Shown here piece by piece: positions 1 through 64,000 of a DNA stretch of 64,000 nt. The stretch is from Gammaproteobacteria bacterium (lineage in GTDB: Bacteria > Pseudomonadota > Gammaproteobacteria > Pseudomonadales > Pseudohongiellaceae). Made by a program: the position numbers and the translations under genes. The notes below the pieces were generated by a model, which had not been told where the DNA came from, did not search any database, and worked only from the letters and a program-made list of their open reading frames with translations. Positions within the stretch are counted from its first letter, which is position 1. Every line of letters starts with the position of its first letter. Location of the stretch: assembly GCA_018661465.1 (NCBI GenBank), contig JABJIC010000017.1:1-64000 (forward strand), written 5' to 3'.

Positions 1-74
1 ACACTGTGGCCTCGATCAACTACTTGCTTGACCGCTTCTATTCTAAATTCTTCTGTGTATCGATTGTTGCTCAT
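1..74 (-). CDS. IS3-family transposase OrfA, N-terminal end (runs off the window)
   Basis: Reading leftwards from the ATG at 72-74 gives MSNNRYTEEFRIEAVKQVV followed by DRGHS. This is the typical start of the helix-turn-helix OrfA protein of IS3-group insertion sequences, which binds the element ends and forms the OrfAB transposase by frameshifting. Only about 25 codons are inside the window, so it cannot be judged whether the element is intact. A GAGAGGTG ribosome-binding stretch lies just upstream of the ATG (75-84). Confidence 0.85.
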   Translation of the reverse strand, partial: MSNNRYTEEFRIEAVKQVVDRGHS

Positions 75-137
75 ATTCACCTCTCTTATAGCCATTTTGT
101 ATGACTGAAAGGTGTCTAGTAAAGTGATAGCGATTCA
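1..137. mobile_element. End of an IS3-family insertion sequence
   Basis: OrfA starts 63 bases inside this end, as is usual for the left end of IS3-family elements. Read on the minus strand the inferred terminal repeat begins TGAATCGCTATCAC at 137; these elements normally have TG...CA tips. The outer boundary is inferred from two things: the TG tip, and the fact that from base 138 outward the sequence encodes protein that continues the GAF-domain reading frame. The other end and the target duplication lie outside the window. Confidence 0.7.
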
Positions 138-758
138 GACATCAGTATTTCCCTATCAGCAGAAGACGACCTAATGACGCTTCTGCGTAAGATTCTTAAT
201 GAAGGCCAAAACATTGCCTGCTGTGATGCAGCGTCTTTGTTTCTGATTGACGAAATAAGCGATCACGAGAGAGATCTGGTTTTTAAACTTACCCAAAATG
301 ACTCCATGGAATTTCCGTTTGAGGAAATGCGCTTCGCACTAGATGAATCTTCAATTGCGGGTTACGTCGCCTATACAGATACCGAACTTAATATTCCCGA
401 TGCTTATCAGCTACCGCGAGATGTACCTTACGAATTCAATAGATCGTTTGATAGGCGAACCGGCTATCGAACAAAGTCAATTTTGGCCATTCCTTTAGCG
501 AATAAACAAAAAGAAGTTATCGGTGTTTTGCAGTTTATAAACCGCAAGAAGGCTCGATCGTTAAAAGTCTCCGACGAAAAATCTGCAATGGCATACACAC
601 AACCATTCGATTCAGATATCAACGTGCTGTTACAAGCTCTGGCTAGCCAGGCTGGTATTGCAATAGAAAACACGATTTTGCAAAACGACATCAAAGCCTT
701 GTTCGAGGGGTTTGTGAACGCGTCAGTTTCCGCAATTGAACAACGAGATCCAACAACA
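138..758 (+). pseudogene. GAF-domain remnant of a GAF/HD-GYP-type protein, cut at both ends
   Basis: The frame is open from the insertion-sequence tip and reads DISISLSAEDDL before the first ATG at 174, so the native protein began further upstream and was cut by the insertion. The GAF domain (cyclic-nucleotide or small-ligand sensing) covers most of what remains, with motifs such as CDAASLFLID, SIAGYV, KSILAIPL and GVLQFINRK, and ends with the helix ALFEGFVNASVSAIEQRDPTT. In GAF/HD-GYP proteins that helix is followed by SGHS and the cyclic-di-GMP phosphodiesterase domain. Here similarity stops at 758 and the frame runs on through an unrelated tail to a stop at 813-815. Neither a normal start nor the catalytic domain is present, so it is probably non-functional, although a GAF-only product of 213 residues from 174 is possible. 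Confidence 0.75.
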
Positions 759-1661
759 ATGGGTTCCTGTCATTGGGTTATGTTAATGGTTCTGACTTTC
801 AGAAATGGGATGTAGTTTTTAGCGGCACTTTGGAAACCATAGGAGACAAAGGTACGCCGGGGGATAACGCCACCCTTCTTTCTTTCTTCATTCACCATAG
901 ATTCTAGCAAAGGTGGAATTTTTGAAAATGGCACTAAAACAGACTCAATCGACGGTCAACTCGCTGGCATTTTTACAGCGGATTACTCTGGCTCGGGAAT
1001 TAACGCTTTCACTGGAGGTTTTAGTCTCAGAGGGTCAAGTGATGCTTCATTAAATACCTCTGGTGCCTACCTTCTCTTAGAAACCGAAACAGTTATCAAT
1101 GCCCAGAGCTATACCGCACCAGCAATCACTACAATCGACTCCAACCTCAGCTGGGGTACATGGAATAATCCGATTGAGGACAATTGGGTTATCGTTAGGG
1201 ATGCACCAGCATCGAAAATTGAAATAGAGACTTCCAATCATCTCGCTCTGGTTGACCCAACTCCCGTTGCTAACCTTATAGGTACGCGTGTGTATGATAG
1301 TACGATAGCTAATATCTTTATTGGAGGTGGTAGCGCCGGCAGTGTGACCGACTTGTCTGCAAGGTTCGATGTTGATTTTGGAACAGGAGACATTGCAGCC
1401 GGAACTCTTAATGTAGAGGTCGCAGGCTCTCAGGTTTGGGATGTAGCTTTCTCTGGCACCGTAGCCGCGGGAGTTGTTGATATCAGTGCGACGGCAGGAA
1501 CACTTTCGGACCCGGGCGGACTTATCAGTAGTACAATCGAAGCCAATCTCGGTGGCGTCTTCAGCCAGGCTGACGGGGATTCATTCGTCGGTGGGTTCGA
1601 TCTTATTGATGGCTTGCATCAAGTTGACGGTATTTACAGAATAGGTCAGGTTGTTGAATAA
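759..1661 (+). pseudogene. Broken repeat-type surface protein (FecR-associated, TbpB-like beta domains)
   Basis: Two successive copies of one beta-rich domain can be read. The first (776-1060) has WDVVFSGT then GQLAGIFTADYSG and FTGGFSL; the second (1290-1640) has WDVAFSGT then ANLGGVFSQADGD and FVGGFDL. They are joined by LSWGTW and PVANLIGT segments. The first copy changes frame between about 875 and 900: the frame giving WDVVFSGT hits a TAG at 904-906, while the frame from 900 onward is open without interruption to the stop at 1659-1661. The 5' end is fused to the truncated GAF gene. The family assignment comes from memory of motif order and is moderate. The part from 1290 could be read as a 123-residue protein, but the open frame begins long before that ATG. 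Confidence 0.6.
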
Positions 1662-1687
1662 AAAAGCCCATCCCTAAATCATCGAAA

Positions 1688-1721
1688 GGAAAAAGCAGAT
1701 TCTACCGAATCGGCTTTTTCC
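1688..1721. terminator. Bidirectional terminator between the surface-protein remnant and msrB
   Basis: The arms GGAAAAAGC (1688-1696) and GCTTTTTCC (1713-1721) pair perfectly, and an inner GATTC/GAATC stem closes a TACC loop. A/T-rich runs lie in both arms. It lies between two convergent genes and can serve both. Confidence 0.75.
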
Positions 1722-1732
1722 CTGATTCATTT

Positions 1733-2128
1733 TTAGTCCTTCTTCTCAAACTTCAGAGACGCCGAGTTAATACAGTATCGTAAACCGGTCTCCGGTGGCC
1801 CATCTGGAAACACATGCCCGAGATGTGAATCGCAATTCTTACAAACCACTTCGGTACGGATCATTCCGAGGGATTTATCGGCTATCTCTTCTATATTGTC
1901 GTCGCTGGCAGGTTTAAAAAAACTGGGCCATCCACAACCTGCATCGAACTTGGTTTCTGATTCAAACAGCTTTTCACCACAGGCTGTACAAAGGTACTCA
2001 CCCTCTTCTACCGTATCCCAATATTTCCCCGTAAAAGCTCGCTCGGTACCCTTCTCCCTGGTCACATGAAAGGTTTCCTCATCCATCTCTTCTCGCCACT
2101 GTTCTTCTGTTTTCTCTATTTTAGCCAC
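1733..2128 (-). CDS. msrB: Peptide-methionine (R)-S-oxide reductase MsrB
   Basis: This enzyme reduces the R epimer of methionine sulfoxide in damaged proteins. The 131-residue protein has the usual length of a stand-alone MsrB. Zinc ligands are visible as CTAC (47 and 50) and CKNC (96 and 99), the catalytic cysteine is C119 in RYCINSASL, and the conserved GCGWPSF segment (64-70) is intact. It is a cytoplasmic form without a signal peptide. It is transcribed alone, divergent from alaA, and ends at the shared hairpin at 1688-1721. Identification is secure from the motifs. Confidence 0.96.
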
Positions 2129-2275
2129 TTACTTTCCCTCATGATGCTGTGTTGTGTCTCTTAACACTGTAAACCCCTTGCTGTAAAATCTCCCAGCATG
2201 ACGTAGTTTGTTTTATATCATAGATGAATCGGCCGATAATATAAGGCAGTTAAAGACAAGCCTGAAGAAGACCTT

Positions 2276-3487
2276 ATGAAAAGCATTGAACAATCACACA
2301 AGCTGGACAATGTCTGTTACGACATTCGCGGTCCGGTATTGGAAGAAGCTAAAAGACTGGAAGAGGAAGGCCACCGGATTCTGAAATTGAATATCGGAAA
2401 TCCAGCGCCGTTTGGCTTCAATGCTCCCGATGAAATCCTTCAGGATGTCATTCATAATCTTGCCAATGCCCAGGGCTACTGCGACTCCAAAGGCTTATTC
2501 TCTGCCCGCAAGGCAATCATGCAGGAGTGTCAGAGGCTACAGATTCCAAATATTGAAATCGAGGATATTTATCTGGGCAATGGCGTAAGTGAACTTATCA
2601 CTATGTCCATGCAAGCTTTGCTCAATAATGATGATGAAGTACTGATCCCTGCTCCCGATTATCCATTATGGACAGCTTCAGTAAGCCTGGCTGGCGGCAA
2701 TCCTGTTCACTATGTTTGCGACGAAGGCTCGGACTGGTTTCCTGACATTGAAGACATAAAGTCCAAAATCGGACCCAAGACCAGAGCTCTGGTTTTGATT
2801 AATCCTAATAATCCCACTGGCGCAGTATACAGTCGTGAGATCTTGTTGGAGCTTATAGATGTAGCGAGGCAGAACGACCTAATCCTGTTCGCCGATGAAA
2901 TTTACAGCAAGATTGTTTATGACGATGCTGAATTCATCCCATTGGCATCTCTGTGTGATGACGTATTCATCGTAAGCTTTAACGGACTATCGAAGTCTTA
3001 TCGACTAGCCGGTTTTCGCGCGGGCTGGATGATTCTTAGCGGACCGAGAAATCAGGCAAGAAACTACATCGAAGGCTTGGAAATTCTAACCAATATGCGT
3101 TTATGTGCGAACGTACCGGCGCAGTATGCAATTCAAACTGCCCTTGGCGGTTTTCAGAGTATAAATCAGCTGGTATTGCCGGGTGGCAGACTCAAACAGC
3201 AACGGGATACTTGCTGGGAGCTAATTACATCAATTCCAGGAGTGAGTTGTGTTAAGCCACAAGGAGCAATCTACATGTTTCCCAAGCTTGATCCTGAGGT
3301 ATACAAAATCGAAGATGACATGGCATTGGTTTTGGATATTCTTAATCAGGAACAGATACTGCTGGTTCAGGGTAGCGCGTTTAATATAGACGACACTAAT
3401 CATCTTCGACTGGTGTTTTTACCGAGAGAAGACGAGCTTAGTGAAGCTGTTGGCAAGATAGCCAAGGTACTGGAACAGTACCGCTAG
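2276..3487 (+). CDS. alaA: Glutamate-pyruvate aminotransferase AlaA (class I/II)
   Basis: This PLP enzyme moves the amino group of glutamate to pyruvate to make alanine. At 403 residues it matches the AlaA (YfbQ) length. The PLP lysine is K240 in SFNGLSKSYRLAGFRAGW. Upstream the NPNNPTG motif (176-182) and ADEIYS (206-211) bind cofactor. The N-terminal stretch DIRGPVLEEAKRLEEEGHRI is characteristic of AlaA rather than AspC. The start ATG follows an AGAAGA purine run. It stands alone, divergent from msrB and convergent with pdxB. A related aminotransferase of slightly different specificity cannot be excluded. Confidence 0.9.
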   Translation: MKSIEQSHKLDNVCYDIRGPVLEEAKRLEEEGHRILKLNIGNPAPFGFNAPDEILQDVIHNLANAQGYCDSKGLFSARKAIMQECQRLQIPNIEIEDIYLGNGVSELITMSMQALLNNDDEVLIPAPDYPLWTASVSLAGGNPVHYVCDEGSDWFPDIEDIKSKIGPKTRALVLINPNNPTGAVYSREILLELIDVARQNDLILFADEIYSKIVYDDAEFIPLASLCDDVFIVSFNGLSKSYRLAGFRAGWMILSGPRNQARNYIEGLEILTNMRLCANVPAQYAIQTALGGFQSINQLVLPGGRLKQQRDTCWELITSIPGVSCVKPQGAIYMFPKLDPEVYKIEDDMALVLDILNQEQILLVQGSAFNIDDTNHLRLVFLPREDELSEAVGKIAKVLEQYR

Positions 3488-3559
3488 TTAGAAATGCTAA
3501 TTGCGCAATACCGCCAGGATAAACAAATACTGGAAGAGAACTGATAGCTAAAAAAATCG

Positions 3560-4714
3560 CTAGCCTTGAAAACTAAACCCCAGAGCACCCAGAAAGCCTA
3601 CCTTCGCCGGGCTTAACTCAGATTGACTCTTTCCTATCAGATGGATGGCACCAAATTCCCTACGGCTTCGAAGCTCGGCACGGATTTTATCAAATACTTT
3701 ATCGCCATCAATACTGCTTGCAGCTGATTTGAAATTGGAAGATATTTCCATGACAGGCATGGCTTTCAGAACACTATTCCATACATTGTCATTGTCTAAA
3801 TTTGGCAATTCCAAATTGAATTTATTCTGCTCAGGGTTTTCTTCCAGACTTTTCTCTTCCTTTCCCAGATAAGCATAAATCGCCTTCCTCATCATCTCAG
3901 TTGCAGCAGCTTTCGCTTCCCTACTATAACCGGCAATATGTGGCGTAGCTATATCCACTAATTCAAGAAGCTCTTTGTTGGGCGAAGGCTCGTTTTCCCA
4001 TACGTCAAACACAGTTGAGACATCTTCTCTGTTTTTGAGGAATTGAATTAAGTCCTGTTCATCTACCACGCCTCCCCTACAGGCATTCACCATAAGGCCA
4101 TTTTTCGGAAGAAGGCCAAGTTGCTCATTCGAAATGAGGCTTGCTGTAGGGAATTCACCGCTATGGCTTAAGGGGACATGAAGGGTAACGACCTCGCAAG
4201 CCATCACTTCACCCAACGAGTAGTAATCCGTTTTTGTTTCTTCTTCCGAAGCGCATTGAAGCTGATCAAGAGGCGGGTCACATATTTTGAATGGGATGCT
4301 CAAGAGTTTTAGCTTTTTTGCTAACAAGCCCCCTACTTTACCACCACCTACAATGCCCACCGTACAGGCGTCAATATCCAGGCTCTTATGAACTACTGCA
4401 AACGCCAGTGCGGAAAAAAAATAATCCACGACCGCGTTAGCATTACTTCCCTTGGCGTCAACAAATTCAATACCGTTTCTTGACAGGTATTCCGTATCTA
4501 TATGATTCGAGCCACTGGTTGCGGTGCCGACAAATCGAATTTTGGAATTTTTCAGAAGAGACTCATCAACCTGCGTAATGGAGCGTACTATCAGCGCATC
4601 GGCATCAGCAAGGTGTCTGGCTTGAATTTCTCGCCCGGAAATCAGCTCCAGTTCACCAAGGTCACTGAGACTTTTGGATACGTCGAGGATATCTGCATCG
4701 GCAATTATTTTCAT
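3560..4714 (-). CDS. pdxB: Erythronate-4-phosphate dehydrogenase PdxB
   Basis: It oxidises 4-phosphoerythronate in the DXP-dependent pathway of pyridoxal phosphate synthesis, a route typical of gammaproteobacteria. The 384-residue protein is a D-2-hydroxyacid dehydrogenase: the NAD-binding loop is GIVGGGKVGG, and the catalytic Arg, Glu and His sit in ACRGGVVDE, WENEP and TPHIAGYS. A C-terminal extension of about 100 residues matches the PdxB dimerisation domain. It is last in the leftward run yheU-tusA-exonuclease-pdxB, about 100 bases after the exonuclease gene. Confidence 0.94.
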   Translation of the reverse strand: MKIIADADILDVSKSLSDLGELELISGREIQARHLADADALIVRSITQVDESLLKNSKIRFVGTATSGSNHIDTEYLSRNGIEFVDAKGSNANAVVDYFFSALAFAVVHKSLDIDACTVGIVGGGKVGGLLAKKLKLLSIPFKICDPPLDQLQCASEEETKTDYYSLGEVMACEVVTLHVPLSHSGEFPTASLISNEQLGLLPKNGLMVNACRGGVVDEQDLIQFLKNREDVSTVFDVWENEPSPNKELLELVDIATPHIAGYSREAKAAATEMMRKAIYAYLGKEEKSLEENPEQNKFNLELPNLDNDNVWNSVLKAMPVMEISSNFKSAASSIDGDKVFDKIRAELRSRREFGAIHLIGKSQSELSPAKVGFLGALGFSFQG

Positions 4715-4812
4715 GATAGCGTTACGCCCGTGGAGCAGCTTCAGATAGTTTTCAATCCAAAATATATTCAGTTTCTACTACTGTAGTACGTTATGTTTCA
4801 GTGCTTTCCTAA

Positions 4813-5784
4813 TCAGTTGCTTTCCAATAAAGAGCGAAGCTGAGAGAGCAATCTTGAACTATCCTCTTGTTTAAAAGAGTAGTTACTGAGAAATGACTCC
4901 AGCTCTTTTTCCGACGCTTCTCCAATGACTAAATCTTCTGAGTCAATTCCTACGAAGCTTTCATCCTCATCCTCGGAATTGCAATGAGCATCACAAACGA
5001 TGGTGGCGAGCTCTTTGCTGAGCTCCGCTAGATCCCTATGCTGCTCTAGAAGTTCGGCAAGGCGCTTTGCGCCGCGCAGTTCAAGGCCAGGGACTTTCTC
5101 AAGGTTCTCGTAGATACCCTGCATGTCGCGAAACTCGTTTAATAATACCTTTGCCTTAACCGGGCCCACGCCGGGAACACCGCTTATGCAATCCACGCTA
5201 TCGCCGATCAACCCTAAATAATCGGGGAACTGCTCTGGCAAAATTCCGTACTCGTCATGAATATGTTTTCTGTAACGCTTCTTGTTTCCGCTGTAATCCC
5301 AGAGATAATGAGAGTCATCGCGAATAAGCTGCGCCAGATCCTTATCTCTAGTGACAATAACTAATTCAGAACCATCGCTAATGTCGGCGCAAACCTGCTC
5401 AGCCATTGTGCCTATAATATCATCCGCTTCATACTTACGACTGGAGTGAGCACTCAGACCCAGTACTTCACAAATTTGAGCACAGGCCTTTAACTGCATT
5501 TCCAAATTTTCATCAGGAAGCTCTCTGTTTGATTTATAGTCCGGACACATCTGGTGCCGAAAACCACAAAACAGGCTTTCATCCATACCAATGCCCACAT
5601 AACGAGGCCTTGTCCTGCGTAAAAACTGTAAGAGAAATGAAGTAAAGCCATAGAGCGCGCTTAGCTCGACTCCGTTACGGTCATAGCACTCTACATAAGG
5701 CGAGAAATGGGATTGGAAAATGTATATCGAGGCATCGATCAAATAAATGTCAGATGATTGAGAACTCATCTTAAGGCTGCTCAT
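4813..5784 (-). CDS. 5'-3' exonuclease / flap endonuclease (PolI N-domain or Xni type)
   Basis: The 323-residue protein resembles the 5'-nuclease domain of DNA polymerase I and stand-alone Xni. Acidic metal-binding motifs can be seen: [10 protein letters not shown] near the start, [18 protein letters not shown] and [12 protein letters not shown], followed by the helix-hairpin-helix [14 protein letters not shown] that binds DNA. No polymerase domain follows. The first ATG (5784) overlaps the end of tusA by 14 bases; a second in-frame ATG at 5769 lies just after the tusA stop, so the start is uncertain by five codons. The overlap suggests translational coupling. Whether it should be named xni is not settled here. 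Confidence 0.85.
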
Positions 5785-6037
5785 TCTTTCTGATCAGATA
5801 AACATATTTACCCTCTTCTTCTTTCTGCTCGACAAGATCATGTCCTAGGAAGAGGCAAAATTTAGGCACGTCTCTGGTGGTTGAAGGATCAGTAGCAGTT
5901 AGCCTTAAGAGATCACCAACTGAAATGTCTCGTATCTTATTGTGTAGCAACATCACAGGTTCGGGACAAAATAAACCACAGGCATCAAGATCTACGCCGA
6001 TATCCAAATTACTGTGTGTTTCTTTTGAATCACTCAT
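5771..6037 (-). CDS. tusA: TusA-family sulfur carrier protein
   Basis: This small protein (88 residues) has the TusA signature [10 protein letters not shown], with the persulfide-carrying cysteine at C24 and an additional C20. TusA relays sulfur from a cysteine desulfurase to tRNA thiolation enzymes and other acceptors. Its start shares one base with the yheU stop (TAATG at 6035-6039), and its 3' end overlaps the exonuclease start, so the three genes are almost certainly co-translated. The tRNA 2-thiocytidine gene ttcA lies just upstream in the same direction. TusA is not known to be needed for TtcA, so any link is only suggested by position. Confidence 0.88.
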
Positions 6038-6297
6038 TACTGCTTATCGCTTTCGTCTTTATTTTCGTTCTCATCGCCGCTTACAAAAATAGATCCAGGG
6101 GCTTGCAGATGACAGGACTGAGAGTCCGCATCATAATTAATTACAGCCTCACCCAATTCCAGCTGTTTTTTAACTTGGAGAATTTTGTCGTCAAGCGAAT
6201 ATTCATGATCTCCGTAATCAGTTCCTTCTCTGGTGATGAATTCCTCAACAATTGCCCTGAGAGCATCTTCAGATAGTTCTTTGTAAGGAATTTCCAT
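6037..6297 (-). CDS. yheU: YheU family (UPF0270) small protein
   Basis: The 86-residue product carries the family's hallmarks: an N-terminal [23 protein letters not shown] segment-type start with the conserved [10 protein letters not shown] motif (23-32) and then [15 protein letters not shown]. The family has no established function. The C-terminal tail of about 20 residues is acidic and polar (Asp, Glu, Lys, Asn), longer than in E. coli YheU. The stop codon overlaps the tusA start by one base. Confidence 0.87.
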
Positions 6298-6338
6298 TAG
6301 CGCTCTTTCTTCGACCAGATATTTATTTCAAAACCACT

Positions 6339-7169
6339 TTAGACTATTTCCACAACATCCAGATTCTGTGAGTCTGGACGTTGGACCTTTAGCCCATCAA
6401 AGGAGAATAGGTTCCGGTCAGCCAATTGCGATGGAGAGACATTAGCGATGCTGCGAAAGATGCTCTCTATCCTGCCCGGCTGATTACGACCCCATTCTTG
6501 CAACATGCCTTTGATTACCTGTCGTTGCAAGCCATCTTGCGAGCCACACAGATTACAGGGAATGATAGGAAAATCGCTGAGTTCAGCAAACTTCTCAATC
6601 TCTTTCTCCTTGCAGTAAGCCATGGGCCGGATAACCACATTTCGCTTATCGTCGCTAAGGAGTTTAGGCGGCATGGCCTTAAGCTTTCCTCCGTAGAACA
6701 TGTTCAAAAACAATGTCTCTACAATGTCGTCTCGATGGTGACCCAAAGCAATTTTTGTTGCGCCAATAGAGTCTGCGTAATTGTACAGAATACCTCTACG
6801 CAGCCTGGAACATAGCCCGCAATAGGTTTTTCCTTCAGCGACCTTATCGGTAACTATGGAATAGGTGTCTTTTTCTATAATTTTGTAATCTACATCGATG
6901 GCGCTGAGATACTCAGGCAAAACATGCTCAGGAAAACCTGGTTGTTTTTGATCAAGGTTCACCGCATGAAGAGTAAAGTTGATCGGTGCATGTCTCTGCA
7001 AATTTCGCAGAATGTCCAGCATGGCAAAAGAGTCTTTGCCCCCAGACAGGCAAACCATAACCAGGTCACCGTCTTCGATCATATTGTAGTCTGCAATGGC
7101 ACGACCAACATCCCGCCGCAAATTTTTGCGACAGCGATTTAATTTCAATTGATCCTTACCCTTTTCCAT
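6339..7169 (-). CDS. ttcA: tRNA 2-thiocytidine(32) synthetase TtcA
   Basis: TtcA installs 2-thiocytidine at position 32 of certain tRNAs using an ATP PP-loop and an iron-sulfur cluster. The 276-residue protein has the PP-loop CLSGGKDS (40-47), the cluster/catalytic pairs CGLC and CNLC, and the family segment [20 protein letters not shown]. The ATG at 7169 follows a TAAGAAAGAG purine stretch. It opens the leftward run ttcA-yheU-tusA-exonuclease, with 41 bases to yheU. Confidence 0.95.
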
Positions 7170-7235
7170 TACTCTTTCTTAGCTCTTAATGTTGCTTTCT
7201 AGTATTTCTTTGTCGTCACACACCAATACCGACCA

Positions 7236-8423
<1,188 letters not shown>

Positions 8424-10568
8424 TTATACGCCGTAGAATGTTTTGTTGGCGGCAGCCATTTCTCGAATTTTTTCTGTTGGCTGATATAACTCGCCAAGAT
8501 GGGCATACTTGTCAGCAATTTCACAGAATTGTGCCAGGCCGAGGCTATCGGCATATCGCAGCGCACCACCTCTGAACGGCGGAAACCCCAGACCCAGTAT
8601 CAGGCCCATATCTGCTTCGATGGCAGTTTCTACAACTCCATCTTCAAGACAGCGTGCAACTTCCAGACACATGGCAACCATCATCCGCTCCACGATTTCC
8701 TGATCTTCAAAATCCTTTGCGCCATCGCGAATACTATCCAGCAAAGCAGGCAATTCAGGATTAGGAAGTTTCTTCGGCTTCCCTCGCTTGTCAGTTTCAT
8801 AAACGTAAAAGCCACGTCCGGATTTTTGCCCCAGGTCTCCCTGGGCATAGAGCTTATCGATAGCACTCTCGAAGCCGACCTTCATACGATCGAATCCATC
8901 AGCCATAACTTGTTGGGCGTGAACCCCCGTATCAAGGCCAACCACATCTAGCAAATAGGCAGGCCCCATGGGCCAGCCAAATTTTTCCATGACCCGATCT
9001 ATTTGATTAATGTCAGCGCCGTCATGGAGCAGCTTCGAGAAGGCTCCAAAATATGGGAACAGAACTCTATTAACCAAAAAGCCAGGACAGTTATTAACGA
9101 CGATGGGTGTTTTTCCCATTTTCTTGGCATAGGCAACAGTCGTAGCAATAGTTTCATCACTAGTCTTCTCACCGCGAATGACTTCCACCAATGGCATGAG
9201 TGGTACCGGGTTAAAAAAGTGCATGCCACAAAATTTATCTGGACGTTTAAGCGCTGTCGCTAGTTCATCTATAGAGATGGTAGAAGTATTGGAAGCGATA
9301 ATTGCGTCTTCAGTTACCAGGCCTTCCAGCTCACTCAATACAGCCTTTTTAACCTTCGGGTTTTCAACAACAGCTTCCACCACGATGTCGACCTTGCCGA
9401 AATCGTCATAATCAAGAGTTGGTGTAATATTGGATAGGACACCGAACATCTTCGCCGCATCCAGCCTTCCTCTTCCCACTTGTTTTTCAAGAAGCTTTCT
9501 TGCCTCAGCCATGCCCAAGTCCAAACCTTCCTGAGCGATGTCTTTCATTAGTACAGGAGTTCCTCTCAAGGCTGACTGGTAGGAAATGCCACCACCCATG
9601 ATTCCTGCCCCTAAAATACCGGCCAGCTTTATGTCTTTGGCATTGGAGAGATGGGCTTTAGCTTTGCCCGCAAGAAATTGATCGTTTAGAAACATCTGCA
9701 CAAGGTTGGCAGCAACTGGAGACGTCGCCAACTTGATAAAACCTTGATGCTCTTTCTCCAGCGCCCCAGTTCGATCTAATGTCGCCGCTTCATGCATCAC
9801 CTGCACGGCAGTAATTGGCGCCGGATAATTAGGACCAGCTTTTGCGGCGATCATCGCCTTGGCGGTATCGAAAGCTACCGTTAACTCAATTGGGCTTAAA
9901 GTTAGAGGTGAAGTTTTCGCAGCGCGAATTTTTTGAATATCCAGTTTACCGGCATTACATTGGGCAATAATTTTCTCAGCCGCTTCAATGAGCACCTCAG
10001 GTTCTACAATTGAATCGAGAGCGCCTTCCTTGAAGGCCTGTGCTGATTTAATTTGAGCACCGCTACCAATCCACTGATTGGCATTGTCCGCTCCAATAAG
10101 TCTAGGCAATCTAACCGTGCCACCAAAGCCAGGTAATATGCCCAATTTAACTTCCGGAAAACCTACAACAGCGTTTGCCGTTGCGACTCGAAAGTCTGTG
10201 GACACAGCCATTTCAAAACCACCACCAAGAGCGATACCGTTTATGGCGGTTACAGTTGGAACGGGAAGGTCTTCAATATCGGTAAATACCTTATTCGCTT
10301 CCACTAACCAATTATGAATTTGTTCTTCGCCCTGCTCGAACATGGCAGTAAATTCAGTGATGTCGGCACCTACGATGAAGGTCGGTTTGGCGCTTGAAAA
10401 GATCACGCCCTTGATGTCAGCACTCTTTAATACTTCCGCCGCTTCCTGAAGCTCTCGAAGGGCTTGCTGATTGAATTTGTTGACAGAAGAGCCTTCCAGG
10501 TCGAATACCAGATGGGCTGTGCCAGACGGCAAAAGATCGACGCTCAGCGCCTTGCCTGTGTATATCAT
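8424..10568 (-). CDS. fadB: Fatty-acid oxidation complex alpha subunit FadB
   Basis: This bifunctional enzyme is an enoyl-CoA hydratase/isomerase joined to 3-hydroxyacyl-CoA dehydrogenase. The N-terminal crotonase half has the catalytic glutamates E119 (GGGFEMA) and E139 ([15 protein letters not shown]). The dehydrogenase half begins near residue 315 with the NAD loop [11 protein letters not shown] and has the catalytic His in GMHFFNPVP. Total length of 714 residues fits FadB. It is the first gene of fadBA. I saw no clear FadR or PsrA operator in the 100 bases upstream, but a motif search was not possible. Confidence 0.97.
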
Positions 10569-10686
10569 TGCTTTGCTCCAGAATTAGATGAATCTACCCG
10601 CAGTGCAACGGGGCTGCGCATTATAACGTTGCGGAGGGCAATTAAGAAGCTGCTTTCCCAGGCCAAAAGTGGGTTATTATTGGCAG

Positions 10687-11745
10687 ATGGAAAACCGTGC
10701 CAAATCACTGCAGTTCATAAGCTACCTGCTGTTTACACTGTGTTGTAGCCTCTTCGTTCAGCCGGCCAGCGCGCAGGAACATGGCGTCATTCTCCTCTAT
10801 CATCACGTAGACAGTGCTACTCCCCCATCCACCTCTATCTCACCTGAAGATTTCCGAATCCACCTTGAATACCTCAGGGATAACGGATTTTCGGTTATCA
10901 CCCTGGACACCATGGTCGAAAGCCTTCGAAAAGGCGAAGATTTACCAGATAAAGCCGTCGCTATTACCTTCGATGACGGTTATTCATCTATCTATGCAAC
11001 CGCCTATCCAATGCTTGAGGAATTCGGCTTTCCCTTTACGCTGTTCCTGAGTACCGGTCCTGTAGACAACGGGCAATCTGGTTATATGAGCTGGCAACAG
11101 ATAGAAGAAATGTCGGAAGCAGGAGTTCTGATTGCTAATCATTTGGTGGACCACCCCTATATGCTCGACCGCGAGCCTGACGAAGATGATGCCGCCTGGA
11201 TTGATCGCTTGAAGGCTGAGCTATTAGCGGCCGAGACCACTATCGAGGAACACACCGGTCAATCTCACCGTTATCTAGCATATCCCTATGGAGAGTATGA
11301 TTCGGCGATAGTCTCCATGCTCGCTGATCAGCAGTTCACTGGTTTTGCGCAAAATTCAGGAGCAATCGCCGCCTACTCAAACTTCCTGACCCTGCCCCGT
11401 TTCCCCCTAGCCAGTATCTACGCCAATCTGGAAACTGCGAAAACCAAGTTTGAAACATTAGCATTCAATGTAGAAAAGCTTGAGCCCTTATCCCCTGTTA
11501 CCGAGACCCGTAACCCATCAGTTACACTCAAGTTTGAACCGGGCAAATATCGGCTGTCACAAATCGGCTGCTTTGCTAATAGCAAACCATTGGAACTCAA
11601 TTGGACCGATCTGGAAAATGGAATAGTGGAAGTGCATGGTATTGAGGAATACAGTGGAAGACGCTGGCGTTATATATGCACCGCACCAGATCCCGATTCA
11701 AATCGATATTTCTGGTACTCGGCGCAATGGATCATGCCCGATTAG
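10687..11745 (+). CDS. Exported polysaccharide deacetylase (NodB fold)
   Basis: A hydrophobic signal segment (about residues 9-28 from this start, ending PASAQ) sends the protein out of the cytoplasm. The NodB deacetylase motifs follow: TFDDGYSS (metal-binding Asp pair), NHLVDHPYM (metal-binding His pair) and LAYPYGEYD. A C-terminal part of about 110 residues after the catalytic domain, containing C...C pairs, is not assigned. Substrate is likely an acetylated glycan such as peptidoglycan or poly-N-acetylglucosamine. The start is uncertain: a GTG at 10669 is in frame, but the ATG at 10687 gives a more normal signal peptide. It is divergent from fadB. Confidence 0.85.
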   Translation: MENRAKSLQFISYLLFTLCCSLFVQPASAQEHGVILLYHHVDSATPPSTSISPEDFRIHLEYLRDNGFSVITLDTMVESLRKGEDLPDKAVAITFDDGYSSIYATAYPMLEEFGFPFTLFLSTGPVDNGQSGYMSWQQIEEMSEAGVLIANHLVDHPYMLDREPDEDDAAWIDRLKAELLAAETTIEEHTGQSHRYLAYPYGEYDSAIVSMLADQQFTGFAQNSGAIAAYSNFLTLPRFPLASIYANLETAKTKFETLAFNVEKLEPLSPVTETRNPSVTLKFEPGKYRLSQIGCFANSKPLELNWTDLENGIVEVHGIEEYSGRRWRYICTAPDPDSNRYFWYSAQWIMPD

Positions 11746-11876
11746 TATTGTTAGGAAATAAAGCGCGCAAGCGCCATATACAAATACTATATGCTTCGAA
11801 GCATCGGCTGCTAGTAGCAACCCGTAAGTAAGAACATTGACTAAGTAGTGAGAATATGAAAATTGGAGTGTAAAAC

Positions 11877-12341
11877 ATGACAACGACAAAACCTAAAATA
11901 GACCGTAGGAATTTTTTGGCTGCTGGCGCTGGAGCAATAGCTCTTGCCGGCATGGCCCGCTCGGCTACTGCAGCGGAGCTAACAGCGGAAGAGCAGACAA
12001 ATGTCCAGCTCGTGAATGAATTCTGCGGGGCTTGGCCTAGCCATGATCTGAGCAAAATAATGGCTTTCTTTTCTGAAGATAGCGCATACCGAATGACGGA
12101 AACAACGGAACTGGCCGATGGTCGTGATGCCGTATCCGCTCGCATTGAGACTATCATTAACAGCGTCGACCGCTTCGAGGTCCTTGACACATTTGCGCGA
12201 GGACCGATGGTAATAAACGAGCGGATTGACTATTTTTCAAATTTCGGAATCAAGACTTGGCACGGTGTCGGGGTATTCTTCATCAGAGAGGGGAAGATAG
12301 TTGATTGGTACGATTACACAATAAGAATGGAACAAGCCTGA
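11877..12341 (+). CDS. Tat-exported SnoaL / limonene-epoxide-hydrolase-like (NTF2-fold) protein
   Basis: The 154-residue protein opens with a twin-arginine signal (DRRNFLAAGAGAIALAG, then ATAAE), so it is exported folded. The remainder is an NTF2-like cone: LVNEFCGAWPSHDLSKIMAFFSEDSAYRM, a GRDAV turn, and the ending GKIVDWYDYTIRM, which is common in SnoaL and limonene-1,2-epoxide hydrolase relatives. No specific substrate can be named. It is preceded by 130 bases without a gene, and 180 bases separate it from the next gene. Confidence 0.75.
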   Translation: MTTTKPKIDRRNFLAAGAGAIALAGMARSATAAELTAEEQTNVQLVNEFCGAWPSHDLSKIMAFFSEDSAYRMTETTELADGRDAVSARIETIINSVDRFEVLDTFARGPMVINERIDYFSNFGIKTWHGVGVFFIREGKIVDWYDYTIRMEQA

Positions 12342-12521
12342 TTAAACCGGCCTAACTACGAGGCAGCGGCAAATGATGAGAAAACCGAATCGGAAGCAGC
12401 CTTCTATATAGTGCAATTTTGAAAGGAAGGCCAATACATAACAAACAGATTAAAAAGATGTAGAACAACGAAATTTATACCGCGGATTCACATCAAAACC
12501 ATGTAATGAGGAAATAATCCA

Positions 12522-13001
12522 ATGACAACTAAATTTACCAAGTTTGTAGCACTAATGTTTATGCTGTCGTTATCAACAATGGCATTAGCACAGCAAGAAC
12601 CAAGTCGCATGACCTATGACCTGGCCATGAAGGCCATGGAGGCTGCAGAAGCCCACGCGCGCCAACAGGGGTGGAATGTAACTATTCTGGTTACTGACCA
12701 GAATGCCAACCCGGTGATGTTGCGTCGCCTGGATGGCGCTTCGCCGCGCACCATTACTATCGCCAATAGCAAAGCCTTGGTGGTGACACAAACCGGTCTT
12801 ACTTCTGGTGAATACGGAACAAGGCTTGAAGCTGGAGAAATTGAAGAGATCGAAGGTGGCGTTACCTTTCAGGGAGGCGTACCAGTTTACCTTGATGGAG
12901 AATTAATCGGCGCAGTGACAGCTAGTGGGGTTAGAGGCTTTCAGGATGAGGAAGTATCAATAGCTGGAGCTGAAACTATAGGTAGTATTTCAAACGATTA
13001 G
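12522..13001 (+). CDS. Exported GlcG/HbpS family (haem-degrading-type) protein
   Basis: A Sec signal peptide (about 1-23, ending ALAQQ) precedes a GlcG/HbpS fold of about 135 residues. Visible family features are AMKAMEAAEAHARQQGWNVTILVTD, followed by GASPRTITIANSKA, then GGVPVYLDGELIGAVTASGV and a closing alpha segment. The family includes haem-binding and putative cofactor-binding proteins, and the exported subset is of unclear function. It is convergent with the Bax-like gene. Confidence 0.8.
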   Translation: MTTKFTKFVALMFMLSLSTMALAQQEPSRMTYDLAMKAMEAAEAHARQQGWNVTILVTDQNANPVMLRRLDGASPRTITIANSKALVVTQTGLTSGEYGTRLEAGEIEEIEGGVTFQGGVPVYLDGELIGAVTASGVRGFQDEEVSIAGAETIGSISND

Positions 13002-13105
13002 CTGGGAACAAATACGAAAGTAAGGTTGACACATTTACAGAAAATCAAGGAATGCGTTTAGCCTTACTCCCTCATCTGCACGGAAAGCATTGCAGCCAAA
13101 CTTTC

Positions 13106-13927
13106 CTAGTTTTTATCTCGGGATCGCAAGTTATTCTGTTCGATTAAGGTCTGAACTTCATCGACGTAGTTCTCTCCTCTTTGGGAATACCTTCCCAGCC
13201 CGTAGGCGAGAATCATCGGATCAAGGTCTTCTCCCCTGTTTCTCATGTATGCACGAAGCTCTCTAAAGTATTCATACAACGGGTGGCTATTTATATTAGC
13301 AAAATAACCTTGTACAGAATGCTCCAGAGAATCAAACCTCTGCACTTCATGGCTAGCTCCACTCACTCTCTGCAGAGGAATCATTCCGCAGCCCTCTTCA
13401 TAGCACCACTGCCCAAATATATTGTTCCCTTCCAGGGCAAATCGAGAGGTTCCCCAGGCTGATTCGTTAGCGGCTTGAGCAAGCACCAATGATGCCGGAA
13501 TCTGGTCAACTCGAAGCAGAAGCTCGTCGACGAGCTGAACATCTCTGCTAACTGAATCAGGAAGCCGGTAGACATCGGACAGGAGGAGCACCCTTTCCAG
13601 TTCTCGCGTGCTCAGGGCCACGCCGCCATTTACAATATCAGCTAAAGACTGCAGCTCTCTTCTGACCACGCTAATCCGTTGATTCTCGGCGTCAATATAG
13701 TCCTGAAGATAATCAAAAAACTGTTGCTTCTTTACATCGATACTTGAAACGGAGGCAAAGTCAGGAAATACAGCGATAGGAAGAGGCAGTTCTTCGACAG
13801 CCAATGGCTGTCGTTTCTCCCGGGCAAGTTGATCAACAGAGATAATCAGAACCACCATGCAGGCGGCGATGATTGCTGCACTAAGCCTCTCTACCCTTCT
13901 GCGTCCCATTGGTGACTGATTATCCAT
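13106..13927 (-). CDS. Membrane-anchored Bax-like glucosaminidase
   Basis: An N-terminal membrane segment (about 15-31) anchors a periplasmic domain of about 240 residues. The domain contains PASLVLAQAANESAWGTSRFA with the probable catalytic E155, then GNNIFGQWCYEEGCGM, both characteristic of Bax and of the FlgJ-type glucosaminidase fold that cuts peptidoglycan. A family-typical LSQRGENYVDEV-like ending (YSQRGENYVDEVQTLI) is present. It is a single gene on the minus strand between HbpS-like and bolA. Confidence 0.85.
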   Translation of the reverse strand: MDNQSPMGRRRVERLSAAIIAACMVVLIISVDQLAREKRQPLAVEELPLPIAVFPDFASVSSIDVKKQQFFDYLQDYIDAENQRISVVRRELQSLADIVNGGVALSTRELERVLLLSDVYRLPDSVSRDVQLVDELLLRVDQIPASLVLAQAANESAWGTSRFALEGNNIFGQWCYEEGCGMIPLQRVSGASHEVQRFDSLEHSVQGYFANINSHPLYEYFRELRAYMRNRGEDLDPMILAYGLGRYSQRGENYVDEVQTLIEQNNLRSRDKN

Positions 13928-14098
13928 GTTTCTGCTTCATGCGCCCTCAAAATTCCTCACACATTGATCAACAAATAGTACTGGATTTCGACTTCAATCG
14001 ACACCAAGAATTGTGCTTCGGTTAGCAAATCGAGAAAACTAATTTACGCAACAAGACGGCCTTTCTTTATGTCAGTCTCTGCAGCCAAGAAGCAAGGA

Positions 14099-14413
14099 CT
14101 AAGAGATATCCTGTTTGCTGCCACCGCGGCAATCCGGGGAAGCAGGAACCTGATTATTTCGCTCCGACCATTCTGACGGTGTATATAGATGCAGCGCAAG
14201 AGCATGCACTTCACCAGCCAGTTCATCAGCCAATACGCCATAGAGGTGCTGATGCCTTTTTACCAGAGACATATCATCAAAGCGGGAAGACACTGCCGTC
14301 AAATTGAAATGAGACTCGGTTGCTGACCCACCATGCATATGGCTTTCGTTTTCGATATTGAGTATCTGCGGCTGCAGATCCTCTTCTAGTTTAGCTCTAA
14401 TTATTTCTTCCAT
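14099..14413 (-). CDS. bolA: BolA family protein
   Basis: The 104-residue protein shows the BolA fold: an N-terminal helix IIRAKLEEDLQPQILNIENES, then ESHFNLTAVSSRFDDMSLVKRHQHLYGVL and HALALHLYTPSEW. BolA proteins partner monothiol glutaredoxins in iron-sulfur handling and affect cell morphology. A 20-residue C-terminal tail containing a cysteine (SPDCRGG) extends past the fold. It is divergent from ylqF with 130 bases between the starts. Confidence 0.9.
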   Translation of the reverse strand: MEEIIRAKLEEDLQPQILNIENESHMHGGSATESHFNLTAVSSRFDDMSLVKRHQHLYGVLADELAGEVHALALHLYTPSEWSERNNQVPASPDCRGGSKQDIS

Positions 14414-14543
14414 TTCTCACACTCTGATATCTGGTTTTAGTCAGTATATCCTTGCTCAATCTTCTTCAAAAGCGGTATTGCCAGCACTGCGTATGGTCTT
14501 GGCTGTCCAGCCCAGTTAAACTGTGCCGCTGGAGTGGAGCTAC

Positions 14544-15392
14544 ATGACAATATCCTGGTATCCCGGACATATGCATAAGGCCAGCAAAGAGCTGGTTAAA
14601 TTGATGCACAAAACCCATGCTTTTATCGAAGTACTGGACGCACGCACCCCCCATTCAAGCTCCAACCCCTTGCTGGCAACCATTAGAGGCGACCTGCCCT
14701 GCATTCGAATCCTAAGCAAGGCCGATCTTGCCGATCCAGACGCCACCAAGGCCTGGCACAAATACTTTACAGATAAGAAGAATAGCGCATGCCTGATTAA
14801 CGGTTACGACTCGCCGCTGCAGCGTAGCGATATAGTCAGAGCAGCAAAACCCCTAATTAAGAAACGGCTAGCTGAAGATTCTCCCGATATACCTAGAAAC
14901 GTACAACTGGTTATCGGAGGCATTCCCAATGCGGGAAAATCAACCCTTTTAAACCAATTGTTGGATCGCAAAGTCGCCAATACTGGCAATGAGCCCGCCA
15001 TAACCAAAGGCCAGCAAAGGGTCAGGTTAGATGAAGGCTGGTACTTGGTAGACACCCCGGGGATGATGTGGCCCAAATTGGAAGACCAGACCTGCGCCTA
15101 CCGCTTGGCGGCAACCGGGACAATCCGAAATACGGCTATCGATTCTGTGGATATTGCCTGGTTTCTCGCCGAGCTGCTGATCGCGGAATATCCTGAGCGT
15201 ATCAAGGAGCGCTACGGCGCAACAGAAAATGAAAACAGTGCGGAACTGCTTATTGAGCACATCGCAAGGCTTCGTGGCTGTCTGGTAAAGGGCGGACGGG
15301 CAGACTTGAATAAAACATCAGAGTTATTACTAAACGACTTCCGCTCGGGTAAACTGGGCCGCTTCACTCTTGAGCTGCCAGAATCTGACTAA
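14544..15392 (+). CDS. ylqF: Ribosome biogenesis GTPase YlqF/RbgA (circularly permuted)
   Basis: The order of GTPase motifs is permuted as in the YlqF/RbgA family: SKADL (G4) comes first, then GIPNAGKST (G1) and DTPGMMW (G3). Members act in late assembly of the large ribosomal subunit. I chose the ATG at 14544 because it gives the family start MTISWYPGHMHKA and has a TGGAG stretch before it; a GTG at 14523 is in frame but adds seven unlikely residues. Length from this start is 282 residues. Confidence 0.92.
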   Translation: MTISWYPGHMHKASKELVKLMHKTHAFIEVLDARTPHSSSNPLLATIRGDLPCIRILSKADLADPDATKAWHKYFTDKKNSACLINGYDSPLQRSDIVRAAKPLIKKRLAEDSPDIPRNVQLVIGGIPNAGKSTLLNQLLDRKVANTGNEPAITKGQQRVRLDEGWYLVDTPGMMWPKLEDQTCAYRLAATGTIRNTAIDSVDIAWFLAELLIAEYPERIKERYGATENENSAELLIEHIARLRGCLVKGGRADLNKTSELLLNDFRSGKLGRFTLELPESD

Positions 15393-15472
15393 GCGGTCTG
15401 ACTCAGAGAACTGGCTTAAAGGATTGAGTCAAACACACATTCAAAACACATAGAAAAGGCTTCAAAAAACAC

Positions 15473-18433
15473 ATGGCTGTAGCAAGTAACTCCTCTTCAG
15501 TAGAAACTGAATCAAACACGCAAGCAACTCATCCGGCATTTAACAAGTTACGCAGTGAAGAAATCGCTTCCCTTAACATTACGATGGAGGAGTATGAGCA
15601 TAAAGTCACTGGCGCCAAGCACTATCATCTGGCGAGCGAAAATACAGAGAACGTCTTTCTTGTGGCGTTTAGAACCGTTCCGGAAGACTCGACCGGCGTT
15701 GCTCATATTTTGGAACATACTGCGCTCTGCGGAAGCAAAAAGTATCCAGTAAGAGATCCCTTCTTCATGATGATCAGGCGCTCACTAAATACTTTTATGA
15801 ATGCCTTCACCAGTAGTGACTGGACTGCCTACCCTTTTGCCAGCAAGAACAAAAAGGATTTCAATAACCTTTTGGACGTTTATCTTGACGCGACATTCTT
15901 TTCACGACTTCATGAATTGGATTTTGCTCAGGAAGGCCATCGTCTTGAATTTAGCGAAATGAGCAACAGTGAATCCGAACTTCTCTACAAGGGAGTTGTG
16001 TTTAACGAAATGAAAGGCGCCATGAGTTCCACAAACAGCGTTCTATGGCAAACCATGAGCAAGCACCTGTTCCCCACAAACACCTATCATTACAATAGCG
16101 GCGGAGAACCGGAAGACATCCCCGATTTAAGCTATCAACAACTAAAGGATTTCTACCAATCCCATTACCACCCCAGTAATAGCGTGCTCATGACATTCGG
16201 TGATATTCCAGTCTCTGAGCATCACCAGCGAATTGAGGACCTAGCCCTTTCCAAATTTGAAAAGTTGGATATCCACATAGCAGTGGACAATGAGAAAAGA
16301 TATACATCGCCAATTGAGGTTGTCGATAACTTTGCCTGTGAAGATGAAGAAGATAAACAGAGCCACATCGTTCTTGGTTGGCTGCTTGGCAGTAGTACAA
16401 ACCTCGACGAGGTTTTCCAAGCCGAACTACTTTGTAATGTGTTATTGGATAATAGCGCAAGCCCACTTATGCAAGTTTTGGAAACAAGTGAACTAGGCAG
16501 CTCCCCTTCCCCACTTTGTGGCCTGGAAGACTCTAACCGTGAAATGAGTTTTATGGCCGGCCTTGAAGGCTGCAACGGAGACACGAGTGAGGAAGTTGAA
16601 GAATTGATCCTCTCCACTCTAAAAACCTTGGTAGAAACAGGGGTTCCTCAAGAGTCTGTGGAATCTGCCCTGCATCAACTTGAATTGAATCAAAGGGAAA
16701 TATCCGGAGACAGCTACCCTTATGGGCTTCAGTTAATTCTTGCCGGTCTGTCTACAGCACTGCACCGCGGCGATCCCATCAAGCTATTAAATATCGATCC
16801 TGTACTCGCAGACTTACGGGAACAAATAAAGAACGAAAGATTTATCCCAGAGCTTATTCAAAGCTTGATTCTGGACAACCCTCATCGGGTTCGACTAACC
16901 CTCAACCCTGACTCCGAATTAGCTAACCAGAAAGTCGCAGCCGAAAAACAAAAACTGGCAAACATTAAATCGGGTCTTACAGTTAACGAGGCAGATCAAA
17001 TTATTGAGCAGTCTCTGGCTTTAGCCAAGAGACAAGAGGAAGAAGACGACCCAGGTATATTGCCTAAGGTAGGCCTAAGCGATGTACCAGCTAAAATAAC
17101 CGAACCGACCGCCAGTGATTCAATATTAGCTAAATCGAAAAGCTCTGCTTCTTTTTATGGACAGGGAACCAATGGACTTTGCTATCAACAGGTCGTCGTT
17201 GAACTTCCCTCCCTGGAGACTGAACTACTGCAAGTCTTGCCGCTTTACGGCGCCTGCATCAGTGAGCTGGGAGTTGGCACCAAGGATTATGCTGAGGTGC
17301 AAGCATGGCAAGCGAAAGTAAGCGGCGGTATTAATTGTTTCAGCAGTATTCGAAGTGGTTTGAATGATGTTCAAGAAAACACGGGATTTGTTAGCTATTC
17401 ATCGAAATGCCTCAAAAGTAATCATCGAGAAATGTCTCAACTACTTCATGAAACTGTCAATGAGGTTCGCTTCGACGAAGATCGCCGTATTCATGAATTG
17501 GTGGATCAAATCTGCGCTCGTAAAGAAGCCAGCATAACTGGGCAGGGTCACAGTCTGGCTATGAGTCTTGCTTCCAGCAAGATGAGCCCTAGCGCATTGC
17601 TGAGTCACAATTCAGCGGGGCTCGAAGGGATTCGCAGACTCAAGACATTACGCAACGAACTCTCGGAAGCCGAAGGCAGAGAAGGACTCCTAAGCTCCTT
17701 GCAACGACTTCATTCAATAGTTACTGAGAGCAAGCGCCAGTTTCTGGTGATTGCCGAGCCGGAACATCAATCAGCCGTGCTCGCGGATGTAGATCACTTC
17801 TGGCAGGAGCAGACCTCTCCTCTAGATACTCGATTGGCCCTGAACCCGATCCGAGAAAACTTAAGGCAAGCCTGGACAACATCAACTCAGGTTAATTTTT
17901 GCGCCAAAGCCTTCGCGACCGTCCCTTCCAGCCATGAAGACAATGCCGTACTTCAAGTACTGGCTGGATTTCTTCGCAATGGCTTTCTGCATCGGGCAAT
18001 TCGCGAACAGGGCGGCGCCTATGGCGGCGGAGCCAGTCAGGATTCCAATTCAGCCTCATTTCGCTTTTTCTCCTATCGAGACCCCCGCCTTAGCGAGACT
18101 CTGGATGATTTTGATAAAGCCATTGATTGGTTGGTGACTGAGAAGCACAGCGAACAGAAACTGGAAGAAGCAATATTGGGGGTTATCGCCACAATGGATA
18201 AACCTGCTTCGCCAGCAGGAGAAGCTAAGCAGGCTTTCTATAACCGTTTATTTAATCGCAGCCTGGAGCAACGGATGGCGTTTAGGGAGCGTGTGTTGAG
18301 CACCTCAATTTTGGACCTGAAAAATGCTGCTGAGCTGTATTTCACTGATAAACCTTGCAGCATTGGAATAATAAGCAACAAGGATACAGTGGAAGAAAGC
18401 GGGCTCGAAGATATAGAGATATTGAATTTATAG
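15473..18433 (+). CDS. M16C (PreP-like) zinc metallopeptidase
   Basis: This 986-residue protein belongs to the insulinase superfamily, subfamily M16C, whose members (PreP, Cym1) are single-chain chambers that degrade peptides. The inverted zinc motif HxxEH is HILEH at 78-82 with the distal Glu in VVFNEMKGAMSS. The C-terminal half carries the substrate-clamping REQGGAYGGGA segment. No signal peptide is obvious: the N-terminus is polar (MAVASNSSSVETE), so it is probably cytoplasmic. It follows ylqF by 80 bases in the same direction. Confidence 0.92.
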   Translation: MAVASNSSSVETESNTQATHPAFNKLRSEEIASLNITMEEYEHKVTGAKHYHLASENTENVFLVAFRTVPEDSTGVAHILEHTALCGSKKYPVRDPFFMMIRRSLNTFMNAFTSSDWTAYPFASKNKKDFNNLLDVYLDATFFSRLHELDFAQEGHRLEFSEMSNSESELLYKGVVFNEMKGAMSSTNSVLWQTMSKHLFPTNTYHYNSGGEPEDIPDLSYQQLKDFYQSHYHPSNSVLMTFGDIPVSEHHQRIEDLALSKFEKLDIHIAVDNEKRYTSPIEVVDNFACEDEEDKQSHIVLGWLLGSSTNLDEVFQAELLCNVLLDNSASPLMQVLETSELGSSPSPLCGLEDSNREMSFMAGLEGCNGDTSEEVEELILSTLKTLVETGVPQESVESALHQLELNQREISGDSYPYGLQLILAGLSTALHRGDPIKLLNIDPVLADLREQIKNERFIPELIQSLILDNPHRVRLTLNPDSELANQKVAAEKQKLANIKSGLTVNEADQIIEQSLALAKRQEEEDDPGILPKVGLSDVPAKITEPTASDSILAKSKSSASFYGQGTNGLCYQQVVVELPSLETELLQVLPLYGACISELGVGTKDYAEVQAWQAKVSGGINCFSSIRSGLNDVQENTGFVSYSSKCLKSNHREMSQLLHETVNEVRFDEDRRIHELVDQICARKEASITGQGHSLAMSLASSKMSPSALLSHNSAGLEGIRRLKTLRNELSEAEGREGLLSSLQRLHSIVTESKRQFLVIAEPEHQSAVLADVDHFWQEQTSPLDTRLALNPIRENLRQAWTTSTQVNFCAKAFATVPSSHEDNAVLQVLAGFLRNGFLHRAIREQGGAYGGGASQDSNSASFRFFSYRDPRLSETLDDFDKAIDWLVTEKHSEQKLEEAILGVIATMDKPASPAGEAKQAFYNRLFNRSLEQRMAFRERVLSTSILDLKNAAELYFTDKPCSIGIISNKDTVEESGLEDIEILNL

Positions 18434-18742
18434 TTATTTCAATTAGTTATGGAGACTACTTGATCTAGTAACTAGACAATAATTAATTGAAAATATTTTG
18501 AAATTAAAGGGAACTAAGCCCCAATTGGACAGTCTGAATTAGTGTAGGTAGATGTTTTGCAAAATTGTGGGTTTTGTTTCATTTATCTCTCCCTTGATAG
18601 TATATTAAGCCCGACGCCGATGGTTGTTGGGCTTTCTTTTTTGTGGCCTACACGCAATCAGTAATCAGCTGTTCACTCAGCACCTTATTGGCAGACAAAG
18701 CCCTTACGGCCACCATATCCTCCAGATTCAGCTCTCTTACGA
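18434..18742. other. Gene-poor spacer between the M16C peptidase and the cation transporter
   Basis: This 309-base AT-rich spacer holds no supported gene. It contains a good Rho-independent terminator (18607-18640). About 170 bases lie between the peptidase stop and that terminator, rather far for a simple transcription end, so a short RNA transcribed in front of the hairpin cannot be ruled out; no known RNA family was recognised. Confidence 0.5.
18607..18640 (+). terminator. Rho-independent terminator
   Basis: AAGCCCGAC (18607-18615) pairs with GTTGGGCTT (18626-18634, one G-U pair), followed by TCTTTTTT. The run of thymines is on the plus strand, so it ends rightward transcription. Confidence 0.85.
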
Positions 18743-19909
18743 ATGAACACATTATCCCCGAAACAGGAAGCAACCAGGGTTACCCTGATTGGTATGTGGC
18801 TTGATATCGCTATAGGTCTGGCCAAAATTCTTGGTGGCGTGTTTTTTAACTCATTCGCACTGATAACAGACGGCATCCATTCCCTGACTGACGCCGTTAC
18901 AGATGTATTCGTCCTCATCGTTGCCCGAATATCCCACGAAGGGCCTGATGATGAGCACCAATATGGGCACGGTCGCTTTGAAACCCTCGGCACCATTGGC
19001 ATGGGGGTGGTATTTTTCATCACAGCAGGGATCTTGCTCTACGATAGCTACTACCGACTGCGAGATAGCGAGTCTATTCCTACTCCCGCACTTGCAGCCA
19101 TTCTCATTGCAATTATTTCCATAGCCAGCAAAGAGTGGATCTATCGATACACCATGTCTGTCGCCAAGCGGCTTAACTCCAGCCTGCTAAAAGCCAATGC
19201 GTGGCATAGCCGATCAGATGCCATCTCCTCTATCGCCGTACTGATTGGACTGATTGCTGCACAGCAAGGTTATGTGTGGATGGACACGGTAGCAGCCATC
19301 GTTGTTGCCTTGATAATTGCCAAGATCGGCTGGGAGCTGTGTGCCGATGCCCTCAGTGAGCTGGTGGATACCGCGGTTCCTGATCATCGCAAGGCTGAGT
19401 TTGAAACATGCGTACTGGAGATCGATGGAATTCAGGGAATAACAAATCTGCGCAGCCGAATTTCCGGTGGAAAGATTATTCTCGAAGTACGTTTACAGGT
19501 GAACCCGAGGATTTCAGTTTCCGAAGGGCATCAACTGGGGGAATTGGCGAGTAGATCCTTAATCGGCAGATTTAGCGATATCAGTGAAGTTATCCCCCAC
19601 ATAGACCCGGTGAAGCATTCAGAATCAGGTGAACATCCAGAACATCATATGGACTTTCCCAGTCGCGGAGAAATTATCCAGAGTGTTCGTGATCATTGGG
19701 CGAAACTGCTAAAAGAAGAAGACGTCGCCAGCATCGACCTGCATTACCTGAATCAGGGCGTCGAGATAGATTTGGTACTAAATCAGAAGGAAATCAGCCC
19801 CGAACTTACCTTAAAGCTAAGGGCCGCTCTGGACGATATTTCCTATGTATCCTGTCTTCGAATTTTTAATAAGCTCAGCGAGACGAGACTTGATTCGAGA
19901 CTGTCATAA
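18743..19909 (+). CDS. Cation diffusion facilitator (CDF) metal exporter
   Basis: CDF proteins exchange divalent metal ions for protons across the inner membrane. The 388-residue protein has six membrane segments in the first 210 residues. Metal-site motifs are DGIHSLTD (H46/D50) and NAWHSRSD (H155/D159). The cytoplasmic C-terminal domain begins near 215 and is long: after the usual ferredoxin-like module there is a His/Glu-rich linker (HSESGEHPEHHMD) and a second module of about 90 residues. The metal (Zn, Fe, Mn or Co) cannot be read from the sequence. Confidence 0.9.
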   Translation: MNTLSPKQEATRVTLIGMWLDIAIGLAKILGGVFFNSFALITDGIHSLTDAVTDVFVLIVARISHEGPDDEHQYGHGRFETLGTIGMGVVFFITAGILLYDSYYRLRDSESIPTPALAAILIAIISIASKEWIYRYTMSVAKRLNSSLLKANAWHSRSDAISSIAVLIGLIAAQQGYVWMDTVAAIVVALIIAKIGWELCADALSELVDTAVPDHRKAEFETCVLEIDGIQGITNLRSRISGGKIILEVRLQVNPRISVSEGHQLGELASRSLIGRFSDISEVIPHIDPVKHSESGEHPEHHMDFPSRGEIIQSVRDHWAKLLKEEDVASIDLHYLNQGVEIDLVLNQKEISPELTLKLRAALDDISYVSCLRIFNKLSETRLDSRLS

Positions 19910-20015
19910 ACTAGATACAAATGGCGATCATTTGCCTATACTAGACGCGCCTGTTAGCAGGCATTAAGCCTCTGCGAAAGCAGAATTAATCAGGGATATC
20001 GCTAACGAATTTGCA

Positions 20016-21800
20016 ATGAAGCCTACCAATATAGCCGACCCGAATTACTTTCATAAAGTAGTTGATTGTCAGTGGGCCTGCCCCGCTCACACTCCAGTTC
20101 CCGAATACATCAGACTTATCGCTGAGAAGCGCTATTCTGATGCTTATATGGTCAATTGGCAGTCCAATGTTTTCCCAGGGATTCTGGGTAGAACCTGTGA
20201 CCGCCCTTGCGAGCCAGCCTGCCGTCGAGGCCGCGTTGAAGAAGAGCCCGTGGCCATCTGTCGACTCAAGCGAGTTGCCGCAGACTACAAATCCGACATC
20301 AGGGATCGACTTCCTGAAATTCCCAAGAAGAAAAATGGCAAGCACATCGCTCTTATTGGTGCCGGCCCGGCATCATTAACCGTTGCCAGAAACCTGCTGC
20401 CTCTTGGCTATGAAATCACCCTCTATGAAAGAGACCCGGTAAGTGGTGGCGCAATGCGCACCCAAATACCTCGCTTCCGTCTGCCCTTAGAGGTGCTGGA
20501 AGAAGAATTACATTACGTTCTGGATATGGGGATTAATTGCCGCTTTGGTGAAGATGTCACCAGCATGAAATCTATTCTCGCTGAAGGCTATGACGCTGTC
20601 TTTGTTGGAACAGGCGCCCCACTGGGAAAATGGCTCGACCTACCCGGACACGAGGAAGCCAAAGAGAATTTGCATACAGGAATCGAATGGCTAGCAAGTG
20701 TTGCCTTCGAGCACATCGAAAGCATAGGTAAGAAGGTTTTAGTTCTGGGCGGCGGTAATACCGCTATGGACTGCTGTCGCACATCCAAACGGCTCGGCGG
20801 CGAAGAAGTTAGTGTTGTCGTTCGCAGTGGTTTCGATGAGATGAAAGCATCTCCATGGGAAATTGAAGACGCCATTGCCGAAGATATCCCAGTGCTTAAC
20901 TTTCATGTTCCCAAGCGATACATCATTGAGAATGGCAAGCTTGTAGGAATGGAGTTTGAAAAAGTACGCAAGGAAATCGACGAGAATGGTCGACGCCAAC
21001 TTATCCCAACCGGCGATGATCCGGTTATCCTTCCTTGCGACGACGTGATCTGCGCCATCGGTCAAGAGAACAGCTTTCCGTGGATAGAAAGAGATTTAGG
21101 CATTGAATTCGACCAATGGGAATTGCCCACTCTTGTTAACTCCCGATTTCAATCTACCAATGAGAAAGTTTTCTTTGGTGGTGATTCCGCACTAGGGCCT
21201 GACAATATTATTAGAGCTGTAGCCCATGGGCATGAGGCTGCTCTTTCCATACATCTGCTATGTGAAAAGCAGGATCTTGATGATCGGCCACATCCCATAA
21301 TGGATATTCAAGGCCAGAAAATGGGCATCCATCAATGGTCATATTCAAATGACATCAGCGCCGATTTGAGATACGCCGTACCCCATGCCGCAAAAGAGCA
21401 AACTCTTAACGACATAAACCTTGAAGTTGAGCTAGGCTTTGATGAGCAGTTAGCATTCGAAGAAACCAAGCGCTGCCTTAACTGCGACATCCAAACAGTT
21501 TTTACCGACAAGCTTTGTATCGAATGCGATGCCTGCGTCGACATTTGCCCTACGGACTGCATCAGCTTCACTCAGAATGCTGAAGAGGATACCTTACGCA
21601 AAGACCTCCTCGCCCCGGCGGAGAACAAGGAACAAGACTTATACGTCTCTGGCGCGCTAACCACAGGACGCATAATGGCGAAGAACGAAGACCTCTGCCT
21701 ACACTGCGGTCTTTGCGCCGAGCGCTGCCCAACAAGTGCATGGGATATGCATAAGTACCTTCTTAATACCGCAAAGGCAGTAGACGCATGTCCGAAATAA
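20016..21800 (+). CDS. GltD-like FAD/NAD(P)H oxidoreductase with C-terminal double [4Fe-4S] ferredoxin domain
   Basis: Residues 1-100 resemble the iron-sulfur domain of the glutamate synthase small subunit (cysteines 18, 22, 61, 65, 69). The FAD loop GAGPAS is at 115-120 and the NAD(P)H loop is VLGGGNTAMDCC, around residue 245. The C-terminus adds a bacterial-ferredoxin module with two CxxCxxCxxxC clusters (501/504/507/511 and 561/564/567/571). It should transfer electrons between NAD(P)H and low-potential iron-sulfur centres. Its stop overlaps the next gene by 13 bases, so it is presumably the electron-transfer subunit of that enzyme. Two small hairpins (19949-19962 and 19971-19984, the second with a GAAA loop) lie just upstream in the untranslated leader. 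Confidence 0.88.
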   Translation: MKPTNIADPNYFHKVVDCQWACPAHTPVPEYIRLIAEKRYSDAYMVNWQSNVFPGILGRTCDRPCEPACRRGRVEEEPVAICRLKRVAADYKSDIRDRLPEIPKKKNGKHIALIGAGPASLTVARNLLPLGYEITLYERDPVSGGAMRTQIPRFRLPLEVLEEELHYVLDMGINCRFGEDVTSMKSILAEGYDAVFVGTGAPLGKWLDLPGHEEAKENLHTGIEWLASVAFEHIESIGKKVLVLGGGNTAMDCCRTSKRLGGEEVSVVVRSGFDEMKASPWEIEDAIAEDIPVLNFHVPKRYIIENGKLVGMEFEKVRKEIDENGRRQLIPTGDDPVILPCDDVICAIGQENSFPWIERDLGIEFDQWELPTLVNSRFQSTNEKVFFGGDSALGPDNIIRAVAHGHEAALSIHLLCEKQDLDDRPHPIMDIQGQKMGIHQWSYSNDISADLRYAVPHAAKEQTLNDINLEVELGFDEQLAFEETKRCLNCDIQTVFTDKLCIECDACVDICPTDCISFTQNAEEDTLRKDLLAPAENKEQDLYVSGALTTGRIMAKNEDLCLHCGLCAERCPTSAWDMHKYLLNTAKAVDACPK

Positions 21801-23644
21801 TCCAGTCATCCAAGGTGAGCACAATCACCAAAACCAATGACTTTGTGGTCAAGTTTGCCAATGTTAACGGCTCTGGTTCAGCATCTGCAAATAGCATGTT
21901 TGCCAAAGCCATTTTCCGCATGGGCATTCCTGTTAGTCCACACAATATATTCCCGTCCAACATCCAAGGTCTGCCAACCTGGTATGAAGTACGAATAAAC
22001 GAAGACGGTTATCTTGGTCGCCGCGAAGGTGTGGACCTGATGATCGCCATGAATGAGCAGACAATAGGTAAAGATATCGACTCGGTTCTTCCAGGTGGAT
22101 ATGTTCTTTATGACTCATCAAAAGTTTTGGCTAACGAGCTTCTTCGCGATGATGTTAATTATTTGCCGATTCCGCTTAAGGACATTTGCCTGAGGGAATT
22201 TGAGAAACCCGCTCAGAGGCAGCTTTTTAAAAACATAGTCTATGTTGGCGCTCTGTCTGCTTTTCTAAACATTGATTTCAAAGTATTAACTGGCATGGTG
22301 AGTGACCAGTTTAAGGGGAAAGAAAAACTTATCCCTCCTAATGTCCATGCGCTGGAATTGGGGCATCATTATGCAACTGAAAATTTTGCATGCCCGCTTG
22401 CACTTAGATTGAAAAGCAGCAACAAAAACAAGAATAAAATACTAATTGATGGCAACACAGCTATTGGATTGGGCTGCGTTTACGGCGGCGCAACTGTCGC
22501 CTCGTGGTATCCGCTTACCCCTTCCACTTCTGTAGTAGACAGTTTTGGAAAATACTGCAAGCGCCTGCGCATTGACGCCGGCACTGGAAAACGTAAGTAC
22601 TCAATAATCCAAGCTGAAGACGAATTGGCAGCGATTGGCATGGCTATCGGTGCCGGGTGGAACGGAGCAAGAGCCTTTACGGCAACCAGCGGCCCCGGCA
22701 TATCCCTTATGCAAGAATTTCTGGGATTAGCTTACTTCTCAGAGGTACCAGTTGTACTGTTTAACATTCAACGCACCGGCCCTTCTACTGGAATGCCAAC
22801 CCGCACTCAGCAAGGCGACTTAATAAGCTGCGCCTACGCCTCCCACGGCGACACTAAACATGTCTTGCTATTCCCTGCCACGCCAAAAGAATGCTTCGAA
22901 GACGCTGCGTCAGCCTTTGATATAGCCGACAGGTTACAGTCTCCTGTGATTTTAATGAGCGATCTCGAGCTCGGCATGAACGAACAATCTTGTGAAGACC
23001 TACATTGGGATGATAAGCGCGACTATGATCGGGGCAAAGTTCTCAACGCTGAGCAACTTGAAGAAATTGAACGATATGGTCGCTACCTCGATTCAGATGG
23101 CGATGGTATTCCTTATCGCACCTATCCAGGCACTCATGAGTCCAAGGGAAGCTACTTCACCCGAGGCAGCTCACACGATGCCTATGCCGCTTATACTGAA
23201 GACGGCAATGTCTATGCTGAAGTGATGGACCGCTTAACTCTTAAGATGAAAACTGCTTTAAATTTTATCCCAGAGCCAGTTATATCAAGCAGTGATGGAA
23301 ACAAGCTGGGACTGGTCTATTTAGGAACTACCCAAAGCGCCATTCAGGAAGTACTTGATGGCTTGGCTAAGAAAGGCGTTTCAATCGACACTATGAGAAT
23401 CCGGGCTTTCCCATTTCATGACAGCGTTATCGACTTCATAAACAATCATGATCTGGTTTATGTAATCGACCAGAATAGAGATGCACAGCTGAAGAGTCTT
23501 CTCAAAATTGAATGCAATGCTTCTGAAGACAAAATGCATTCTATCCTTAACTACAATGGCGTATTGATTACAGCAGAGCAAATAGAAACAGCAGTGCTTG
23601 ATTCGATGTCTGAGATAGAGAACAGCGAAGGAGTTTCGGCCTGA
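21788..23644 (+). CDS. 2-oxoacid:acceptor oxidoreductase, fused gamma-alpha subunit (KorA type)
   Basis: The 618-residue protein has an N-terminal gamma domain (about 15-195: FANVNGSGSASANSMFAKAIFRMG) fused to the alpha pyrimidine-binding domain (from about 215: GLGCVYGGATVASWYPLTPST and DELAAIGMAIGAGWNGARAFTATSGPGISLM). This arrangement is found in KorA-type 2-oxoglutarate and related ferredoxin oxidoreductases, which decarboxylate a 2-oxoacid to an acyl-CoA. It overlaps the GltD-like gene. The substrate (2-oxoglutarate, pyruvate or branched-chain oxoacids) cannot be assigned from motifs I can see. Confidence 0.9.
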   Translation: MSEIIQSSKVSTITKTNDFVVKFANVNGSGSASANSMFAKAIFRMGIPVSPHNIFPSNIQGLPTWYEVRINEDGYLGRREGVDLMIAMNEQTIGKDIDSVLPGGYVLYDSSKVLANELLRDDVNYLPIPLKDICLREFEKPAQRQLFKNIVYVGALSAFLNIDFKVLTGMVSDQFKGKEKLIPPNVHALELGHHYATENFACPLALRLKSSNKNKNKILIDGNTAIGLGCVYGGATVASWYPLTPSTSVVDSFGKYCKRLRIDAGTGKRKYSIIQAEDELAAIGMAIGAGWNGARAFTATSGPGISLMQEFLGLAYFSEVPVVLFNIQRTGPSTGMPTRTQQGDLISCAYASHGDTKHVLLFPATPKECFEDAASAFDIADRLQSPVILMSDLELGMNEQSCEDLHWDDKRDYDRGKVLNAEQLEEIERYGRYLDSDGDGIPYRTYPGTHESKGSYFTRGSSHDAYAAYTEDGNVYAEVMDRLTLKMKTALNFIPEPVISSSDGNKLGLVYLGTTQSAIQEVLDGLAKKGVSIDTMRIRAFPFHDSVIDFINNHDLVYVIDQNRDAQLKSLLKIECNASEDKMHSILNYNGVLITAEQIETAVLDSMSEIENSEGVSA

Positions 23645-23709
23645 CCGCTGAATAACTTTCAAAAACAAAAAGCCCTTTTTAATTAAAAAGACGCAATGAG
23701 CAAGAGCCA

Positions 23710-24765
23710 ATGAGCTATATAAGAAAACCTAAATTCAGTCACCCAGGTCTACAGACCAATGACTTGGGGCTAACCAGAAGAGACTACGAAGGTACTCTGA
23801 CTACTCTCTGTGGTGGATGCGGGCATGATTCCATTAGCGCCGCAATTATTCAGGCGGCGGCAGAAATGTCTCTCGAGCCTCACCGTGTAGCAAAGATTTC
23901 CGGCATCGGCTGCTCTTCAAAGATTCCATCTTACTTCCTTAGCAAAGCCCACGGCTTTAATTCAGTCCACGGCCGAATGCCATCGGTTGCTACCGGCGCC
24001 AACATAGCTAATCAAGATTTACATTACATTGGTATCTCCGGTGATGGGGACAGCGCTTCAATAGGATTAGGTCAGTTCTGTCACATCGTTAGGCGACAGG
24101 TAAACATGCTTTACATCGTCGCTAACAATGGCACATACGGCTTAACCAAAGGGCAGATGTCAGCAACTGCCGACATGGGCTCGAGAACAAAGTCAGGTGA
24201 AGAAGCCCAGTTTGAAAATATAGACATGGCGACCTTGGCAATCGAATTAGGTGCCAGCTTTGTGGCGCGGAGCTTTTCTGGAGACAAGAAGCAACTCGTA
24301 CCTCTCTTGCAGGCAGGTCTTTCACATAAGGGATTTGCTTTTATCGACGTGGTTTCGCCCTGCGTTACTTTTAACAACACTGATCTTTCCAGTCATGGTT
24401 ACAAAAACACCTGGGAAAATTATGTGGCATTGAGCGATGTTGACTTCGTGCCAATGCGCGATGAAATAACTACCAACTATGAGCCTGGCGAGGAGAAAGA
24501 CATTACTCTTCACGATGGATCAGTAATTCATCTGCACAAGACTGATGATAGCTATGATCCAACCGATAAAGACCAAGCCCTTGGTCACATAAGCAAGTAT
24601 AAGAAAAAGGGAAAGATTGCTACTGGCTTACTCTATATCAACCAGTCGACTTCCGACTTGCATGAGACTCAATATACGATAGATCGACCTCTGAATAGCC
24701 TTGGCGCCGATGAGTTATGTCCTGGCAATGGCGCCCTGAACGGAATCAATGACACTTTTCGATAA
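23710..24765 (+). CDS. 2-oxoacid:acceptor oxidoreductase, beta (ThDP, [4Fe-4S]) subunit (KorB type)
   Basis: The 351-residue subunit binds thiamine diphosphate through GDGDSAS (111-117) with the trailing NN at 139-140. Four cysteines, C34 and C37 (LCGGCGH), C68 (GIGCSS) and C218 (SPCVTF), match the single cluster site of KorB. The gene lies 65 bases after the alpha gene. A five-codon reading frame (ATG at 23696) ends in a TGA that overlaps this ATG (ATGA at 23710-23713), which may couple translation. No rnf, ferredoxin or delta-subunit gene follows. Confidence 0.92.
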   Translation: MSYIRKPKFSHPGLQTNDLGLTRRDYEGTLTTLCGGCGHDSISAAIIQAAAEMSLEPHRVAKISGIGCSSKIPSYFLSKAHGFNSVHGRMPSVATGANIANQDLHYIGISGDGDSASIGLGQFCHIVRRQVNMLYIVANNGTYGLTKGQMSATADMGSRTKSGEEAQFENIDMATLAIELGASFVARSFSGDKKQLVPLLQAGLSHKGFAFIDVVSPCVTFNNTDLSSHGYKNTWENYVALSDVDFVPMRDEITTNYEPGEEKDITLHDGSVIHLHKTDDSYDPTDKDQALGHISKYKKKGKIATGLLYINQSTSDLHETQYTIDRPLNSLGADELCPGNGALNGINDTFR

Positions 24766-24852
24766 ATTCACTGTTGCATTCATGGCACAGTAATATGAAA
24801 GAAATTCAGCGAGCAAGCTCACTGGGCTTCCTAAGCACAATCAATATTTGAT

Positions 24853-25635
24853 CTACTTTCTAGTGGATTTAATCATCTCGTAGGCCGCCTTGATCTCCTG
24901 AGTTTTCTCAGTGGCGATATCGATCATTTCTTCAGGTAGACCTTTTGCTACAAGTTTATCTGGATGGTGTTGATTCATCTGCTTACGGTAGGCTTTCTTC
25001 AACTCGGCATCACTGGCAGACTTTTTAATTCCCAGTAAACCGTAAGCCGCTTTCAGTTTGTCAGCAGAGGATTCATCGTGCATGAAATGAGCCTGACCAG
25101 AGAGGCGACTCAACAGTGCTTTAAATTGAGCTGGGGTATAACCAAGGTCTTTAGCTATACCTTCAAGGATTATTCTTTCCGCGTCATCCATTTTGCCATC
25201 GGCAAAGGCGGTTACTGTGACAATTTCCAGAAACATCTGGATAAGATTGCGACGTCTAAAGCACTCCCTCTTGAACTGAGCCAGCACTTCATGAACGGGA
25301 AAATTTGCTTTCTTACCCTCATTAAAAAGATTCTTTGCTACCACGCGCTGTTGTTCTGACAAGCGCATCTGTGACATCACCTGTTCTGCCATGGCAATCT
25401 CATCACGGGTAACTTTTCCATCAGCCTTGGCAATGTAGCCCATGAGGGCGAATGTGGTCGTAAAGAAAACCGACTGCACCCGTTCGGTAGCACCTAGACC
25501 TAATGAATCATCTAGGCTGATTGCATCTAGCCCACCATCAAAGTAATTACCTAATGCAGCGCCCATAAGGGCGCCTAATGGTCCCCCCATCATAAAACCA
25601 AATGTGCCACCTACTACTTTTCCCCACCAACTCAT
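24853..25635 (-). CDS. djlA: DjlA-like membrane-anchored J-domain co-chaperone
   Basis: The N-terminus is a glycine-rich transmembrane segment (MSWWGKVVGGTFGFMMGGPL...), followed by a TerB-like helical domain (about 55-180) and a C-terminal J domain with the HPD motif (HHPDK) near residue 230 that stimulates DnaK. The 260-residue length and order match DjlA. It is last of a minus-strand run led by smc, but 117 bases separate it from the lipoprotein gene. Confidence 0.92.
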   Translation of the reverse strand: MSWWGKVVGGTFGFMMGGPLGALMGAALGNYFDGGLDAISLDDSLGLGATERVQSVFFTTTFALMGYIAKADGKVTRDEIAMAEQVMSQMRLSEQQRVVAKNLFNEGKKANFPVHEVLAQFKRECFRRRNLIQMFLEIVTVTAFADGKMDDAERIILEGIAKDLGYTPAQFKALLSRLSGQAHFMHDESSADKLKAAYGLLGIKKSASDAELKKAYRKQMNQHHPDKLVAKGLPEEMIDIATEKTQEIKAAYEMIKSTRK

Positions 25636-25752
25636 AGAAATACTCTTTGCATATATAAAAAGACACAGAAGCAGCGCTCGATGTTCGGGCGCTCCATTCT
25701 GGATATTAAATTTAGGAAACTATTTTTTAAACAATTATCTTCAAACACATCA

Positions 25753-26373
25753 TCAGGAGATTAGACGCTGAAACCAGTTCTTATTCAGTTCACGCTCGCA
25801 ACGATCTAACTGGCTAGCAAAGCGACTGGCATTGGATTGTACCCGAGCGGCCGCATCGATTAACCATTGCTTGTCTGTGTATGTGCCACGTTGATAACCA
25901 CCATTGCCTTCATGATAAGCATAATAGAGGTTACGGGCATCGTTTGCTGAAATCCGGCTGAGGCGAGTGGAATTTGCGTTATACCAGCCAACGAAATCTA
26001 TGGCATCAGAAAAATCTGAGCGTGAAGCACGCCCGTTACCAGATCTATCTTCATACTCTTCCCAGGTTTCATCCAAAGCTTGAGCATAACCAAAAGCAGA
26101 CGAGGGGCGTGAACCAGGGAAAATCCACAGAAAACGATTGCGCTCAGGACGCGCTCTGGACTGAAAACTCGACTCCTGATAGATAAATGCCATATTGACC
26201 GCAACAGGAATTCCCCAACGACGTTCGGAATCTTGTGCGGCGCGATACCATGCCCGCCTGTCTTCAAATATTTCACAGATATCGGCAACACTACGGGGAG
26301 GCGAGCTTGCACAAGCTGAAATGACAAGCAGTGACAAGATTATTGCGAATGACTTGAGTACGGATAATTTCAT
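25753..26373 (-). CDS. Lytic transglycosylase (SLT domain) lipoprotein
   Basis: The protein begins MKLSVLKSFAIILSLLVISAC, a lipoprotein signal with the lipid-carrying cysteine at residue 21 from this start. The SLT-type lysozyme fold follows: the likely catalytic Glu is in IYQESSFQS, then GYAQALDETWEEY and YYAYHEGNGGY, as in exported transglycosylases that cut peptidoglycan. I preferred the ATG at 26373; a TTG four codons upstream is in frame. It lies 60 bases after ligA. Confidence 0.85.
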   Translation of the reverse strand: MKLSVLKSFAIILSLLVISACASSPPRSVADICEIFEDRRAWYRAAQDSERRWGIPVAVNMAFIYQESSFQSRARPERNRFLWIFPGSRPSSAFGYAQALDETWEEYEDRSGNGRASRSDFSDAIDFVGWYNANSTRLSRISANDARNLYYAYHEGNGGYQRGTYTDKQWLIDAAARVQSNASRFASQLDRCERELNKNWFQRLIS

Positions 26374-26433
26374 GTAAGCAAACAACGAGTTAGTTTTTAA
26401 GTAGGTTATACCGCTTGTAAGGAAAGCACCATG

Positions 26434-28467
<2,034 letters not shown>

Positions 28468-30261
28468 TTAACCTCGTGCGCCGGCCATCTTTAATCGGCG
28501 TAACTCGAAATCGCGAACCCGCTGCCTGTAATGCTCGATAGTCTGAGCGGTCATGACGTTACGATGATCGTCTTTTAGCTCGCCGTCAAGCGCTCCACGG
28601 ATCTGTTGAGCGGTCTCCAGCATTTGCTCGAAGCCGTCCAGGTTATTTATTGGGGTGGGAAGTGCCAGGAATAGGCTGATTCCCATTGTGGTGAATTGCT
28701 CCATGTTATTCAGGTCAAAGACACCCGGGTTCAACGCATTGGCAACACTGAATATAATTGGACCGTTGCTGTCGTTGCTTAAACGCTTATGGAAGATATT
28801 CATATCGCCAAATTTCAATCCTGACGTTATCAGCACCTGCATTAAATCATTTCCAGGGAAGGCTCTTCCCTCTCTCGCCATTACGTTTAGCACTAATACT
28901 TCGGAAGCTTCTGTGACAGGATCGGCTGTCTCTGGCTTGTTCCTGACCTCTGCTAGTTCATCTCTGATTTTTTTTTCGGAAACTTGCTCAAAGGATTGAA
29001 CAACTTCTTCCTCAATTGACTCTGACTCAAGTCCTGAGACAGTTTCCGGAACAGGCTCTGCATCTTCAAAAAAGCCGTGCCGAGATTCAGTGTCATCTAT
29101 CTCGGCGTCCGCACTCTCGGCCTCGAACCTGGGCTGTCTGCTTGGAGTCTTCTCCATATCTTCTTCTTTCGACTTCTTTCCAAAACCTGAGAAAAGTGAA
29201 CGAAAGCCAGACTTCGGCGCTGGCTCTTTTGGCTCATCAGCCGGTTCATCATCTTCGAATAAACCGGATTGTGATTCGTCAGTGCCTATTATGGGGTTGT
29301 GTCCAATACGCTCTCCTGCGGTCATAGAGAAGTCACCCAACTGCTCATCAAAACTTGCGCTAGCCAAGCCTACTTCTTCTTTTTCCTCAGTCTCGCTTTC
29401 CTCTTCAGAATGAGATTCCGAGTAAGAGTCCTCACTCTCATCGTCCTCATCATTCCAATCATCGCCGGATATTTCTTCACTTTGTTGCGCAACTGGCTCC
29501 AGCTCAGCTTCTTCGCCAGTATCCTCATAGTCAGGCATTACCGAGGCGAGATTATCTTGCGCCATAGCTACCGGGGACACATCATCGGCTTCTTCCTGTG
29601 CCTGACTAGAGCGTTCACCGTAGTCGAACAGGACATCATCCGGATTTTCATCAGCGTCTTCATCCTCGTCAGCCTCAGCATCCAATTCTTCATGCGCTGA
29701 AGAGTCATTAGCGAGTGAAGGCTCCTGACGACCAAACTCGGATTCATTGAAATCAGCTTCTTCAGCTGAATCTTCTTCGTAATCTTCATCATCTTCCCAG
29801 GTTTCTTCTTCTGGGATTTCTTCAGGGAGAGCTTCTTCATCTTGCAGAGACTCTTCTTCAAGTGACTCTTCTTCCAAAGACACGGCGCTAGCGTATACAG
29901 TTTCAATCCCAGCCTCGAATTCCGGCTGCTGATCCGACAACTCAACAGCATCCATCAACATCGGGATCTGCTGTTCGTCATCCTCTTCACCTAGATCCAG
30001 CTCTTCTGCCCGCTGTTGAGCTGAGTCCAGGGCATTGTTCTGCCGATTCACCTCTTCCAATGAACGATTAACAACCCGTGCTCCGCCTCCAGGGAGCTCA
30101 GATAGCTCAATGGCTTCCAGGTCCACGTCCTGGGGAATGTTCTTGTCGATGGCCAAACGGATCTGACCTCGACGGGCCTGAATAGCTACATAAAGGCCAC
30201 GCAGAATCACCGCAACAATGGCGAAACCCAGTAATAAAATGACTAATTCGCGTCCACTCAT
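28468..30261 (-). CDS. zipA: Cell division protein ZipA with a very long acidic linker
   Basis: ZipA tethers FtsZ rings to the inner membrane. The N-terminus is one membrane segment (ELVILLLGFAIVAVILRGLYV) and the last 150 residues match the FtsZ-binding domain (LVLNVMAREGRAFPGNDLMQVL, then GDMNIFHKRLSNDSNGPIIFSVANALNPG). Between them is about 390 residues of disordered, strongly Glu/Asp/Ser-rich sequence with short repeats such as SLEEESLEEESL. E. coli ZipA is about 330 residues in total; this one is 597. The C-terminal domain and the neighbourhood (smc-zipA-ligA) make the identity secure. Confidence 0.93.
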   Translation of the reverse strand: MSGRELVILLLGFAIVAVILRGLYVAIQARRGQIRLAIDKNIPQDVDLEAIELSELPGGGARVVNRSLEEVNRQNNALDSAQQRAEELDLGEEDDEQQIPMLMDAVELSDQQPEFEAGIETVYASAVSLEEESLEEESLQDEEALPEEIPEEETWEDDEDYEEDSAEEADFNESEFGRQEPSLANDSSAHEELDAEADEDEDADENPDDVLFDYGERSSQAQEEADDVSPVAMAQDNLASVMPDYEDTGEEAELEPVAQQSEEISGDDWNDEDDESEDSYSESHSEEESETEEKEEVGLASASFDEQLGDFSMTAGERIGHNPIIGTDESQSGLFEDDEPADEPKEPAPKSGFRSLFSGFGKKSKEEDMEKTPSRQPRFEAESADAEIDDTESRHGFFEDAEPVPETVSGLESESIEEEVVQSFEQVSEKKIRDELAEVRNKPETADPVTEASEVLVLNVMAREGRAFPGNDLMQVLITSGLKFGDMNIFHKRLSNDSNGPIIFSVANALNPGVFDLNNMEQFTTMGISLFLALPTPINNLDGFEQMLETAQQIRGALDGELKDDHRNVMTAQTIEHYRQRVRDFELRRLKMAGARG

Positions 30262-30485
30262 AAGAAATTCTCAACGCCCTAGTATGAGCATTGTGTTTAT
30301 TGGAAAATTTTTAATATTATCTTACAGTTACCGCTATTTCTTTAGCTAAGAAACGGGCTTTTTGAAGACTTTCTATCTCAGCACTGGTTTGGCGCGATTC
30401 TGGCGCTGTATTGACACTTTTTCATCAGTAATTCGACACTTAGCTCACTGCTACCTCAGTACAAGGCCATTGCTGCAGCTGCTGA

Positions 30486-33400
30486 TTACATCGCAGCCAG
30501 TTCAGCGGCCTCATCGATGTCCACGGCAACGATTCTGGAGACCCCAGCCTCGTGCATAGTGACACCCAGCAACTGATTCGCCATTTCCATGGTGATCTTA
30601 TTGTGAGTGATAAAGATGAACTGCACTTCAGACGACATTTCTTTGACCAAATTGGCGTAACGCCCAACGTTAGCGTCATCCAGAGGTGCATCAACCTCAT
30701 CCAGCATACAGAAAGGTGATGGATTTAGCCTGAATATGGAGAAAACCAGGGCAATAGCCGTCATCGCTTTTTCACCACCTGATAGCAGGTGAATTGTGCT
30801 GTTACGCTTTCCGGGAGGTCTGGCCATGATGGCAACACCAGTATCCAGAAGATCTTCACCAGTCATATCCAAATAGGCATGGCCGCCTCCGAATACTTTG
30901 GGGAACAGGTTCTGTAGGCCGGCATTAATCTTGTCGAAGGTGTCTTTGAATCGGCTACGGGTTTCCTTATCAATCTTCCTGATAGCGTTCTGCAGGGTAT
31001 TTAGTGCCCTTTCCAGGTCATCATTTTGCTTATCCAGATAGACTTTGCGCTCTGATTGCTGGGCATATTCATCGATAGCCGCCAGGTTTATCGGCCCAAG
31101 ACGCTGAATTCGATTGCCTAACTTCTCCAGTTCCCGCTCGCAGCTTTCCTCATCGAGGTCCTCTGGAAGTGCCGCCAGAACTGTCTGAAGATCAAATTTG
31201 GCTTCTTCGAGCTGCTCCAGAATACCTTCTCGCTTGACCGAGGCGCCTTCACTCTTCAGGCGATTCTGCATCAGGGTCTCGCGAATCTCATTGGTTTGCT
31301 CTTGTAGCTGATTTCGCTTCTGCTCGAGGCTTCTGATCGTATGCTCGTTGGCATCGACCTTAGCCTTGGCTTCTGCCAATTCTTTATCCACCTCAAGCCG
31401 CTTCTGCAATAGGGCTTCGAGGTCTATGCGCATCTTGCCAATAGGCTCATCCGACTCTTCAATCTGCTTACCCAGTGAGTCCATGCGCTCTCGGCCACGC
31501 TGAACCTGAGATGCCATGCGGTCCATCGCTTCACGGGTGGACTGCAATTGAGACTGTATAGACTGTTGTTTGAGTGCAATGTCGTGAGCTAAGTCTTTGT
31601 CTTTACGGGATTTTTCTCTACATTCCTGTAGTTGAGTTTCACGATCACCACGTTGGGATTCCAGCCGTTCACGGCCACCCACGTCTTTTTCCATGCTATC
31701 CAGAGCCTTCTGCAGGCGCATTCTGGATTCGGCGATGTTCTCTTCTTCTACTGCCAGCTGGCGTTGCAGCTCTTCAAGCTCATGATGAATGCGCTCTCTA
31801 CGCAATTCCCCTTCTTCGATTTTTACCATCTGGGCACTTAACTGCGACTTCAATTCGCCATGAACGCGAGTTTTCTCAGATATAGACACCTGTAGAGCTT
31901 CTCTGGCTGATTCTGAATCCCTTACGGACTGTTTTAGCTCCGCCTGCTTTTCATATAAAACATTAGATTCTTCGTCTAATCGTTTGATTTTTTTGAATAA
32001 ATCCGCAATAAGCCCTCGACGCTCTACCACCGAGTCCTGCTTACTTACCGTGCTGACTTGAACCCAGGATCGGCCAAGCCAAATGCCATCAGGGGTAATA
32101 ATTGATTCCTGAGCGCCAAGCTTGTCCCGAGACGCTAGCGCTTGAGGCAGGTTTTCGGCGACATAGATTCCTTGAAGCAGATCATTCAAGCCCCATTCGC
32201 TGCTTACCTTGCTATTTAGAGTGGTGAGAGATGCCGGATTACTGATGTTTTCGGCAGCTCCTGAAGACACGTCCACCAGCGAAAGCCTACCCTGAGGCAG
32301 ATCTGACAGTAAGTCGCTTACGTTTTGCAGTCCCTCAACGCAGATACTCTGCAGGGAATCACCTAATACGGTCTCGACTGCCAGTTCCCAGCCTGAGTCA
32401 ATTTTCAAACTCTCGGCAAGTCGCAGGTGATTATCCAGCCCTTTGTTCTTAAGCCACTGATTAAGCGCCTCATTATCCTGACCCAGTGCTGCCTGCTGTA
32501 GTGCTTCCAGCGAAGCCTGCTTTCCTTTTGAGGTCTGTAACTCGCTTCGGGTTTTATCCAGATCATCTGAGCACTGGCTGAGGTCAGTTCGGAATTTTTC
32601 GATGTTCTCGCCCTGCTCTCGATTTTGATCCTGCAAGGTGGAGATTTCTTCCTCGAGCAAGCTCACGTCTCCCGATGCAGCGGAGAGGGTTTCATCCTCG
32701 GGCCGATCCTGCAGCGCTTGCCTTTCTTCCTCTAGTTTCTTTTTACGTTCCAGGCCTCGATCAACAACATTTTCCAACTGTTGAATTCGAGACTGTTCAA
32801 CTTCAGCAATTTGACGTGGCTCTTCTGCTCGCTGATTGAATTCATCCCAATCCTGCTGCCATTGCTTCAATGCGTTTTCAGCTTCTTCCAATTGCTTACT
32901 GGATTCAATTTCTACTGCTCTAGCTTCTTCGAGTTGAGGATTGACCGTTAACAACTCTGCATCCAGATGGGTAATCTTTCTTAGATCAACATCTAGCTCT
33001 TCTTTTGTTTGTGACCAAACCTCTTCGGTCTCACTCAAGTCGTGCTTCAATTGATCGATGCGCTCAATATGATGTTCGATTGATTGCTCAATTCTGGCGA
33101 TGTCATTACCCAGGCTGTAAAACCTGGCCTGAACCTCACCAAGAGCATCGGTTAATTCCGCATTGTCTGACAGGTGCTTCTCGACCTTCGCGTCTACTTC
33201 TCGCTGGTCTGCGGTAGTGGCCTCAATATTAATTTCCAGCTTCTTGATAGTTTCCTGATTATTCTTCAGTTGCTCATCAAGGCTTCTCCAGCGAAGCGCA
33301 TTCAGATTGGCTGTGGTATCTCGTTCCTGTTGCTTGAATTCAGCGTATTTTTCTGCCGCCACCGATTGTCTCTGGAGGTGCTGAAGTTGACGTTCCAACT

Positions 33401-33998
33401 CGTCTCTAATATCAGTAAGGCGCTCAAGATTATCTCTGGTGCGCTTGATGCGATTCTCGGTCTCTCTTCTTCTTTCTTTATACTTGGATATACCTGCCGC
33501 TTCTTCGATAAAAACACGCAGCTCTTCCGGCTTGGATTCAATCAAGCGGGAAACCATGCCCTGCTCAATAATCGAATAGCTTCGAGCACCGAGGCCTGTT
33601 CCCAGGAAAATATTAGTGATGTCTTTACGACGAACTTTTGTGCCATTTAGGCTGTAGTAAGACTGGGCATCGCGGTCGACTTTACGCTTGATAGAGACTT
33701 CGGAAAAATTAGCGTATTCGCCTGTCAGTTTGTGGTCATGATTATCAAACACCAGCTCAACACTGGCCTGACCAACAGGCTTGCGCCCCCCGGAACCATT
33801 GAAGATCACGTCGGTCATGCTCTCGCCACGCAGGTTCTTGGCAGAGCTCTCACCCATCACCCAGCGAACGGCGTCAATCACATTAGACTTGCCGCAGCCG
33901 TTAGGGCCGACAACTGAACAAAGGTTGGAAGGGAAATCGATTGTAGTGGGATCAACGAAGGATTTAAAACCGGCTAATTTTATACACTTCAGGCGCAT
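30486..33998 (-). CDS. smc: Chromosome segregation ATPase SMC
   Basis: This 1170-residue protein has the SMC plan: N-terminal Walker A GPNGCGKSN (31-39), two long coiled coils separated by a hinge (about residues 500-650), and the C-terminal ABC signature LLSGGEKAMTAIAL and Walker B PFCMLDEVDAPLDD. It loads and compacts chromosomes with ScpA and ScpB, which are not in the window. Smc beside zipA-ligA is typical of Pseudomonas-like gammaproteobacteria, which have SMC rather than MukB here. A 224-base gap separates it from zipA. Confidence 0.97.
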   Translation of the reverse strand: MRLKCIKLAGFKSFVDPTTIDFPSNLCSVVGPNGCGKSNVIDAVRWVMGESSAKNLRGESMTDVIFNGSGGRKPVGQASVELVFDNHDHKLTGEYANFSEVSIKRKVDRDAQSYYSLNGTKVRRKDITNIFLGTGLGARSYSIIEQGMVSRLIESKPEELRVFIEEAAGISKYKERRRETENRIKRTRDNLERLTDIRDELERQLQHLQRQSVAAEKYAEFKQQERDTTANLNALRWRSLDEQLKNNQETIKKLEINIEATTADQREVDAKVEKHLSDNAELTDALGEVQARFYSLGNDIARIEQSIEHHIERIDQLKHDLSETEEVWSQTKEELDVDLRKITHLDAELLTVNPQLEEARAVEIESSKQLEEAENALKQWQQDWDEFNQRAEEPRQIAEVEQSRIQQLENVVDRGLERKKKLEEERQALQDRPEDETLSAASGDVSLLEEEISTLQDQNREQGENIEKFRTDLSQCSDDLDKTRSELQTSKGKQASLEALQQAALGQDNEALNQWLKNKGLDNHLRLAESLKIDSGWELAVETVLGDSLQSICVEGLQNVSDLLSDLPQGRLSLVDVSSGAAENISNPASLTTLNSKVSSEWGLNDLLQGIYVAENLPQALASRDKLGAQESIITPDGIWLGRSWVQVSTVSKQDSVVERRGLIADLFKKIKRLDEESNVLYEKQAELKQSVRDSESAREALQVSISEKTRVHGELKSQLSAQMVKIEEGELRRERIHHELEELQRQLAVEEENIAESRMRLQKALDSMEKDVGGRERLESQRGDRETQLQECREKSRKDKDLAHDIALKQQSIQSQLQSTREAMDRMASQVQRGRERMDSLGKQIEESDEPIGKMRIDLEALLQKRLEVDKELAEAKAKVDANEHTIRSLEQKRNQLQEQTNEIRETLMQNRLKSEGASVKREGILEQLEEAKFDLQTVLAALPEDLDEESCERELEKLGNRIQRLGPINLAAIDEYAQQSERKVYLDKQNDDLERALNTLQNAIRKIDKETRSRFKDTFDKINAGLQNLFPKVFGGGHAYLDMTGEDLLDTGVAIMARPPGKRNSTIHLLSGGEKAMTAIALVFSIFRLNPSPFCMLDEVDAPLDDANVGRYANLVKEMSSEVQFIFITHNKITMEMANQLLGVTMHEAGVSRIVAVDIDEAAELAAM

Positions 33999-34252
33999 AG
34001 GATTATGAAAGACTACCTTTTTGTTATGTTCTGTAAAACTTCAGAAACGTTTGCCGGATGCATCTGGACACATCTGAAACAACGAAACCCGTTGGAGAAT
34101 AGGTATCGTTTTATCGGTCCAATCCCTGTTCGATTATTCATGGAATTCTAGCCGATTTAACTAGGCAATAACACCAGAAATTTCCTGTAAACCAATAGAC
34201 CTCCAACGCGTTTTGTATATTAGGGAAAACGACTTACCGAAGGAGAAATATA

Positions 34253-34627
34253 ATGTCCAAAGTCAATTTCAGTTTACTGCTCTTATTAAATTTGGCAGCC
34301 TGTTCCAGCGCCGAAACCCTCACAGGAAATAACCCCATTATTGATACTCAAGGAGTAAGTATCAGTCAGTACAATGCCGACCTTTCTGAGTGTCAGGCCT
34401 ATGCCGATGAAGTGCAAATTGCGGCCAAGGCAACTTCCGGTGCTGTCTCCGGAGCGGTGGTCGGCGGCGTCTTTGGCGCCGTAATCGGAAACAGCGATAC
34501 CGCGAAACGAGGAGCTGGTGTCGGAGCCGTTGGTGGCACTGCCCGCGGCGTCAGCGAAGGACTGAGAGAAAGGCAAAGAGTGATAAAACGCTGCCTGATC
34601 GGTCGCGGATACCGAGTGCTGAATTAA
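34253..34627 (+). CDS. Small glycine-zipper lipoprotein
   Basis: The 124-residue protein begins with a short lipoprotein signal (LLLLLNLAACSS, lipid cysteine 17). The middle has a glycine-zipper helix pair: GAVSGAVVGGVFGAVIGNS then GAGVGAVGGTARG, commonly found in outer-membrane-associated small lipoproteins. A C-terminal cysteine in RVIKRCLIGRGYRVL may pair with C47 (SECQAYADE). A GAAGGAGAAATA ribosome-binding site precedes the ATG. Function is unknown. Confidence 0.82.
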   Translation: MSKVNFSLLLLLNLAACSSAETLTGNNPIIDTQGVSISQYNADLSECQAYADEVQIAAKATSGAVSGAVVGGVFGAVIGNSDTAKRGAGVGAVGGTARGVSEGLRERQRVIKRCLIGRGYRVLN

Positions 34628-34909
34628 CAGCATCGAAAATAATCGAGCGATGGAAAAGCTTCTGTAATCTAGAAGAACATGGAAGGTGATTGAGAGGTAA
34701 CTAGAAAGTAATGGATAAGTAAGTGGGAGGTAAATGGCCTGTAAACTGGCAGCAGTCTGTATCTAATCTATAGTAATAGTCAGCAAGGATTGCAGATAAA
34801 AGTACATGGATGTACTTACCTCTTTTCTACTAGACGCTATCTGATGAATTTCAGAAGACCACTCAGCACAAACACACCAAGTCATAGAAACTTGGCTGCG
34901 AGGCATAGC

Positions 34910-35149
34910 ATGTTTACTCTGGACCTGCCCCAAGAAATCGAAAAACGATTGCTCATTTTATCCATGCATACGGGTCGCACAATTCAATTCTGTGCTCGAG
35001 AGGCAATTCTTGATTACATTGATGAAGTTGAAGAGCGATATTTAGCTATCGACCGAGCCGAGTCCCGATCGCAAGCTTATGCACAGGCTCACGCGAAGGA
35101 GAGCAGCTGCGAAGAGTATTCAAGCTGCGCGGATGATTCCGGCGCCTAA
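34910..35149 (+). CDS. Ribbon-helix-helix antitoxin-like protein (RelB family), no partner toxin
   Basis: From this ATG (preceded by GCGAGG) the 79-residue product has a ribbon-helix-helix fold: the strand MFTLDLPQEIEKRL, then a helix ILSMHTGRTIQFCAREAI and LDYIDEVEERYLAIDR, as in RelB-type antitoxins. The tail is polar and ends SSCADDSGA. An upstream in-frame ATG at 34790 would add 40 residues without similarity, so I prefer 34910. No RelE-like gene follows before the convergent cytochrome gene; it may be an orphan regulator. Confidence 0.65.
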   Translation: MFTLDLPQEIEKRLLILSMHTGRTIQFCAREAILDYIDEVEERYLAIDRAESRSQAYAQAHAKESSCEEYSSCADDSGA

Positions 35150-35183
35150 ATACCCTAGGGAAATCTCTCGAAAACGCAGCTGT

Positions 35184-35750
35184 TTAGTAAGGGTATCCCT
35201 GCAATCTAGGCTGACCAGGAAACCAATCTGGCACCTGTGCCCAGTTATCACGATTTGGCATCTGAATGGCCGGTAGAGTCTTCTCGTCCAGCACCATCAA
35301 GTCATCATCGATAACATCATTGAGGAAGAATAAATAAGCCGTTATTGAGTACACCTCATCGGGAGTAAGAGTACCTTCCGCTCCCAGAGGCATGCCGCGA
35401 TTGATGAAATCCCAAACAGAAGTGGCATAGGGTGAGCGAATTGGAAGAATACGGCCGTATTGCCATGGGTCTTCAAGCACGCCTACATCCCTCTTAACCA
35501 GCCGAGGAGCAAGACCACCTGCGCCTGTTGTTCCATGGCAGCCGGCACAGCCTTTTTCAAGATAGAGTTCAGACCCCTCATCCGCAGTTCCACTGCCCAC
35601 GGGCAATTCTTCGCCAGTTGGACTAATTGCAATATCCCAGGCCAGAATTTCCGCATCAGTGGGTGTTCGTCCGACACCATAGGTAGGCGACTGTGCATCA
35701 GCTGCCGCCCCGAAAAGCAAAATCAGGGGTAGAAGTTTAAGCAATCGCAT
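35184..35750 (-). CDS. Monohaem c-type cytochrome, SoxD-like
   Basis: Starting at MRLLKLLPLILLFGAAADAQ (signal peptide), the 188-residue protein has one haem site CAGCH (68-72) and a likely Met ligand at M120 in INRGMPLG. The segment before the haem (YGVGRTPTDAEILAWDIAISPTG) resembles SoxD, the electron-accepting partner of SoxC. Classical SoxD has two haems and is about twice as long, so this is a one-domain version. The ATG lies inside the end of soxC, overlapping by 14 bases, so the two are coupled. Confidence 0.8.
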   Translation of the reverse strand: MRLLKLLPLILLFGAAADAQSPTYGVGRTPTDAEILAWDIAISPTGEELPVGSGTADEGSELYLEKGCAGCHGTTGAGGLAPRLVKRDVGVLEDPWQYGRILPIRSPYATSVWDFINRGMPLGAEGTLTPDEVYSITAYLFFLNDVIDDDLMVLDEKTLPAIQMPNRDNWAQVPDWFPGQPRLQGYPY

Positions 35751-36981
35751 TGTGAATACTCCCGTCGCCATCAACACGCCAAGGCTGGATCGAATTGTCC
35801 TGACCTCTCACGCGAGGCGCTTGATCCGGTGGTTGATTCCAAAATTCCGCAGCTTGAGCACGGGAGGGTTGAACCTGCCCTATTTCATCGATGCAACGTG
35901 ACTGCAGCTCACAAGGTGATCCATCCCAATTCCATTCGAAGGTGAATCGGGTGTGAGCCATTTTATGAGCAGGACCACGAATATCAGCATCGAACCAGGT
36001 GCGGCCACCGTCGGTTGTAACTTCAACTCTGGCTACTGAGCCACCGCCGGACCATGCCAGACCACTGACTTCATAGAAGCCTGCTCCAGGTAACTGCTGT
36101 CCGCCAGACGGATGAGTGATTACTGATTTAGGTCCAATCTGATAACCCAATGCGGCGGTTGCCGGGTCCTGGGTCAAATGACCAAAATCGTTATAAGTCA
36201 TGTAGTACTGATCCACGACCTTGATTCGACGCAGCCATTTCACGTTAAAAATTCCTTCAAAGCCAGGAGCCATAAGGCGTAATGGGAAACCCTGCTGAGG
36301 ACGAACCGGTTCGCCATTCATGCCGTAACAGATCAGGCAATCATCCATAGCCTTTGTCATAGGAATACTTGATGCCCCCTTAACCTCTTCTACGCCTTCC
36401 GCAACAATCCAGTCAGCACCCGCTTGTACGCCAGCTTCTTTGAGCAGCGTGGATAACAATACCCCAGTCCATTCGGCACAACTGGTCATGCCATGGGTTT
36501 CCTGAATAGTGGTGTGTCGACGATTTGAGCGATTGCCCGCGCACTCTATAAAGTGAAGGCGGGTAACTGAAGGCATACGTTTCAAATCATCCATGGTAAA
36601 CACCAGCGGATTGTCCACCATGCCGTGGATCATCAGGCGATGCTTTTCAGGATCGATATCAGGTATGAATGAGCCACGTGTGGTGCCCATGTAATGTAAA
36701 GAAGAAGGAGTTATTACGCCGACTGAGTCTTGAAGTGGCGTAGCAATGTGAAAATCTAGTCCAAAAGCATCCGGTGACGCCCTGCCCCCGTGGGGTATAC
36801 GCACCGAATCGACGAAGCGGGAACGCTTGCCGTAGCCCACTATTTCATCGGTTCCGCGCTGAAAGGATTCAGGCCCCTCTAATTGGGCGTTTGCGGTCTT
36901 TGTAGTGCCTAGCGCAACGCCGCCAGCCAATGCCGCTCCGCGCTTCAAGAATTCTCTTCGATCGGATTTCTTCGAATCCAT
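35737..36981 (-). CDS. soxC: Tat-exported sulfite dehydrogenase molybdopterin subunit, SoxC-like
   Basis: The ATG at 36981 has a GAGGGGATAACC site before it and gives a twin-arginine signal (SDRREFLKRGAALAGG); earlier in-frame starts are unlikely. The oxidoreductase molybdopterin domain has the Mo-binding cysteine C147 in LHFIECAGNRSNRR, then RPQQGFPLRLMAPG and WLRRIKV. The Mo-co dimerisation domain follows (VARVEVTTDGGRTW). SoxC-type enzymes oxidise sulfur or sulfite in the periplasm and pass electrons to a c cytochrome, here the next gene. The precise substrate is inferred from the family. No soxXYZAB genes are present. Confidence 0.87.
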   Translation of the reverse strand: MDSKKSDRREFLKRGAALAGGVALGTTKTANAQLEGPESFQRGTDEIVGYGKRSRFVDSVRIPHGGRASPDAFGLDFHIATPLQDSVGVITPSSLHYMGTTRGSFIPDIDPEKHRLMIHGMVDNPLVFTMDDLKRMPSVTRLHFIECAGNRSNRRHTTIQETHGMTSCAEWTGVLLSTLLKEAGVQAGADWIVAEGVEEVKGASSIPMTKAMDDCLICYGMNGEPVRPQQGFPLRLMAPGFEGIFNVKWLRRIKVVDQYYMTYNDFGHLTQDPATAALGYQIGPKSVITHPSGGQQLPGAGFYEVSGLAWSGGGSVARVEVTTDGGRTWFDADIRGPAHKMAHTRFTFEWNWDGSPCELQSRCIDEIGQVQPSRAQAAEFWNQPPDQAPRVRGQDNSIQPWRVDGDGSIHNAIA

Positions 36982-37081
36982 GGTTATCCCCTCATCAATG
37001 AAATTAACCGGAACACTTAACTCGGTGACGAAAAAGTATACGCTGAGAAATTTCAAAGCTAAAGACATTTAGCCCTACACG

Positions 37082-37121
37082 CAACAACGCCCCTGACCAC
37101 TACTGGCCAAGGGCGTTGTTG
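37082..37121. repeat. Perfect 11-bp inverted repeat between the cytochrome and soxC genes
   Basis: CAACAACGCCC (37082-37092) and GGGCGTTGTTG (37111-37121) pair without mismatch around an 18-base loop. It lies between the 37169 gene end and the soxC start, on the minus strand. A T-rich stretch follows it only on the plus strand, so it is not a clean terminator for the genes here; it could slow or stabilise the transcript. Confidence 0.6.
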
Positions 37122-37168
37122 TTTGTATTACCTGGTTATGCCGATGGCTTAACCTTGATTAGCAGTAT

Positions 37169-38485
37169 TTAGCGTCCAGCAACGTTTCTATCTTCGCTTT
37201 CCTTTCGCTCTGCCAGCATTTCCTCGAAACCTTCATCGTCTAAATGGGTAACGGCGATCCAGGCATGAGACATCTCATCGGTAGTTCTCTGACCAGCGCC
37301 GACCCACTGATCCGGATCCGGATTGCGAGGATTATTCGCTGTGTTATCAAACCACGAGGTAAGAATGATTGTCGCTCCAGCAGGAACCAGCGGCTGAAAA
37401 CCATCTTCATAAGTATGACTGTGATTCCAGCCTGCATTCCAGTTCGAAGCCTGGCTTAGCACTTCTTTTCGGCCAGTGGCAGGATCAAAAACTTCCATAG
37501 TCATAGCTACACCGCGCAGGTGCAAGTGGGGCTGCCAGCTATCAATTCGCACTGGATGATCGAAAGAATGAAAACCCTGTGTCATCAATGTGCCGTGGGG
37601 CTCAATGAGGTAGTCACCGCCACCGCTCAAGTTATAGGCACGCAGATCTTGAGGGAAGGTATCCTCTTCATTGAAGTCATCTTCTTCATCGTAGTACCAA
37701 ATACCAACAGTAACCTGATCGTCAGGAACAGCGTTACCGTCAGGGTAGTAGTGAATGCTCCAGCCTACTTTAGAACCGGCAGGAACCTTACGACAAGCGC
37801 CTTCGGGAACCTTCTCACCGAGCTTGCCGAATGCAAATTCGGACAGACGATCTCCATTGACCCACTCGCCATCTTCATCTTTAACTACGAAGTGAGAGTT
37901 GGCATGGTGTGTAGATCCATGGGCGGCTGCAGAAGGCATAGTTTCCACCGCTTTGATGCAACGGCTCTCAGTAAGACCCGCATCTACTTCGGGTTCCCAC
38001 CACATATCCTGGCCATTCGCTGGAACGTCCCAAGGAGAGGACTTGATAGTGTGGTCTGGCAGGCCTAATTCGTCTGCCAGGCGCCACTCACCAATTACTG
38101 GAAATTCCGCTTCCTGAGGAAGATTTTCCAGATTTCCCATAGGGGAGCCTGCATCTACCCAGGCTACAATCGTGTTAATGTCTTCATCAGACATACGCCA
38201 ATCATTTTTCAGCTCTTGAACACCGATATCGTTGTCATACTGGTAAGGAGGCATTTCACGCTCCAGAACCTTCAGCCTGATAAGTGGTGCCCAGGGACGA
38301 ACTTCTTCGTAGTTGGTGAAAGACATTGGCCCGACCTGTCCTGGTTGATGACAGATTTGGCAGTTGTCCTGGATGATCCTTGAGACTTCATTTGCGTAGG
38401 TAGGATGATCAACGCTTTGAGCTGCAGCCAGGGTTGGTACCATAGCTATTGCAGAGAGAAGGCCTATCAATTTTGATTTTTTCAT
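37169..38485 (-). CDS. Exported cytochrome c / copper type II monooxygenase-like fusion
   Basis: The chosen ATG (38485) follows CAGGGGC and starts a signal peptide (to about AAAQS). A c-type haem site CQICH lies at 42-46, then the conserved GPMSFTNYEEVRPWA and REMPPY segment. The C-terminal 290 residues resemble the two-domain fold of peptidylglycine/dopamine monooxygenases, with candidate copper ligands in HGSTHHANSHF, GWSIHYYPDG and WQPHLHLRG. Similar large exported proteins occur in many environmental bacteria with no established substrate. Enzyme activity is inferred. It lies upstream of soxC on the same strand, 188 bases away. Confidence 0.72.
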   Translation of the reverse strand: MKKSKLIGLLSAIAMVPTLAAAQSVDHPTYANEVSRIIQDNCQICHQPGQVGPMSFTNYEEVRPWAPLIRLKVLEREMPPYQYDNDIGVQELKNDWRMSDEDINTIVAWVDAGSPMGNLENLPQEAEFPVIGEWRLADELGLPDHTIKSSPWDVPANGQDMWWEPEVDAGLTESRCIKAVETMPSAAAHGSTHHANSHFVVKDEDGEWVNGDRLSEFAFGKLGEKVPEGACRKVPAGSKVGWSIHYYPDGNAVPDDQVTVGIWYYDEEDDFNEEDTFPQDLRAYNLSGGGDYLIEPHGTLMTQGFHSFDHPVRIDSWQPHLHLRGVAMTMEVFDPATGRKEVLSQASNWNAGWNHSHTYEDGFQPLVPAGATIILTSWFDNTANNPRNPDPDQWVGAGQRTTDEMSHAWIAVTHLDDEGFEEMLAERKESEDRNVAGR

Positions 38486-39023
38486 TTTTGCCCCTGTTTT
38501 AAACAAAGAATATAGCTGCTGTGCCATTCCCGTCTAAAGAGGCTGGTTAGCAGTGCTAAGACTAAATAGAGACCAAGATTAATGACAATTCCAATAGAAC
38601 CCGGAGCTATCTTGGCTATCCATTCCAAAGAGTTCCAATAAAACCCGGAACCATCTTGGCTATCCATTCCATAAAACGCGAATTCAGAATAAACCCTACA
38701 AACTGTAGTGACAAGCGATGTCACAAAATGTGGCAATTCAACCCATAAATTGATTAAAAAACAATCAGAAACTGAACAACTTAAGGAGCAAAGTCAGCGC
38801 CCCCTCGCCCACCTTTTCCTCTTGAGAGAGCTGTTTCCTGCCAGTAAGTTGTCAAATTGTTAGCGTCTCTTGTTATTCCCCTCATGACGAGAACAATATT
38901 TTGAGCCATTTCAGAAGATTACGTTGGTTTTTCCCTCACTTTCCACTCGCCTTTCTATATGAAACTCAGTATCATGCCGCACCGTTTTTGACCTAACTAA
39001 TTAACTAACCCTTGAGCAGCACA
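38486..39023. other. Intergenic region with a 44-bp tandem duplication
   Basis: This 538-base region separates two divergent genes and must hold both promoters. It contains an 88-base tandem repeat (38589-38676). I saw no RNA gene or credible coding frame. A short 84-codon frame on the minus strand runs through the repeat but gives low-complexity duplicated sequence, so it was not called. Confidence 0.5.
38589..38676. repeat. Two tandem copies of a 44-bp unit
   Basis: The unit starting TTCCAATAGAACCCGGAGCT at 38589 is repeated at 38633 as TTCCAATAAAACCCGGAACC and each copy continues with ATCTTGGCTATCCATTCC. Only a few bases differ. It lies about 100 bases upstream of the cytochrome/copper protein start. 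Confidence 0.9.
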
Positions 39024-41123
39024 ATGACTGATTTATCACTTTATAGAAACATAGGTATTTTCGCCCACGTTGATGCCGGCAAAACCACCACCACAGAACG
39101 TATTCTTAAGCTAACCGGTAAAATCCATAAAACCGGGGAAGTGCATGATGGTGAAGCAACAACAGATTTCATGGATCAGGAGAAGGAGCGCGGAATCACT
39201 ATTCAGTCTGCGGCGACCACCTGTTTCTGGGATGACCACCGTTTCAATATTATTGATACTCCGGGTCACGTTGATTTCACTGTTGAGGTGTATCGCTCAC
39301 TTAAGGTGCTGGATGGAGGCGTTGGTGTATTTTGTGGTTCGGGCGGTGTTGAGCCCCAGTCAGAAACTAACTGGCGCTATGCCAATGATTCAGCAGTATC
39401 GCGCATTATCTTTGTTAACAAGCTGGACCGCGTAGGCGCAGATTTCCTCAAAGTTGTTGGTCAGGTCGAGAACGTTCTCGGCGCAAACCCTCTGGTCATG
39501 GTATTACCCATCGGCAGAGAAGACGATTTTATAGGTATAGTTGACCTCCTCACACGCAAGGCACATGTTTGGCCTGATCCGGGCAACCCTGAAAAGTTCG
39601 AAATTGGCGAAGTGCCAGAAGACATGGTTGATCAAGTAGAGGAATGGCGTGAAAAATTAATTGAAACGGCTGTTGAGCAAGATGATGACGTGATGGAAGC
39701 CTATCTAGAAGGTGAAGAGCCGTCGATGGATGACATTAAGCGCTGCATCCGCAAAGGCACAATCGCCCTGGACTTCTTCCCTACTTATTGTGGTTCTGCA
39801 TTTAAGGACAAAGGTATTCAATTGGTATTGGATGCGGTTGTTGATTTTCTGCCCAGCCCAACCGAAGTTCCACCTCAGCCTTTAACCGATGAGGAAGGCG
39901 AACCCAACGGTGAGTTCGCTACAGTCGCTGCTGAGTCTGAACCATTTCGCGCATTGGCATTCAAAATTATGGATGACCGCTTTGGCGCCCTGACCTTTGT
40001 TAGAGTTTATTCCGGTGTGCTGAACAAAGGCGATACCATTTTAAATTCATATACAGGTAAAACCGAGCGCATTGGCCGTATGGTAGAAATGCATGCCGAT
40101 GACCGTGCTGAAATTGATAGAGCGCAAGCCGGTGACATTTTCGCCATCGTTGGCATGAAGAACGTGCAAACAGGTCATACCCTATGTAGCAAAGATCACC
40201 CCTGTACTCTGGAACCCATGATTTTCCCTGATCCGGTTATATCAATTGCGGTATCACCGAAAGACAAGGCCAGTGTTGAGAAAATGAGCATCGCCATTGG
40301 CAAAATGGTAGCGGAAGATCCTTCATTTCGAGTAGAGACAGACGAAGATTCCGGCGAAACCATTCTCAAGGGAATGGGCGAGTTACACCTTGATATTAAA
40401 GTCGATATTTTGAATCGTACTTACGGTGTTGAACTGGAAGTAGGCGCACCTCAAGTAGCCTACCGTGAAACAATTACCCAGGAAATTGATGACACCTACA
40501 CACACAAGAAGCAGTCAGGTGGTTCCGGTCAATTCGGTAAGATCGATTACCGTATTAAGCCAGGCGAACCAGGCACAGGCTATGTATTTAGCTCTTCTGT
40601 TGTAGGCGGTAATGTACCGAAGGAATTCTTCCCTGCTATTGAGAAAGGTTTCAAAGGCATGATGGAGCACGGCCCAATAGCGGGCTTCCCAGTGTTAGAC
40701 ATTGAGATCGAACTATATGATGGTGGCTTTCACGCAGTGGATTCATCAGCAGTAGCTTTTGAACTTGCAGCGAGAGGCGCTTACCGTCAGTCAATGCCTA
40801 AGGCCGGACCCGAGTTAATCGAGCCGATCATGAAGGTAGATGTATTTACTCCTGATGATCACGTGGGCGATGTAATTGGCGATTTAAACCGTCGTCGCGG
40901 CATGATCAAAGATCAGGACTCTGGCACCACAGGTGTTCGCATTAAAGCCGATGTGCCTCTAGCAGAAATGTTTGGCTACATTGGCACCCTGCGGACAATG
41001 ACCTCAGGTCGCGGTCAGTTCTCTATGGAGTTCTCTCATTACCTGCAATGCCCAAGGTCAGTCTCTGAAGACGTTGTTGCAGCTGAGAAAGAAAGACAGG
41101 AAGCGAAAAAATCCAAGAAGTAA
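39024..41123 (+). CDS. fusA2: Elongation factor G, second paralogue (FusA2)
   Basis: EF-G is the GTPase that drives ribosomal translocation. The protein has G1 HVDAGKTT (15-22), [13 protein letters not shown] and the later EF-G domains ending with GMIKDQDSG and [15 protein letters not shown]. The stretch [17 protein letters not shown] and the isolated position, away from rpsL-rpsG-tufA, point to the EF-G2 paralogue. I start at ATG 39024; an in-frame TTG at 39012 is weaker. It is a single-gene unit with a strong terminator. Confidence 0.9.
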
Positions 41124-41142
41124 GTTAAATCTCTTGTTTTTG

Positions 41143-41180
41143 AAGGCCCCGATAATAAATGTTATCGGGGCCTTTTTTGT
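41143..41180 (+). terminator. Rho-independent terminator of fusA2
   Basis: AAGGCCCCGATAA (41143-41155) pairs perfectly with TTATCGGGGCCTT (41162-41174), followed by TTTT. Confidence 0.93.
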
Positions 41181-41329
41181 ATAGGATCAAAGAACGAATA
41201 AATAGGGTCAACGCATAACTAATGAATCAAGAAAGACATGCTGCGGCACGCCTAAGATCATTGACGATGGTCGCATAACGCTAAAGCGATTAGCGATTAA
41301 TTCAATACCTGACCGGACACCAAGTAACC

Positions 41330-41701
41330 ATGAACAAGCCACCTGCCGGCACTGCCGAACGCATAGCAAAGATGACCTTTTCATCAGTCTACCCACTCTA
41401 CTTAGCAAAAATTGAAAAGAAAGGCAGAACCGAAAAAGAGCTACACGAAGTCATCGAGTGGCTAACTGGCTACGATGAAAAAAAATTGGGATCCCTGATC
41501 GACGACGAAGTGACCTTTGGAACCTTCTTTGAGAATTGCAGGCTAAATCCGAATGCTCAGCTTATTAAGGGTGCCATCTGCGGTTACAAAGTCGAAGAGT
41601 TGGAAGATCCACTTATTCAACAGGCCAGATATCTGGACAAGCTGGTCGACGAACTGGGTAAAGGAAAGAAGATGGACAAAATACTGCGTGTTGCTGAATA
41701 A
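41330..41701 (+). CDS. DUF2200 family protein
   Basis: The 123-residue protein matches the DUF2200 pattern: [24 protein letters not shown] then [43 protein letters not shown] and [23 protein letters not shown]. These proteins are of unknown function and occur widely in bacteria. The second methionine at residue 15 could also be the start. It is flanked by a terminator on the left and a repeat-rich region on the right. Confidence 0.85.
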
Positions 41702-41772
41702 CCCAGCGTGACAACTTACTAGTAGAAATATTGGCCAGGGCGGCCAGATTTACCGACGACCACTACACTCCC

Positions 41773-41884
41773 TTTAAGCGGGGACACATTAATCATAGAG
41801 GTCAGAGTGGTTAGATTTAGTCTATTTGCGTGTCAGATTGAAAATCAAAGTACTCCGACCCCTTTGATTTGACCCCTTTGATTT
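41773..41884. repeat. Possible remnant of REP-type palindromic sequences
   Basis: Short motifs such as GGGGACACATTAATC (41780-41794), AGGTCAGAGTGGTT (41799-41812) and two tandem copies of GACCCCTTTGATTT (41857-41870 and 41871-41884) are present. An upstream AAATCAAAG (41842-41850) pairs with either copy. From memory, motifs like these accompany REP-associated tyrosine transposases in gammaproteobacteria, but no transposase gene is here. Confidence 0.4.
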
Positions 41885-41903
41885 CAACCTTTTCTATTCG
41901 CTA

Positions 41904-43037
41904 CTAAAAATTCGAAAATATTCGCTGGTGCTCTGAGAGGATTCGCTGCGTCTCGTCCGGTTCCGGATTTGTCGAGTAATCGCCCAACTTGAACGTTCCA
42001 CCAAGAACCAAGGCGTCCGAGCGGGAGAACATATAAAGGCTGCCCGGCCCTCCTCCAATAGTTAGGTAATCAACGTCAGGATCAGGTGGCAGAAATACCA
42101 GCTGTCCCTTGGCAGGAGTCAACTCGGCATCCTCGAATAAAGTTGCCGCTCCAAGCCCGGTGCAGTTGAACAAGACTGACTCCGGCAAAGACAGAATCTC
42201 TTCTTTATTGCTGAAATTTCGAATCACGAACTCCCCGCCCGCCTGATAAAAGTCTTCCGTCAGTCGCCGAAGAAAAGTAGCAGGCTCAACCATCATAGTG
42301 AGTTCGTGACGCACATAAGGAACCGGAAATGGGTGCTCATTACGGGAAAGGTCGACTCGGTAAGGGTATAGATCCCCAAATTCTCCATCATCTCCGATAG
42401 GCGTGTCGCTCAGTGTGTACAGCTCTGTCCAGCGAACCCCGTAATCCGGCCCACCTAAATTAGTAAAAGCATGGTGTGCCACACGGGCGGCGAACTGCAA
42501 TTGAGATTTAAATGCCGGCGAGGAAACTTCGGGATCGTGAACGCTATAGGGCCCCCATTCTCCTCCCGCGACATTGGAAGTAGTATGCCGGGCCACTGCC
42601 CGGGTATAGATTTTGACTTTCCAGCCAGCGTCTTGCAGCAATCGGGCACTGGTCAGGCCCATAACACCACCGCCTATCACCGCTACCTCACCAGGTTCCA
42701 AGCCAGCAGTTTCGCGAACCGCCAATGCAGAGGAACCCCAGGACAGACTAATGCCACCTCCACCGTGACCATAATTATGAACAACTAGCTTGTCACCAAA
42801 GCGCTCACTCTTTACAACAAACCCCGATGCCCGATAGGGTCGATGACCAACGATTTCGCGAATAACATTGTCCGCAGAAATTCTGGGTGCAACCCAGGGC
42901 TTTCTCGAGTATGGCCGTTGATATCTTGCAGTGGAGGTAGCTACCGACGCACAGCCGGTAATAGTTGTAGCGATAGCTCCTGCGCCTATAGCTTTAAGCA
43001 GATTTCGACGGACTTGCAGATTTTTGGGAGCGCTCAT
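41904..43037 (-). CDS. Tat-exported, permuted D-amino-acid-oxidase-like flavoprotein
   Basis: The 377-residue protein begins with a twin-arginine signal (QVRRNLLKAIGAGAI) and a lipoprotein-like GC at 28-29. The segment VGHRPYRASGFVV followed by KLVVHNYGHGGGGISLSWG (63-101) resembles the C-terminal signature of D-amino-acid oxidases, but here it lies in front of the FAD loop IGGGVMGLTSARLL (121-134), which normally is at the N-terminus. The rest (TTSNVAGGEWGPY, CTGLGAATLFEDAELTPAKGQLV) follows DAO order. A natural circular permutation is the simplest reading; related permuted proteins may be known. Substrate unknown. Confidence 0.78.
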   Translation of the reverse strand: MSAPKNLQVRRNLLKAIGAGAIATTITGCASVATSTARYQRPYSRKPWVAPRISADNVIREIVGHRPYRASGFVVKSERFGDKLVVHNYGHGGGGISLSWGSSALAVRETAGLEPGEVAVIGGGVMGLTSARLLQDAGWKVKIYTRAVARHTTSNVAGGEWGPYSVHDPEVSSPAFKSQLQFAARVAHHAFTNLGGPDYGVRWTELYTLSDTPIGDDGEFGDLYPYRVDLSRNEHPFPVPYVRHELTMMVEPATFLRRLTEDFYQAGGEFVIRNFSNKEEILSLPESVLFNCTGLGAATLFEDAELTPAKGQLVFLPPDPDVDYLTIGGGPGSLYMFSRSDALVLGGTFKLGDYSTNPEPDETQRILSEHQRIFSNF

Positions 43038-43177
43038 AGCTTATAAGCTTAACTGATTAAGCCTGTCTTGTAATACCGTTGACGTGGGTCACTGAATACA
43101 AAGGGATCAAATCACCATAATTTCTTCGATTTCGCAAGGTCGAGGGAGGTGGTTCGCAGGGTACTAAAAAGAGAAAT

Positions 43178-43254
43178 TGGTCGGGACGAGAGGATTTGAA
43201 CCTCTGACCACTACACCCCCAGTGTAGTGCGCTACCAGACTGCGCTACGCCCCG
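43178..43254 (-). tRNA. tRNA-Pro (anticodon GGG), CCA encoded
   Basis: Read on the minus strand the 5' end CGGGGCG pairs with CGTCCCG near the 3' end, with discriminator A and encoded CCA (43178-43180). The anticodon stem CTACA/TGTAG frames the loop CTGGGGG. The T arm is AGAGG TTCAAAT CCTCT. It lies downstream of merR in the same direction, closing the translation operon. Confidence 0.95.
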
Positions 43255-43430
43255 ATGAAGATTGTTTCTGAACTATGAGAATTTTACCTACTTCACTCTG
43301 CGGGCTTGATCCCTGTGTGCTGCGCTTCCATTCTTAGTCTGGCTTATCTAACCTTCTTCTTGTTACCAGAGAGGGAGTTACGACAGTGTACGTCATGGGC
43401 CGTGTTCTCCCCGAATTTTTTATTACAGAT

Positions 43431-43784
43431 TTACAGACGAGATATAACGGCTTCCAGGTCTTTCACCAGTGATTTGATCTCTCCGGCATTTACGTTGGTC
43501 TTTGCGACCTCATCAGGGTCATCACTCATCTTCTGGCGTGCGCCACCGATGGTGTAGCCCTGCTCGTAGAGAAGGCTTTTGATCTGGCGAATAAGGATTA
43601 CGTCTTGGCGCTGGTAATATCGACGGTTTCCACGTCTTTTAACCGGCTTCAATGAAGGAAATTCGGCTTCCCAGTAACGAAGTACGTGGGGTTTTACTGC
43701 GCAGAGCTCGCCTACTTCACCGATAGTGAAGTAACGCTTTGGAGGTATTGGAGGTAATTCGTCGTTATTCTTCGGTTCCAGCAT
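43431..43784 (-). CDS. MerR-family transcriptional regulator
   Basis: The 117-residue protein has an N-terminal MerR winged helix ([47 protein letters not shown]) and a short C-terminal coil of about 35 residues that lacks metal-binding cysteines. The small form next to ihfA at the end of the thrS-pheT-ihfA operon is a common gammaproteobacterial arrangement; its target is not known. The start overlaps the end of ihfA by 20 bases. Confidence 0.92.
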
Positions 43785-44073
43785 AGCTCTCTACCCTTGC
43801 TTTTAACTTCTGCCCTGGTCGGAATGTTACAACTCGACGTGCCTTAATGGGTATTTCCTCACCGGTTTTTGGATTCCGGCCAGGACGCTGTTTCTTGTCT
43901 CTGAGATCAAAATTGCCATAGCCCGAAAGCTTAACCTGTTCGTTCTTTTCGAGAGAGAGGCGAATTTCTTCAAAAAACTGCTCAACCACTTCTTTGGCTT
44001 CGCGTTTGTTTAAACCCAGCTCTTCGAAGAGGCATTCAGCCATGTCGGCTTTGGTTAGTGCGCCATCCGCCAT
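43765..44073 (-). CDS. ihfA: Integration host factor alpha subunit
   Basis: IHF alpha (102 residues) forms a DNA-bending heterodimer with IHF beta, encoded at 60432-60734. The conserved [24 protein letters not shown] arm and the closing [15 protein letters not shown] are present. It follows pheT by 14 bases, the usual operon position. Confidence 0.97.
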
Positions 44074-44087
44074 ATCAAGATCCCCAA

Positions 44088-46490
44088 CTAATTCCGCAAA
44101 TTTGCATTAAAATCGTCTTGTAGTCCGTTGACGCAAGTACTAATTATTGCATTTATGTCGTCGTCGCTAAGAGTGCGTGAAGGATGCTGCCACGTCAAGC
44201 CCAAAGCGATACTTTTTTTATCTTTTGCGACCGCATCCCCTTGATATACATCAAATATTCGAAGGTCGCTCAAATACTCTCCTGCATTGGCCCTAACATT
44301 GTCTAAAATTTGAGCAGAAGTGGTGCTTATATCGAGGACAAATGCCAGATCTCGACTCACTTCCGGGTATTTAGACAGCTTGCTAGCCACCGGAATTGAC
44401 TTAATATTGAGCTGATCCAGAGCAAGTTCAAACAGATAGGTGTTCTCTGTGATGCCCAGTTTGCGCTGGATTGCCGGGTGCAGCGCGCCAATATAACCTA
44501 CTAATTCACCGCCCTTTTCCACTCTTGCGCATTGTCCGCTATGGAAGCAGCCGAATTGCGCAGAGCTAAAGCTGTAAGACAGCCCTTCTCCACTAAGATC
44601 GAATAATGATTCAATGTCACCTTTTACATCATAAAAATCACTTAAATCTTTGTTTGTATTCCAGTTTAATGGGTTTTTTGATCCGGAGATCAATCCTGCC
44701 AGCCTTCCCTGCTGCCGGATCTCACCGTCTATAGACTGGAATACCAAGCCGGACTCAAACAGTCGAATCCGATCCTGCTGCCTGTTTTCATTGTATTTTA
44801 AACAGCTTAAAAGCCCCGGCAATATACTGGGCCTCATTACTGACATTTCGGCTGATATGGGGTTCTGTAATTCTATTAGTGTTTCGCCGGGGCAACTGAT
44901 TGCCGCAATCTCCGGATCGATAAAGCTGTAGGTAATCACTTCCTGGTAGCCAAGAGCCACCAAATGCTGCCTGATGCGGGAAATACCGAGCTCAGCCTCT
45001 GGTTTGGACTTCAATTGCTGCTTAGTGAGGCCGCCTTCCTGAGGAATATTGTTATATCCATAGATACGGGCAATTTCTTCGATCAAATCGGCCTCTATGG
45101 CTACATCGAAGCGAAATGAGGGCACATTGACCACAATTCCGTCGTCATCTTTGGATTCTGTCTCAAAGCCAAGGCGTGTAAGGATATCCACTACCTCGGC
45201 GCTGCCCATCTCTACACCCAGAAAGCGCTTGATAGAGCAGTAATTCAGTCTGACCTGAGCAGCCGTAGGCAGCTTTCCCGTGGCTTCGGTAATCGGCCCG
45301 GCTTCACCACCAACAATCTCTAATAGAAGCTGAGTGCCGCGCTCAATAGCTTCATGCTGCAAGCTGTAGTCCACGCCTCTCTCATAACGATGAGAAGCAT
45401 CTGTATGCATGCCGTAGGCTCTTGCCTTGCCGGCAATGGCTAACTGGGAGAAGAATGCGCACTCAAGGAACACATCGCTGGTTTCATCTGTAACCGATGT
45501 ATCCAGCCCGCCCATGATGCCCGCCATAGCAACTGCTTTCTTCGAATCTGCAATTACCAAAGTATCAGGGGTCAGCTCTACTTCTTTGCCGTCCAGCAAA
45601 GTAAGCTTTTCATTCTTGTTGGCTAAACGAACATCGATATGCCCTTCCAGCTTTGCAAAATCGAAAGCATGCATGGGTTGGCCAAGTTCCATTAACACGT
45701 AGTTAGTGACATCAACAATAGGATCAATACTTCGCAAACCGGATCTGCGTAGCTTCTCTTGCATCCAGAGTGGAGACTCTGAGTTCAGGTTGATGTTCTT
45801 GATGACTCTTCCGAGGTATCGAGGGCATTCGCTTGCTGCTGTTATGCCAATTGGAAATTCATCACTGATAGATTGTGGCGCGGCTTGAGCTTCTGGGTAA
45901 CTAACATCCTGTCGAGTAATAACACCCACTTCCCTGGCGAGCCCTTTCATGCCAAGACAGTCACCTCTGTTAGGTGTCAGGTCTAACTCGATGCTTATAT
46001 CGTCGAGTTGCAAATAAGTTCTAACGTCCTCACCAACAGGAGCGTTTTCTGATAACTCAAACAAACCTTCGGAACTTTCTTCAAGCCCGAGTTCTTCTGC
46101 AGAACAAAGCATGCCATTTGATTCGACACCGCGCAGCTTTGCTTTTTTAATCTTGAAAGGTTTTTCGTCGCCGTCTGGTTTTGAACTTACAGGGAGTATC
46201 TCTGCACCAATAATTGCAAAAGGAACTTTCATCCCTTCTCTAACATTAGGCGCACCGCAAACAACTTGAAATAAATCTTTGCCATCACTAACCTGGCATA
46301 CGTTTAGTTTGTCAGCATCAGGATGAGGCTCAACCTTATTCACCACACCAACTATGATTCCACTAAACTCACGGGCAACAGCAGACGAACCATCGACCTC
46401 CAAACCAGCCATGGTTAGTTCATCTATTAGCTGCTGAGTTTCAAGCTTGTGATCTACAAGTTCACTAAGCCACTGTTCGCTGAATATCAT
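44088..46490 (-). CDS. pheT: Phenylalanyl-tRNA synthetase beta chain
   Basis: The 800-residue beta subunit contains an EMAP-type RNA-binding domain near 40-150 ([18 protein letters not shown]), B3/B4 editing and B5 domains, and a C-terminal anticodon-binding ferredoxin-like domain ([14 protein letters not shown], then [14 protein letters not shown] [10 protein letters not shown]). It pairs with PheS to charge tRNA-Phe. It lies 92 bases downstream of pheS and just ahead of ihfA. Confidence 0.97.
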
Positions 46491-46582
46491 TATTAGGTGC
46501 TGACTCTTTTTCTAATTTATCTATTGATACAAATTTTAATTCTGCAACAGACCAAAACTAATCTGCTTAGGAAACGGTAGAC

Positions 46583-47978
<1,396 letters not shown>

Positions 47979-48003
47979 GATTTTCTCCTAAATAAGATTC
48001 AGA

Positions 48004-48198
48004 TTAGATTTCGCGAAGCATACGTTTTACTTGAGGAACGTTGTCGGCATGAACCGCACTTGTACCCCGTAATTGTCGCTTTCGCTTTGTCGTCATCTTG
48101 GTCAGGATATGACTCTTGTAGGCGCTTTTGCGCTTGAAGCCTGAGGCGGTTTTCTTGAACCGTTTCGAGGCACCGCTATGGGTTTTCAACTTACTCAT
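48004..48198 (-). CDS. rpmI: 50S ribosomal protein L35
   Basis: The 64-residue product reads [20 protein letters not shown] and ends [12 protein letters not shown], as L35 proteins do. The true start is the ATG at 48198; a longer open frame extends upstream but is not L35-like. It lies between infC and rplT. Confidence 0.97.
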
Positions 48199-48230
48199 TG
48201 TGTAACTCCGCATTTGCTGCATTTCTATGC

Positions 48231-48249
48231 TTACTCTCTCTGAGAGTAA
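48231..48249 (-). promoter_or_regulatory. Small hairpin in the rpmI leader
   Basis: TTACTCTC pairs with GAGAGTAA (8 bp, loop of three), ending about 30 bases before the rpmI ATG. E. coli controls this leader with a pseudoknot bound by L20; this sequence could be part of such a site but I cannot confirm a pseudoknot. Confidence 0.4.
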
Positions 48250-48294
48250 AAAAAGTAGAAAGCTGCTTTTAATAAAATACCTAACAAGCAAAAA

Positions 48295-48336
48295 GGTCAG
48301 TGTCCATTGAACCCTGAGGATCAATGGACACTGACC
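48295..48336 (-). terminator. Perfect hairpin with T-run between infC and rpmI (possible attenuator)
   Basis: GGTCAGTGTCCATTGA (48295-48310) and TCAATGGACACTGACC (48321-48336) are perfect inverted repeats of 16 bp around a 10-base loop. In the direction of transcription (minus) the hairpin is followed by TTTTTG, so it has the form of an intrinsic terminator. It starts about 10 bases after the infC stop and would attenuate the downstream genes. Confidence 0.7.
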
Positions 48337-48346
48337 CTTCCTCTTA

Positions 48347-48871
48347 TTAGCGCTTTTTGACCGGTGCCAATACCATTAGTATTTGTCGGCCTTCCATCTT
48401 GGGCTCCTGCTCAACGACGCCATATTCAACAAGATCCACACGGATTCTGTTGACTAGCTCCATTCCAAGATGTTGATGGGCCATTTCCCGGCCTCGGAAT
48501 CGCAATGAAACCTTAACCTTGTCCCCATCTTCTAGGAAACGTATCAGGTTGCGTAGTTTTACCTGATAATCCCCTATTTCCGTCCCTGGTCGAAATTTGA
48601 TTTCTTTTACTTGTGTTCTTCGCTGCTTTTTCTTGTTTGCAGCTTTTTCCTTCTTAAGATCGAATATGTGCTTGCCATAATCCATGATCTTGCAGACCTG
48701 AGGCTCTGCATCAGGTGCAATCAGCACCAGATCAAGCTTATTTTCCGTCGCGGCTGCTCTGGCATCTTCTATGGATACAATACCTAGCTGTTCCCCTTTC
48801 TCACCTACCAGGCGAACCGGATCCGCCTCGATAAATTCATTAATAATGGGCTTCTTAGAGCTACTTCTCAT
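48347..48871 (-). CDS. infC: Translation initiation factor IF-3
   Basis: The 174-residue protein has the IF-3 N-domain ([20 protein letters not shown]), the Lys-rich linker ([31 protein letters not shown]) and the C-domain ([24 protein letters not shown]). The start here is an ATG at 48871; the AUU start that autoregulates E. coli infC is not required, though ATT codons occur just downstream. It lies 72 bases after thrS. Confidence 0.96.
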
Positions 48872-48943
48872 GACTTGCGCGAGCGCTTTTTCCTCATATT
48901 CGTTAAATATCTAAATGTGTGCAGCTGTTCTTACTAGTTACAA

Positions 48944-50872
48944 CTACTCACTTGATTCTTCAGTGCGGCTAAATTGGGCAACATCCTGACTTAAGAGTGT
49001 ACAAAAGTCATCGATTGTCATCGCTCCAAGGTCTTCACCTCCGCGTTTTCTAACTGCAACACAGCCAGATTCCACTTCTTTATCTCCAACTACCAGGAGA
49101 TAAGGAATCTTCTGTAAAGTGTGCTCGCGGATTTTAAAGCCGATCTTCTCATTTCTCAAGTCCGTAGACACTCTAAACCCTTTATTTTTCAAGGATTCTT
49201 GTGTTTTTCGGCAATAATCGCCCTGCTTGTCCGTAATATTGAGAATTACTGCCTGTTCTGGTGCTAACCAGGCTGGCATGGCACCGGCATAATGCTCGAT
49301 CAAAATGCCGAGAAAACGCTCAAATGAGCCCAAAATTGCTCGGTGCAACATGACTGGAACTTTGCGACTGCCGTCTTCGGCAACATAGGAAGCACCAAGT
49401 CGCTCAGTAGTGCTGAAATCCAATTGAATTGTTCCGCATTGCTGGATCCTGCCCATGCAATCTTTCAGAGAGCACTCGATTTTAGGGCCATAAAAGGCTC
49501 CTTCTCCGGGTACCAGTTCCCAATGTTTGCCGGTGGCATTCAGCGCGTCTTTCAAAGCCTGCTCGGAAGCGTCCCAAAGCTCATCAGCACCCACTCGCTT
49601 TTCTGGTCGGGTTGAGAGTCTGAGAATAACTTCATCGAAGCCAAAATCCTTATATACAGAAAACAATAAGTCCATGAAGTCTGCGACTTCCGATTGGATC
49701 TGCTCATCAGTACAGAAAATATGGCCGTCGTCCTGCACGAAGCTGCGCACTCGCATCAGACCATGCATGCTGCCTGATGGCTCATAGCGGTGACATGAAC
49801 CAAATTCTGCCAATCGTAGAGGCAGATCGCGGTAGCTCTTCAATCCCTGGTTAAATACCTGGATATGACAGGGGCAATTCATCGGTTTGATCGCATACAT
49901 GCGATTGTCCGATTCCACGCTGAACATCTCGTCTGCAAATTTTGATGCATGGCCAGATTTCTCCCACAGTGTGTAATCTACCAACTGCGGGGTATTGATT
50001 TCTTTATAGCCGTTGGCATCTTGCACTTTCTGCATGTATTCCTGAACGGCCTTGTATATTGCCCAGCCCTTCGGATGCCAGAATGGCATGCCCGGAGCTT
50101 CTTCCTGAAAATGAAACAGGTCGAGGTGTTTGCCAAGTTTGCGATGATCGCGCTTTTCAGCTTCTTCGAGTCGCTGCAAATAGAGCTTCAAGTCAGCCTT
50201 GGAGCCCCAGGCTGTTCCGTAGACTCGCTGCAACACATCATTGTCTGAATCACCTTTCCAGTAGGCACCCGCCACCGAAGTCAGCTTGAACGCCTTAATT
50301 TTACCTGTGCTCGGCACATGAGGGCCGCGGCAGAGGTCGATAAAGTCACCCTGCTTGTAGAAAGAGAGGTCTTCGTCGCCGGGGATAGACTCGATAATTT
50401 TTACTTTATAGTCTTCGCCCATCTCATTGAACATGGCAATGGCATCGCTGCGATTCATCACCGAGCGCTCAACTACTAAGTTTTCTTTAACAATTGCTCC
50501 CATGGCTTTTTCGATAGCCTGAAGGTCTTCGGGAGTAAATGTACTTTCGTAGGCGAAATCATAGAAGAAGCCGTCTTCGGTTACAGGACCAACAGTTACT
50601 TGCGCCTTGGGAAACAGCCGCTGAACTGCTTGCGCCATAAGGTGAGCACAGGAGTGCCGTAACACTTCGACTCCATCAGTGTCTCTCTCGGTAATTAGCG
50701 CAACTTCAGAATCTTCATTCACTTCGAATGAGGTGTCTACCAAGGCCCCATTAACACGCCCCGCCAACGCAGCCTTTGCCAGGCCGGGCCCTATGGATTC
50801 TGCTATTCCCGCAACAGTAATAGAGCCTTCGTATTCTCTCTTGCTGCCGTCCGGTAATGTAATCTGTAACAT
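48944..50872 (-). CDS. thrS: Threonyl-tRNA synthetase
   Basis: The 642-residue enzyme has the N-terminal TGS domain, the editing domain ([26 protein letters not shown]) and the class II catalytic core with zinc ligands in [21 protein letters not shown] and the late [21 protein letters not shown]. It opens the operon thrS-infC-rpmI-rplT-pheS-pheT-ihfA-merR. The 120-base leader before it carries no clear operator that I can recognise. Confidence 0.97.
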
Positions 50873-50994
50873 CTTCTTCTCGAATAGTAGTGAGATCAGC
50901 TGTTGCCGATCGATGTAGCTTTAAGCATTAGTATTGAGCTGTTGTTTTAAACAAGTGTTTTAAGCGGTTGTCTAAAAACATAAGTCTAGAGGAT

Positions 50995-51071
50995 TGGTAG
51001 GCACGGACAGATTCGAACTGTCGACTTCTACCATGTCATGGTAGCACTCTAACCAACTGAGTTACGCGCCT
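50995..51071 (-). tRNA. tRNA-Val (anticodon GAC), CCA encoded
   Basis: The acceptor AGGCGCG pairs with CGTGCCT, the discriminator is A and CCA is encoded (50995-50997). The anticodon arm is CTACC ATGACAT GGTAG and the T arm has GTTCGAATC. It lies between uvrB and thrS on the minus strand and may be transcribed ahead of thrS. Confidence 0.95.
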
Positions 51072-51237
51072 GTTATATCTAGTAACAGTATCTAGTTAAA
51101 TATCCAATAGTTGAACCCAAAAGAGGCTTCCAGTCCCGCTGAGAGTATTAGCTAATCTCCCCTGCAGAAAAGACTGGCGATTATACGGAAACAGGGCACC
51201 AAGTGTCGATGGCTTTCTTGGGAAAAATCAATTTAAG

Positions 51238-53265
51238 TTATTGCTTTAACAGCTGATTCTTTAAGTTTGCAATACGGTCTCTGGTATCGGCGGCTTCTTC
51301 GAAAGCTAAATCCTTGGCGAACTCGTACATTTGAGTTTCCAGGGCCTGAATTTCCTTATGCACTTCCGCTGGTTTTGAGAAATCCAGCTTGTCATAGGCA
51401 CCCTGTTTCTCAGTAACGCCTCGCTCTCCTCGGCGCCGGGTTCTACCCGCGCCTGGGGCGGTGGAATAGGCTCCCTCCATCACGTCCAGCACCTTCTTGG
51501 TCACCCCAATCGGGGTGATCTTGTGCTCTTTATTGTATTCCAGCTGAACGTCTCTGCGGCGATTGGATTCCGCCATCGCCCTCTCCATAGAGCCGGTTAC
51601 TCGGTCTGCGTAGAGAATCGCTTTGCCGTTTAGGTTTCTGGCTGCCCTGCCAATGGTTTGAATCAACGATCGCTCCGATCTTAAGAAGCCTTCCTTATCA
51701 GCGTCAAGAATAGCCACCAAGGAAACCTCTGGAATATCCAGGCCCTCTCTCAATAGATTGATTCCCACCAGCACATCGAATTCACCAAGCCTCAAATCCC
51801 GCAATATCTCGGATCTCTCAACGGTTTCGATGTCCGAATGAAGATAACGCACACGGACATCGTGCTCCGCCAAATAGTCGGTCAAATCTTCTGCCATTCT
51901 CTTGGTGAGAACCGTGACCAAAACTCTCTCTTCCAGAGCGACGACTCTTCTTACTTCTGATAGAAGATCGTCAACCTGGGTTATGGCAGGCCTCACCTCT
52001 AATGTCGGGTCTACCAGACCAGTGGGGCGAACAACTTGCTCCACCCTGCTTCCTTCATGCTCTTCCTCATAAGGGCCCGGCGTCGCGGAAACGAAAATTA
52101 TCTGAGGTATGAGGTTTTCCCATTCCTCAAATTTGAGGGGGCGATTGTCCAGCGCCGAAGGCAGTCTAAAGCCATACTCCACCAGAGTTTCCTTGCGGGA
52201 TCTGTCGCCCTTGTACATGGCTCCCAGCTGAGGAATAGAGACATGGGATTCGTCGGCAACTATTAGAGCGTTATCTGGCAGATAATCGTAAAGCGTGGGT
52301 GGAGGCTGGCCGGATTCTCGCCCGGAGAGATAGCGGGAATAATTTTCTATCCCTGTGCAATATCCCAGCTCCTGAATCATTTCAAGATCATATTTAGTTC
52401 GCTGCTCAAGTCGCTGCGCTTCCACCAGTCGATTGTTCTGATGCAGGAATTCCAGTCTTTCCCGTAACTCTTCCTTTATAAAATCCAAAGTACCCAATAA
52501 TTTCTCTCTGGGAGTCACGTAATGAGACTTGGGGAAAACAGTAAGCCTGGGAACTTCCTTGATTACACCGCCGGTTAGGGGGTCGAAATAGGACAATCGT
52601 TCGATTTCGTCATCGTATAGCTCGATACGAATAGCGTTTCTTTCAGATTCCGCTGGATAGATATCAATAACATCGCCGCGAACCCGAAAGGTAGCCCGGC
52701 GCAATTCCATGTCATTTCGGGTGTACTGAAGATCTGAAAGACGCTTCAGTAAATTTCGCTGGTCTATTTTGTCTCCGCGATCCAGGTGAACAACCATTTT
52801 CAGATAAGAAGTTGGGTCCCCGAGGCCGTAGATTGAAGAAACCGTGGCGACTACGATGACATCGGAGCGCTCCAGCAGGTTCTTGGTGGCTGAGAGTCGC
52901 ATCTGCTCGATATGGTCATTAATCGACGCATCTTTCTCGATAAACATGTCAGATGAAGGCACATAGGCTTCCGGCTGATAGTAGTCATAGTAAGAAACAA
53001 AATATTCGACGGCGTTATCGGGGAAGAATTCTTTGAATTCACCGTATAGCTGAGCGGCGAGAGTCTTATTAGGAGCCATCACCAAAGTTGGGCGCTGGGT
53101 GTGCTCGATAACGTTGGCAACGGTAAAAGTCTTACCCGAACCGGTGACCCCAAGCAGAGTCTGCGCTCTCAAGCCGTCATCAAGACCTTCAATGAGTTTT
53201 TCGATAGCCTGAGGCTGATCGCCCGCAGGATTGAATTTTGCGTGAATTTTGAACTGTTTGCCCAT
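51238..53265 (-). CDS. uvrB: Excinuclease ABC subunit B
   Basis: UvrB is the DNA-damage verification helicase of nucleotide-excision repair. The protein begins [20 protein letters not shown] at 53265, which is the family start; an upstream in-frame extension of 19 residues is probably not used. Walker A is GVTGSGKTF, then the beta-hairpin [16 protein letters not shown] and the helicase motifs. The C-terminal UVR segment ([36 protein letters not shown]) binds UvrC. Length is 675 residues from this start. Confidence 0.97.
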
Positions 53266-53410
53266 CTCAGGATCGCCGGCGCCTATACAAACCCCTAAGA
53301 TTACATTAGAAACGACCTTCACGTGTAGTGAGTATTGACCGCATGCGAATTTCTCATTAGTATACGCGCGGTTTGCAGCTATACTGGTTTGTGTAGAGCA
53401 GCAAGTTAAT

Positions 53411-53485
53411 TGCCCAATAGCTCAATGGTAGAGTAGGTGACTGTTAATCACTTGGTTCCTCGTTCGAGTCGAGGTTGGGCAGCCA
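53411..53485 (+). tRNA. tRNA-Asn (anticodon GTT), CCA encoded
   Basis: TGCCCAA pairs with TTGGGCA, discriminator G, then CCA (53483-53485). The anticodon loop is TGTTAAT (GTT). D and T arms are normal. Divergent from uvrB and followed by its own terminator. In Pseudomonas aeruginosa a tRNA-Asn also lies in this neighbourhood. Confidence 0.95.
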
Positions 53486-53499
53486 AACAAAGTATTAAG

Positions 53500-53536
53500 A
53501 AACCCGCTACAGCTCAATGGCTATGCGGGTTTTTTA
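53500..53536 (+). terminator. Rho-independent terminator of tRNA-Asn
   Basis: AAACCCGC (53500-53507) pairs with GCGGGTTT (53525-53532), followed by a run of T. Confidence 0.9.
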
Positions 53537-53688
53537 TTGCCACGGTTTTCTAATAGATCACATTCATCTATGGTTAAGCTCATTCGATTTACGGTATAGT
53601 AGCCAGCTCAGATTTTGAGCAGCTTTTACTGAGCTGTTTTTATTAATCCGTTTATATAAAGTAAAGAAAGAACATATTGGAGAAAGTT

Positions 53689-54249
53689 ATGCGAGCAATA
53701 CTATTTACCCTATTGATGGTTCTTGGCACATCCGTGATGGCGCAGGACAATCCTGTGGTTGTTATGGAAACTAACAAGGGAACGGTCACTATCGAGTTGT
53801 GGGCTGACAAGGCGCCTATCAGCGTAGAGAATTTCCTACGCTATACAGACAACTCTTATTTCGACGGATTGATTTTTCACCGCGTAATACCTGGCTTCAT
53901 GGCCCAGGGCGGCGGCTTTGACGCCGACATGGTGCAGAAATCCACGTATGAAGAGATTAAGAACGAAGCCAGTGCATCAGTGCCTAATGATCGTGGCACC
54001 CTGGCCATGGCAAGAACCAGCGTAGTCGATAGTGCTACCAGCCAGTTCTTCATTAACCTGGTAGATAATGATTTCCTAAATCACACAGACGAAACGTCCA
54101 GAGGATTCGGTTACGCTGTGTTTGGAGAAGTGATTGAAGGTATGGATGTTGTAGATCAAATTGCAGCGGTTGAAACTGGAACTAGCCGAGGCGGTCACCA
54201 GAATGTGCCCAACGACCCAATCATCATCGTATCAATGACGCGTCAGTAA
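53689..54249 (+). CDS. ppiA: Exported peptidyl-prolyl isomerase (cyclophilin, PpiA-like)
   Basis: From the ATG at 53689 (preceded by GGAGAAAGTT) the protein has a Sec signal ([19 protein letters not shown]) and a cyclophilin domain with [26 protein letters not shown] and [17 protein letters not shown]. It catalyses proline cis-trans isomerisation in the periplasm. Single gene between tRNA-Asn and convergent wbpM. Confidence 0.92.
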
Positions 54250-54267
54250 TTGCTTTTACTTCTTGAG

Positions 54268-54307
54268 GAGGAAAGGCTTGAAAAGGATTCAAACCTTTCC
54301 TCTTTTT
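54268..54307 (+). terminator. Rho-independent terminator of the cyclophilin gene
   Basis: GAGGAAAGG (54268-54276) pairs with CCTTTCCTC (54294-54302), then TTTTT. Confidence 0.88.
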
Positions 54308-54380
54308 CAATTGCTTAAACTATTTCTTAATAGTGTAATTCTTTAGCTTTTTATTCCTTAACCGTTTTTCCCTTAGCTGT

Positions 54381-56342
54381 CTATTCCTTAAACAGTGGCG
54401 TCACCTTTTCCAGATCGGGTACCCCATTCGCTTCATCAGAACGTTTTCTTGCTTCCCACAATGGGTCAGCTGCTTCTTCCTTGGGCTCAAAACCATCTAC
54501 CGCCTCCATCAGCGCCTGGCGAATTTCTTCCAGATCGATTTGACGACAAGCCGAATCCAAACGATTAATCAACACATCCAAATGATCCCATGAAAGAGTG
54601 TCTTCTTCTGCTCGCATGATTTTTGGATGTTCGGTTCCCGTTACAGACTCACCGATCAATAATTCTTCGTAGAGTTTTTCTCCCGGACGAAGGCCGGTGT
54701 ATTCGATGCCAATATCTCCGCGAAAAGAATTTTCATCTTTGATGTCATAACCCATCAGGTGAACCATTTTCTTGGCAAGATCAATAATTTTTATTGGATC
54801 ATTCATGTCGAGAACGAATACGTCGCCACCGGTTGCCATAGAGCCTGCCTGTATTACCAACTGCGCAGCTTCCTGCACAGTCATAAAGTATCGAGTCACT
54901 TCAGGGTGCGTCACGGTCACCGGACCGCCGGCACTAATCTGCCTTCTAAACAAAGGCACAACCGACCCGGACGAACCCAAAACATTTCCAAACCTCACCA
55001 TGCTGAATCGGGTTTCGCTACCTGTTTGGGCTATTGCCTGCAATACCTGCTCAGCAAAGCGCTTTGTTGCCCCCATAAAATTTGTTGGTCGAACGGCTTT
55101 ATCGGTTGAAATAAGAACGAAGTTTTTGACCTTGAATTTGTCGGCGGCTTTAGCGGCAATCAAGGTGCCAAAAATATTATTTTGCACGCCTTCGACAATG
55201 TTTTTCTCTACCATGGGAACCTGTTTATAGGCTGCCACATGGTACACAGTATCAACATCGAATTGCTGCAGAGCATTTTCCATTTGCACTTTATTACAAA
55301 CCGAACCTAGCAAAGCGACGATTTCTATGTCGAACTCAACTCCCTGGCTCGCCAAATTTTCACGCAATTCATTTTCAACTTCGTAGAGTCCGTACTCAAA
55401 GGTGTCTAAAAGAACCAGCCGGGCTGGATTTATATTAATAATCTGACGACACAATTCAGAACCGATAGAGCCCCCTGCTCCGGTTACCATCACAGACTGC
55501 CCGCTGATACAGGCACCGAGCAATTCCGGGTTTGGAGGAACGATATCTCTGCCTAACAAGTCTTCAATATCGATGTCTCTAATTTCATCAACGCCAACTT
55601 TTCCTGACACCATATCGAATAGATCGGGTACTGTTTTTACATGAACTGGAAGATGTTCAAGGCGGTTAAGTATTTCTTTTCGTTCGGCATGAGTCGCCGA
55701 AGGGATTGCCAGAAGAATTTGCCTAACAGAAAAAGATTCAATCAATTCATAGAGTGAATTAGGACCGTGAACACGAATTCCATGAACTGTACTACCTAAC
55801 ATCCGATGACCATCATCGACAAATGCCACTGGCAGATATTGGTCACCATTTTGTAGTGCAACAACCAATTGCATGCCGGAGCTACCAGCTCCGTAAATAA
55901 TTACAGGTTCTTTTGGTCGAAAGTTCTGAATAAGGTTTTGCAGCACGACTTTGGCAACAAATCGACTGCCTCCGATAAACAGCAAGGCGATCATCCAGAA
56001 GATGGGAAGAATTGCATAGTCGGAAGACTCTGGTGTCTGCGAGAAAAAATAACTGGCAGCGAGCAGGCAGCTGGCAATAGTTACCCCTTGCAACAACAGG
56101 AAACCGGATTGCAATCCCATATAAAGCACTAGGGCTCGATAGAGACCTATTCGAATAAATACCAAAATGCTCAGCATGGTTGCTATGGAAAGGTAGAAAT
56201 AGAAGACCTGATCCTGAGCAAAGAAATCCTTGCCCAGTAATATGAAACTCAAGGCCAGAGCGGTAATAATCATCGCGCTATCCGCAGCCATCAACAACAT
56301 CTGTTTAATGGTGCGAGATAAAGGGATCGTATATAGGTGCAT
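54381..56342 (-). CDS. wbpM: Membrane-bound nucleoside-diphosphate-sugar 4,6-dehydratase (WbpM/CapD family)
   Basis: The 653-residue protein has four N-terminal membrane segments, a first Rossmann fold (YGAGSSGMQLVVAL) and a second (VTGAGGSIGSELCRQI) that is catalytic, with STDKAVRPTNFMGATKR. In P. aeruginosa WbpM makes UDP-4-keto-6-deoxy-GlcNAc for O-antigen sugars. The position near uvrB and tRNA-Asn matches that locus. The next gene, 15 bases upstream, is the initiating transferase. Confidence 0.93.
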   Translation of the reverse strand: MHLYTIPLSRTIKQMLLMAADSAMIITALALSFILLGKDFFAQDQVFYFYLSIATMLSILVFIRIGLYRALVLYMGLQSGFLLLQGVTIASCLLAASYFFSQTPESSDYAILPIFWMIALLFIGGSRFVAKVVLQNLIQNFRPKEPVIIYGAGSSGMQLVVALQNGDQYLPVAFVDDGHRMLGSTVHGIRVHGPNSLYELIESFSVRQILLAIPSATHAERKEILNRLEHLPVHVKTVPDLFDMVSGKVGVDEIRDIDIEDLLGRDIVPPNPELLGACISGQSVMVTGAGGSIGSELCRQIININPARLVLLDTFEYGLYEVENELRENLASQGVEFDIEIVALLGSVCNKVQMENALQQFDVDTVYHVAAYKQVPMVEKNIVEGVQNNIFGTLIAAKAADKFKVKNFVLISTDKAVRPTNFMGATKRFAEQVLQAIAQTGSETRFSMVRFGNVLGSSGSVVPLFRRQISAGGPVTVTHPEVTRYFMTVQEAAQLVIQAGSMATGGDVFVLDMNDPIKIIDLAKKMVHLMGYDIKDENSFRGDIGIEYTGLRPGEKLYEELLIGESVTGTEHPKIMRAEEDTLSWDHLDVLINRLDSACRQIDLEEIRQALMEAVDGFEPKEEAADPLWEARKRSDEANGVPDLEKVTPLFKE

Positions 56343-56357
56343 AATTACTCCTGAAAC

Positions 56358-57368
56358 CTAGAAAGCCTGAGTGCCTGCCTTGTACCGTAAAGCCAGTATA
56401 ACTAAAGGGAGTAGACCTATCATAGCGAATATAATTCCCAAATCCTGATTCTGCATCGCCAACCATGCCAGCGGTGCTAGCCAGAAACAGTTTATTAGTA
56501 ACACTGTTATCGTCACCTTTCTGTGACTTTTATAGCATCTTGCTGCATTTTGATAGGCATGGCTCGAATGCCCCTCGTACCATTTCTCACCTTTGATAAA
56601 GCGCCTGCTCAGCGTTAAGGTCGCATCGACGATAAATACTCCCAGTAACAAGACCCATGCCCAGACAGTCATGCTGCCATGATGCATAGAGAGCAAAGCC
56701 ATTAAACCAAGGCTAAAACCCATAAAACTGCTGCCAACATCTCCCATGAAGACGCGCGCAGGAGCCCAGTTCCAGACTAAAAACCCCAGGCCGCTTGCGA
56801 TAAACAATATTGAAAGATGCTGAAGCATCTGGTCGCCACTATTCATAACGAATAAATACGTCATCGCGTTTACAAACACCAACTCACTTCCAGCCAGGCC
56901 GTCGATGCCATCCATAAAATTGTATAGGTTCAATAACCAGACCAGTGCCAGGGCCGCCAAAATGCTGAGAATCCATACATTCTCCAGACTCCATAGAGAA
57001 AAACTAATGGCTGGCACTCCTCCTAACATCCAGATCGCCCAAAAAGCTGCCAGAAACTGAACCGGAACACGCCACTTTATATCCAACTGCCAGAAATCAT
57101 CCAGAAGGCCGACTGCCGCTACCGGAATACTGGCAAGAAGCAGCAACAACTCATTGGAAGGAATGGCAGTAAAAATGGCGAGATATAACACCATCAAACA
57201 ATAGAGGATGACTATGGATATTCCTCCACCAACAGGTATCGGGGAAGAATGGGCGCTGCGGGAAACCGGTTGATCGATGAGGGAGATTCGAACAGCGATT
57301 AGCCTGAACAGACCTGTAAGCATTGCAGAGGCAATAAACAGACTGACGAAGAGGGTTACGAGGGACAA
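56358..57368 (-). CDS. wbpL: Polyprenyl-phosphate sugar-1-phosphate transferase (WbpL/WecA family)
   Basis: This 336-residue protein is all membrane segments with the family motifs GLLDDFWQLDIKWRVP, NLYNFMDGIDGLAG, MGDVGSSFMGF and a late GHSSHAYQNAARCYKSHRKVT loop. WbpL/WecA enzymes attach the first sugar phosphate to undecaprenyl phosphate, starting O-antigen synthesis. It is followed by wbpM after 15 bases. No other glycosyltransferase, Wzx, Wzy or Wzz gene is present. Confidence 0.92.
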   Translation of the reverse strand: MSLVTLFVSLFIASAMLTGLFRLIAVRISLIDQPVSRSAHSSPIPVGGGISIVILYCLMVLYLAIFTAIPSNELLLLLASIPVAAVGLLDDFWQLDIKWRVPVQFLAAFWAIWMLGGVPAISFSLWSLENVWILSILAALALVWLLNLYNFMDGIDGLAGSELVFVNAMTYLFVMNSGDQMLQHLSILFIASGLGFLVWNWAPARVFMGDVGSSFMGFSLGLMALLSMHHGSMTVWAWVLLLGVFIVDATLTLSRRFIKGEKWYEGHSSHAYQNAARCYKSHRKVTITVLLINCFWLAPLAWLAMQNQDLGIIFAMIGLLPLVILALRYKAGTQAF

Positions 57369-57452
57369 AACACTTATAGACCTGATTGAGAGCGTACCCC
57401 CATTATAGCTAGGAAGACGCTGAATCTACTAGATGTTTTAATCAATAAAATC

Positions 57453-57482
57453 AGGCGCTTTCATAACTATATGAAAGTGCCT
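57453..57482 (-). terminator. Intrinsic terminator after comEA
   Basis: AGGCGCTTTCAT (57453-57464) and ATGAAAGTGCCT (57471-57482) pair with one mismatch or wobble, loop AACTAT; on the minus strand a T-rich stretch follows (GATTTTATTG). It separates comEA from wbpL transcription. Confidence 0.7.
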
Positions 57483-57502
57483 TGTCTATCGGATTTTGAA
57501 GC

Positions 57503-57856
57503 CTATTGAGGCACAACCGCCACCAAATGACGGATTTTTTCCAGAGTCGCCTCACCAATACCTTTGACCTCGATTAACTCATCAATACTGTGAAAATTGC
57601 CATACATTTCCCTGTAGGCAACTATATCCTGAGCCTTGGTAATGCCAATACCCACCAGGGAATCGGCAATGGTTTTGGCATCAGCCGAGTTGATATCGAG
57701 TTGATTTTGTACTTCTGAAGCCTGGGTTGAAGATGGCTCCGAAGATTGTGCCAACAACATAGGTGCGTCGGCGGCCATTGCTAATGAGCTGAAACTAAGA
57801 ACAAGCGCTGCGAAGAACGCCTTCAAACAGGTAAATCTGCGTATTGTACTGGTCAT
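57503..57856 (-). CDS. comEA: ComEA-like exported helix-hairpin-helix protein
   Basis: A signal peptide of about 28 residues (ending SLAMAADA) precedes a linker and the helix-hairpin-helix domain DINSADAKTIADSLVGIGITKAQDIVAYREMYG and then VKGIGEATLEKI. ComEA proteins bind DNA in the periplasm for uptake. P. aeruginosa has a comEA homologue near wbpM too. Other competence genes are not in the window. Confidence 0.88.
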   Translation of the reverse strand: MTSTIRRFTCLKAFFAALVLSFSSLAMAADAPMLLAQSSEPSSTQASEVQNQLDINSADAKTIADSLVGIGITKAQDIVAYREMYGNFHSIDELIEVKGIGEATLEKIRHLVAVVPQ

Positions 57857-57918
57857 ATGTGATCCTTATCGCTGAGTGAGTGCAGCCATTCGCTGCTTTA
57901 CTCAGTGTAGTAAGGATT

Positions 57919-58638
57919 CTAGCCGATGCCAGCTATGGCCAAATTAAACTGTTTAAGTGCTTCTACGGGCGATGCAGCCTGAGTGATCGGCCGGCCAACC
58001 ACCAGGTAATCGCTGCCGTTCTGAACCGCTTCCGCCGGCCCCACTACCCGCTTCTGGTCTCCGGAAGCATCTTCGGGGCGTCGTATCCCTGGAGTAACCA
58101 GGCAAAAATTGTCCGGTATTTGTGCCCGCAACAGATGAGTTTCAGCCGCAGAACAAACAACACCATCCATGCCTGATTCTTTTGCCAGAAAGGCTAGCTT
58201 GCTTACTTGCTCTTCAGGTGAGCGCTCAATCCCAATGCTCAGCAAATCTTCCTCTGAGAGGCTGGTTAATACAGTAACTGCTATTAGTAGTGGTCGATTA
58301 TCGGTGAATGCGTCGAGCTCCTTCGCCGCTGCTTCCATCATTGCATGACCGCCAGATGCATGGACGTTCACCATCCATACGCCCATTTCAGCAGCAACCG
58401 CAACAGCCTTGGCGACGGTATTGGGGATATCGTGGAATTTCAGATCCAGAAAAATATCGAATTCTCTTTGCTTGATCGCCGTTATCAGATCAGGACCACA
58501 GGCAGTAAACAATTCCTTGCCCACCTTAACTCTGCAAAGTGCGGGATCGAGGCTATCCACCAGCGATAATGCCTGATCCATTGAATTGCAATCCAGCGCA
58601 ACGATAATTCTTTTACGATCCTGCTGTTCTGTCACCAA
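57919..58638 (-). CDS. pyrF: Orotidine-5'-phosphate decarboxylase
   Basis: PyrF makes UMP in the last step of de novo pyrimidine synthesis. The 239-residue barrel has IVALDCNSMDQALS, the catalytic FLDLKFHDIPNTV (Asp-x-Lys-x-x-Asp) and VTPGIR with the phosphate loop YLVVGRPIT. Start is TTG at 58638 or GTG at 58635; the GGGAG site (58646-58650) favours GTG. It lies upstream of comEA in the same direction. Confidence 0.95.
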   Translation of the reverse strand: MVTEQQDRKRIIVALDCNSMDQALSLVDSLDPALCRVKVGKELFTACGPDLITAIKQREFDIFLDLKFHDIPNTVAKAVAVAAEMGVWMVNVHASGGHAMMEAAAKELDAFTDNRPLLIAVTVLTSLSEEDLLSIGIERSPEEQVSKLAFLAKESGMDGVVCSAAETHLLRAQIPDNFCLVTPGIRRPEDASGDQKRVVGPAEAVQNGSDYLVVGRPITQAASPVEALKQFNLAIAGIG

Positions 58639-58718
58639 TGAAACTCCCTTCCTTTTTTATGAAAAGTTGAAACGAAAATCTAAAGAAAAAGTTAAAACAA
58701 ATAGCCAAAAATACATAA

Positions 58719-59909
58719 TCAGTGGCCGTTACCCTCAGTAATGGGCTTAACTCTATCCCAATTCTTGCAGCTGGGGCACATCCAATGAGGGGTTTTCAAT
58801 TCATAGCCGCAATGATTGCACCGGAAAGCCGCTGTATTAAGAATCAGCTCCTCTAACTGCGTCTTAAGCGAATCAAACTTTTGCGAGACCTTGTCATCGA
58901 ATCCAGGCATATAGAGCTGCAGAAGTTCCAGCACGCCGCTGATTGAGCTTCGTGATTCGAGAAACGAATTCAAAAACTGAATTGCTTTGTCATCGTTATG
59001 ATTATGCTTCAGTTGTTCAGCATAGGCCAAAGCTACAGTTATATCCTGACAAGCACCGAGAATCTTCTCCAGCTTCTTTTCATAGTCTTCTGAAGATTTA
59101 GATTCCTTATAACAGCCGTGGAGCAAAGGCAGTGTCTGAGGGATAAATTCCGGGTGACTGCCTATTATCTTGCTCAGCTCCTTAATCGCGGCCTTCTGGT
59201 TTCCGGAAAGCTGTTCCAGCCGGGCCAGCAGCAATGCTGCTCGAATACTGTGTCGATCAAAGCCAAAGGCACGTTTTATCTGCTCTCGGGCCTTATTCTG
59301 TTGATTTGCTTGTAGTTGCTGCTCAGCTAGTTCGCAGCAGTAATGTGCCGCCGCTCCTTTCTTTCTGTCATCTTTCTTATTGGCAGGATTTCGAAGCAAT
59401 GCCTCTGATGCCTCGATTGCTTTCTCCCATTCCTTTTCAGTTTGGTAGATAGTAATCAACTGCTCTAACGCTGCCCATTTTGCCGGACTATTCTCTACCA
59501 GCAACTCATTGGAAAGTCTTTCTGCCCGATCGAGCAATCCAGCGGCAATATAATTAAGAGACAATTGCAAACGAGTGGAATCTGAAAATTCTTTAGACAG
59601 CCCGGGTCTCGCCAACAAGGCTTGATGTACATTTATCGCCTTGTCCACTTTGCCCCGTCTTCGCAGCAAAGCACCCAGCGCCAGATGGGTTTCTATGGTT
59701 TCGCTGTTAATTTCCAGGGCATTAATAAAGGTATCGATAGCTTCGTCGGGCTCGTCATTCAATAGATAGTTTAAGCCGACAAAATAATCTTCAAATAAAT
59801 TCCCATTAACGGTCTTCTTTGGTTTGCGTCCGAACAGATTCACGCGCCCGAATAACCAACCGGCAATTATGGCAACCAGAAAAAGAAAATATGTATCGAG
59901 ATTAGACAC
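58719..59909 (-). CDS. lapB: Lipopolysaccharide assembly protein LapB (YciM)
   Basis: LapB regulates LpxC turnover to balance lipopolysaccharide and phospholipid. The 396-residue protein has one N-terminal membrane segment, about eight TPR repeats (residues 35-330) and a C-terminal rubredoxin-like metal-binding domain, RCNHCGYEL and MCPSCKNW. It is 29 bases downstream of lapA. Confidence 0.95.
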   Translation of the reverse strand: MSNLDTYFLFLVAIIAGWLFGRVNLFGRKPKKTVNGNLFEDYFVGLNYLLNDEPDEAIDTFINALEINSETIETHLALGALLRRRGKVDKAINVHQALLARPGLSKEFSDSTRLQLSLNYIAAGLLDRAERLSNELLVENSPAKWAALEQLITIYQTEKEWEKAIEASEALLRNPANKKDDRKKGAAAHYCCELAEQQLQANQQNKAREQIKRAFGFDRHSIRAALLLARLEQLSGNQKAAIKELSKIIGSHPEFIPQTLPLLHGCYKESKSSEDYEKKLEKILGACQDITVALAYAEQLKHNHNDDKAIQFLNSFLESRSSISGVLELLQLYMPGFDDKVSQKFDSLKTQLEELILNTAAFRCNHCGYELKTPHWMCPSCKNWDRVKPITEGNGH

Positions 59910-59938
59910 AGGGATATCCCTTAGTTCTTATAAGAGTT

Positions 59939-60256
59939 TTACTTCTTTCGCACATCGTTTAGGGTCATGGATCTTAGCTGTGAGACTTCCTGCTCCGCCG
60001 CATTTAATGCCTTGCTCAAGCGCTTGATCTCTGCACGGGATTTCAGTCCGCTGAAAATTCTCAGACCAAGCAGCAGTCCCAACAAGCCGCCAGAAACAAA
60101 CGCAGTAATAATCCAAACCGAGACAGGTTGAGGGTTCAGCTCCCAACTACCGAAGGAGATAGCTATTGGAGCAGAATTAAAATAAGAAAACGATATGCTG
60201 GCAGCAAAAACCAGCAACAAGAAAAATCCTGACAATACTCTAGAAATCTTATTCAT
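59939..60256 (-). CDS. lapA: Lipopolysaccharide assembly protein LapA (DUF1049)
   Basis: The 105-residue protein has two membrane segments (LSGFFLLLVFAASISFSYF and VWIITAFVSGGLLGLLLGL) and a C-terminal coiled coil, which is the LapA arrangement. It lies between ihfB and lapB as in E. coli and Pseudomonas, where it works with LapB. Confidence 0.92.
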   Translation of the reverse strand: MNKISRVLSGFFLLLVFAASISFSYFNSAPIAISFGSWELNPQPVSVWIITAFVSGGLLGLLLGLRIFSGLKSRAEIKRLSKALNAAEQEVSQLRSMTLNDVRKK

Positions 60257-60361
60257 TTATCTAATCATCCAGAATAAATTTAGGCATCAAAATCTAACAC
60301 TCGCGAACACTGACAGACCTGATATTGGCATAGTCCTGTAAAGGATACTCGATTCTCAAAC

Positions 60362-60394
60362 AAAAACGGCATAACCCAATTAAGGGTTATGCCG
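60362..60394 (-). terminator. Intrinsic terminator after ihfB
   Basis: CGGCATAACCC (60367-60377) pairs perfectly with GGGTTATGCCG (60384-60394); on the minus strand TTTTTG follows. It lies between ihfB and lapA, so lapAB may have its own promoter downstream or depend on read-through. Confidence 0.92.
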
Positions 60395-60431
60395 CTCATG
60401 CTTCCTAAACCGAAGTCTGGGTTGTGTGGTC

Positions 60432-60734
60432 TTACAGGTGTTGCTCGACCAACATGCTGGTGTTAACCCTATCCCGCAATTCTTTGCCGGGCTTGAAATG
60501 AGGTACATACTTTCCACTTAATGCAACAGGAGTGCCCGTCTTGGGATTACGCCCAATTCGAGGTACCCTGTAGTGCAGGGAAAAACTTCCAAAGCCTCTA
60601 ATCTCGATCCTACCGCCTTCAGATAATACCTGAGACATGTATTCCAACACTGCCTTCACAGCTAGCTCAACATCTTTCGATGAAAGCTGTGTTTGCTTGC
60701 TGGCTATACGATCGATCAGTTCCGACTTAGTCAT
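60432..60734 (-). CDS. ihfB: Integration host factor beta subunit
   Basis: IHF beta (100 residues) has the conserved arm [21 protein letters not shown] and the closing [15 protein letters not shown]. It bends DNA with IHF alpha. It follows rpsA by 112 bases and ends at a strong terminator. Confidence 0.97.
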
Positions 60735-60846
60735 AGATTTCCCCTGTACCTTCGTACTTTTTCACTCTCACCAAAGATGCTGGTGACAATGTGCATCAAG
60801 TGATCAGGTATTTCAAGCGTATCTTACTGTATCACTTAGGTTTTTT

Positions 60847-62523
60847 CTAGCTCTTGTCCATTTCTGCCTTAATAAGGTCACCAATAGTACCTGGAGACAC
60901 ATCAGCAGCGTCTGTCTTCTTGTGATCTTTGATCGCTGATTTCTCATCATCGATCTCAATCGCCTTAACAGACAAGCTTAGAACTCGGTTCTTACGGTCG
61001 ACACTTACGACCTTAACTTCGATTTCTTCGCCTTCTTTTAGAACGTTTCTGGCATCTTCCACTTTATCGCGGCTGATTTCAGAGGCGCGCAACACACCGT
61101 CGACACCTTCTTGCAGTGTTACTGTGGCTGCCTTGGCATCTATCGCAGTAATAATACCTTTAACGATACTACCCTTCTCGAATTCACCAGCGAAGTTCAT
61201 GAACGGATCGTCTTCCAGCTGCTTGACGCCAAGAGAGATACGTTCTCTTTCAGGATCAATAGAAAGAATAACCGTTTCAATCTCGTCGCCTTTCTTATAT
61301 TCGCGAACTGCTTCTTCGCCTGCTTCATCCCAAGAGATGTCAGACAAGTGAACAAGACCATCGATGTTGCCGTCCAGACCGATAAAGATACCGAAGTCTG
61401 TAATTGATTTGATAGAACCGGAGATCTTATCGCCTTTCTTGAAGTTCTCAGCAAAGCCATCCCAAGGATTCTGGAAGCACTGCTTAATGCCGAGAGAAAT
61501 TCGACGACGCTCTTCATCAATATCAAGAACCATTACGTCAACTTCGTCTCCAAGCTGAACTACCTTTGAAGGATGGATATTCTTGTTGGTCCAATCCATT
61601 TCGGAAACGTGAACCAAACCTTCAACACCCTCTTCAAGCTCAGCAAAGCAACCATAGTCAGTAAGGTTGGTAACGATAGCTTTAACACGAGTGTTTTCAG
61701 GGTAACGACCTTTGATAGCAACCCATGGATCTTCGCCCAATTGCTTAAGGCCGAGAGAAACACGGTTTCTGTCGCGATCATACTTGAGCACTTTGACATC
61801 AATCTCGTCGCCAACATTTACAATTTCGTTTGGATGCTTAATACGCTTCCAGGACATATCAGTGATGTGCAACAGACCATCAACACCGCCCAGATCAACG
61901 AAGGCACCGTAGTCAGTCAGGTTCTTAACGATACCTTTAACAGACATACCTTCCTGAAGCTTCTCGAGAAGTGCATCTCTTTCTTCAGTACTAACAGATT
62001 CCAATACAGCTCGACGTGAAACCACAACGTTGTTGCGCTTTCTGTCCAGTTTGATCAGTCGGAATTCAAGCAGCTGTCCTTCCAGGTGCAGGGTATCCCT
62101 GACTGGACGAACATCTACCAATGAGCCAGGTAGGAAGGCTCGAATATTGTTTAAATCGACAGTGAAACCACCTTTGACCTTGCCGTTGATAATACCGGTG
62201 ACGATATCATTCTTCTCATGGGCAGCTTCTAGCTCCATCCATGACTCAGCACGCTTGGCCTTTTCGCGAGACAGTTTAGTAGCGCCAAAACCGTCTTCAA
62301 CGGATTCGAGGGCAACCTTCACTTCTTCACCTATTTCTAGGGAGAAATTACCTTGCTCGTCAAGAAATTCTTCTCGGGGGATTACGCCTTCAGACTTGAG
62401 TCCGGCGTGGACTGTTACCCAGTCTGAATCGATGTCGATGATGATGCCAGAGACAATGGCACCGGGGGTCATATCTATTGTATTTAGGCTTTCTTCAAAC
62501 AGTTCAGCAAAATTTTCGCTCAT
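60847..62523 (-). CDS. rpsA: 30S ribosomal protein S1
   Basis: The 558-residue protein holds six S1 RNA-binding repeats, several with the strand pair [24 protein letters not shown] or closely similar sequence, and an acidic N-terminus (FAELFEESL) that binds S2. S1 unwinds mRNA during initiation. Standard order cmk-rpsA-ihfB. The long leader (62524-62680) may hold its autoregulatory site. Confidence 0.98.
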
Positions 62524-62680
62524 TATTTATCCATATATTTCAATGCGTTATATACCGCTATTAAAGCGATATCTAACACGTCCGCGATCCAGTTGCGCGG
62601 GGTTATTACATTAAGTTCACTGACTGCCAATGCTGGTGATGCAGTCAGAGAACGGTTTCATTTTGAGAGGGCTATGGCTT

Positions 62681-63361
62681 TTACTTACTTAAAACACCGG
62701 CTATTTTCGCCTGGTTTAGTACCTCTTCAACCACCTCATCGATACTGAGATCGGTTGTATCTAGCACTAATGCGTCTTCAGCAGGTACAAGAGGAGAGAC
62801 TTCGCGTTTACTATCTCGCTCATCCCGCTCTTTTAGCTCTCGCAAAAGGGCGGGCAGAATAGCATCAATACCCTTACCTATCAACTGCTTATATCGCCTT
62901 CTGGCTCTTTCTTCAGGGCTTGCTGTGAGATAGATCTTTACTTCGGCATCCGGGAACACAACTGTACCCATATCACGGCCATCAGCCACTAATCCCGGGG
63001 GCTGGAGGAAGGCCAGTTGACGCTCGAAAAGCGCATCTCTCGCTGCAGGAATAGCACCCACCCTGGAGGCCATATCGCTACCGCGATCGCTTCGAATTTC
63101 CAAGCTGACGTCGTCTCCATCCAGAGAGACAGATCCAGAGCCATTCTCACCGAATGCAATATCAAGGGATTTCGCGAGTTTCGCTAATTCAGGCTCATTA
63201 TTCAGAGCAACACCGTGCTTTAGCGTAGCTATGCCCAGAATGCGGTAAAGCGCGCCGCTGTCGAGCAGGTGATAACTTAATTCAGAAGCCACTCTTGAGG
63301 CGATTGTGCCTTTTCCCGAACCAGACGGCCCGTCAATGGTAATTACTGGAGGCTTTTCCAA
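62681..63361 (-). CDS. cmk: Cytidylate kinase
   Basis: Cmk phosphorylates CMP and dCMP. The 226-residue protein has the P-loop DGPSGSGKGT (9-18), DGRDMGTVVFP and the lid region ERARRRYKQLIGKG. It starts three bases after the aroA stop, so the two are coupled. Confidence 0.96.
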   Translation of the reverse strand: MEKPPVITIDGPSGSGKGTIASRVASELSYHLLDSGALYRILGIATLKHGVALNNEPELAKLAKSLDIAFGENGSGSVSLDGDDVSLEIRSDRGSDMASRVGAIPAARDALFERQLAFLQPPGLVADGRDMGTVVFPDAEVKIYLTASPEERARRRYKQLIGKGIDAILPALLRELKERDERDSKREVSPLVPAEDALVLDTTDLSIDEVVEEVLNQAKIAGVLSK

Positions 63362-63364
63362 GAT

Positions 63365-64000
63365 TTAGTCTCTTCCGCTGCTTATTTTAATGCCGGCGTT
63401 GCGTGCAAGGTCTACAAAGCCTGGAAATGAGGTCGCTACGTTTGCGCAATTACGGATTTGAATTTTGCTTGAGGCACGTAGGCCAGCTACCGCAAAAGCC
63501 ATGGCAATACGATGATCTCCATGGCTGTCGATCTCTCCACCACCAATTACTCCTCCTTGAATACGAATACCATCTTCATATTCTTCGACCTCAACACCCA
63601 GGGTTTTTAAGCCCACGGCCATTGCGTCGAGTCTGTCGCTCTCTTTCACTCTGAGCTCTTCCGCCCCTCTAACGACGGTCTCTCCTTCGGCACATGCTGC
63701 TGCGACCAGGAGTACTGGAAATTCATCGATGGCCAGTGGTATTTCTTGCTCCGGGATTTCTATGCCCCTGAGTTGGCTATGGCGTACTTTCAAATCGGCG
63801 ACGGGTTCGCCACCTACCAGGCGCTCATTGCAGACTTCAATGTCCGCACCCATTAGCTTCAAGAGATTAATTATTCCTATTCGAGTTGGGTTGACGCCAA
63901 CATGACTCAACTCAAGCTCTGAGCCAGGGGAAATGCTAGCGGCAACCAGAAAGAAAGCCGCCGAAGATATATCAGCAGGAATGTCTATATCTGTCGCCGA
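63365..64000 (-). CDS. aroA: 3-phosphoshikimate 1-carboxyvinyltransferase (EPSP synthase), 3' part
   Basis: The frame stays open to the window end, so the 5' part is outside. Readable motifs are [16 protein letters not shown] and [13 protein letters not shown], then [17 protein letters not shown] [13 protein letters not shown] and [14 protein letters not shown]. AroA joins shikimate-3-phosphate and phosphoenolpyruvate in aromatic amino-acid synthesis. An internal TTG at 63910 could mimic a start but the upstream codons clearly belong to the protein. Confidence 0.95.

What the first reader, a model, noticed from the sequence alone, without database searches (positions are those of the whole stretch)
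20016..24765. Three-gene 2-oxoacid oxidoreductase wired to a GltD-like, NAD(P)H-dependent iron-sulfur flavoprotein
A KorA-type gamma-alpha fusion and a KorB-type ThDP/[4Fe-4S] subunit are joined (13-base overlap at the first boundary) to a GltD-like FAD protein carrying its own double [4Fe-4S] ferredoxin domain. Usually these enzymes hand electrons to a free ferredoxin. Here the flavoprotein probably transfers them directly to or from NAD(P), giving a 2-oxoacid:NAD(P) oxidoreductase or, in reverse, NAD(P)H-driven carboxylation. No separate ferredoxin gene lies nearby.
Basis: partly seen in the sequence, partly recalled or inferred. Interest (0 to 1): 0.7.

Follow-up and report, generated by a model that had tools for sequence, protein, structure and literature searches.

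The report
NADPH-linked 2-oxoglutarate oxidoreductase operon
Three neighbouring genes most likely build one enzyme that splits 2-oxoglutarate, a central metabolite, and passes the electrons straight to NADP; this enzyme type is known from an aromatic-degrading bacterium but recurs in many others, and in part of one bacterial group it appears to stand in for the usual enzyme of this step.

Summary
korC (GltD-like flavoprotein, 20016-21800), korA (gamma-alpha fusion, 21788-23644, 13-base overlap) and korB (23710-24765) form one + strand cassette. It is conserved: of 80 relatives, 66 have enough downstream sequence and all 66 have korC-korA-korB in this order. In a class sample of 274 genomes, the 22 with the KorC C-terminal domain are exactly the 22 with this KorA type, beside it; 43 such KorAs form one clade (100/100). 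Sixteen cysteines, enough for four [4Fe-4S] clusters, are kept in 101 KorC rows, one X apart.

The kind is known: Azoarcus evansii 2-oxoglutarate:NADP+ oxidoreductase has a GltD-like subunit (PMC10134865 passage), and Aromatoleum EbN1 carries korCAB. I read this as a new member working oxidatively; NAD(P)H-driven carboxylation is energetically poor. Main addition: in one order of small genomes, two families (31 genomes) lack 2-oxoglutarate dehydrogenase E1 and 20 of them have KorC with KorA; the other two (30) have E1 in 29 and KorC in none. This points to 2-oxoglutarate; 11 of the 31 have neither. Activity was not tested.

The parts
20016..21800 (+). korC: GltD/NfnL-like FAD, NADP(H) and iron-sulfur flavoprotein, 594 aa, 66.5 kDa
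20067..20261 (+). N-terminal iron-sulfur part of KorC: C18, C22, C61, C65, C69, C82 (with C487 and C490 enough thiols for two [4Fe-4S] clusters; the grouping is inferred from NfnL and dihydropyrimidine dehydrogenase)
   Evidence: invariant in 28 rows and in 101 rows, one X at C82; alignment to NfnL-type chains
20337..21260 (+). FAD and NAD(P)H binding domains of KorC (two Rossmann folds)
   Evidence: PF07992; model pLDDT mostly 60-95 here
20823..20846 (+). KorC R270-K277, aligned with dihydropyrimidine dehydrogenase R364-R371 (NADPH 2'-phosphate contacts, recalled)
   Evidence: alignment; R270 and K277 in 101 of 101 rows, S271 in 96 of 101
21474..21485 (+). cysteine pair C487/C490 (RCLNC), after the flavin domain; in NfnL-type chains the same motif stands at the N-terminus
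21516..21728 (+). built-in dicluster ferredoxin domain of KorC, C501/504/507/511 and C561/564/567/571
   Evidence: PF12838
21788..23644 (+). korA: gamma-alpha fusion subunit of a 2-oxoacid oxidoreductase, 618 aa; overlaps korC by 13 bases
   Evidence: PF01558 and PF01855; TIGR03710 above its cut-off
23710..24765 (+). korB: thiamine diphosphate and [4Fe-4S] subunit, 351 aa; C34, C37, C68, C218
   Evidence: PF02775; cysteines in 89 of 89 rows

Best explanation
korCAB encodes a three-subunit 2-oxoglutarate:NADP+ oxidoreductase. KorA and KorB bind 2-oxoglutarate, CoA and thiamine diphosphate, release CO2 and succinyl-CoA, and pass two electrons, one at a time, to the single [4Fe-4S] cluster of KorB. 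KorC docks its built-in dicluster ferredoxin domain onto KorB in place of a free ferredoxin, relays the electrons through up to four [4Fe-4S] clusters to FAD, and FAD reduces NADP+ as a hydride. It does the chemistry of the 2-oxoglutarate dehydrogenase step without lipoamide and yields NAD(P)H, NADPH favoured. Shown here: gene set, conservation, cofactor and active-site residues, one clade, and mutual exclusion with 2-oxoglutarate dehydrogenase in one order. Inferred: complex formation, electron path, NADP over NAD, direction, 2-oxoglutarate as main substrate.
For: Trio contiguous in 66 of 66 loci with over 3.6 kb downstream; korA also in all 12 loci with 100-3600 bases; 2 of the 80 had no room. 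22 of 274 class genomes have KorC and the same 22 have a KorA of at least 52% identity beside it; the 40 other genomes with a KorA match have only matches of 43% or less and no KorC. The 43 KorC-linked KorAs are one clade, 100/100, with all 21 unlinked ones and 5 references outside. 16 cysteines kept in 101 KorC rows, one X at C82; KorB ligands 89 of 89. KorA T244 and R329 (substrate carboxylate in Sulfolobus OFOR) 90 of 90; KorB K71, equivalent of Lys49b whose K49I mutant lost 2-oxoglutarate activity (PMC5020499 passages), 89 of 89. In the order of G176, OGDH E1 is in 0 of 31 genomes of the two families in which KorC occurs (20 of 31), and in 29 of 30 of the other two (28 over cut-off, 1 fragment), where KorC is in 0 of 30. 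SucB over cut-off is in 28 of 61, all in those other two families. Succinyl-CoA synthetase beta is in 58 of 61. Precedent: GltD-like KGOR-alpha of Azoarcus evansii (PMC10134865); EbN1 korCAB lies inside the clade.
Against: No activity, complex or cofactor was measured. KorA S461 replaces Asp468 of Sulfolobus OFOR, whose D468A mutant also lost 2-oxoglutarate activity; 2-oxoglutarate-specific H. thermophilus KorAB has Leu there and lacks an equivalent of Lys49b, so neither residue is a safe marker. The own genome has OGDH E1, as do 21 of the 22 KorC genomes of the class sample, so this is no simple replacement here. In the order where exclusion is seen 11 of 31 genomes have neither OGDH E1 nor KorC, among them 7 of the 17 that are at least 90% complete; if the two KorC families are sisters, as in the SAR86 paper, the pattern may be one event. 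The third basic residue of the NADPH site is Ser in 96 of 101 rows. The predicted structure is unreliable in the iron-sulfur parts (mean pLDDT 65.1).
Confidence: 0.75

Rival explanations
1. KorC is a three-way hub: electrons from 2-oxoglutarate, or from NADPH, also go through its ferredoxin domain to a free low-potential ferredoxin or flavodoxin, so that the main product is reduced ferredoxin.
For: PMC8163825 says, citing the A. [quoted passage not shown] PMC11582366 assumes that the SAR86 enzyme raises reduced ferredoxin (passage). KorC has a dicluster ferredoxin domain.
Against: No ferredoxin gene is in the cassette, and no flanking family recurs in more than 7 of 44 distant loci. PF06050, which I recall as holding benzoyl-CoA reductase subunits, has no match in the own genome, with the control ringing in 2 of 14 genomes. 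2-oxoacid oxidoreductases without a KorC neighbour are common (21 rows), so KorC is not needed for ferredoxin reduction as such.
Confidence: 0.15
2. The substrate is another 2-oxoacid (branched-chain, aromatic or pyruvate), and the enzyme serves amino acid or acyl-CoA catabolism.
For: OGDH E1 is present in the own genome and in 21 of 22 KorC genomes of the class sample; EbN1 copy beside acyl-CoA dehydrogenases; KorA groups, weakly (93/76, long-branch warning), with broad-specificity Sulfolobus enzymes.
Against: Mutual exclusion with OGDH E1 and SucB in the order of G176; conserved KorB K71 and KorA T244 and R329 fit 2-oxoglutarate but do not prove it.
Confidence: 0.15
3. The complex is electron-bifurcating or confurcating like NfnSL: the KorC flavin splits electrons between a high- and a low-potential acceptor.
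For: KorC is homologous to NfnL-type chains (E 7.3e-69 for 5jca_L).
Against: No NfnS-type gene in the conserved cassette (rest of the genome not searched for one). The position of KorC C82 is glycine in the NfnI-type chains 5jca_L and 5vj7_A and cysteine in 100 of 101 KorC rows, the other being X, so a cluster near the flavin is probably ligated differently. 2-oxoglutarate to NADP+ is already downhill (recalled potentials).
Confidence: 0.05
4. NAD(P)H-driven reductive carboxylation of succinyl-CoA (CO2 fixation).
For: Ferredoxin-linked relatives run this way in the reverse citric acid cycle (PMC6315080 passages).
Against: Uphill by about 0.15-0.2 V from NADPH (recalled potentials). A search for ATP citrate lyase in the own genome gave nothing, but its 14 controls were silent too, so that test is inconclusive.
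Confidence: 0.04

Closest known systems
2-oxoglutarate:NADP+ oxidoreductase (KGOR) of Azoarcus evansii (Ebenau-Jehle, Boll, Fuchs 2003; paper not held, content recalled; cited in PMC10134865 and PMC8163825, passages seen)
   Same: 2-oxoacid oxidoreductase with a GltD-family subunit that PMC10134865 calls KGOR-alpha; the window's predicted masses 66.5/68.0/38.0 kDa resemble the three subunit sizes that I recall.
   Different: Here in a genome without a PF06050 match and with OGDH E1; the A. evansii sequence was not compared.
korCAB of Aromatoleum aromaticum EbN1 plasmid 2 (NC_006824.1)
   Same: Same three genes in the same order; KorC 60%, KorA 58%, KorB 55% identical; inside the KorA clade.
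   Different: On a plasmid typed as conjugative, next to acyl-CoA dehydrogenase genes; I know of no assay.
2-oxoglutarate:ferredoxin oxidoreductase KorAB (PDB 6n2n, recalled as Magnetococcus; Thauera aromatica; Mycobacterium tuberculosis)
   Same: gamma-alpha fusion plus ThDP/[4Fe-4S] subunit.
   Different: No KorC. With M. tuberculosis extracts no NAD+ or NADP+ reduction by 2-oxoglutarate was measurable (PMC2773412 passage).
NfnL, GltD and dihydropyrimidine dehydrogenase flavoproteins
   Same: FAD and NADPH domains and N-terminal iron-sulfur domain.
   Different: KorC has its RCLxC pair and an extra dicluster ferredoxin at the C-terminal end, and C82 where two NfnI-type chains have glycine.
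AadN of Rhodopseudomonas palustris (PMC9973337; section 7 and passages read)
   Same: Nfn-type flavoprotein that can take the place of KorAB in supplying aromatic ring reduction.
   Different: A fused Nfn, not joined to KorAB; the strains listed there have AadN or KorAB, not both.

Membership tests
2-oxoglutarate:NADP+ oxidoreductase (A. evansii type, KorCAB) | KorA and KorB core encoded together with a GltD-like flavoprotein | tested here: met
2-oxoglutarate:NADP+ oxidoreductase (A. evansii type, KorCAB) | Common descent with the characterised enzyme | tested here: inconclusive
   A. evansii sequence not available; the EbN1 relative falls inside the clade
2-oxoglutarate:NADP+ oxidoreductase (A. 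evansii type, KorCAB) | NADP+ rather than NAD+ binding residues | tested here: inconclusive
   R270 and K277 invariant; the third basic residue is Ser in 96 of 101 rows
2-oxoglutarate:NADP+ oxidoreductase (A. evansii type, KorCAB) | 2-oxoglutarate-dependent NADP+ reduction by the purified complex | not testable with these tools
   needs an enzyme assay
2-oxoacid:acceptor oxidoreductase superfamily | POR gamma and POR_N alpha domains, ThDP subunit with four cluster cysteines | tested here: met
Electron-bifurcating NfnSL | NfnS-type small subunit encoded beside the large one | tested here: not met
   the conserved unit is korC-korA-korB only; no flanking family recurs in more than 7 of 44 loci; NfnS elsewhere in the genome not searched
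Four-subunit KorABCD of reverse TCA clusters | separate gamma and ferredoxin subunits | tested here: not met
   gamma is fused to alpha and the only ferredoxin domain is in KorC
2-oxoglutarate dehydrogenase complex | E1, E2 and E3 with lipoyl domain | tested here: not met
   other domains; an OGDH E1 lies elsewhere in the genome

The most novel reading that the evidence does not exclude
KorCAB is an air-tolerant stand-in for 2-oxoglutarate dehydrogenase in aerobic bacteria: two whole families of streamlined bacteria (most likely SAR86) have given up the dehydrogenase and, where the step is kept, run it through KorCAB, so that their citric acid cycle makes NADPH rather than NADH or, as published, reduced ferredoxin.
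Probability: 0.45. Interest if true: 0.6.

Novelty: new member of a known kind. Interest (0 to 1): 0.38.

Why it matters
[quoted passage not shown] if those are the KorCAB seen here, the product is more likely NADPH, which would change that argument and the redox budget of abundant ocean bacteria.

Tried and rejected
Structure: an AlphaFold model of KorC from 28 relatives gave pLDDT below 50 in most iron-sulfur parts, so cluster geometry could not be tested; no fold search was run. Flank analysis found no recurring partner gene in 44 distant loci (a first attempt failed in its BLAST step and its flank list is void). The paper on the A. evansii enzyme is not held; searches for more on it gave the citations used and nothing fuller. 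Searches for korABC, for Bradyrhizobium, for KorC with NADPH and for KorAB with GltD listed no paper that I recognised as describing the KorCAB trio; only the listed titles and abstract starts were seen, so this is no proof that none exists. ATP citrate lyase test inconclusive. A first, stricter count of korA directly downstream gave 61 of 66, because in five loci a far-upstream start was chosen or the KorA match was broken; by tblastn position it is 66 of 66. For the residue counts, rows cut short (under 560 aa for KorC and KorA, 330 for KorB) were dropped, leaving 101, 90 and 89 of at most 102. The SAR86 labels there sit among Pseudohongiella rows in the tree and may be misnomers.
Full report
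What is there. On the + strand lie korC (20016-21800, 594 aa), korA (21788-23644, 618 aa) and korB (23710-24765, 351 aa); korC and korA overlap by 13 bases and 65 bases separate korA and korB. Pfam finds the dihydropyrimidine-dehydrogenase-type 4Fe-4S domain, a pyridine-nucleotide/FAD domain and a dicluster ferredoxin in KorC; POR gamma and POR_N alpha domains in KorA; the ThDP C-terminal domain in KorB. The best solved relatives are NfnA/NfnL and related flavoproteins for KorC, and 6n2n and the Sulfolobus OFORs for KorA and KorB. The upstream neighbour is a cation-efflux transporter; the downstream one, on the other strand, looks like a TerB/DnaJ protein (label from memory).

Conservation. 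Of these 80, 66 have more than 3.6 kb downstream and all 66 have korA and korB there in order; 12 have 100 to 3600 bases and all 12 have korA; 2 have no room. Labels include Pseudohongiella, Halioglobus, Bradyrhizobium, Neoroseomonas, Stella, Tahibacter, Burkholderiales and the Bacteroidota genus Cognataquiflexum. In an even sample of 274 genomes of the window's class, 22 have the KorC C-terminal domain (E at most 1e-10) and 62 have a KorA match. Exactly the 22 with KorC have a KorA of 52% identity or more, next to KorC in each (in G161 KorC is split over two contigs); the 40 genomes that have only weaker KorA matches, 43% or less, have no KorC. I fetched 20 of the 21 other korCAB loci and found all three genes in all 20; 20 unlinked KorA loci, two of them second copies in KorC genomes, have korB but no KorC match. 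A maximum-likelihood tree of 69 KorA rows puts the 43 KorC-linked ones in one clade (100/100) on a long stem, with the 21 unlinked ones and 5 reference chains outside. The nearest group, with the Sulfolobus OFORs, is weak (93/76) and the program warns that long branches meet. So KorC is a fixed companion of one OFOR clade.

Residues. In 101 KorC rows the 16 cysteines C18, C22, C61, C65, C69, C82, C487, C490, C501, C504, C507, C511, C561, C564, C567 and C571 are kept (one X at C82); in 89 KorB rows C34, C37, C68 and C218 are kept. By homology with NfnL-type chains, the RCLNC pair at 487-490, which there stands before the N-terminal domain, most likely completes one N-terminal cluster. That gives up to five [4Fe-4S] clusters and one FAD per trimer (inference; the model is too poor to test it). 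In the NADPH domain KorC R270, S271 and K277 align with dihydropyrimidine dehydrogenase R364, K365 and R371, which I recall as 2'-phosphate contacts. R270 and K277 are invariant; S271 is Ser in 96 of 101. NADP is thus favoured over NAD, not proven. In KorA the YP(I/L)TP threonine T244 and R329 are in 90 of 90 rows; S461, equivalent to Sulfolobus Asp468, is Ser (43), Thr (46) or Ala (1). KorB K71 (Lys49b) and L145 (Leu123b) are in 89 of 89. In Sulfolobus the K49I and D468A mutants lost 2-oxoglutarate but kept pyruvate activity, yet H. thermophilus KorAB, specific for 2-oxoglutarate, has neither residue (PMC5020499, passages). The residues fit a 2-oxoglutarate or broad enzyme but do not decide it.

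Genome context and substrate. The own genome also has OGDH E1, another KorAB without KorC, and a third POR-domain gene, probably indolepyruvate oxidoreductase by size (label from memory); PF06050 has no match there. Of the 22 KorC genomes of the class sample 21 have OGDH E1 (E at most 1e-50), against 190 of the other 252. The one without, G176, led to the strongest evidence. Its order was sampled with 61 genomes of 0.7 to 1.8 Mb in four families. In families f165 and f173 (31 genomes) OGDH E1 is in 0 and KorC in 20; in f174 and f34 (30 genomes) OGDH E1 is in 29 (28 over cut-off, 1 fragment) and KorC in 0. SucB over cut-off is in 28, all in f174 and f34; two f173 genomes have weaker E2 matches. 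Succinyl-CoA synthetase beta is in 58 of 61. Each of the 20 KorCs has KorA beside it; I looked for korB in three of these loci and found it in all three. Fisher tests give 1.8e-8 for KorC and 1.4e-16 for E1, but families are not independent, and if the two are sisters, as in the SAR86 paper, one event suffices. In G176, G276 and G281 sucC lies 13 to 17 kb from korCAB, a loose link at best. Eleven of the 31 have neither enzyme, among them 7 of the 17 at least 90% complete. G277, a single-contig genome, keeps a whole korB but only a 139-aa ORF with a korA match and no korC, so the cassette seems to be lost there, and the step is not indispensable in all.

Literature. The precedent is 2-oxoglutarate:NADP+ oxidoreductase of Azoarcus evansii (Ebenau-Jehle et al. 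2003, not held). PMC10134865 places its 'KGOR-alpha' in the GltD/NfnB/DsrL family (passages), and PMC8163825 credits an A. evansii NADP-dependent oxidoreductase with regenerating reduced ferredoxin (passages). EbN1, a relative, has korCAB on plasmid 2. The passages I saw do not mention a KorC. M. tuberculosis KOR shows that such an enzyme can complete an aerobic cycle and be stable in air; NAD(P) reduction was not measurable there (PMC2773412, passages).

Mechanism and verdict. Electrons from 2-oxoglutarate (about -0.5 V, recalled) fall through the KorB and KorC clusters to FAD and NADP+ (-0.32 V, recalled); the reverse is unfavourable. The worthwhile additions are the strict KorC-KorA pairing across 274 genomes and the exclusion pattern in one order, which predicts NADPH rather than reduced ferredoxin as the product there. 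None of this was tested at the bench.

Noticed in passing
L129:14882-16885, L130:3374-5401, L132:3738-5756: KorC in three of the small genomes has an N-terminal extension of about 70-80 residues; Pfam DUF6538 matches it above its cut-off in L132, below it in L130, and is not listed for L129. Function unknown.
   Followed up: partly
L133:16288-17709 (-): In G287, which has no KorC, KorA or OGDH E1 match, a similar N-terminal extension is fused to an IscS-like class-V aminotransferase, near the isc-like genes beside which korCAB sits in relatives.
   Followed up: partly
L131:13536-15017: In the single-contig genome G277 a whole korB and a 139-aa ORF with a korA match remain and korC is not found: a decayed copy, unless the assembly is at fault.
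   Followed up: partly
L085:4814-7734: The window's genome has a second KorAB (KorA 27% identical) without a flavoprotein beside it, next to a propeller-like gene and a PhoX-like gene (labels from memory); substrate unknown.
   Followed up: no
L088:105-9594: On Aromatoleum plasmid 2 korCAB lies beside two acyl-CoA dehydrogenase genes, a CBS-domain gene and another FAD-dependent oxidoreductase gene, which hints at a different physiological setting.
   Followed up: no
families f165 and f173: 11 of 31 genomes have neither OGDH E1 nor KorC, so their citric acid cycle may be open at 2-oxoglutarate unless an unrecognised enzyme acts or the genes fall in assembly gaps.
   Followed up: no
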